This document shows positions 1 to 30,681 of a DNA stretch of 30,681 bases, one piece after another. Source of the stretch: a virus; IMG/VR virus record IMGVR_UViG_3300017951_000070, positions 1 to 30,681 of that record. One strand, 5' to 3'. The notes beneath the pieces are model-generated. The model was not told the origin of the DNA, did not search any database, and saw nothing but the letters and a program-made list of their open reading frames with translations. Positions within the stretch are counted from its first letter, which is position 1. The number at the start of each line of letters is the position of its first letter. Both the position numbers and the translations under genes were made by a program.

Positions 1-303
1 GAAATCGAATTGACCGAACGCCAACTTGATTGCGTCAAACGACGTGAACGCGAATTTGAAATTCTGGACGGTCCCGACAAGGGCAAAGTTGTAACCGGCG
101 GTTCGGAAGAAAACGAAACCGGGGGTTCCGGCGAAAGCGAAAAAACCGAAGGCGGCGGAGGTGAAGACACCCCGGCCAAAGTCACGGTTAAGGACCTGAA
201 AGCGGCCCTTGACGATAAAGGGATTGAATACCCGGCCAACGCCAAGAAAGACGAACTTCAGGCATTGCTTGACGGGGCTTCCGACGGTGAAGATTTGATG
301 TAA
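1..303 (+). CDS. HeH/LEM-domain capsid-associated protein (5' partial)
   Basis: The reading frame is open from the first base of the window, so the gene probably starts upstream; the only in-window start candidate is TTG at 10. The C-terminal part (about residues 58-92 counted from that TTG) looks like an HeH/LEM helix-extended loop-helix domain (VTVKDLKAAL...KKDELQALLDG). It is preceded by a Gly/Glu-rich linker. Such domains are known in small phage proteins encoded just after the major capsid protein, and its place before the connector genes fits that. Cellular role is unknown; a capsid decoration or nucleic-acid contact is possible. The last residues, DGEDLM, recur at the C-terminus of the DUF2800 nuclease and nearly so in the SSB of this phage. 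A terminator follows directly. Confidence 0.7.
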   Translation, partial: EIELTERQLDCVKRREREFEILDGPDKGKVVTGGSEENETGGSGESEKTEGGGGEDTPAKVTVKDLKAALDDKGIEYPANAKKDELQALLDGASDGEDLM

Positions 304-324
304 GCCCGGCTAAAGCCGATTTTC

Positions 325-358
325 AAAAGCCTTGCCTTTTCATGGGGCAAGGCTTTTT
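325..358 (+). terminator. Rho-independent terminator after the HeH head gene
   Basis: A perfect 12-bp stem (AAAAGCCTTGCC at 325-336, GGCAAGGCTTTT at 346-357) with a 9-nt loop ends in a T-run. It separates the upstream head genes from the connector genes. Confidence 0.85.
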
Positions 359-370
359 ATTGCCCGCATT

Positions 371-883
371 ATGGCACTTGTTATTGAAGACGGAACCGGC
401 AAGACAAATTCAAATTCGTTCGCAACGGCGGCGGAAACCATCACTTACGCGGAAGACCGGGGCTTTTCTTTTTCGGCGGTTGAAGCGGACGTTGAAAAGC
501 TTCTTATCAAGGCGGCGGACTTCCTTCTTGGACTTGAGCCCCAAATGAAAGGTCTTCGGACGAACCAAAACCAGCGTTTGCCATTCCCCCGGGTCCGGGT
601 TCTTCTTTTCAACAATGTCGATTATATTGCTTCGGACGAAATCCCGGAACGGTTGAAAGAAGTTCAAATGCGTCTTGCTGTTTCCGCTTACGCCAATTCA
701 AACGAACTTGTCCCGGACGGGACTGGGCAAGAGGTTGTCCGGGAAAAAGTCGGTCCGCTTGAAGTCCAATACGCCGAACGCGGGACCGGGACGGTTCACC
801 CGCAATTCAATCAAGCAATGGACCTTCTTGCCCCCTTTCTTGAATTCGGGGGGTCCGGTCAACTCATGGTGGAAAGGTGTTAA
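371..883 (+). CDS. DnaT-like head-tail connector protein
   Basis: This 170-residue protein resembles the phage family annotated as DnaT-like ssDNA-binding protein, which in siphophages sits where the head-tail connector (adaptor) is encoded. The N-terminus MALVIEDGTGKTNSNSFATA with a following YAEDRG is the typical signature of that family. The frame is open upstream to an ATG at 332, but that start lies inside the terminator hairpin, so the ATG at 371 is chosen. No Shine-Dalgarno sequence is visible. It is followed after three bases by the head closure gene. By position it would bind the portal ring. The DnaT-like name reflects sequence resemblance only and does not imply replication activity. 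Confidence 0.8.
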   Translation: MALVIEDGTGKTNSNSFATAAETITYAEDRGFSFSAVEADVEKLLIKAADFLLGLEPQMKGLRTNQNQRLPFPRVRVLLFNNVDYIASDEIPERLKEVQMRLAVSAYANSNELVPDGTGQEVVREKVGPLEVQYAERGTGTVHPQFNQAMDLLAPFLEFGGSGQLMVERC

Positions 884-886
884 ACC

Positions 887-1315
887 ATGGCTTTTGATTA
901 CACAAAGAGCCAAGCAACCGCCCTTCGGCTTATTCAAAACTTTGGGTTTGTAAGCGAAATAAGGGCTTACAACGGGGCTTTTGACGGCGTTGCCGGGACA
1001 GTGTCACAAGACTACTCCAAGACGGCGGCAACAGTCGTTACGGTGCCTTCCGGGTCCGGTTTGAAAGACTTTGACGACGCCTTTAGAGAAAACCTAGTTA
1101 CCGGGAAAGCCCGGGTCTTCTTGGTTGCCGCAAGCGGTCTTGATTTCAACCCGGAACCCGGGCATTGCATCCTGCACGAAAGCAAGCTTTGGGAAATCGG
1201 AAGCGGTCCGGGCCAAGGCGGTGTAATGCCGCTAAACCCGGCGGGAACGCCCGTTTTGTTCATTTGCGGTTGCATGGCGGGCGGGCGTGACCCCAACGCG
1301 GGAAGTGAGGTTTGA
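887..1315 (+). CDS. Putative head closure / head-tail joining protein
   Basis: This 142-residue protein lies between the connector and the tail completion gene, the usual place of the head closure (stopper) protein. The pattern of an N-terminal ATALRLIQNFG helix followed by beta-rich sequence with GAFDGVAGTV and later GDxx-like turns resembles small beta-barrel stopper proteins of siphophages. ATG at 887 follows the previous stop by three bases. The stop at 1313-1315 lies two bases before the next ATG. The assignment rests mostly on gene order, with weak sequence resemblance. Confidence 0.65.
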   Translation: MAFDYTKSQATALRLIQNFGFVSEIRAYNGAFDGVAGTVSQDYSKTAATVVTVPSGSGLKDFDDAFRENLVTGKARVFLVAASGLDFNPEPGHCILHESKLWEIGSGPGQGGVMPLNPAGTPVLFICGCMAGGRDPNAGSEV

Positions 1316-1317
1316 CC

Positions 1318-1716
1318 ATGGGTGAATTTGCGGCGGACGTTGGAAAATGGGCGGACAAAGCCCTTGTTGAATTCAATGAACTTCGGAAGGCGGTTATTCT
1401 GGAATTGTTTTCTTCCGTCATTCTGGACACCCCGGTTTTGTCCGGGCGGCTTCGGGGCAACTGGCAAATTGCTTCAACCATCTTGAAGGGTGAATTGAAA
1501 GTTACGGACCCAGACGGGCGGGAAACAATAATTAAAGTTCAAGACCATTTGAACGGCGAAAAGTTGACCCGGGACAACGTGACGTATCTTACAAACAACT
1601 TGCCTTATGCTTACCGAATCGAATATGACGGTTGGAGTCATACCAAAGCCCCGGCGGGTATGGTTCGGAAAAACTTCATTCGGGTTTCAAACAATCTTAA
1701 ACGGAAAATTGCATAA
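1318..1716 (+). CDS. HK97 gp10-like tail completion (neck) protein
   Basis: This 132-residue protein has features of the HK97 gp10 / minor capsid family of neck proteins: an N-terminal helix ending in a TPVLSGRLRGNWQ motif (compare the family's TPVxTGxLRxxW), then a beta domain and a C-terminal NLPYAYRIEYDGWS...MVRKNF stretch (the family usually has PYAxxxExG...M.P.F). It would act at the head-tail interface during tail attachment. A TTG at 1312 is in frame two codons upstream, but ATG at 1318 directly follows the previous stop and is preferred. The stop overlaps the next start by one base (TAATG). Confidence 0.8.
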   Translation: MGEFAADVGKWADKALVEFNELRKAVILELFSSVILDTPVLSGRLRGNWQIASTILKGELKVTDPDGRETIIKVQDHLNGEKLTRDNVTYLTNNLPYAYRIEYDGWSHTKAPAGMVRKNFIRVSNNLKRKIA

Positions 1717-2144
1717 TGGCGGACAGCGATTCAGAAAAAGCCCTTTTGACGGCGGCAAAGACTTTGCTTGAAGCCCAAGGGTTCACGGGTGCTATTAAAT
1801 GGGAAAACGCCAAGTTTGACCCTTCAGGCAAGACGAAATGGGCAAGTGTTTTCTTCGTCCCGAATGAGCCCGTCCCGGTAACCCTTGGCGAACAAGGGAC
1901 CGACCGGCAAACCGGATTCCTTCAAATTGACTTCAATGTTCCCCAAGATACCGGAACGGGGGCAATGCGGGCTTGGGCCAATGCCGCCCGGCAAACCTTT
2001 GTTGCCGGTAAGTCTTTCACCGAAAACGGGCAAATTGTTATTGTCATGTCCGCCGGAACCGGTCCCGGGAGAAATGTTGACAATTGGTTTCGGAAGTCCG
2101 TTACTATTGCCTTCAGAACCGATTTCCAAAGAGCTTCACTTTAA
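1716..2144 (+). CDS. Tail terminator protein (DUF4128-like)
   Basis: This 142-residue protein resembles DUF4128 and other lambda gpU-like tail terminators. It has an N-terminal helix (EKALLTAAKTLLEAQGF), a WENAKFDP segment, FFVPNEPVPVTLGEQGTDRQTGFLQIDFNVP strands, and a later AWANAARQTFVAGKSFT segment. Tail terminators form the hexamer that caps the tail tube and joins it to the head. The start overlaps the upstream stop by one base, and the tail tube gene follows, which is the canonical order. Confidence comes from both pattern and order. Confidence 0.7.
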   Translation: MADSDSEKALLTAAKTLLEAQGFTGAIKWENAKFDPSGKTKWASVFFVPNEPVPVTLGEQGTDRQTGFLQIDFNVPQDTGTGAMRAWANAARQTFVAGKSFTENGQIVIVMSAGTGPGRNVDNWFRKSVTIAFRTDFQRASL

Positions 2145-2157
2145 CCCATAATAAGTC

Positions 2158-3093
2158 ATGTCCGATTCAGCACGTCACAATCTTTTCTTACTTCTGGAAT
2201 CCATTTACGGGACAACCCCGGCGGCGGACCCGGAATTTACAGACATTCGCCATACCGGGACAACCCTTGGCCTTTCTAAAGAAGGCTTCCAATCGGAAGA
2301 GCTTCATTCGGACCGGCAAATTAGGGACTTCCGGCACGGGGTCAAATCGGTTGCCGGGGATATTAACTTTGAACTGTCTTACGGGACTTTTGACGCAATG
2401 CTTGAAGCGGTCCTTTTGGGCACTTGGACGGCGGACGTTCTGAAAGCTGGTGTAACCCGCCGTTCTTTCTCAATCCTTCGCCATTTCACGGACCAAGCGA
2501 GCGGGGACAAACCTTATCATCTTTTTTCAGGAGTTGAGTTCAATGCACTTAATTTGACAATTCCGGCTTCCGGCATGGTAACCGGTTCTTTCGGTTGCAT
2601 TGGCAAAGGGCTTTCGGTTCTCTCCGATTTGACAAGCTTGACGGACGCAACCGGACCGACATTCACGGACCCAACAACGGTTGCCCCCTTCGATTCGTTC
2701 ACGGGGTCAATTACTGAAGGCGGAAGCACAATTTCGGTTGTCACTGAAGTTTCGCTTTCCTTGGTCAATGGTCTTGCGGTCCGCAATGTCATTGGTTCGG
2801 ATGAAACCCTTGAACCTTCGATTGGGCGAAGCAACTTGACCGGTTCGGTTACGGCATATTTTGAGAATGCAACGCTTCTTGAAAAGTTCCTGAACGAAAC
2901 CGAATCTTCTCTTGTCGTGACTTTGGAAGACCCCGCCGGGAACACTTACACAATTACTTTGCCGCGTATCAAATACAACGGCGGTCAACCGGACACTTCC
3001 GGGGAAGGGGCAATTACAATCAATTTCCCAATCCAAGCCCTTTACAATGTTGCGGACCTTTCTCAAATCAAGATTGAGCGAAGCGCGGCGTAA
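2158..3093 (+). CDS. Major tail (tube) protein
   Basis: This 311-residue protein resembles the siphophage tail tube family (phage_tube_2-like): an N-terminal helix with LESIYGTTPAADPEFTDIRHTGTTLGL, then SEELHSDRQIRDFRHGVKSVAGDINFELSYGTFDAMLEAVLLGTW, which are hallmark segments of that family. The C-terminal half is Ser/Thr/Gly-rich beta sequence. The protein would polymerise into the tail tube around the tape measure. It is the last gene before a strong terminator, giving the most abundant tail product its own transcript end. Confidence 0.85.
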   Translation: MSDSARHNLFLLLESIYGTTPAADPEFTDIRHTGTTLGLSKEGFQSEELHSDRQIRDFRHGVKSVAGDINFELSYGTFDAMLEAVLLGTWTADVLKAGVTRRSFSILRHFTDQASGDKPYHLFSGVEFNALNLTIPASGMVTGSFGCIGKGLSVLSDLTSLTDATGPTFTDPTTVAPFDSFTGSITEGGSTISVVTEVSLSLVNGLAVRNVIGSDETLEPSIGRSNLTGSVTAYFENATLLEKFLNETESSLVVTLEDPAGNTYTITLPRIKYNGGQPDTSGEGAITINFPIQALYNVADLSQIKIERSAA

Positions 3094-3112
3094 AAGGTAG
3101 GTTGTTTGTTTG

Positions 3113-3150
3113 AAAAGGCCCCGGGCGGAATCTTCCGTTCCGGGGTTTTT
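3113..3150 (+). terminator. Rho-independent terminator after the tail tube gene
   Basis: The stem CCCCGG (3119-3124) / CCGGGG (3140-3145) has an inner short stem (CGG/CCG) and is followed by five T. A-rich bases upstream extend the stem with the T-run. The next promoter-like TTGACC starts six bases later. Confidence 0.75.
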
Positions 3151-3155
3151 CGTTG

Positions 3156-3190
3156 TTGACCGGAAAACGTTTTTCGTTTCGTCTTCACTT
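3156..3190 (+). promoter_or_regulatory. TTGACC promoter-like element A (tail assembly operon)
   Basis: TTGACC at 3156-3161 is followed by 29 bases and then the ATG at 3191. A palindrome centred on ACGT (3161-3176, one mismatch pair) follows the TTGACC. The same TTGACC-to-ATG distance is found at three other sites within one base. Here the palindrome centre is seven bases closer to TTGACC than in the minus-strand copies, so this may be a variant operator. No classical -10 hexamer is visible. Confidence 0.55.
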
Positions 3191-3634
3191 ATGGAAGACC
3201 CATTTAATGAATTCAGCACTTTAACCGAAGCGAACGAAGGTAAAATTCTTCCTTTGTTTCACCCAAAGACCGGGGAAAAAACCGAGCATTGGCTGAAGAT
3301 TCTTGGCGTTGACTCGGACGCTTATTACAAAGCTGAAACCGCCATGCGTCGGGCAATGCCCGGGATTGAGGCGGAATCAAAAACCCTGAAGGGGACGGAA
3401 GAGCAATTGAACTTTATTGCCGAAAAGCAAAAGGAGTGGACCCGCAAAGTTCTTGCGGCGGTCATTGTCGATTGGTCCTTGCCGGAAGAATGCAACGAAG
3501 CGAACAAAATCAAGTTCCTGAACCAAGCCCCCCAAATCGCAAAAGCCGTTGACACCTTTATTTCGGACCGTCGGCTTTTTTTCAGGCTCGGGCAAGACAG
3601 CTCGAACAATTCGCAAGAAGTGAGTTCGGACTGA
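3191..3634 (+). CDS. Tail assembly chaperone (lambda gpG-like)
   Basis: This 147-residue acidic protein precedes the tape measure gene, where siphophages encode tail assembly chaperones that coat the tape measure protein. It has MEDPFNEF..LTEANEGKILPLFHPKTGE, then ILGVDSDAYYKAETAMRRA, similar to gpG-type chaperones that carry a substrate-like domain. The frame is open upstream through the terminator and promoter; the ATG at 3191 is chosen because it lies at the fixed distance from the TTGACC element. A slippery T-run near the end (3576-3582) allows a -1 shift into the following frame. Confidence 0.75.
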   Translation: MEDPFNEFSTLTEANEGKILPLFHPKTGEKTEHWLKILGVDSDAYYKAETAMRRAMPGIEAESKTLKGTEEQLNFIAEKQKEWTRKVLAAVIVDWSLPEECNEANKIKFLNQAPQIAKAVDTFISDRRLFFRLGQDSSNNSQEVSSD

Positions 3635-3933
3635 GCTTGCCCGTTGAAGGAAGCAAGGACTCAAAGAAAACCCATTTGTTGAAAGTCTGGAAGCAAACGG
3701 GGAAGAAGCCCCAAGAGCTTCAAGAGCAACCGGAATGCCCCCAAGAATTCGTTTACATTTGGGGTTGGTTCCTTGACCTAATGCCGGGCGGGGGCTTCTC
3801 TTGGGCAAATTTGGACGCTTGGGCACGTCTCACGGGGATAAATCCGACCGCTTACGAAACAAGGTTGCTTTCCCGCTTACAAACCGTCTATTCTTCGGCG
3901 GTAAATGGAAAACGTAACAAGCCTAGTTCTTAA
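3191..3933 (+). CDS. Frameshifted tail assembly chaperone G-T fusion
   Basis: The frame ending at 3933 overlaps gpG in the -1 frame and is open from before the slippery site. In the gpG frame the codons CTT TTT TTC (3575-3583) contain the heptamer T TTT TTC, a classic -1 slip site. A slip there joins gpG residue 131 to QARARQLEQFARSEFGLSL and onward, a 116-residue extension giving a 247-residue product. The junction reads as a smooth helical sequence, and -1 frameshifting at this locus is widespread in siphophages. The T part would recruit the tape measure protein. A separate TTG start at 3637 is possible but less likely. Confidence 0.75.
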
Positions 3934-6079
3934 AGTCGAAAGCGGACAAGTCACCTTGACACGCAAGGAACTTGACAAGCTTTCGGGTTCGTCTGTCCGG
4001 GCGGAAAAGACAACGGACAAAGTGACAAAGGCTTTCACCCGGCTTCTTGGCCCTTTGCTTGCGACGGTTTCAGCTTACAAAGGGCTTCAAAAACTTGTAA
4101 GCACAACCCGGGAATTTGACATTCTGAACGCTCAATTGGTTACGGCAACCGGGTCCGCCGAAAACGCGGCAATTGCATTCGAAGCAATTCAGGACTTTGC
4201 AACCAATACCCCCTTCCAGCTTCAGGAAGTGACCGAATCCTTTGTTCAATTGGTCAACCGGGGGCTTGACCCTTCCGAAGAGTCCTTGACCAATGTTGGC
4301 AACTTTGCGTCCGCGTTCGGGCGTAATATCTTAGACGCAACCCGGGCAATCGGGCAAGCGACAACGGGCGAGTTCGAAAGCCTGAAGCAATTCGGGATTG
4401 TTGCCCGGAAGGAAGGAGACCGGGTCAAGTTCACGTTCCGGGGCATGACAACCGAAGTTGCCTTTAATGCCCGAGAAATTCAAGGTTACTTGAATGACCT
4501 TGCGGCAAACAACTTTGCCGGGGCAATGGAAGAGCGAATGAACACCCTTGACGGTGCTTTATCGAATCTTGCCGACTCATGGGACAAGTTTTGGCTCACC
4601 GTTTCGCAAAGCGGTTCCGGGGCGGTGATTGAGGAAGCGGTTCGCGGGCTCATAATGTCAATTGAAACCTTGACCGCCATGTTGCAAACCGGGGACGCGG
4701 CGGACGGCATGAACGAACTTGTCTTTGAAGCTGAAGACTTGCGGGACGCCTTCCTTGCTGTCGGCATGGTGACAAATCGACTTTGGAAGACAACCAAGCT
4801 TGGGACCAAGTCCGGGGAACTGGCAATTCTTGGTCTTTCAACTGTAATTTCGGAAGTGCTTTACGGGTCCCTTATCGGTGCCGCCGATTTGGTTGAACTT
4901 CTAATCAATAAATCAGTTGGCGGGGTCAACCAAGCGATTGACGCAATCAATGACTTGTTCAACAAGCTTCCGCAAAAAGCTCGGGAACTGATTGGGCTTG
5001 AAAGCGAAATTCCGTCAATCGAACTAGATTTTGACATTGATACAACCAATCTTGAGCATTACCGGGAAGTTTACCGGGCGGCAACGGTAAGCACTAAGGA
5101 CGAATGGTTGAAGCTTTACGACGAACTTGCCAACGCGGACGAAGCGTTTCTTGCCCGGGTAAGTGCATCTTTGGACAAGCTTGCCGCCGGGGGTGCAACG
5201 GGACCAGACCGTTTACGCGGCTTCGGCGTTGGGGGTGACGGCAATGACGGCCCGACTTCGGAAGAGTTGCGGGCACAAGACGCGTTTGAAAAGTTGCGGG
5301 AATCTTTGCTTACTGAAGAAGAAGCGATTCAAGAAAGTTACGAGAAGCGAAAGCAAATCATTCTTGATTCGACTTTGACGACGGAAGAAGAAAAAGCCCG
5401 AATCATGGACCGGCTTGAAAAAGCTCACGCGGAAGAAATCCGGCAATTCGAAATGCAACGTTGGAACACCGCCCTTTCAAGCTTTGACGACTTCCAAAAC
5501 AATCTTCTTGTCCTTGCCCGGACGGGCTCAAATGAGCTTGCCGGGATTTACAAGGCGGCGGCAATAGCCAACACCATTATCAAAACGTATGAGTCCGCAA
5601 CGTCGGCTTATGCGGCAATGGCGGGAATCCCGATTGTCGGCCCGGCCCTTGGCGCGGCGGCGGCGGCGGCGGCGGTTGCGGCGGGTCTTGCAAATGTTCA
5701 GGCAATCGCTTCCCAACAAGTCGGCAACTATGCAACCGGCGGCATTGTCCCGGGCAACAGCTTCAACGGGGACAACCTAAACGCCGGGGTCAATTCCGGG
5801 GAAATGATTTTGAACTTTTCCCAACAAAAGCAACTTCTGGACATGGCAAACGGCAAGGGCGGCGGGTCAAAACCCATAACCGTCAATGTCCAGAATTATG
5901 GCAACTCGGATGTTGAAGTTTCCGAAGAAGACGCCGGGGAAGAACGTATTATCAACATTGCCGTTGGGCGGGCGAAGCGGGAGACCAAAAGGGAACTTGC
6001 TTCAGAAATCCGAACCGGGACCGGGGACGTTTCCCGGTCAATGGAGTCTTCTTACAACCTGAAACGGGGGACCGCGTAA
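3905..6079 (+). CDS. Tape measure protein
   Basis: This 724-residue protein sets tail length and occupies the tail tube lumen. The N-terminal part has the typical tape measure domain: TTREFDILNAQLVTATGS, then FATNTPFQLQEVTESFVQLVNRGLDPS and GRNILDATRAIGQATTGEFESLKQFGI. The middle is helical and acidic, and near the C-terminus lies a hydrophobic GIPIVGPALGAAAAAAA segment, also typical. With roughly 0.15 nm per residue, the tail would be near 110 nm. ATG at 3905 overlaps the end of the chaperone T frame by 29 bases, as is usual for translational coupling. Confidence 0.92.
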   Translation: MENVTSLVLKVESGQVTLTRKELDKLSGSSVRAEKTTDKVTKAFTRLLGPLLATVSAYKGLQKLVSTTREFDILNAQLVTATGSAENAAIAFEAIQDFATNTPFQLQEVTESFVQLVNRGLDPSEESLTNVGNFASAFGRNILDATRAIGQATTGEFESLKQFGIVARKEGDRVKFTFRGMTTEVAFNAREIQGYLNDLAANNFAGAMEERMNTLDGALSNLADSWDKFWLTVSQSGSGAVIEEAVRGLIMSIETLTAMLQTGDAADGMNELVFEAEDLRDAFLAVGMVTNRLWKTTKLGTKSGELAILGLSTVISEVLYGSLIGAADLVELLINKSVGGVNQAIDAINDLFNKLPQKARELIGLESEIPSIELDFDIDTTNLEHYREVYRAATVSTKDEWLKLYDELANADEAFLARVSASLDKLAAGGATGPDRLRGFGVGGDGNDGPTSEELRAQDAFEKLRESLLTEEEAIQESYEKRKQIILDSTLTTEEEKARIMDRLEKAHAEEIRQFEMQRWNTALSSFDDFQNNLLVLARTGSNELAGIYKAAAIANTIIKTYESATSAYAAMAGIPIVGPALGAAAAAAAVAAGLANVQAIASQQVGNYATGGIVPGNSFNGDNLNAGVNSGEMILNFSQQKQLLDMANGKGGGSKPITVNVQNYGNSDVEVSEEDAGEERIINIAVGRAKRETKRELASEIRTGTGDVSRSMESSYNLKRGTA

Positions 6080-6080
6080 C

Positions 6081-6587
6081 ATGGCAACTTCAATTGATTA
6101 CCCTTCGGCACAACTGCCCCGAATGACCCGGCGTTTCCGGTCCCGGAAAAACCCCGGGGTAAAGACAACCAAGTTTGCAACCGGGCGGGTCCGGCAACGT
6201 AATCCTTACGACGATTACCGGCGGGCGGTTGACCTTGAATTTGAGTTTACCCAAAGGGAACTTGATTTGTTTACGGGTTGGTTTTCATACACCTGCAACA
6301 ATGGGGCTTCGTCCTTCAATATCGAACTTTATCTTGATGCGGACGATTACCAAACTTACGAAGTCTTACCGATTGAAGGCAAATTTTCGTCTTCTTACTT
6401 TGGGGTTGGTTATTACCGGGTAACCCTTCCGGTCCTTGTCCGGGACGCTTTGTTTGTTTCCGCCGAAGTGGTTGAATTGTTCCAGTTCTACGGGGACAGC
6501 TTTGAATCTATGCTTGCCGCCGGGGACGAACTTGACATTTTCGTAAATCAAACCCTTCCGCCTAATTTCCAATTATACACCGTTTAA
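6081..6587 (+). CDS. Minor tail protein, lambda gpM-like by position
   Basis: This 168-residue protein directly follows the tape measure gene (one base gap). It contains an aromatic-rich beta segment (LDLFTGWFSYTCNNGASSFNIELYLDADD, then FGVGYYRVTLPVLVRD) that resembles small distal tail proteins in which a WF...GxxxF strand pair is followed by a Y.V.L strand. In lambda the gene after H is M, a tail tip component, and this may be its counterpart. The assignment is by position and general pattern. Confidence 0.5.
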   Translation: MATSIDYPSAQLPRMTRRFRSRKNPGVKTTKFATGRVRQRNPYDDYRRAVDLEFEFTQRELDLFTGWFSYTCNNGASSFNIELYLDADDYQTYEVLPIEGKFSSSYFGVGYYRVTLPVLVRDALFVSAEVVELFQFYGDSFESMLAAGDELDIFVNQTLPPNFQLYTV

Positions 6588-6590
6588 GCC

Positions 6591-8738
6591 ATGCCAACAC
6601 TCAAAGAACAAGTTGAAGCGGTCGTTGCCGACCTAGTATTGAACGAAGCCCGCCTTGACGTTTGGGTGAATGGGACCGATTCCCAAGATTACACCACAAG
6701 CGGCGGGGCAACTGTCCCTTCCATCAGGAAATTCATTGCTGAAACGTTCAAGTTTCAAGGCACTTATGCCGCCGGGGGGACCAATTACACAATTGGGCAA
6801 ACCTTCAAAGGGGCAACCGGGGACGACCGTTACAAAATGTTCCGGGTGACGGCAAATTTTACTTCAACAACTTTCGCCGGGGATTCGGCAAGCTACGAAA
6901 CGCTTTTTGACTTTGCCCAAGTGGTTGCCGACGCCGAAACCGCACAAGCGGCGGCGGAAACCGCACAAGCGGCGGCGGAAGCGGCACAATCGGCAACCGA
7001 AGCCGTTTTTGACAGTTTTGACGACCGGTATCTTGGAACCTTTGCTTCGGACCCGACACAAGACAATGACGGCAACGCCCTTCAGGACGGTGCTATTTAC
7101 TGGAATACCACAAGCAACACCCTTCGCTTTTATGACTTGGGCAATACGGTTTGGGTTGACCCGACAACGGACGCGGCGGCTTCAGCTTCGGCGGCGGCAG
7201 CAAGTGCCGCTAATGCTGCTACTGCTGTTGCTGGTAAAGCCTTTGCGGGTGGGGTGCAGTTTGCCAAAACAAGCCCAACTTCCACCACAGATTCAGGGAA
7301 TGCAGTTGTTCCCGCACATCTTGATTTCTCGAAGCCTTTTTCAATCTCAGTTATTTGCAGTTTTGACTACACTTACACTCAAAGTGAGAACGACAGTATT
7401 GCTGCCGTTTTTCAGGGGGGTGGAACGGGCGCAGGGGTTATTCTTGACCGTTGGCGCGTGGATGACAACACCTTTGATGATTCCGAAATCATCATCGATT
7501 TGGGCACTCGATATGGAACAGGCTACATTGCAGACTCCGCGAGGACATACCATTTTGTTGTCACTTTTGATGGTTCTGACCTAAAATTCTACGCGGACGG
7601 GGTTCTTGAATTTACCCAAGCTTCTGCAGATGTTTCAAACGCCCCAGATGGTAATATCATCCTCGGTGAGGATGTTGCTGGTTTTAGCCAACTAGCTGGT
7701 TCTCTTTGTGATTTTGCCACCTTCAACCGCGCCCTCTCGTCAGCAGAAGCAGCAGCACTTTACAACCAAGGCTTGCAAGGTTGGCTTGCTGCCAATCCTG
7801 GAAACAAGTGGGGCAGCCCAACGGCAGAAACGGAAGACTTTGAGGATGGGACCACAACGCTGAGCCCTGGGTTGTCTCTTAGTGGTCTCACTGTAAATGA
7901 TTTCGGTGGCACCGAGGCGAATTACGATGGAGTCGCGGACCCAGACGGTATTGGAGGGGCTTCTAGCGGGGACCACTGTTATAAATTTACTGTTGGTGCC
8001 GGGATAAATGGGATTCGTATAGGGTATAGTGGCGGTGAGGGTCTTTTCTTGATTAGTTTTGATTATTACAACCCATCGGCAAACACCCCTGACCTGAGTT
8101 GGGCCTCGCCAGATGTTACTGTTTTATCTGGCAACCTTTCCACTAAGGATGCGTGGACATCTGTGGCTTGCTTGGCGTACGTTTCTTCAACCAATGGCCC
8201 TATTTTGAGAGTTCAGGAAGATGGAGCAACTAGCTATTACGACAATTTTGAAGTGACCAAACTAGGTTGCCTTGCTGCCCTGCCGATGGATGAAGGAATT
8301 GGCTACCAGTTACATGACCTGTCGGACAACAAGTTTGATGCTCTGCTTTCCACAAGTGGCTTTGAGCATTTGAAGCCAAAGCGCGAAGGCTTCATTCGGG
8401 ATTTTAACGTTGACGCTTACAATGGGGGTAGTGGTGAGGTTGAACTTGTTTCAAGTTCCCGGGATATTTTACCGGCAAATTGTGTTCTTGTTGACGGGTC
8501 TGTTCGAAACAATGGCGGGGCGGCAATTACCGCCGGGGCGTTGGACGTTAAAAGGTCCGACCGGACAACCCGAAACACGGTTGGCGACAATAACGGAATC
8601 CTGAACGCGGGGAACGTTGAAGGGATTACGTTTACAACCGATCAAATCCCGGACGACAACAATATTGCCTTGGACGCTTCAACCGATTCGGACGCAACGG
8701 ACGTTGACGTTCGGGTTGACTACGAAATGATTGACTAA
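6591..8738 (+). CDS. Tail fibre with LamG/ConA-like lectin domain
   Basis: This 715-residue protein is a likely receptor-binding fibre. Residues about 1-110 form an N-terminal attachment region. An Ala-rich stalk with three 7-residue repeats (ETAQAAA type, residues about 116-136) follows, then a short domain and a second Ala-rich linker (about 197-212). Residues about 215-395 look like a LamG/ConA-like jelly roll: FVVTFDGSDLKFYADGV and FATFNRALSSAEAAALYNQG are characteristic. A second beta domain follows, then GIGYQLHDLSDNKFDALLS, seen at the end of other phage fibres, and a C-terminal beta region. Codon use changes sharply inside the gene (about 7200-8450), which suggests a swapped receptor-binding module. 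It lies between minor tail and DUF4376-like genes. Confidence 0.8.
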   Translation: MPTLKEQVEAVVADLVLNEARLDVWVNGTDSQDYTTSGGATVPSIRKFIAETFKFQGTYAAGGTNYTIGQTFKGATGDDRYKMFRVTANFTSTTFAGDSASYETLFDFAQVVADAETAQAAAETAQAAAEAAQSATEAVFDSFDDRYLGTFASDPTQDNDGNALQDGAIYWNTTSNTLRFYDLGNTVWVDPTTDAAASASAAAASAANAATAVAGKAFAGGVQFAKTSPTSTTDSGNAVVPAHLDFSKPFSISVICSFDYTYTQSENDSIAAVFQGGGTGAGVILDRWRVDDNTFDDSEIIIDLGTRYGTGYIADSARTYHFVVTFDGSDLKFYADGVLEFTQASADVSNAPDGNIILGEDVAGFSQLAGSLCDFATFNRALSSAEAAALYNQGLQGWLAANPGNKWGSPTAETEDFEDGTTTLSPGLSLSGLTVNDFGGTEANYDGVADPDGIGGASSGDHCYKFTVGAGINGIRIGYSGGEGLFLISFDYYNPSANTPDLSWASPDVTVLSGNLSTKDAWTSVACLAYVSSTNGPILRVQEDGATSYYDNFEVTKLGCLAALPMDEGIGYQLHDLSDNKFDALLSTSGFEHLKPKREGFIRDFNVDAYNGGSGEVELVSSSRDILPANCVLVDGSVRNNGGAAITAGALDVKRSDRTTRNTVGDNNGILNAGNVEGITFTTDQIPDDNNIALDASTDSDATDVDVRVDYEMID
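6936..6998 (+). repeat. Three tandem 21-bp repeats in the fibre stalk
   Basis: Units at 6936-6956 and 6957-6977 are identical; the third at 6978-6998 is degenerate. They encode the ETAQAAA / ETAQAAA / EAAQSAT heptads, consistent with a trimeric coiled-coil stalk. Confidence 0.85.
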
Positions 8739-8748
8739 AGGGGACCTT

Positions 8749-9360
8749 ATGAACGAACCATATTTGCAAACCGTAACGCTTGAAGGCTTCCATTTCCGCA
8801 AAGCGGGCAAGGGTGGGGCTTACCGTGCCAACCTATCACAAAGCCCGCTTGAAGGCGGTTTTGGGGCAACATGGGACCCGGAAACGTTGACCTTGTCTTA
8901 CTTCACCCCCAACCCGGACGACGAAGAAGGCAATCCGGTTGAACCAACCCCACAAGAACTTGTTTTCACCCAAGCGGAAATTGACGCTGCCCGGGACGCT
9001 TTGTTTGGGTTCAACTTGGAAGCCAAAAAAACGGCCAAGATTGGGGTCATTGCCAAGAATTGTGAAGCCGAATACACGGCGGACTTTGTTTCAAGCGATG
9101 GAATCCCTTTGCGGGCTCACGTTGAAGCAAACATTGACGTGCAAATGCTCATTGAGTCATTGGCCCCCCTTGAAGTGTTTCCCGGTTATAAATGCGCGGA
9201 CGGGGTCTTTCGGGACATTACCCGGGAACAATTCCAAACCGCCCTTCTGGAAGGTGTAACGCGGAAAGTGACCGCCTTTGCCAAACGGAAGACATTGACG
9301 GACCAAGTCAACGCGGCGGCAAACCAAACCGAACTTGAGGCAATCCCAAATTGGATTTAA
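8749..9360 (+). CDS. Fibre-associated protein with DUF4376-like C-terminus
   Basis: This 203-residue protein follows the fibre gene. Its C-terminal part (ITREQFQTALLEGVTRKVTAFAKRKTLTDQVNAAANQTELEAI) resembles DUF4376, a helical domain common in proteins encoded next to tail fibres and thought to help fibre assembly. The N-terminal part is beta-rich with PETLTLSYFTPNPDDEEGNPVEP. An in-frame TTG exists at 8731, but the ATG at 8749 is preferred: it is preceded by AAAGGGGA at 8737-8744, one of the very few Shine-Dalgarno-like sequences in the window. Function is inferred from resemblance and position. Confidence 0.55.
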   Translation: MNEPYLQTVTLEGFHFRKAGKGGAYRANLSQSPLEGGFGATWDPETLTLSYFTPNPDDEEGNPVEPTPQELVFTQAEIDAARDALFGFNLEAKKTAKIGVIAKNCEAEYTADFVSSDGIPLRAHVEANIDVQMLIESLAPLEVFPGYKCADGVFRDITREQFQTALLEGVTRKVTAFAKRKTLTDQVNAAANQTELEAIPNWI

Positions 9361-9363
9361 GAT

Positions 9364-9666
9364 ATGACAAATCAATTTGCCGAATCCGTCCCTTACGTAG
9401 CCGGTGCCGCAACCGCCTTAATTGGCGTTGTCGGGCAAGCGGACGTTTCCTTTTGGCTTCAAGCGGGCATGGCGGGGGTTGTCGTCCTTCTTTTGCTGAA
9501 GTTCTTCCCGATGCTTATGAAGCATCTTGAAGAGAAGGACAAACGGCACGAAGAAACCATTCGAAACATTGTTGAGCGCAACGAGAAAAAAGACGAAGCT
9601 TGGCAAAAAATAGTTTCGGACCGGGGAATTTGCCCGGTTTCAACTGACAACCAAAACCAACAATGA
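9364..9666 (+). CDS. Small membrane protein, putative holin
   Basis: This 100-residue protein has a hydrophobic region: a possible weak segment around residues 10-25 and a strong one at about 31-49 (LQAGMAGVVVLLLLKFFPM). A long charged helix rich in Lys and Glu follows (KHLEEKDKRHEETIRNIVERNEKKDEAW). Small proteins with N-terminal membrane helices and a charged cytoplasmic tail near the fibre genes are often holins, which permeabilise the inner membrane at lysis. The gene overlaps the lipoprotein gene by ATGA. No endolysin is certain in the window, so a lysis role is inference. Confidence 0.45.
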   Translation: MTNQFAESVPYVAGAATALIGVVGQADVSFWLQAGMAGVVVLLLLKFFPMLMKHLEEKDKRHEETIRNIVERNEKKDEAWQKIVSDRGICPVSTDNQNQQ

Positions 9667-10334
9667 AAAAGAAAATCCACACACTACTAACAGTTACGGC
9701 GGTTTGCTTCGCCGGGCTTTTCCTTACCGGTTGCGACTTTGACGAAGTCGCGGGCTTTGCCGTTTCTGAAACCGGGGGCGAATATGTTGTTACTGACACC
9801 TTTGACAACACCTTGACTTTTACTCGGGACCAAGCCCGGCAAATTGCGGACTTGGGGCAAGACGACGCCCAAGCTTTCCTTGACGCCCGTTTTCGTTCCA
9901 AGTTCCCGGAAAGTTACGCGGACCCCGAAGCGGAATTTGCAATTTCCGAACAAAGGACGGTCCCGGTTGACGTGCAAGTTTCCCCGGGGGCTCAAGCTTT
10001 GGCAGAAGTTCCCGGAACGGTTGCCCCCGGCGTCGGGACGGCGGTCAGTGTCGGCTTGAATACGTTGTTGGGGCTTGGACTCATAATTTACCGGCAAAGG
10101 AAGCTCAAGCAATTGTCACGCAAAGACGCGGCGTTGAACGGTGCCGGAAGACTCATTGACGGCATTTACAACGTTGCGGAAGTCATGCCCGACAAAGACC
10201 AAGGAAGGCGGGTTGTCCGGGCGGTTGAACAGGGACTTGACCTTGTCGAAAGCGTTGCCGGTGCCGCCGAAGAACTGAAACAAGCGGTCAAACGGACGGA
10301 AACCCCTTCAATTGACACAAGGGTTTACGAATAA
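9663..10334 (+). CDS. Phage lipoprotein with internal membrane helix
   Basis: The 223-residue product begins with a lipoprotein signal peptide: KKK, a hydrophobic core, and a lipobox LTGC with Cys at residue 24. The following 90 residues, likely outside the cytoplasm, are acidic and include a TFTRDQARQIADL helix. A second hydrophobic segment at about 118-140 (GVGTAVSVGLNTLLGLGLIIY) ends in RQRKLK, and a basic then helical C-terminal part follows. This predicts a protein tethered at both ends of its periplasmic portion. Roles could be lysis (spanin-like) or exclusion of superinfecting phage; no family is recognised. It is translationally coupled to the putative holin and followed by a terminator. 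Confidence 0.6.
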   Translation: MKKKIHTLLTVTAVCFAGLFLTGCDFDEVAGFAVSETGGEYVVTDTFDNTLTFTRDQARQIADLGQDDAQAFLDARFRSKFPESYADPEAEFAISEQRTVPVDVQVSPGAQALAEVPGTVAPGVGTAVSVGLNTLLGLGLIIYRQRKLKQLSRKDAALNGAGRLIDGIYNVAEVMPDKDQGRRVVRAVEQGLDLVESVAGAAEELKQAVKRTETPSIDTRVYE

Positions 10335-10355
10335 GCCCCATTTCAGGATTTACTT

Positions 10356-10393
10356 AATCCCCGGTTAAGCTTAGCTTGCCGGGGATTCTTTTT
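10356..10393 (+). terminator. Rho-independent terminator after the lipoprotein gene
   Basis: A 9-bp perfect stem AATCCCCGG (10356-10364) / CCGGGGATT (10379-10387) with a 14-nt loop is followed by CTTTTT. It ends four bases before the DUF1353-like ATG, so that gene depends on read-through or an unseen promoter. Confidence 0.8.
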
Positions 10394-10396
10394 GCC

Positions 10397-10954
10397 ATGT
10401 CACGCGGACCCAACTTTAAACCCTCAGCAAAAGACCCGAACCCGGTTCAAGCATGGTATGACCGTCTTGAAAAAGGACGTTTCGGGGGCAATGCCCCGCT
10501 TTGCCAATGGATAGGACCGGACCTTTGGCTCTATCACCCGGACAAGCATTTCCCTTTTTTCTTTGAACGGGCGAACGGCGAAAGGATCACCCCCGGCGAA
10601 ATCCGGGGTGGTTTGGTATCATTTGACACCGACGGCGGAAGCATTCCCGATTATGTCCGGGGCTTGCCCAATATGTCCCGTTGGCACTTCGGCGGGGCTT
10701 ATTTAATCCATGATTGGGAATGGCATTTGCATTCACAAGGTTGGCCGGTCCGCTCGTTTCAAGAAACAAACCTTGTCTTGTGTGAAGCGGTGAAGACACT
10801 TATTGAAGACGGTTACATTTCGCACGACTCTTTTCAAGGAGACGCCGGGACGGTCCGCAATATTTACCGGGGCGTCCAAAGCCCTTTTGCCCGCCATAAA
10901 TGGGACAACCACACAAAAGCCAAACAAACCCCTTTAGACAATGCCGAACACTAG
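10397..10954 (+). CDS. DUF1353-family protein
   Basis: This 185-residue protein matches the DUF1353 pattern: a strand-rich start, FDTDGGSIPDYVRGLP (family: TDxASxPR), then FGGAYLIHDWEWH (family: AAxxHDxLY) and a helical end. DUF1353 is frequent in phages and its function is not established; the conserved Asp and His-Asp residues suggest a metal or catalytic site. Position after a putative holin and a lipoprotein makes a cell-wall or lysis role possible, but that is inference. ATG at 10397 is chosen because the longer frame begins inside the terminator. The end overlaps the next gene by 14 bases. Confidence 0.7.
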   Translation: MSRGPNFKPSAKDPNPVQAWYDRLEKGRFGGNAPLCQWIGPDLWLYHPDKHFPFFFERANGERITPGEIRGGLVSFDTDGGSIPDYVRGLPNMSRWHFGGAYLIHDWEWHLHSQGWPVRSFQETNLVLCEAVKTLIEDGYISHDSFQGDAGTVRNIYRGVQSPFARHKWDNHTKAKQTPLDNAEH

Positions 10955-12023
10955 CTTAGACGACGCCATAAAGGAAGCTTACGCCCAAGCCAAAGAAGAC
11001 GTTACAATTTTTGAAACCCTTGAAGTTGTTTCCGGAACCGCTTCAAGTGAACGGGAACATATTGAAGTTGTCTTTGTTCTGGATACTTCCGGTTCAATGG
11101 GTAATGAAATTGTTTGGCTCAAGAACGCTTTGCCAAGTCTCTTTTCAACGCTTCAGACTGAGTTTGTTTCGGTCCGTTTTTCCCTCATATCTTTTGGGCA
11201 ATCCGCCAACAGTGGAAACCCAATCTTACAATCCGCATTTGTTACGGACCCTTCCCCAATTGTCACAATTTTAAATGGGCTTACCGCAAACGGAAGCCGG
11301 GAACCGGTGTTTGACGCAATCAGTTTGGCAACCCAACAATTCGGTTGTTCGGCTTACAATGTTTACAAGTGCATTGTCGTCATTACCGACGAAGACGGCG
11401 AAGACTCCGGGCAAATTGAAAGCCAAGGGTCTATCTCGGTCAAGCTCGCTTCAAAGGGTTTAACCCTTCACCAGACTTGGGCAAGTTCCGGTTCGTCCGC
11501 CCTTCGGACGCTTCAGGAAGAAACCCTCGGTTCATACATTCGCCGGACCAACGAAACGGATTTTAATGCGGACACCCTTGAGGCCCTCCAAAATGCCATT
11601 GTTGTGGACCCGAACCTTGAACCCATTTACATGGTCCAATGTCACGAAGAGAAAGAATTTACCCTTGAGACGGGCGAAACGGTAACCTTTGAACCCGTCG
11701 GCTTCCGGTTCCAGCTTCCCGGGCAAAATGACCGGGGCGTTTCCGAACTAAATATTGCAATTGACAATGTTGACCGGCGAATTGGGGATTTTATCAATTC
11801 CGCTCAAACTTTTGACGCCCCGATTTTGGTCCGTTACCGTCCTTACTTGTCAACGGACACTTCCGCCCCCCAACAAGACCCGCCCCTTGAATTGGTCTTG
11901 TCGGACGTTCGGGTAACTCAATTTGAAGTGACCGGGCGGGCAACGTTCGCGGACATTGTCAACTTGAAGTTCTTAACCGAATATTACAACCGTTGCCGGT
12001 TCCCTTCGTTGGGCAATACCTAA
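10941..12023 (+). CDS. Tail tip protein: DUF1833 (lambda gpL-like) with nested VWA domain
   Basis: The 360-residue protein combines two known folds. Residues about 1-30 (DDAIKEAYAQAKEDVTIFETLEV) and 227-355 (IYMVQCHEEKEFTL, then FRFQLPGQNDRGVSELNIAIDNVDRRI, ILVRYRPYL..DTSAPQQDPP.ELVLSDVRVTQFEVTGRATFADIVN) form a DUF1833 tail protein, the usual gpL position next to an NlpC/P60 gpK-like gene. Residues about 40-220 are a von Willebrand factor A domain: VVFVLDTSGSM holds the DxSxS metal site (48-52), the second-loop hydroxyl is likely T115 or S119, and ITDEDGED (148-155) gives the third. DUF1833 proteins are normally about half this length. The VWA domain may bind a host surface ligand through metal coordination. 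ATG at 10941 overlaps the DUF1353 end. Confidence 0.8.
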   Translation: MPNTSLDDAIKEAYAQAKEDVTIFETLEVVSGTASSEREHIEVVFVLDTSGSMGNEIVWLKNALPSLFSTLQTEFVSVRFSLISFGQSANSGNPILQSAFVTDPSPIVTILNGLTANGSREPVFDAISLATQQFGCSAYNVYKCIVVITDEDGEDSGQIESQGSISVKLASKGLTLHQTWASSGSSALRTLQEETLGSYIRRTNETDFNADTLEALQNAIVVDPNLEPIYMVQCHEEKEFTLETGETVTFEPVGFRFQLPGQNDRGVSELNIAIDNVDRRIGDFINSAQTFDAPILVRYRPYLSTDTSAPQQDPPLELVLSDVRVTQFEVTGRATFADIVNLKFLTEYYNRCRFPSLGNT

Positions 12024-12433
12024 TGGAAGCTTTTGAATTAGTCGGCAAGCCTTGGGTCCCGGGCGGGCGTGGTCCGGCGGCGTTCGATTGTTGGGGCTTG
12101 GTCATGTTTTGGATGGCAAACAAGACCGGACAAGACTTGCCGGACTTCCCGGCGGAAGCAACGGACGTTTTGGCGGTCACAAGGTCTTTTCAGGAAGAAC
12201 GCAAGAACAAGACCCAATGGGAGCAATTGGCGGTTCCTGAAGTCAATTGCGTCGTTGCCATGGGGCGGAACAAAACAATCAATCACGCCGGGGTTTATTT
12301 GGGCGAAGGTTTGGTTTTGCATTCTTCCCGGGACTCGGGCAAAGTCGGCATTCAGAAAATTGACCAATTGCGGCGGCAATGGTCAAATGTCCATTTTTTC
12401 AAATACCATGATTGGCGTTGTTCAGATTCTTAA
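12023..12433 (+). CDS. NlpC/P60 tail tip peptidase (lambda gpK-like)
   Basis: This 136-residue protein has the NlpC/P60 cysteine peptidase layout. FDCWGL places the catalytic Cys at residue 23, preceded by VPGGRGPAAFDC; NHAGVYLG puts the catalytic His at about 88, followed by LHSS. Such domains at the tail tip cut peptidoglycan cross-links locally during DNA injection. Lambda gpK also carries a JAMM domain, which is absent here, so this is a minimal form. The frame is open further upstream, but ATG at 12023 overlaps the upstream stop (TAATG) and is preferred. The end overlaps the next gene by 26 bases. Confidence 0.85.
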   Translation: MEAFELVGKPWVPGGRGPAAFDCWGLVMFWMANKTGQDLPDFPAEATDVLAVTRSFQEERKNKTQWEQLAVPEVNCVVAMGRNKTINHAGVYLGEGLVLHSSRDSGKVGIQKIDQLRRQWSNVHFFKYHDWRCSDS

Positions 12434-14996
12434 CCCATTTGAAGCCGGGAAACCCGGCTCTTACAAAGGAACTTCGGTAAACCCGGGTTCAAGCGTTTGG
12501 AGTATTTTAAAGGGTCTTGGCATCACGAACCGGGACCAAGCCTTTGTTGTCTTCGTTGACGAAACGCCGGTTCTTGAAGAAAGCGGACAATGGAACAAAC
12601 CCCTTGAAGACGGGCAAACGGTCAAAATTTGCCCGGTCGTTGAAGGTGGAATTGTGGTCTTGATTATTGCCATTATTGCAATTGCCGCAGTTGCAATTGC
12701 TTTAACTTTGACGGTCCCCATTCCGTCAACCCCCAAGCTTGCCGAACCGGACCCGGTTTACAGTTTACGCGGGCAAACCAACCAACTGAAACTTGGGGAC
12801 CCTATTGAATGCCCTTACGGGCGGGTTCGGCTTTGGCCTAGCTACGGGGCGAAGCCCTACAACCAATATATAAACAATGAGTCTTTCCAATACCAATTGT
12901 TTTGCTTGGGGCACGGTCAATTTCAGATTGAGCAAAACGAAGGACAAGACCATATTTTAATTGAAGACACCCCAATTCACGATTTCGCGGACATTGAATA
13001 CGAAGTTGTTGGACCAAATGAAGACGTGACCCTTTTCCGGGATAATGTTCAAACTTCGTCCGAAGTCGGAAGCGTAGAACTTTACGGACCGAATGAAGGC
13101 GAATATGATTCTTGGTTTGAAGCGGTTGCCAACGACGCCGGGACGACAACCAACTTGATTGAAGTTGACGTTATTTTACCCCGGGGTCTTTACCGTCAAA
13201 ATGATTCGGGCGGGCTTCAAAGAGTGACCGTTGAGGCAACTTTTGAATACATCCTTATTGACGATGCTGGAACAGAGTTGGGGGCTTGGACGAATTTGAC
13301 CAACTTTTCAAAAAGTTTGGCAACGGTAAATGCAAAACGTTTCACCCTTTCTTTGTCGGTCCCTTATGGACGTTACAAAGTCCGGGGACGCCGGACAAAC
13401 AACGCAAGCAATAGCCATAAAGTTGGGGGCACCCTTGTTTGGGAAGCTCTGCGGGCTTATTTGCCCAACGTCGGGAATTACGGGCAAGTCACCATGCTTG
13501 CGGTCAAAGCCCGTGCAACGGCAAATTTAAATGACCAATCGGAACGCAAATTTAATCTTTACGTCACCCGGAAGCTTCCGATTTACAACACGGGAACCGG
13601 CACTTGGTCAACCGCAACGGCAACCCGCAATCCGGTTTGGGCTTTTTGCGATATTTTCCGGGCAACCTATGGGGCGAACCTTGCGCAAAAATACCTTGAC
13701 CTTGACTCGTTGGCGGCAACGGCGGCAACCCTTGACACCGAAGAAAGTTATTTTGATTGGGTGTTTGATTCTGAAGTTACAGTTTGGGACGCGGCAAAAG
13801 TCGCAAGCCGGGCGGTTCGGGGAATTCCACTTTTGTCCCCTTCCCAAGTTTACATTCAGTTGGACCGGCCCAAGACCGTGGTTCAACACCTTTTCAACGG
13901 GGAAAATATTGTTGAAGACAGTTTTGAAAGAAAAGTAACTCTTTGGAAGCCGGAAGAATTTGATTCGGTTGAAGTGGAATACCGGGACCCGGACACTTGG
14001 AAACAAGAACGGGTTGTTTGTGCTTTGCCCGGGTCTTTCGGGGACAAACCGAAGAAAATCATTCTTTCCGGGGTGACGGACCGAAACAAAGCATTCCATG
14101 AAGGAATGTTTTTAGTCTCAACTAAGAAATACCAACGGGAAGAAGTCACCTTTACAACCGGGGTTGAAGGGCTTCTTGCGACTTACGGGGACCTTATCAA
14201 AGTCGAATTTGATTGCTTGGGCATTGCTGAAACCGTCGGGGGTTTCATTGAATCAATCGAAGAAGACAACGTGACAATAAATCTTACCCGGGAAGTCAAT
14301 TTTGATGATTCTTACAGTTACCGCTTGTTTATCCGGGGCAAAGACGGGACGCCTTACGGACCTTACACGGTAACCGCCGGGGCAAATTCAAAACAAGTTG
14401 TTTCGGACACTGAAGTTTCAAGCAACATTGTTTTCAACTCATTTGCTGAAGCCCCGCTTTTCATTTTTGGGCGGTCGGTAAGCTTCGGGAAAGATTGCGT
14501 CATTACCGGGCTTCGTCCTTCTGACAACGACACCGTTGAAGTGACCGCCGTTGTTTATGATTCTAGAATTTACGCTTACGACAACGTTGACGCCCCGGAA
14601 TTAAACAACCCTTCCGTCTTGCCGCCAAATATCGCCTTGCCAACGGTGACCGGGGTTGGACTAAACCGGGTTGAAGGGGACCTTTTCAAAATTACTTGGA
14701 TTGGGTCCGCAAGTGCCCAATATTATATTGTGCAAACTTCCCCGGACGATTTACCCCTTTTGGATTCGGACAAAACTTGGGAAACAATCGGACAAACGGA
14801 AGCAACCTTTTTCGAGACAACACTTTTGACGGAAACCGCTTACATTCGGGTTGCCGCCGTCAACTTGGGACAAGGCCCTTGGGCTTATTATGAAGAGCTA
14901 ATTGAGGGGGCAACCCGGGTCACACAAGGCACAACAACCGAACAATCCTTTACACGGGTCACGCAAGACGGCAACATTAGAACAACTCAACCTTAA
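12408..14996 (+). CDS. Tail tip attachment protein, gpI/gpJ-like fusion
   Basis: This 862-residue protein is the central tip protein. Residues about 1-78 (MIGVVQILNPFEAGKPGSYKG, then a beta-grasp-like segment ending VKICPVVEGG) and a hydrophobic segment at about 79-102 (VVLIIAIIAIAAVAIALTL) resemble lambda gpI, here continuous with the J part. The rest has gpJ features: YSLRGQTNQLKLGDPIECPYGRVRLWPSYGAKPY, WAFCDIFRATYGANL, ESYFDWVFDSEVTVWDAAKVASRAVRGIPL, VEVEYRDP and a late fibronectin-type segment (FKITWIGSASAQYYIVQTS). It builds the tip and often contacts the receptor. The frame stays open about 340 bases upstream inside the peptidase gene; ATG at 12408 is the coherent start. Confidence 0.85.
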   Translation: MIGVVQILNPFEAGKPGSYKGTSVNPGSSVWSILKGLGITNRDQAFVVFVDETPVLEESGQWNKPLEDGQTVKICPVVEGGIVVLIIAIIAIAAVAIALTLTVPIPSTPKLAEPDPVYSLRGQTNQLKLGDPIECPYGRVRLWPSYGAKPYNQYINNESFQYQLFCLGHGQFQIEQNEGQDHILIEDTPIHDFADIEYEVVGPNEDVTLFRDNVQTSSEVGSVELYGPNEGEYDSWFEAVANDAGTTTNLIEVDVILPRGLYRQNDSGGLQRVTVEATFEYILIDDAGTELGAWTNLTNFSKSLATVNAKRFTLSLSVPYGRYKVRGRRTNNASNSHKVGGTLVWEALRAYLPNVGNYGQVTMLAVKARATANLNDQSERKFNLYVTRKLPIYNTGTGTWSTATATRNPVWAFCDIFRATYGANLAQKYLDLDSLAATAATLDTEESYFDWVFDSEVTVWDAAKVASRAVRGIPLLSPSQVYIQLDRPKTVVQHLFNGENIVEDSFERKVTLWKPEEFDSVEVEYRDPDTWKQERVVCALPGSFGDKPKKIILSGVTDRNKAFHEGMFLVSTKKYQREEVTFTTGVEGLLATYGDLIKVEFDCLGIAETVGGFIESIEEDNVTINLTREVNFDDSYSYRLFIRGKDGTPYGPYTVTAGANSKQVVSDTEVSSNIVFNSFAEAPLFIFGRSVSFGKDCVITGLRPSDNDTVEVTAVVYDSRIYAYDNVDAPELNNPSVLPPNIALPTVTGVGLNRVEGDLFKITWIGSASAQYYIVQTSPDDLPLLDSDKTWETIGQTEATFFETTLLTETAYIRVAAVNLGQGPWAYYEELIEGATRVTQGTTTEQSFTRVTQDGNIRTTQP

Positions 14997-15002
14997 AAAA
15001 TC

Positions 15003-15614
15003 ATGGCAAATTCAACCATTCAAGACTTGTCGGAAGCAACCGACGTAAACCGGGCAACAACGGCAATTGAAGTCGAAACCGACGCCCCCGCTTCCCGGAA
15101 AATGTCAATTCGCAACGCCATGGGTATGGGTTGGGCTTATTACGAAGACGGGACTTACACAAGCGGAAGCCCCCTTTCGGTCAACAACGCCTTGGTCCAG
15201 TTGCTTATTGACGGGTTGGGCGCAAACACGGAAAAAGATCAATTGCCGGTTAATTCAAGCGGGTCCGCAATTGAGCTTTGGAACACTTTGACGGATAAAA
15301 TCACCCCCATAAATGTCGGGGACGCTTATGACTTGCGGCTTGATTTCCAAGCTTCGACGGCAACCCCTTCCACTTACATGGACTTGAAGCTTGATATTGG
15401 GACCGGGACGCCAAACAACATTGTTACAAGGACATTGACCTTCCCAAAAGGCACGGGAACCGCTCATTCCTTCAGCGTTGGTTTCCCAATTTTCACTTTG
15501 GCGACATTCCTTTCCAACGGGGGGAAACTCATGTTGGACACAACCGGGCTTGGGGCGAACGTTTCGGTTTGGGATATTGGTTTGTTTATTAAACGGGATT
15601 ACGCTTCAGCTTAA
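15003..15614 (+). CDS. Putative distal tail / fibre protein
   Basis: This 203-residue protein, last of the late operon, is not recognised. It starts MANSTIQDLSEATDVNRATTAIEVE and has a beta-rich C-terminal half (YDLRLDFQASTATPSTYMDLKLDIGTG, then NNIVTRTLTFPKG and SVWDIGLFIKRD), which looks like a jelly-roll tip or head-binding domain of a fibre. Its position after the J-like gene suggests a side fibre or tip cap. The stop codon directly abuts the stop of the convergent helicase gene with no base between. Confidence 0.5.
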   Translation: MANSTIQDLSEATDVNRATTAIEVETDAPASRKMSIRNAMGMGWAYYEDGTYTSGSPLSVNNALVQLLIDGLGANTEKDQLPVNSSGSAIELWNTLTDKITPINVGDAYDLRLDFQASTATPSTYMDLKLDIGTGTPNNIVTRTLTFPKGTGTAHSFSVGFPIFTLATFLSNGGKLMLDTTGLGANVSVWDIGLFIKRDYASA

Positions 15615-17096
15615 TCAAGCGACTTTCGCCAATTCCTGAAGGTTTTTGACGGCGGCAAGAAAAGCCCGTTCGTTGTCGTGCTTCTCTTCAACGGCGGCAA
15701 TTGCGGCGTCGTCAAAGGTGCCGGGAACGGTCAAACGGAAAATCCGGGTTTCTTGGTCTTGACCGGTCCGGGCAAGGCGGGCGTTCCATTGGTTGTATTC
15801 TTCGGGGGAATAGGTTTGCGAAAACCAACAAGTTGACCGCCCGCCATGCTGAAGACCGTCAACGCCATGCCCAATTGAAAGCGGGTGAGAAACAAGGAAT
15901 TTGATTTTGCCTTTTTGCCAACGCTCAAGGCTTTCGTCGGTGAACAATTCCGCCCCCGGGCAAGCCTGAAGAATCCGCGTTTGCTCATGGCGGAACTTCG
16001 TTGCCACAAGAAGCGGTTCGCCAAGGTCTTTTTGCAACTTCACAAGGGCTTTTATTTTGGCGTCGTGGACAAAGCCAACGTTCTTTTCTTCGTCATAGAT
16101 TGCCCCGGACGTTGCTTGAAGAAGCTTTTGAATAAGTGCCCCTTGATTGACGGCAACGACTTCAAACGGGGTTCCCCGCTTCGTTTCACGTTCAAGGATC
16201 GCCAAGAACTCTTTTTGAAGCTCTTTATAAACCTTCCAAGCGGACCGGGGCAAAGAAACTTCAATGTCTTCGGTGACAGTTGGCGGAATGTTCAACCAAT
16301 CTTCGGAACGAAGGGTTAAAGCCATGTCCGCAACCCGCTTTTGAATGAACTTTTCCGCCCCGGGGCGAAGAATAAATTTCGGGTATTGTGAATAAATGTT
16401 GTCCGGTTCGAAGTAAGCCTTCTTGAAAGCGGTGTAATTTGTCCCCAACCGTTGCCCGTCGTCAAGAAGCCGGATTTGGGCGAAAAGGTCCAAGTAAGAA
16501 TTCGGGGTTGGGGTCCCGGTCAAACCCCAATGCCTTGTGAAGAGCCCCCGGAAGTCCCGGAACCCGTGAACCCGCTCTTTGACCTTTACAACGTTTCCAA
16601 GGCGGTTGACGCGGGTTACCGGCTTGCCCGTCACCTTGTCCAGAATAACCCGGTTGTAACCATTTATTCTCTTTGCGCTTGGGTTCTTCGCTTTGCTCAA
16701 TTCGTCCCAAACAACCGTGTCAACCGGCAAGTCTTCCGGGCTCTTCCCCTTCAAATGATTTTTGCAAAATTTGGGGATTTGCTCATAATTCAAAGTGTAA
16801 ATATCCGCCGTCCCTTCTTCCCATGCCTGAAGCCCTTCTTTTGTCCGAAGACAAGCAAGCTTCATGTAACGGAAGTTGTCCCATTTCTGGACTTCATGGG
16901 GCCAAGTCAGGACCGCAACCCGAAGCGGGGCAATGATAAGAAGCCCTTTGCCTTGCCCGTCCTTCATAAGCCAGTCAAAAGCGGCTAAGACGGACGCGGA
17001 TTTGCCAAGACCCATGCCAGCGAACAAAGCGGCATATTGGCGAACCTTGAGCCAATCAATAGCAAGGCGTTGATGTTCAAGCGGGGTGAACTTCAC
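15615..17096 (-). CDS. SNF2-like DEAD/DEAH-box helicase
   Basis: The 493-residue protein is a superfamily 2 ATPase of the SNF2-like type common in phage replication modules. Walker A AGMGLGKS is at residues 26-33, after LEHQRLAIDWL (Q motif region). Motif II is VVWDELSKAKN around residue 130, with DELS in place of DEAH. TRHWGLTGTPTPN gives motif III, and QWNARLARTGQDQ holds the motif VI arginines. It probably remodels or unwinds DNA together with the VRR-NUC nuclease two genes upstream. The start is GTG at 17096, overlapping the previous stop (GTGA), so it is translationally coupled. Confidence 0.88.
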   Translation of the reverse strand: MKFTPLEHQRLAIDWLKVRQYAALFAGMGLGKSASVLAAFDWLMKDGQGKGLLIIAPLRVAVLTWPHEVQKWDNFRYMKLACLRTKEGLQAWEEGTADIYTLNYEQIPKFCKNHLKGKSPEDLPVDTVVWDELSKAKNPSAKRINGYNRVILDKVTGKPVTRVNRLGNVVKVKERVHGFRDFRGLFTRHWGLTGTPTPNSYLDLFAQIRLLDDGQRLGTNYTAFKKAYFEPDNIYSQYPKFILRPGAEKFIQKRVADMALTLRSEDWLNIPPTVTEDIEVSLPRSAWKVYKELQKEFLAILERETKRGTPFEVVAVNQGALIQKLLQATSGAIYDEEKNVGFVHDAKIKALVKLQKDLGEPLLVATKFRHEQTRILQACPGAELFTDESLERWQKGKIKFLVSHPLSIGHGVDGLQHGGRSTCWFSQTYSPEEYNQWNARLARTGQDQETRIFRLTVPGTFDDAAIAAVEEKHDNERAFLAAVKNLQELAKVA

Positions 17097-17269
17097 AAAG
17101 ATGCCTCAATTTTAGCGATTTGCTCACGTTGGGACCGGGTAAGGGTCCGCAATTTGTCAAGATGGCGGACTTCCCGGCGGTCCACACTGGACAGGGTCCG
17201 CCAATTCTTTGAGGTGTTGAGTTTCCGCAAGACTGTCTTTGCTTCAAAGAAGGTTACCAGTTTTTTCAT
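17093..17269 (-). CDS. Small basic protein between nuclease and helicase
   Basis: This 58-residue gene (MKKLVTFFEAKTVLRKLNTSK, then LSSVDRREVRHLDKLRTLTRSQREQIAKIEASL) overlaps the VRR-NUC stop by ATGA at its start and the helicase start by GTGA at its end. The tight coupling supports it as a real gene. It is basic and probably all-helical, and it may bridge the nuclease and the helicase. An in-frame TTG at 17278 is less likely. No family recognised. Confidence 0.65.
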   Translation of the reverse strand: MKKLVTFFEAKTVLRKLNTSKNWRTLSSVDRREVRHLDKLRTLTRSQREQIAKIEASL

Positions 17270-17547
17270 AAAATCCAAAATTTAAGCGTTTCTTTCCCAT
17301 CTTCAAAACTGTCCGCCCAATCCGCAAAGCCTTTGTTCCCGCGAATTTCTTCAAGCCTTTTCAATTGCAAAGCCGTCGGACGTTCGCCCGGGGCTTTCAG
17401 TTCAAGGAACAAAACTTTCCCGGAAGGCCCAATAAAAATGCGGTCCGGGACGCCCCGGTTTGCCGGTGAAGACCATTTGTAAGACAAGCAACCTTTGTCC
17501 TTTGCCCAACGGGTGAGCTTCTTTTCAATCTTCGCTTCTTCACCCAT
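17266..17547 (-). CDS. VRR-NUC domain nuclease
   Basis: This 93-residue protein is a stand-alone VRR-NUC of the PD-(D/E)XK superfamily. It has E8 in the first helix, NRGVPDRIFIG with the metal-binding D35, and VLFLELKAPG with E49 and K51, then a QLKRLEEIR helix. The family is known to act as structure-specific nucleases in repair and phage replication. In many phages it is encoded beside an SNF2-like helicase, as here, so the two probably act together on branched replication intermediates. ATG at 17547 follows the upstream stop by nine bases. Confidence 0.9.
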   Translation of the reverse strand: MGEEAKIEKKLTRWAKDKGCLSYKWSSPANRGVPDRIFIGPSGKVLFLELKAPGERPTALQLKRLEEIRGNKGFADWADSFEDGKETLKFWIL

Positions 17548-17556
17548 TGGAAAGAC

Positions 17557-17841
17557 TCAAGCGTTCTTCATAGCACGTTGCCCGCCTTCGGTTTGCCGAA
17601 TCTTCGAAAAGATGGTTTCCCGTTCTTTCTTCTGAATGCGGACAACCAATTTTTCAAGGATTGCCGCCCGGGGTGCTTCCCGTTCAAGTTCAAGCACAAC
17701 CAACCGTTTCAAATCGTCTTCGGATGGTTCGGCTTCGTTGACCTTGGCAACGAACTTGTTCCAGCTTTGAAGGTAACCGGCGGCGTCCAAGCGTTCGCGG
17801 TCTTTGGCGGTCAATGCGGGGGTCTTCGGAAATAGTTTCAT
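17557..17841 (-). CDS. Hypothetical small helical protein, first gene of the helicase operon
   Basis: This 94-residue gene heads the transcription unit that also holds VRR-NUC, the 58-residue gene and the helicase. It is rich in Arg, Lys and Glu with a helical pattern (AKDRERLDAAGYLQSWNKFVAKV, then SEDDLKRLVVLELEREAPRAAILEKLVVRIQKKERE). No family is recognised with certainty. Its ATG is 29 bases after promoter-like element B, which supports the start. A DNA-repair or replication accessory role is guessed from context only. Confidence 0.65.
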   Translation of the reverse strand: MKLFPKTPALTAKDRERLDAAGYLQSWNKFVAKVNEAEPSEDDLKRLVVLELEREAPRAAILEKLVVRIQKKERETIFSKIRQTEGGQRAMKNA

Positions 17842-17876
17842 AAGGTGAAGAAAAACGGTTTTTGTTTAGCGGTCAA
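17842..17876 (-). promoter_or_regulatory. TTGACC promoter-like element B
   Basis: On the minus strand TTGACC (17876-17871) is followed by GCTAAAC and an imperfect A/T palindrome (17867-17846). The next gene's ATG begins 29 bases after TTGACC. The stop codon TGA of the upstream gene lies inside the TTGACC. Confidence 0.6.
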
Positions 17877-18325
17877 TACAAATCCCCTAGAAGGCACTTG
17901 CGTTTAAAATCGGGGTCTTGGTCAAAGTATTCACCCAAAGCGGCGGCAACTGCGTTTTTCTTCTCTTCGGTCACATCGGCAAAAGCATTCAGGACCCCGT
18001 TGAAATGGCCTTTGACAACCAACCATTCAAAAACCCATTCTTGCCATTCCTCATTGTCTTCCAGTTCGTCAACAATTGTTTGACCTTCAAAACCATGTAA
18101 CCAAAGCCGGGCTTCCGGTCGGTCAAGTCCTTCAACATGGTCTAAAATTTCCCTTCGGCATTCTTCAAAGTCAATTTCGCCAATCAGTAGTTCGGGAAAT
18201 TCCAAACGTGGAAGCATTGAAGCGAAAGCTTGTTCTTCCAGATAATTGGCGACTTCGGCGGCAAGCTTTGGGTTGCCGTTCAGTCGGTCCGCAATTTGCA
18301 AACCTTGTTCAATTATTTTGCTCAT
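17873..18325 (-). CDS. Hypothetical acidic protein downstream of DNA polymerase
   Basis: This 150-residue acidic protein begins four bases after the polymerase stop codon. A longer frame runs into the polymerase gene; ATG at 18325 (MSKIIEQGLQIADRLNGNPK) is chosen. The sequence is helical with many Glu and Trp (DELEDNEEWQEWVFEWLV). No family is recognised. The tight spacing suggests cotranscription with the polymerase and perhaps an accessory role. Its stop overlaps element B. Confidence 0.65.
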   Translation of the reverse strand: MSKIIEQGLQIADRLNGNPKLAAEVANYLEEQAFASMLPRLEFPELLIGEIDFEECRREILDHVEGLDRPEARLWLHGFEGQTIVDELEDNEEWQEWVFEWLVVKGHFNGVLNAFADVTEEKKNAVAAALGEYFDQDPDFKRKCLLGDLY

Positions 18326-18329
18326 AAGT

Positions 18330-20462
18330 CTAGTCTTTCTTATAGAATGGGACAAACCCGCCTTCAGCTTCAAGGGGTAAACCTTCCGCCCAATCAGGAA
18401 GGGTGCAAAGAGCCCGGCAAAAGTCTTCCGGGTCTTGCCCCGGTTCCCATTCGGCAAGGGCTTGGTCATGCACAAGCATGAAGATTTTGAACCCTTGGCG
18501 TTCGGCTTCAAGTGCCCCTTCGGTCATAAGGTCCCCGGCAATGGCTTGAACGGCGTTTTCCACAAGGGACCCGCCGTAAGTGCCGATCCGTTGCCACTTG
18601 GACAACCGCTTGCCAATAAAAGTCAATTCCCGGTCTTCCCGGACTTCCGGGGCGGTCTTTTGCTTGTCCGCCGGTAAGTCCTTGTTCTTCTCTTCAATCA
18701 CCTTCGCAAGCTTTCTTTGGAAAATTTGGGCGGATTTCGGGGTGTTGAATTTTTCCAACTTCCCGGCATGGAAAACAAACCAAACCGGCACAAGTTTGGG
18801 GTGCGGGTAAATCAAGTTGTGACCGCTTGGAAGTTGCATAATCAAAGCGGGGAAGCCGGGCTTTCTGGTTGCACAAAAACGGACCTTATCGTTGGCTTCG
18901 ACAATCTTGCCGGGGTTGTTGAAGGCTTCCTTTGCGGCGGCTTCCATGGACCGCCAAAGGGCAACAACCTTGTAATTGACTTCCCGAAAGGTCTTCACCG
19001 CTTTTTCTGAAAGCGATTGCGAAAGTTCCCGCCCGAACTGTAAAGCGGTTCCCCGGAACTTTTCCGCCCCCATGCCGTAACCGCAACCCAAGACCGATTG
19101 TTTCCCGACAAATCGTTGGTCCTTAGTCACGTCGTCAACTTCAACGTCAAAAATCTTGGAAGCCATGGCGACATAAGGGTCTTTTTTGTCCCTGAAGAGT
19201 TGCAACCCGTCTTCTTGTCCGGCAAGCCAAAGCACAATTCGGGCTTCAATTGCTGAATAATCCGCGTCAAGAAATTGCCCGGGTTCGGTTTCTTCGGGCT
19301 CAATAAAATGCCGAATGCAACTTGCGATTGCTTCAAGCGGGCTTTCGTAAATCAGTTCAAGGGCTTCAACGTCCATGTTGCCGGACTTCAAGACCCGGTA
19401 AAGATGCTCAGTCTCGGCAATGGTCGGACGGCGGAAATTTTGCGGTTGGATAATTTTGCCCGCCCAACGGTGCGTTCTTTCCGCCCCGGACCAAAGCAGA
19501 GAACCCCTTACCCGGTCGTCTTCAGGACAAGCGGCGTTCAACATGGTCGGAATTTTCTTCAAAGCGGCGAACCCGGACAAACGTTTGAGCTTTAGGGCTT
19601 CGAAGGCTTCCGGGTCCATGCCGATTGCCGCCGGTCCGTCTTCAACGACTTTGTCAACGGTTGCCGTTTGCATGTTCTTCCCCGGGTAACCGCGTTCTTG
19701 CAACCATTCAAGGACCTTGGCGGTTTGTGTCGGGGCAAGACCGGTCATTTCCTGAAAGCGGACCCGAACCTTGCCGTCAAATTCGTTTACAAGCTTGTCC
19801 GCTATTTCCAACGCCCGGCGGTTAATCGGAACGCCCCGTTCGTTCATCCTCATATCAAAATGGAACGCTTCAAGAACGGTCCCTTTCAGTTCAAAGGCGG
19901 CAAGCTTCTTGTGCAATGCCATTTCGGTAACAACGTCTTGTTTGCAATATTCCCCGAATTCCCGGAACGCTTCGGGGTCGTCCTTCGGGAGTATCCGCGT
20001 CAACGGTTGTTTCTTCGTCGGCTTTTGGGGCATTGAAAACATTTTAATAAGCTCTTTGCCCCGCTTGTCCTTTTGAACGTCCAGTTCAAGGAAGGCGGCG
20101 GCTTGTTCCAAGCTGGAAGGGATTGCCGCCCGGCGGCTCATTGCGGCGGTGCAACGCCATTGCTCAAGCCGGGGGCAAGGAAGGTCAAAAGTCCTTTCCC
20201 AATGATACCGGCAAACGGCGGCTTCAAATTGGGCGTTGTGCGCGTAAATGACCGCTTCGGGGTCTTCGGACATTTCCTTGAGCAGAGCCAACGCCTTGGG
20301 CTTTTCAGGTTGTCCAGTGACGGACCAAAGCAAAGGGGTTTCCCCTTCCCGGGCAATGGCGCAAAGAAGAATTTCCGTTGAAGGGTCGGCGGCATATCGG
20401 TAAGCCCCGAAGTTCTTCAAGTCCGCTTTGCTGAAGGTTTCGAAGTCCAAGTGATAAATCAT
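18330..20462 (-). CDS. Family A DNA polymerase with 3'-5' exonuclease
   Basis: The 710-residue protein replicates the phage genome. The exonuclease domain has LDFET (D6, E8), AHNAQFE near residue 75 and EYCKQDV near 180, the DnaQ-like Exo I-III set. The polymerase domain has motif A DADYSAIEARI (about 402-412), motif B RFVGKQSVLGCGYGMG (about 448-463) and motif C LVHDQALAEW (about 662-671). Motif C is HDQ where most family A enzymes have HDE; the catalytic Asp is kept. The length fits phage family A enzymes that lack a 5' nuclease. ATG overlaps the upstream stop (ATGA), so it is coupled to the 82-residue gene. Confidence 0.93.
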   Translation of the reverse strand: MIYHLDFETFSKADLKNFGAYRYAADPSTEILLCAIAREGETPLLWSVTGQPEKPKALALLKEMSEDPEAVIYAHNAQFEAAVCRYHWERTFDLPCPRLEQWRCTAAMSRRAAIPSSLEQAAAFLELDVQKDKRGKELIKMFSMPQKPTKKQPLTRILPKDDPEAFREFGEYCKQDVVTEMALHKKLAAFELKGTVLEAFHFDMRMNERGVPINRRALEIADKLVNEFDGKVRVRFQEMTGLAPTQTAKVLEWLQERGYPGKNMQTATVDKVVEDGPAAIGMDPEAFEALKLKRLSGFAALKKIPTMLNAACPEDDRVRGSLLWSGAERTHRWAGKIIQPQNFRRPTIAETEHLYRVLKSGNMDVEALELIYESPLEAIASCIRHFIEPEETEPGQFLDADYSAIEARIVLWLAGQEDGLQLFRDKKDPYVAMASKIFDVEVDDVTKDQRFVGKQSVLGCGYGMGAEKFRGTALQFGRELSQSLSEKAVKTFREVNYKVVALWRSMEAAAKEAFNNPGKIVEANDKVRFCATRKPGFPALIMQLPSGHNLIYPHPKLVPVWFVFHAGKLEKFNTPKSAQIFQRKLAKVIEEKNKDLPADKQKTAPEVREDRELTFIGKRLSKWQRIGTYGGSLVENAVQAIAGDLMTEGALEAERQGFKIFMLVHDQALAEWEPGQDPEDFCRALCTLPDWAEGLPLEAEGGFVPFYKKD

Positions 20463-20707
20463 GCTTTATTTGCTTTAACTATTTTCTTTGACCAAGTGGC
20501 AGCTTGAAAAGTTATGTCCGTTCCAACAAACCAAACCCGCCCCTTACGTTGAATAATTTCAGTTGCTTCCGGGAAGTCTTCTTTGATTTGTGCAAGGGCA
20601 TGAACCCGGCAAGGTTGGGTTACTTCGCCTAATCTTTTGCCATCTTCTCGAAAAATGTAAGCGGTTGCCCGGTTGTGGGCGCAATTTAAATCATATCCAA
20701 TCTTCAT
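20459..20707 (-). CDS. Hypothetical protein upstream of DNA polymerase
   Basis: This 82-residue gene (MKIGYDLNCAHNRATAYIFREDGKRLGEV, then RKGRVWFVGTDITFQAATWSK) heads the polymerase unit, 29 bases after promoter-like element C. It overlaps the polymerase start by ATGA. The alternating beta pattern suggests a small beta-rich domain. No family is recognised. Strong coupling hints at a regulatory or accessory role for the polymerase. Confidence 0.65.
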   Translation of the reverse strand: MKIGYDLNCAHNRATAYIFREDGKRLGEVTQPCRVHALAQIKEDFPEATEIIQRKGRVWFVGTDITFQAATWSKKIVKANKA

Positions 20708-20742
20708 AATTAAAAGAAAAACGTTTTTCGTTTAGCGGTCAA
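20708..20742 (-). promoter_or_regulatory. TTGACC promoter-like element C
   Basis: On the minus strand TTGACC (20742-20737) is followed by a palindrome at 20733-20712 (22 bases, one mismatch pair; core GAAAAACGTTTTTC at 20729-20716 is perfect). ATG at 20707 begins 29 bases after TTGACC. Confidence 0.65.
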
Positions 20743-20745
20743 GCC

Positions 20746-21312
20746 TTAAAACGGATTTTCTTCGTTTTCTTGGTCCCGGGTCTTCTGAAGAATTTCAACT
20801 TGGGCAAGAACCCGGTCCGCTTCCTTCAGGTAAGCTTTAAATTTCTCTTCGTTGCCACAAGCGAATTTAGCAAGGGCACGGGCAATTGGTTCGGCGGGGT
20901 CGGTCATGTTTTCAACTAAATGCGAACAATTTTCAATCCAAGTTAAAACCCGGATATTGTCGGCTTGGTAAGGTTTTGAAGGGTCAATGCGGTCAATTGT
21001 AAGGTCGGTAAATTCTTTGCCCTTCTTGGACAAGTAACCGGTTTTTTCGCAAAAGCTCTTGAATTCTTCGAAGGTCAAAAGGAAAGGAATGCTTCTCTTG
21101 CGGGCGGATTGGCGGACGGTCCTGAATGCGTATTTGTAAGGGTGTTTCAAGCGGTGCTTGCGGCATTTGCATGTTTCACAATCCCGACGACCGGTCCGGG
21201 CGGGGCGGGCGCAACCCCAATGGATGCAAACGCCCGCCCGGATATTGGAAAGCCGGGTTTTCTCGCTTACCTCTTTGAAAAGGTATTTGTGCGGAAAACC
21301 CGGCTTGTTCAT
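20746..21312 (-). CDS. HNH-type endonuclease-like protein with Cys cluster
   Basis: The 188-residue protein has a zinc-binding-like region (CIHWGCARP, then CETCKCRKH) followed by a pattern of phage HNH-like nucleases: a basic helix (AFRTVRQSARKRSIPFLLTFEEFKSFCEKTGY), then LTIDRIDPSKPYQADNIRVLTWIENCSH. In this family the DRID and N-IRVL-W residues form the beta-beta-alpha metal site. Such genes may be homing endonucleases or help packaging or recombination. It follows SSB by 21 bases and precedes element C. Codon use is like its neighbours, so it may be a resident gene. Confidence 0.7.
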   Translation of the reverse strand: MNKPGFPHKYLFKEVSEKTRLSNIRAGVCIHWGCARPARTGRRDCETCKCRKHRLKHPYKYAFRTVRQSARKRSIPFLLTFEEFKSFCEKTGYLSKKGKEFTDLTIDRIDPSKPYQADNIRVLTWIENCSHLVENMTDPAEPIARALAKFACGNEEKFKAYLKEADRVLAQVEILQKTRDQENEENPF

Positions 21313-21333
21313 AATAAGGCGGACCCGGAGGGC

Positions 21334-21942
21334 TTACATAAGGCTTTCGCCTTCGTTGTCTTCGTCCCCGCCCAAGTCTTCAAGCTCTTCGGCGGCGTCA
21401 AGTTCGCCCGCCCCGAATGCTTCACCCTTCTTGAAGAACTGGACAATTTGAAGACCGGCGGTTGTTCCCTTGCCCCCTTGGTTTTGCGTTGCGTCAAAGG
21501 CATAAACATCAATGACGGCGTAAACGTAATCACCGTCTTTGATTTTGTTGTCAATGGCGGCAAGCGCAACCTTGGGGTTTGTGTCAACCACTTGGGGCGG
21601 GCGGTCTTGTTGGGAAGAAGCGGCAATGTAAAATACCCCTTCCCCATAACCGTCGTAAGGTTCGTCCGTGGTTGCGTCAATCACGTCCGCCCCGTCACGA
21701 AGGACCCAATTGACATGCTTTGCCGGGACCTTGCCGAACTTTTCTTTCATCACGCTTTCACAAGCGGCAAGAATAGCCTTCTTGACAGCTTCAACCCCCT
21801 TGGAAACCTTCCCGTCAATCTTGACGGCGGAATCTTCCGAAAGAATGAAGTTTGCCTTGAATTTGGGTTGCCCTTGTCCCGACGCTTTAGGCGTGAAGAG
21901 TTGGGAAAACGACAAGCGGGCGTTCATCAGTGTAACTTTCAT
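21334..21942 (-). CDS. Single-stranded DNA-binding protein (DUF2815)
   Basis: The 202-residue protein matches DUF2815, a family of phage single-strand DNA-binding proteins: MKVTLMNARLSFSQLFTPKA, GQPKFKANFILSEDS and later KDGDYVYAVIDVYAFD and GLQIVQFFKKGEAFG. It would coat single strands at the fork. The acidic C-terminal end (AAEELEDLGGDEDNEGESLM) is typical of SSB tails that recruit partners. The last residues GESLM resemble the GEDLM ends of two other proteins in this window. ATG at 21942 is preferred over a longer frame into the leader, which carries a hairpin. Confidence 0.85.
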   Translation of the reverse strand: MKVTLMNARLSFSQLFTPKASGQGQPKFKANFILSEDSAVKIDGKVSKGVEAVKKAILAACESVMKEKFGKVPAKHVNWVLRDGADVIDATTDEPYDGYGEGVFYIAASSQQDRPPQVVDTNPKVALAAIDNKIKDGDYVYAVIDVYAFDATQNQGGKGTTAGLQIVQFFKKGEAFGAGELDAAEELEDLGGDEDNEGESLM

Positions 21943-21978
21943 ATTTTGATTTTCTCTTATTTTGTTTCTTTGGTTCCG

Positions 21979-21995
21979 GTGTCCAGAATGGACAC
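21979..21995. promoter_or_regulatory. Short perfect inverted repeat upstream of SSB
   Basis: GTGTCCA-GAA-TGGACAC is a 7-bp perfect inverted repeat 36 bases before the SSB ATG, in a 126-base noncoding gap. It could be an RNA hairpin in the SSB leader or a protein-binding site. Nothing else conserved is seen in the gap. Confidence 0.5.
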
Positions 21996-22068
21996 TTGGG
22001 AAATTGGCGGGGTTGTGTTTAAAGGCTAGCAATTACACTCATAAGCCACAAGAGACGCCCCATAAATT

Positions 22069-23307
22069 TTACATCAAGTCTTCGCCGTCGTGGTTTGGCA
22101 AGACTTCTTCGGCGGCAATTTGAATGGCTTCCCGGGGGTCGTCCTCAAGGGCAAGGACCGGTTTTGCCGGTGCTCGAAAGGTCAATTCCTTGAAACGGTT
22201 TTCAAACCGGGTTGAAAGCTTTTGCCCCTTCAAGAGTTTTTCAGCTTGGGGCAAGGTAACAAGCTTCTTTGTGTAACGTTCGTCCGCCTTCAGCTTGCTT
22301 TTAAGGAGCGTATCGGCTTCCTCTTCGTCCTTCCATTGGCGGGGGCCTTGTTTGCCCTCAACAAGCTTCAAGCCTTCAATCCGCTTCCCGGCTTCAAGTG
22401 CCTTGTGCGCTTCGGACTCAACCGAATTCAACCATTTTTTAATTTCCGGGGCGAAGCGGACAATTGCGGCAAGTTGCAAGTCGTCAAGCGATTCGAAAGA
22501 AGGCTTTGAAATTTGCGGTTCCTCCGGGTCTTTTTCCAAGTGGTCCGCTTTCGAAAGGTCGTCAAGGAAGTCCAAGCCAACTTGCCGCATTGCCCCGGCG
22601 TATTGTTCTTGCCGGGCCTTGCAAAAACCTTTGGCCGGGCAAAACTGGCAAACTTCGTCCGAGGGGGCAAACTTCAAAACGTCTCGGTTGTCTTGGTCAA
22701 TGTCAATTGCGGCTTCCAGAATGTTCCGCCCAAAATCCCGAAGGTCCTTCAAGCTAACCGCCCAAATCTTTGTTGGGGACCCTTCATAAGTCCGGGGTTG
22801 GAAGATTGTCATTGTTACAAGGGTTTCGTCGTTAAAGTCGTAAAGGTCTTCAAGGTGACGAATCAATGAAAGGGCGTAAGTCGCCAATTGCATATTTTCT
22901 TTTGCGTCCACAATCACGCCTTGACCATATTTAAGGTCCAGAATGTAAACCCGTTCGTCCGAAACTAAGGCAAAATCGACTGTCCCGGCGTCTTCCGGTT
23001 TGTAGAAAAGGGGAACCCGGGATTCGACAAACACCTTGTCCTTTTCGGTCGTCAAGCGTTCGGCAAATTCAACGTAATCCTTGACGTAAGGTTGCATGTC
23101 CCCGGGCACTTCCGAAATGTCATTGATTCCGTTTAAAATGTTTGCCGCCCAATCATGGGCAAGGGTGCCTTCGTCGGCATAAGTTGAAGAAGTGTCTTCC
23201 GGGATTCGGTCCGCGTTCTCTTGGCAAAAAGCAATTGAAGCGGTGCAATTGACCCAACGTTTAGCGGCGGAAGGGGCAAGGCGGGAATGTTGGTTTTGGT
23301 CGGTCAT
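22069..23307 (-). CDS. DUF2800 nuclease (Cas4/RecB-like)
   Basis: The 412-residue protein matches DUF2800, a PD-(D/E)XK nuclease family related to Cas4 and the RecB/AddB nuclease domain. LAPSAAKRWVNCTASI holds the N-terminal Cys (C21). GTVDFALV and YILDLKYGQGV give the metal-binding Asp and D-x-K motif, followed by NMQLATYAL. CQFCPAKGFC adds three Cys, so four Cys could hold an iron-sulphur cluster as in Cas4/AddB. It likely resects DNA for recombination with the neighbouring SSB. The protein ends in DGEDLM, the same six residues as the HeH head protein. ATG at 23307 follows a hairpin-bearing leader. Confidence 0.85.
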   Translation of the reverse strand: MTDQNQHSRLAPSAAKRWVNCTASIAFCQENADRIPEDTSSTYADEGTLAHDWAANILNGINDISEVPGDMQPYVKDYVEFAERLTTEKDKVFVESRVPLFYKPEDAGTVDFALVSDERVYILDLKYGQGVIVDAKENMQLATYALSLIRHLEDLYDFNDETLVTMTIFQPRTYEGSPTKIWAVSLKDLRDFGRNILEAAIDIDQDNRDVLKFAPSDEVCQFCPAKGFCKARQEQYAGAMRQVGLDFLDDLSKADHLEKDPEEPQISKPSFESLDDLQLAAIVRFAPEIKKWLNSVESEAHKALEAGKRIEGLKLVEGKQGPRQWKDEEEADTLLKSKLKADERYTKKLVTLPQAEKLLKGQKLSTRFENRFKELTFRAPAKPVLALEDDPREAIQIAAEEVLPNHDGEDLM

Positions 23308-23330
23308 GTTCTGGAATGTTTAAATTTTAA

Positions 23331-23368
23331 AAAGTGCCGGGTTTCAACCTACTTCCCCCGGCTTCGGG
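23331..23368 (-). terminator. Terminator-like hairpin with an overlapping alternative hairpin in the DUF2800 leader
   Basis: On the minus strand GCCGGG (23362-23357) pairs with CCCGGC (23341-23336), followed by ACTTTTT. A second, mutually exclusive pair is CCCG (23368-23365) with CGGG (23360-23357). The hairpin lies downstream of the 149-residue gene and upstream of DUF2800, so it may end the first transcript or attenuate the second. Confidence 0.4.
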
Positions 23369-23457
23369 TTTTTCTTGTGACCCCTACTAAGTCTCACAAC
23401 CACTTTCGCGGAACGCTACGCAAACCATTTTGTCAACGGTGCTTCGGGCAATTTGGG

Positions 23458-23907
23458 TTAGTCGGTAATGTCCGCAAGCTTAACGCCCGCTTCTTCTTCA
23501 AGGGCGGACAGCATGGCGGCAAGGTCCCCGCCTTCCTTGTCAAAGGCGGTAATGTTCTTTGCTTCGAACTTCTTCAAGACCTTTTGAAGACCGGCTTTGT
23601 TGTCATTCTCGACAAGGACCCCGGCGACTTTTCGCAAGTCGTCCGCCGTCACTTCGAAAGCTTCGGATTTGTCGGAAGCGGTTTCTTCCTCTTCCTTGTC
23701 TTCGGCTTCCGGCTTCTCGGCGGGTTCCTTGTCCTTCTTTGAAGGTTTGGGCTTGTCCGCCTTCGGTTCCGGCTTCTTGGCGGGCTCTTTTGGAGTGGTC
23801 CCGGTTGCGGTTTGGCCTTGCTTCATTGCTTCGGCAAGTTCCCGGTTGGACGCGGCAAGGTCAAGCAATGCGACGGTGTTTTCCTGAATGGCTTTTTCAA
23901 TGCTCAT
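23458..23907 (-). CDS. Phage replication-locus protein with disordered acidic/basic linker
   Basis: This 149-residue protein has an N-terminal helix (MSIEKAIQENTVALLDLAASNRELAEAM) like those seen in small phage proteins near SSB genes, a long Lys/Glu/Pro linker (about 40-82), and a C-terminal helical domain (FEVTADDLRKVAGVLVENDNKAGLQKVLKKFEAKNITAF) with a K-x-L-x-K-F-x-A-K-x-I/L pattern that recurs in phage recombination-related proteins. It probably interacts with SSB or nuclease partners; no activity is known. A longer frame starts in the promoter TTG at 23988, but ATG at 23907 is the likely start. Confidence 0.7.
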   Translation of the reverse strand: MSIEKAIQENTVALLDLAASNRELAEAMKQGQTATGTTPKEPAKKPEPKADKPKPSKKDKEPAEKPEAEDKEEEETASDKSEAFEVTADDLRKVAGVLVENDNKAGLQKVLKKFEAKNITAFDKEGGDLAAMLSALEEEAGVKLADITD

Positions 23908-23957
23908 AATCTGATTTTCTGAAGGTTGTATTTTTCGCCCCGGAATTGGGACGACGC

Positions 23958-24005
23958 AAACAAAGAACGTTTTTTGTTTATCGGTCAAGCCCTAAAAACG
24001 TTTTT
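23958..24005 (-). promoter_or_regulatory. TTGACC promoter-like element D with double palindrome
   Basis: On the minus strand TTGACC (23988-23983) is followed by a 22-base palindrome (23979-23958, one mismatch pair). A second core AAAAACGTTTTT (23994-24005) lies just upstream, so TTGACC is bracketed by two copies. The gene ATG is 75 bases downstream, unlike the 29-30 bases at the other sites. Confidence 0.55.
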
Positions 24006-24008
24006 TTT

Positions 24009-24284
24009 TTATCCGATTGGTAAAAATGTAAGAATTTGCCGCGTTTCGGGACTATAAACAAAGCGAAAAACTTCAGGACCAACCCGAAGGACAACTTTCT
24101 TGTGTCCGTGCTTGTCCGTGACCACTGATTGAACTTTGTTTGCTTCGGCAAGCTCAACCATTGCGGACAGTTGTTCACCACTTATCGGGCGTCCGTAGCG
24201 TTGCCGAAAACGTTTTTGAGCATGATTCAAGCGTTCGCCCTTGGGCTTCTTCCGAAAAAGCGGCTTCTTGTGCTTCTTCCTCAT
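24009..24284 (-). CDS. Hypothetical basic phage protein
   Basis: The 91-residue protein starts very basic (MRKKHKKPLFRKKPKGERLN) and continues AQKRFRQRYGRPISGEQLSAMVEL, then VVLRVGPEVFRFVYSPETRQILTFLP. The last part follows a pattern seen in many small phage proteins with an RF.xRYG helix and a VYxxxxxxIxTxLP strand; their function is unknown. The start overlaps the upstream stop (TAATG). A nucleic-acid-binding role is possible from charge. Confidence 0.6.
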   Translation of the reverse strand: MRKKHKKPLFRKKPKGERLNHAQKRFRQRYGRPISGEQLSAMVELAEANKVQSVVTDKHGHKKVVLRVGPEVFRFVYSPETRQILTFLPIG

Positions 24285-24607
24285 TACAGAAGGTCCAAGG
24301 CGGGGTTTTGTTTGGCAAAGTCCCGGTCTTCCTTTTCGGCGTCCCGGATTGCCGCCATATCGACTTTTGAAGCAATCCACTTCAATTCAACTTCGTCGTC
24401 CGGCTTGACCCGGGGGCGGGCATGGACGGCGGTTACCCGGACGACAATTACGCCCCGGGGCGTGTTCACGTTGGCAAGGTCCCCGGGTTTCAGGTCAAGC
24501 CGGGTCTTGTAAGTGTATTTTTTCCCGTGGTTGCTCTCTTGGTCAAAGCAAACTGAAACCGTCTTTATTGCCGGGTCCGCTTGGCATTGTTTAAAGGTCT
24601 TGTTCAT
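24284..24607 (-). CDS. Hypothetical protein downstream of primase
   Basis: This 107-residue protein contains a beta-barrel-like region: YKTRLDLKPGDLANVNTPRGVIVVRVTAVHARP followed by VELKWIASKVDM. Similar KPGD..V.V...V..V.EV...IKWIVDKVD patterns occur in small phage proteins of unknown role near replication genes. It overlaps the primase stop by ATGA and the next gene by one base, so it belongs to the primase unit. Function unknown. Confidence 0.6.
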   Translation of the reverse strand: MNKTFKQCQADPAIKTVSVCFDQESNHGKKYTYKTRLDLKPGDLANVNTPRGVIVVRVTAVHARPRVKPDDEVELKWIASKVDMAAIRDAEKEDRDFAKQNPALDLL

Positions 24608-27249
24608 AGTAATTCACTTCCGTTTGCTTCGATTCGTTTCAGTAAGATTTGCCCAAGGTCAAGGTCGGCAATTGCCGAATCCGGGTTGACCCAAACTTGA
24701 TGCTTACCCCCGGCAATGCTCATTCGCCCAACGTGCCTGAAGCCTTTGCAAAGTAAGACCGAATTCAGGACTTTGGGGCTTATGCGTTCCTTCGTTTCGT
24801 TGGTCACGATTTGCAAAAATTCGCTTGCCGAAATCAAGTCTTCCTGAACCGTCGGTTCGGACCCGTCGGCAATAAGGTCTTCAAGAATTGTTTCAAGTTC
24901 CGGCTTGGCGTGTTTTGCCATTTGGAAAAAGTAAGGTGTTTTTGGCGGGGGTGAATCCGGGCAAAAGTCTTCCGAAATTTCCCATTCTTCAAAGAACGCC
25001 CGAAGCCCGCCGAATTGCCCGGAGTCAACCAAGTCTTGCAAAGGACCAAGCTTGCCGGATTCAACAAGCCGGTCCGCGTCCCGTTCGGTTTGAATTGGGG
25101 AATAGACCACGAAATAACGCCGTTCCCTTTGTTCCATGGCTAGGGCGTCTTTATGGTTCGTGAACATAATATAATTTGTCACGTTCTCAACTTCCCGGTT
25201 GTCCCTGAACTTTTGGTTTATTGAAACGTGATCGTCCGAAATCGGTTCTTTAAGCTTGTTCATCACGTCATGCCGGGAATGACCGGTAACGCGGATTTCA
25301 TTCAGGATTGCCAGTTGCGACCCATAAGCCCAATCATTGAAGCTTGAAAAGATTGCTTCAGGGTCAACCGTCTTAATGTTGCCCCGCCCGAAGACACCCC
25401 GCAACGCCTTTGCAAGAAGCCCTTTGCCGTTGCCTTGGGCGGACTGAATCAAAAACGCCCAACGAATCTTCTTGCCGGGGCTTTGGACCATGAAGGCAAT
25501 AAAATCAAGCAAGCGGCGTTGATATTCCGGTTCCGAAATGAGCAAAGCGGCGTGTTTCTTGATTATTTCCCCCGCTTCGGTTGCCCCCGCCTTGTCCGGC
25601 TTGGCGTAGCTCTTGCGGTAAGTGTTGACGAACTTCTTTTTGTCTTTGGAAACAATCGTTTCGTCCGGGTTGGCGGGGTCGTAAGTGAAATCATAGACCC
25701 GGGGAATTTCCAGTTCGTTCAAGACAAAGTCTTGCGGGCGAATTGAAGGCGTGAACTTCCCTTGCCGGGACGTGTCCCCGCGTTCTTCAAGTTCTTTCGC
25801 GGAAGGCAAGAGTTTAACCCCAAAGGTTGAGTCAAACGAAGACCGGCTTACCTCTTCGCCCGTGCTTGTCCGGTAAAAGGTTTCCAGCTTTGAAACATAA
25901 GTAAGCCCCCGCGTCCAAGCCGGTGCCCCCTTCTCTTCTTCCTCTTGTTGTTGTTGCTTTTCCCGAATGTTCGCCTTCAGGCGTTTAAGTTGCCCGGCAA
26001 GCTTGGAAGGGGTGAAGTCCAATCCGAATTTGTTCTTTGCCCGGCTTTTGATAAGCTTCAAAAGCCCGTCTTCATAAACGGAAGTGATAAGCGGGGTTGT
26101 AACGATTTGTTCAAGTCCCCGGTCAACCAATTCTTCAAGCGTTTCCCGGGTATTAAGCCAAGTCCGAAGGTTTTCAAAATACCTTTGCGCCATGCCCGGA
26201 TTTGTCCAACCTGCGTCTTTTGCCAGTTTGAACAAAGTCCTTATTGTGGTCGGCAACCGGTTTGTTGTGGCCCCGCTTGTGTGGTCCCAACGGTAACGGG
26301 CTTTTTCCGTCCCTTCGTAAGACTTGCCCCCGCTTGACCAACTGTCCCACAATTCAAAAGCTTCGTCGTCCCGGTCCGGGAATTGATGCCGCAACGCCAT
26401 GGCACAACGAATCCAATCAAACATTGAACAATCCGGGGAAATCTTTGAAAGCGGTTCGGCAATGTCTTCCAGTTCAACCCCGTGGACCGGCGGGGTTAGG
26501 TATTCAAGCCCGTCCATGAACCCGCCCGCGTCCGGTTCCTTCCGGGCGGTTTGCTTGCCCCCTTCGTAACCGTCCAAAACCGACGGGTCAAAGGCGTTGC
26601 CCTTCCAATGGTAGGCAATGACCGGGTGATTGTGTTCAAGGTCCGTGTCGGCAAAGACAGTTGGTCGGAACATGGCTTGAGACACAACTTTTGATTCCCT
26701 TGTGACAAACGGCAACCCAAGCTTCGCCCCCAAATAGGCAACGGCGTCCGGGTAAAGTTCCGGGTCCAGATTGTCCGCTTCGACAACCAAGCGGACGCGG
26801 GGACGGTCCGGGGTATGGTTCAAGGTTGTGTAAAGGGCAAAGTTCCAACCTTCCAGAGCGTCAAAAAGCAAGCGGGGATTTTCAAGCAACGGGGCGGCGG
26901 GAAAGTTGCCGGTTTCGGCAAGACGCCCGGTCTTGAGGTCTTTTTTCTTTTCCGGGTCAATGTCGATGCAAAGCAAGTTGACCGCCTTGACGTTGGCGTT
27001 GTTCTTCGGGAACCCTTTTGGCCCTTTGTTCCTGAAACTTGCCGGGGTGAAATACCGAACAAACTTTACCTTCTTTTGTTCGGCTTCGGTCAAGCCCCGG
27101 TATTCGTCCGCCGTTACCCGCAAGCGGATAGGGGACCACAATTGGGAATCAAAGAAATCCTTGAAGGTTGTGCAGTCAAGCGGGCTTACGTGTTCAAAGA
27201 GCCCTTGCGCTGGATTGCCGCCGAAGAACCGGGGTCCTGATTTGTTCAT
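24604..27249 (-). CDS. Primase-helicase (PriCT-2 and SF3 D5-like helicase)
   Basis: The 881-residue protein combines priming and unwinding. The N-terminal part resembles an archaeo-eukaryotic primase, with NLLCIDIDPEKK giving a D-x-D near residues 95-97. Residues about 265-335 (ISPDCSMFDWIRCAMALRHQF, then FELWDSWSSGG) match PriCT-2. The C-terminal half is a superfamily 3 helicase: SAQGNGKGLLAKALRGVFG around 603-620 is Walker A (ending GKG rather than GKS/T), LAILNEI near 650 is Walker B, and TNYIMFTNH near 695 is motif C. It would open and prime the replication origin, probably in the noncoding region upstream. ATG overlaps the previous stop (ATGA). Confidence 0.88.
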   Translation of the reverse strand: MNKSGPRFFGGNPAQGLFEHVSPLDCTTFKDFFDSQLWSPIRLRVTADEYRGLTEAEQKKVKFVRYFTPASFRNKGPKGFPKNNANVKAVNLLCIDIDPEKKKDLKTGRLAETGNFPAAPLLENPRLLFDALEGWNFALYTTLNHTPDRPRVRLVVEADNLDPELYPDAVAYLGAKLGLPFVTRESKVVSQAMFRPTVFADTDLEHNHPVIAYHWKGNAFDPSVLDGYEGGKQTARKEPDAGGFMDGLEYLTPPVHGVELEDIAEPLSKISPDCSMFDWIRCAMALRHQFPDRDDEAFELWDSWSSGGKSYEGTEKARYRWDHTSGATTNRLPTTIRTLFKLAKDAGWTNPGMAQRYFENLRTWLNTRETLEELVDRGLEQIVTTPLITSVYEDGLLKLIKSRAKNKFGLDFTPSKLAGQLKRLKANIREKQQQQEEEEKGAPAWTRGLTYVSKLETFYRTSTGEEVSRSSFDSTFGVKLLPSAKELEERGDTSRQGKFTPSIRPQDFVLNELEIPRVYDFTYDPANPDETIVSKDKKKFVNTYRKSYAKPDKAGATEAGEIIKKHAALLISEPEYQRRLLDFIAFMVQSPGKKIRWAFLIQSAQGNGKGLLAKALRGVFGRGNIKTVDPEAIFSSFNDWAYGSQLAILNEIRVTGHSRHDVMNKLKEPISDDHVSINQKFRDNREVENVTNYIMFTNHKDALAMEQRERRYFVVYSPIQTERDADRLVESGKLGPLQDLVDSGQFGGLRAFFEEWEISEDFCPDSPPPKTPYFFQMAKHAKPELETILEDLIADGSEPTVQEDLISASEFLQIVTNETKERISPKVLNSVLLCKGFRHVGRMSIAGGKHQVWVNPDSAIADLDLGQILLKRIEANGSELL

Positions 27250-27578
27250 GCTAGTTCTAAGCTATCGGGGTGACAGTTGGCGGCAAAAGGAGAAGTTTGG
27301 ACAACTCTTCTTTTTGGTATTTCCCCTTTTGACAATATCCAAGCGATTGTCCGGGCATTGAATGTTCTTCCTTGGTAATTTATTACAAAACCTCTTTTTG
27401 TCGGGGTCCCCGCCGGGTGCCCTAGAACTCTTCCTTGTGCGGGGGTTCTCCATTCAACCCAAGCGGTTGGACCTTCAAAGACAAGTTTGAAATCCCTTTT
27501 GAAATCTTCGACTTCAAATGACCTTGGGGGCTCACAATATTTCTCAATGTAATATGAATCGGGCTTAGTTTCTGGCAT
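27246..27578 (-). CDS. HNH-endonuclease-like remnant lacking the HNH motif
   Basis: This 110-residue protein reads WVEWRTPAQGRVLGHPAGTPTKRGFVINYQGRTFNARTIAWILSKGEIPK, the typical region just before the catalytic part of phage HNH homing endonucleases (WKxxxxxRRxxGxxAGxxxxxGYxxVxxxGxxxxAHRIAWxLxxGxxP). The expected IDHINGDxxDNRIxNLR motif is missing; the protein ends RRVVQTSPFAANCHPDSLELA. It is probably inactive as a nuclease but may still bind DNA. Codons such as AGA, ATA and CTA are common here and rare elsewhere, which suggests separate origin. It heads the primase unit, 30 bases after element F. Confidence 0.65.
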   Translation of the reverse strand: MPETKPDSYYIEKYCEPPRSFEVEDFKRDFKLVFEGPTAWVEWRTPAQGRVLGHPAGTPTKRGFVINYQGRTFNARTIAWILSKGEIPKRRVVQTSPFAANCHPDSLELA

Positions 27579-27614
27579 AAGGCGATTGAAAAGCGGTCTT
27601 CTTTAAACTGTCAA
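27579..27614 (-). promoter_or_regulatory. TTGACA promoter-like element F
   Basis: On the minus strand TTGACA (27614-27609) lies 30 bases before the ATG at 27578. The upstream context (GGGGC) matches the other elements, but the A/T palindrome is absent. It probably drives the primase unit without the operator. Confidence 0.55.
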
Positions 27615-27683
27615 GCCCCGAAAGTATTTATTTAATTATATTTTTAACTTCAAATTTGAAGAAATAATTTTCCCCCTTTTACT

Positions 27684-27697
27684 GGACAGACAGACAG
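27684..27697 (+). repeat. Left arm of 14-bp inverted repeat
   Basis: GGACAGACAGACAG is exactly complementary in reverse to 27828-27841. It contains three CAGA/ACAG tetranucleotide units. Confidence 0.85.
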
Positions 27698-27751
27698 ATA
27701 AAATCAATCTAACGCGTGTGAGGGGAAGGGGAAGAAATAAGGTTTTTCTAG

Positions 27752-27772
27752 TGAACAAATACATGAACAAAT
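27752..27772 (+). repeat. Direct repeat TGAACAAAT, iteron-like
   Basis: Two exact 9-base copies with a 12-base period, in AT-rich DNA. The second copy overlaps the inverted repeat ACAAATT (27767-27773) / AATTTGT (27780-27786). Confidence 0.6.
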
Positions 27773-27827
27773 TGTAAAAAATTTGTAAAGGACGTTTCGC
27801 TTCATATCACTTATATTGCGTTCTTAG

Positions 27828-27841
27828 CTGTCTGTCTGTCC
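27828..27841 (-). repeat. Right arm of 14-bp inverted repeat
   Basis: CTGTCTGTCTGTCC is the exact reverse complement of 27684-27697, 130 bases away. A seven-base piece (CTGTCTG) recurs at 29251-29257. Confidence 0.85.
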
Positions 27842-27963
27842 GAAGCGGGTTTTGTTTTTAACGTCAAAAATGAAGAAATCTTGAAAAGCGGGCGTTTTAG
27901 GGTCCGGCTTTGAAGTGAAGTTCCGGCTTGCAAAAATGCGTATCTTTTGACCAGACTTTAAAA

Positions 27964-28533
27964 ATGGCGAGTAAACACCGGAACCCGGCGAAACCTTTGA
28001 ACCCAAGGCAAGAGCAATATTGCCAGAATATTGCCGGGGGGACCATGTCCAAGACTGAAGCTTATATGTCGGCATTCCCCCGGACCAAGAAGCGGGAAAC
28101 CGCCCGTTCGTCGTATCAAAAGCTTGAAGCGGACCCCCGGATTCCCGCCCGGATTAAAGAGCTTCAGGAAGCAACCGAAACGGACCTTGTCTTGACCCGG
28201 CAAGAAAAGCGGGAATTTTTGGCAAGGATTGTCCGGGCGAATCTTGCCGAACTTGACGAATCTTCGGACCTTATTGAGTCTGTCACGCGGCGTTATGACA
28301 AGGAAGGGAACGAAACCGGGACAACTTACAAAATGCCGTCAAAAGCTCAATGTATCGAAATTGACAACAAAATGGCGGGACACAACGAACCGGAAGAAGT
28401 GAACCACAATTTTGAAGGCGGGGTAATGTTGGTTCCAACCGGCGGGGCAAGCCTTGACGAATGGGAAAAGGCGGCAATTGCCCAACAAGAAGCCTTGAAG
28501 GAATCCGGGCAAAAGAAAACCCCCGGCGGTTAA
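27964..28533 (+). CDS. terS: Terminase small subunit
   Basis: The 189-residue protein matches the Terminase_2-type small subunit: LNPRQEQYCQNIAGGTMSKTEAYMSAFP, then a helix-turn-helix-like ARSSYQKLEADPRIPARIKELQEA, and an oligomerisation helix region (REFLARIVRANLAELDESSDLIESVTRRYDKEGNETG). It recognises phage DNA for packaging. ATG at 27964 begins a coherent protein; the frame is open upstream to 27928. TTGACC lies 11 bases before the ATG, too close to match the other elements. No Shine-Dalgarno sequence is seen. The large subunit follows after a reverse gene and a small gene. Confidence 0.85.
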   Translation: MASKHRNPAKPLNPRQEQYCQNIAGGTMSKTEAYMSAFPRTKKRETARSSYQKLEADPRIPARIKELQEATETDLVLTRQEKREFLARIVRANLAELDESSDLIESVTRRYDKEGNETGTTYKMPSKAQCIEIDNKMAGHNEPEEVNHNFEGGVMLVPTGGASLDEWEKAAIAQQEALKESGQKKTPGG

Positions 28534-28541
28534 ACCGGGGG
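28512..28541 (-). terminator. Rho-independent terminator of the reverse gene
   Basis: On the minus strand CCCCCGG (28541-28535) pairs with CCGGGGG (28526-28520), followed by TTTTCTTTT. It overlaps the end of terS and ends the reverse gene at 28561. Confidence 0.7.
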
Positions 28542-28560
28542 CTTGTGCCGGTTCCCCGGC

Positions 28561-29178
28561 TTAATGGTAAGATGAAGTGTAAAGGGCTTTGCCGGTCCAT
28601 TTCTTCCCAACCCCGTGGTCAAATGAAACATAAGGGTCATTGTCCCCGAAGGTCTTGACGGTCTTTTTGAAGGGTTTTGAACCCTCAACGAATTCAAAGC
28701 GGCGGGGTTGGGTGTAACCGCCGGACGGTCCGCCTTGATGGTCGGAATTGTTTTGGCAAACTTCCCGGACTTCAATTTGACGGTTCAGGACCCGGACAAC
28801 TTGGAAGAAGTCAACGTTGGTTTGGTCATAGCCCCAAGAGTAAGAAATCACGTCCCCAACTTGGAAGAAATCACCGGCAACAACTTTCTTTTGACGGTTC
28901 CGGCGATCAATGCGGGATTGTTCCCGTTCGGCTTGGCGGTCAAAATAGAAGGTAACTGACTCTTCAACTTGTTTCATGGACCGGGCAAGGTAATTGGCGC
29001 AAGGCTTCGAAGCGTTGCCTTGCCAAACCTTGTAATGGATTCTTTCAACACCTTCCCGGGTCAAGTAAGTGCCGACGGCGGCAACCGCTTTGCATTTCTT
29101 TGAACGGAAGATTCGGAAGCCCTTTGCGGAAAGGACTTTGATTTGTGTTTCTTGGTCAAGGTGATATTTGCTTTTCAT
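28561..29178 (-). CDS. Conserved phage hypothetical protein, moron-like
   Basis: The 205-residue protein is coded opposite to its terminase neighbours. Residues about 100-140 read FFQVGDVISYSWGYDQTNVDFFQVVRVLNRQIEVREV, a pattern I recognise from uncharacterised phage and plasmid proteins (YSSWGYDQTNVDFYQV type). The N-terminal part has KCKAVAAVGTYLTREGVERIHYKVW. Its function is unknown. The gene has its own promoter-like element E and terminator, so it can be expressed independently, for example early or in a different state from the terminases. ATG at 29178 is 30 bases after TTGACC. Confidence 0.75.
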   Translation of the reverse strand: MKSKYHLDQETQIKVLSAKGFRIFRSKKCKAVAAVGTYLTREGVERIHYKVWQGNASKPCANYLARSMKQVEESVTFYFDRQAEREQSRIDRRNRQKKVVAGDFFQVGDVISYSWGYDQTNVDFFQVVRVLNRQIEVREVCQNNSDHQGGPSGGYTQPRRFEFVEGSKPFKKTVKTFGDNDPYVSFDHGVGKKWTGKALYTSSYH

Positions 29179-29214
29179 GCTTTAAACAAAAAACGTTTTT
29201 TGTTTAGCGGTCAA
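29179..29214 (-). promoter_or_regulatory. TTGACC promoter-like element E with perfect palindrome
   Basis: On the minus strand TTGACC (29214-29209) is followed by GCT and a perfect 22-base palindrome at 29205-29184 with half-site AAACAAAAAAC. The gene ATG is 30 bases after TTGACC. This is the cleanest copy of the element. Confidence 0.7.
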
Positions 29215-29250
29215 CCCTTTTCTTGCAAATAAATGAAAAAAGTTTTCTTT

Positions 29251-29265
29251 CTGTCTGAATGACAG
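29251..29265 (+). promoter_or_regulatory. Hairpin covering a start codon
   Basis: CTGTC (29251-29255) and GACAG (29261-29265) form an inverted repeat whose loop and right arm cover the ATG at 29259. CTGTCTG also matches the arms of the inverted repeat near the terminase start. Confidence 0.35.
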
Positions 29266-29456
29266 CAAATTTTGATTCAACGGATTGGATTGACGACGCA
29301 ACCGACATTCTTAAAAGGTCTAATTTCCAATACATTCTTCTTACCGGGCTTAACCCGGACCAAACAAGGATTGACGGGAATATTGACCCAACCCCGGAAA
29401 ATGAAGAAGCTTTGATTGAAGCGATCCGGGAACACTTCGAAGAGTTGAGAAAATAA
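29259..29456 (+). CDS. Hypothetical small acidic protein upstream of terL
   Basis: This 65-residue acidic protein (MTANFDSTDWIDDATDILKRSNFQYILLTGLNPDQTRIDGN, then NEEALIEAIREHFEELRK) ends one base before the terL start. It looks like a small alpha/beta domain with a YILLTGL strand. Not recognised; a packaging accessory role is possible from its position. The strong C-terminal helix and codon use like its neighbours support it as a real gene. Confidence 0.6.
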   Translation: MTANFDSTDWIDDATDILKRSNFQYILLTGLNPDQTRIDGNIDPTPENEEALIEAIREHFEELRK

Positions 29457-29457
29457 C

Positions 29458-30681
29458 ATGCCAAACCGCCCGCCCAAAAAAGTAATTTGGAAGCCCTTGC
29501 CCGGGTCCCAATGTTTCGCCCTATCCGCCCCGGTTGACCATATAATGATTGACGGGACCCGGGGCGGGGGAAAGACGGACGTTCAGATAATGCGGTTCCG
29601 GCGTCATGTCGGGCAAGGTTACGGTGGATTTTGGCGGGGCGTGATTGTCGGGCGGTCTTACAAAGCCCTTGACGACATTGTTGCCCGGTCAAAGCGGTGG
29701 TTCCCCAAGTTCGGGGACGGGGCGAAGTTCAAGGCTTCCCAAAGCTCTTACAAATGGGTTTGGCCGGGCGGCGAAGAGCTTCTTTTGCGGGTCATGGAAA
29801 AGCCCGAAGATTATGAGAAATTTCACGGGCAAGAATTCCCCTTTATCGGTTGGAATGAGCTTACACAATGGGCAACTTCTGAATGTTACGACTTGTTAAT
29901 GAGTTGCAACCGGTCTTCATTCATACCGGCGGAACATTCCCCGGACCCGGACAACCCTTTGCCGGAATTGCCTTTGACCGTCATTTCAACGACAAACCCA
30001 AGCGGACCCGGGCACAACTGGAACAAGAAGCGGTTTGTTGACATTGCCCCGGCGGGCAAGGTGGTTCGGAATACAACGCGGGTTTACAATCCCCGGACCA
30101 AGGAAGAAGAAGACGTTGTGAAAACCCAAGTCCGGCTTTTCAGTTCCTACAAAGAAAACCGGTATTTGTCCCCGTCTTACATTGCCGACTTGAACAACAT
30201 TACGGACCCGAACAAGCGGAAAGCATGGCTTGAAGGTGATTGGAACGTGACGGCGGGCGGGGCTCTTGACGATCTTTGGGACAACCAAATTCATATTCTG
30301 GACCGGTTCCCGGTTCCCGACAATTGGCGAACCCGGCGTTCTCACGATTGGGGCTCAAGTCACCCATTTTCAACCGGCTTTTGGGCGGAATCCAACGGGG
30401 AAGAAATCGAAATTGACGGGCGGAAAATGTCATTCCCGAAGGGGTCCTTGATTCGTTTTGCTGAAGATTACGGGGCGGAAGGGCGGAAGGACCCCAACGG
30501 GCAAGTTGACTATTACGGGCATAACGTCGGTTTAAAGCTTCCGTCCGGGGAAGTTGCCCAACGGGTCAAGGACCTTGAAGAGTCCCTTTTGCTCTTGGGT
30601 TGGATTTCAAAGCCGGTTGACCCGGGACCGGCGGACAACCAAATTTTTGACGTGAACGACAAAGAAAGCGATTCGATTGCC
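29458..30681 (+). CDS. terL: Terminase large subunit (3' partial)
   Basis: The open frame runs from ATG at 29458 through the window end (408 codons, no stop). It encodes the packaging motor. Walker A GTRGGGKT is at residues 33-40, and Walker B FPFIGWNE ends in Glu134 (N in place of the usual Asp before it). VISTTNPSGPGHNW gives the coupling motif. The nuclease domain begins with SHDWGSSHPFSTGFW, which holds the first metal-binding Asp near residue 296. The rest of the nuclease domain, with its later acidic residues, lies beyond the window. MPNRPPKKVIWKPLPGSQ is a normal N-terminus for this family. Confidence 0.92.
   Translation, partial: MPNRPPKKVIWKPLPGSQCFALSAPVDHIMIDGTRGGGKTDVQIMRFRRHVGQGYGGFWRGVIVGRSYKALDDIVARSKRWFPKFGDGAKFKASQSSYKWVWPGGEELLLRVMEKPEDYEKFHGQEFPFIGWNELTQWATSECYDLLMSCNRSSFIPAEHSPDPDNPLPELPLTVISTTNPSGPGHNWNKKRFVDIAPAGKVVRNTTRVYNPRTKEEEDVVKTQVRLFSSYKENRYLSPSYIADLNNITDPNKRKAWLEGDWNVTAGGALDDLWDNQIHILDRFPVPDNWRTRRSHDWGSSHPFSTGFWAESNGEEIEIDGRKMSFPKGSLIRFAEDYGAEGRKDPNGQVDYYGHNVGLKLPSGEVAQRVKDLEESLLLLGWISKPVDPGPADNQIFDVNDKESDSIA

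Follow-up and report, generated by a model that had tools for sequence, protein, structure and literature searches.

The window analysed here is a stretch of 30,681 nucleotides of viral DNA (IMG/VR record IMGVR_UViG_3300017951_000070, positions 1 to 30,681). One of its tail genes raises the question of what a von Willebrand A (VWA) domain, with a nearly intact metal site, is doing inside a minor tail protein. In the usual view, hub proteins form the conserved ring and plug of the tail, and recognition is the task of the fibres and J. The open-access literature searched contained no account of a VWA domain in a siphophage hub; viral VWA proteins have been described as chaperone partners, paired with MoxR (PMC7824862, PMC7911831). 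The domains themselves are known, and the recurring arrangement in which they are found here appears to be undescribed.

A DUF1833 domain interrupted by a VWA domain

The gene (10941-12023, plus strand) begins with ATG, has an intact frame with no internal stops, and encodes a predicted tail hub protein of 360 aa with DUF1833 and VWA parts, as judged from the ORF, Pfam, PHROG and an AF2 model. In Pfam, DUF1833 (PF08875) matches residues 226-348 with 98 bits (cut-off 21), covering profile positions 27-149, while VWA_2 (37.9 bits, cut-off 27) and VWA (35.7 bits, cut-off 23.8) both match residues 43-160 above the gathering score. When residues 1-36 were joined to residues 223-360, the DUF1833 score rose to 105 bits and the match extended over profile positions 1-149 of 150. 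The only PHROG family found, the minor tail protein family phrog_396, scored 114.7 bits with the whole protein and 124.5 bits with the flanks joined. These gains show the VWA to be a clean insert in one domain, and the ORF amounts to one DUF1833 domain whose first beta-hairpin is interrupted by an entire VWA. The nesting proposed by the sequence-only reading is thereby confirmed: the inserted residues match VWA profiles above their cut-offs, and the flanks together form one DUF1833 match.

The first part of the DUF1833 domain (residues 1-33; 10941-11039, plus strand) consists of the N-terminal helix (residues 4-16 of the model) and the first strand (residues 23-31), and is delimited by the joined-flank Pfam match from profile position 1 and by alignment with uninterrupted relatives. 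The inserted VWA domain (residues ~37-222; 11049-11606, plus strand) is defined by Pfam VWA/VWA_2, the model, Foldseek and homologous inserts in the related proteins L032, L024 and L025. The second DUF1833 part (residues 223-360; 11607-12020, plus strand) is seen by Pfam, PHROG and the model. The usual DUF1833 domain is uninterrupted and about 160-200 aa long (a customary size, not a curated criterion), whereas the window protein contains an insert of about 190 residues. In the closest insert-free relative, which is 57% identical in the DUF1833 part, the empty site reads TLQLSHPALTETIYMVQ, and the same junction in the window protein reads TLEVVSGTASS-[VWA]-DPNLEPIYMVQ.

The AF2 model built from a 51-row alignment (pLDDT 84.5, pTM 0.71) shows strands and helices alternating over residues 40-219, mostly at pLDDT 70-95 in that span, with hub strands 23-31 and 229-232 bracketing the VWA. 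Four partial VWA rows of the alignment were misplaced but four full-length rows were correct, and the model was therefore retained; a model from the single sequence (pLDDT 34) was discarded. Foldseek returned 373 PDB matches to the retained model at E<=0.001, and among the 50 matches listed, most are known VWA-containing proteins (the anthrax-toxin-receptor VWA, a TFIIH subunit, integrin beta, Ku and the pilus protein PitA). The Rossmann-type VWA fold, on which the sequence-only reading had staked its proposal, is thus present in the model and backed by Foldseek. With VWA matches filling the list, any structural equivalents of the hub domain would not show in it.

The host domain and its gene neighbourhood

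The DUF1833 profile shows a weak match (E 0.0024) to the solved structure of gp16 from Shigella phage Sf11 (9occ_F). This is the 'Baseplate hub 1 protein', of which each virion has three copies; its structure is reported to resemble that of the phage chi counterpart very closely (PMC12724387). The DUF1833 host domain is most likely a trimeric hub, with the N-terminal hub domain of lambda gpL as its structural counterpart (PMC10721106), an identity that is likely rather than proven because the Sf11 match is weak. The earlier description of the protein as lambda gpL-like therefore holds only in the sense of a probable structural or positional equivalence, given the match to Sf11 hub 1, and fails at the level of family. 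No gpL-family profile matched the window protein in Pfam at E<=10 and the cysteine-ligated iron-sulfur C-terminal domain is absent, so that the protein would correspond to part of gpL and is not itself a gpL.

By Pfam and PHROG, the window encodes adaptor, neck, terminator, tail tube, tape measure, fibre, hub, NlpC/P60 and J-like proteins. The tape measure gene (3905-6079, plus strand; PHROG) precedes a gene for a tail fibre-like protein with a Laminin_G_3 lectin domain (6591-8738, plus strand), likely the receptor-binding protein of this phage. Directly after the hub gene, and overlapping it at TAATG, lies an NlpC/P60 peptidase gene in the gpK position (12023-12433, plus strand, start codon approximate; Pfam 51.8 bits). 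It is followed by a gene for a gpJ-like central tail protein (12414-14996, plus strand, start approximate; Pfam and PHROG), which has an FNIII-A domain and a weak Lambda_tail_I match near its start. This neighbourhood agrees with the tail-tip location, beside NlpC/P60 and J-like genes, that had been assigned to the protein from sequence, but the suggestion that the VWA acts as a trigger for the adjacent peptidase found no support.

Three further features of this region were observed. In the interval 6591-9360 the fibre-like gene is followed by one for a DUF4376 protein, a possible fibre assembly factor. Possible lysis genes (a small membrane protein and a lipoprotein-like protein) lie at 9364-10334, between the fibre and hub genes, and split the tail module. 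The gene directly upstream of the hub gene (10376-10954) is 65% identical to the hub-upstream gene in L032/L112, and has only a weak DUF1353 match.

The metal site is conserved while the domain diverges

An alignment of 15 tail-tip VWAs placed the MIDAS residues of the window protein, all encoded on the plus strand: the motif DTSGS (D48-x-S50-x-S52; 11082-11096), S119 aligned with the MIDAS threonine (11295-11297), and D150 of ITDE as the fifth MIDAS residue (11388-11390). All 15 retain the first D and the second S of DxSxS as well as the final D; the first S is kept in 14 of them (T in L032). At the threonine position T is found in 12 of the 15; the window has S, L024 has I and L032 has D. 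The site had been read as intact; D48, S50, S52 and D150 are indeed present, but the threonine is replaced by S119. Of the two second-loop candidates offered earlier, T115 and S119, the alignment favours S119 and makes T115 less likely. The window VWA thus keeps a nearly complete MIDAS and is predicted to bind metal. That the site residues are retained in copies with identities down to 26% speaks for a metal site that is in use.

The VWA as a whole changes quickly. Between the window protein and L032, the VWA is 32% identical and the flanks are 62% identical; between L024 and L025, the corresponding values are 70% and 84% (dN 0.28 vs 0.11), with dN/dS well below 1, although dS is near saturation. 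A VWA diverging faster than its own host domain is as expected of an exposed interaction surface, and would also fit weaker constraint. The adjoining NlpC/P60 protein has diverged to a similar degree (39% identity between window and L032), so that the VWA is not alone in changing fast.

Related hub proteins with the same insert

Searches of viral contigs with degenerate MIDAS and DUF1833 patterns, the only approach by which they surfaced, gave three further distinct DUF1833-VWA proteins with the VWA at the same place: L024 and L025, 30-31% identical to the window protein over the whole length, and L032/L033, at 43%. The alignments from which the patterns were made included some artificial variant rows, and one or two altered letters in another, which shaped the searches and did not count as evidence. 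A tblastn search of 50,697 phage records with the VWA as query gave no matches, and scans of close relatives likewise gave none. Counting the window, a VWA is carried by 4 of about 97 distinct DUF1833 proteins, a non-random sample since L024 and L025 were picked up via the VWA motif, and no other domain-sized insert was seen among these segments. Apparent long matches in pVco-14 and KpF5 represented spill-over into the upstream gene, and these were rejected as insert carriers. A close relative, L001, has no VWA. In a tree built from the DUF1833 parts, the window groups with L032 (100/98) and L024 groups with L025 (100/100), and a single origin of the four DUF1833-VWA proteins was neither shown nor rejected (AU p 0.41).

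Two secreted-looking proteins (L026:2416-3525 and L027) combine MopE-type metal-binding motifs with a VWA resembling the hub VWA, and represent a possible cellular source.

VWA domains in a second hub family and in other tail-tip proteins

The best viral structure match of the window model is a Pamexvirus protein, PaMx28 gp30, in which a VWA at residues 25-202 interrupts a hub protein of the PF09931 family, named 'Baseplate hub protein, N-terminal attachment domain'. PF09931 hubs with a VWA at the N-terminal hairpin occur in the cultured phages PaMx28, Mallos, QH3 and Bordetella MW2, while those of SCUT-S3, Eidolon, R6L and RcTitan are uninterrupted; within Septimatrevirus, the QH3 hub has the VWA and the SCUT-S3 hub does not. 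Alignment with the uninterrupted hubs places the insert between ELYRF and the next strand, VWT. When PaMx28 gp30 was compared with INPHARED, 755 records matched, most of them through the hub region; for its VWA, matches came from 20 records, which by name represent 13 phages.

The profile of the PF09931-type hubs finds a solved protein, 'Baseplate hub 1 protein, gp27' (8vjh_D), at E 3.8e-19. By hhalign, no relation was found between the DUF1833 and PF09931-type hub profiles (probability 0.3%), and a profile built from the DUF1833-VWAs detected no relation between the VWAs of the two hub families. As neither the hub families nor their VWAs are related by the profiles tried, the insertions in the two families are probably independent. 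The two inserts nonetheless seem to occupy an equivalent hairpin, judging from N-terminal strand order, the separate matches of each family to a solved hub 1 protein, and the statement on chi in the Sf11 paper.

Hubs are not the only tail-tip proteins with a VWA. The J-like proteins of PaMx28, QH3, MW2 and R6L carry one, as does that of Mallos by its motif, and in L028/L029 the carrier is an unrelated J-like protein, encoded after lambda-like tail genes. In RcTitan, the VWA of the Dit-like gp22 falls below the Pfam cut-off and has a clear PHROG match. The MIDAS is nearly intact in DUF1833-hub, PF09931-hub, J-like and Dit-like VWAs. The sequence-only reading had called an adhesion module of this kind at the tail tip unusual, which is true of DUF1833 proteins (4 of about 97 in the insert survey) and too narrow for tail-tip proteins, where the VWA recurs.

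Several details of these loci may be added. In the Pseudomonas phage PaMx28 (NC_028931) the hub gp30 (L147:25170-26618) and the J-like gp33 (L147:27059-29893) each carry a VWA, and are publicly annotated as tail assembly protein and tail protein. The hub and J VWAs of one phage are alike, with 43% identity in QH3 (L152) and 34% in MW2 (L151), which hints at copying between tail-tip genes. The lambda-like tail module of L028:1780-5091 and L029 includes gpL-, gpK- and gpI-like genes, and its J-like VWA lies at residues 412-539. RcTitan gp22 (L154:2274-3998), encoded between tape measure and hub, belongs to phrog_1082 and is weakly DUF2460-like; it is a third type of tail-tip protein able to carry a VWA.

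Possible role of the hub VWA

It is on balance probable that the hub VWA is an accessory, metal-dependent adhesin at the siphophage tail tip. The gene would encode the trimeric hub-ring protein, and the VWA, placed in the loop of the first beta-hairpin, would probably be present three times per tail, outside the tube and near the contact between tip and cell. The trimeric state and the outward position are suggested by analogy with Sf11 and lambda and by domain size, since three 20 kDa domains cannot fit the tail lumen. A divalent metal bound at the MIDAS would then engage a host surface structure by coordinating one of its acidic or polar groups, so that the VWA holds the tip to the cell while fibres and J perform specific recognition. 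Both the metal and the host-surface ligand are predicted; an adhesive role is favoured by the usual role of VWAs, the location at the tip, the retained MIDAS and the patchy, mobile distribution. Counting against it are the variable MIDAS threonine and the separate lectin-like fibre of the same phage, which may be sufficient for binding. The close relatives without a VWA, L001 and SCUT-S3, indicate that it is dispensable at the lineage level.

Several rival functions are less likely. Domains of the VWA/MIDAS type often serve contacts between the proteins of a complex, and the MIDAS could bind a tail fibre or other tip protein through an acidic residue of the latter, anchoring that part to the hub. 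The fibre gene (6591-8738) is indeed in the same module as the hub, and the VWAs in both hub and J-like protein of MW2, QH3 and PaMx28 could pair with partners. Such docking is nevertheless unlikely, as gene order is the same in SCUT-S3, without the VWA, and in QH3, with it, and no partner gene obviously comes or goes along. Recruitment of a MoxR-type AAA+ ATPase for assembly or as a chaperone would have precedent in the MoxR-VWA pairs of jumbo phages and archaeal viruses (PMC7824862, PMC7911831). It is highly improbable for the window VWA, which sits inside a structural protein; the scanned genes of the window, which at 30.7 kb may be a fragment, include no MoxR/AAA+ partner, and none is listed in the 50 kb of PaMx28 annotation read.

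Integrin-type VWAs switch shape, and the two ends of the insert lie in one ring-domain hairpin of the AF2 model, a mechanical link through which ligand or metal binding, as in integrin I domains, might pass a change to the hub ring and open the tail. We regard such a conformational trigger as quite unlikely: uninterrupted hubs presumably eject DNA without a VWA, and sequence does not separate a switch from a simple adhesin. The patchy distribution of the VWA and the likeness of hub and J copies within QH3 and MW2 would also suit neutral or selfish segments that recombination has passed between tail-tip genes and that serve no selected function. The retention of metal-site residues across very diverged copies, together with the low dN/dS of L024/L025 (dS near saturation), makes this explanation distinctly improbable.

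The preferred reading, a metal-dependent adhesin, can be extended beyond the window. As another hub family seems to carry a VWA at the matching loop, the domain is probably a reusable adhesion module and not a one-off oddity. It is conceivable, if somewhat short of probable, that a metal-dependent VWA adhesion module has been acquired by siphophages several times, independently, at this one hub-ring loop, and in J-like and Dit-like neighbours, as a general class of host-gripping device, previously undescribed and separate from tail fibres. If true, a recurring, MIDAS-conserving VWA at one ring loop would add another mode of attachment, comparable to that of integrins and of the adhesins at pilus tips. 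The work also identifies a hub loop that tolerates a folded domain of 190 residues. Cultured carriers of a VWA hub (PaMx28, Mallos, QH3 and Bordetella MW2/CN1/CN2/FP1) make the adhesin idea directly testable. Type IV pili are used by AXL1, a phage of the same genus as PaMx28 (PMC9206674), but its apparent hub counterpart by size and place, gp44 (259 aa), is too short for a VWA, so that pili are only a lead.

Comparison with known systems

The window protein belongs to the same family as the DUF1833/phrog_396 minor tail proteins (98-105 bits), but the ordinary members, of about 160-200 aa, have no insert, and Sf11 gp16 (156 aa) has no VWA. Like lambda gpL, it is encoded between M-like and J-like genes; gpL has a [4Fe-4S] C-terminal domain, whereas the window protein ends after the hub domain. 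It shares with the hubs of PaMx28, Mallos, QH3 and MW2 (PF09931 and PF09356; phrog_15205/phrog_778) a VWA at the N-terminal hairpin, a gene after the tape measure and an intact MIDAS, and differs in that the PaMx28-type hub carries a C-terminal PF09356 domain, which DUF1833 proteins do not have. VWA domains have likewise been recruited to the phage-tail-like attachment structures of eCIS particles, but there they occur in the tail fibres (PMC12923769), whereas the window VWA lies inside the hub ring protein. The pilus and surface adhesins PitA, integrin beta and ANTXR2 have, like the window protein, a VWA fold with a MIDAS, although they are cellular proteins with identities of ~12-18% and the window VWA sits on a virus tail hub. 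Several pilus and surface VWA adhesins also bear the VWA as an insert within another domain.
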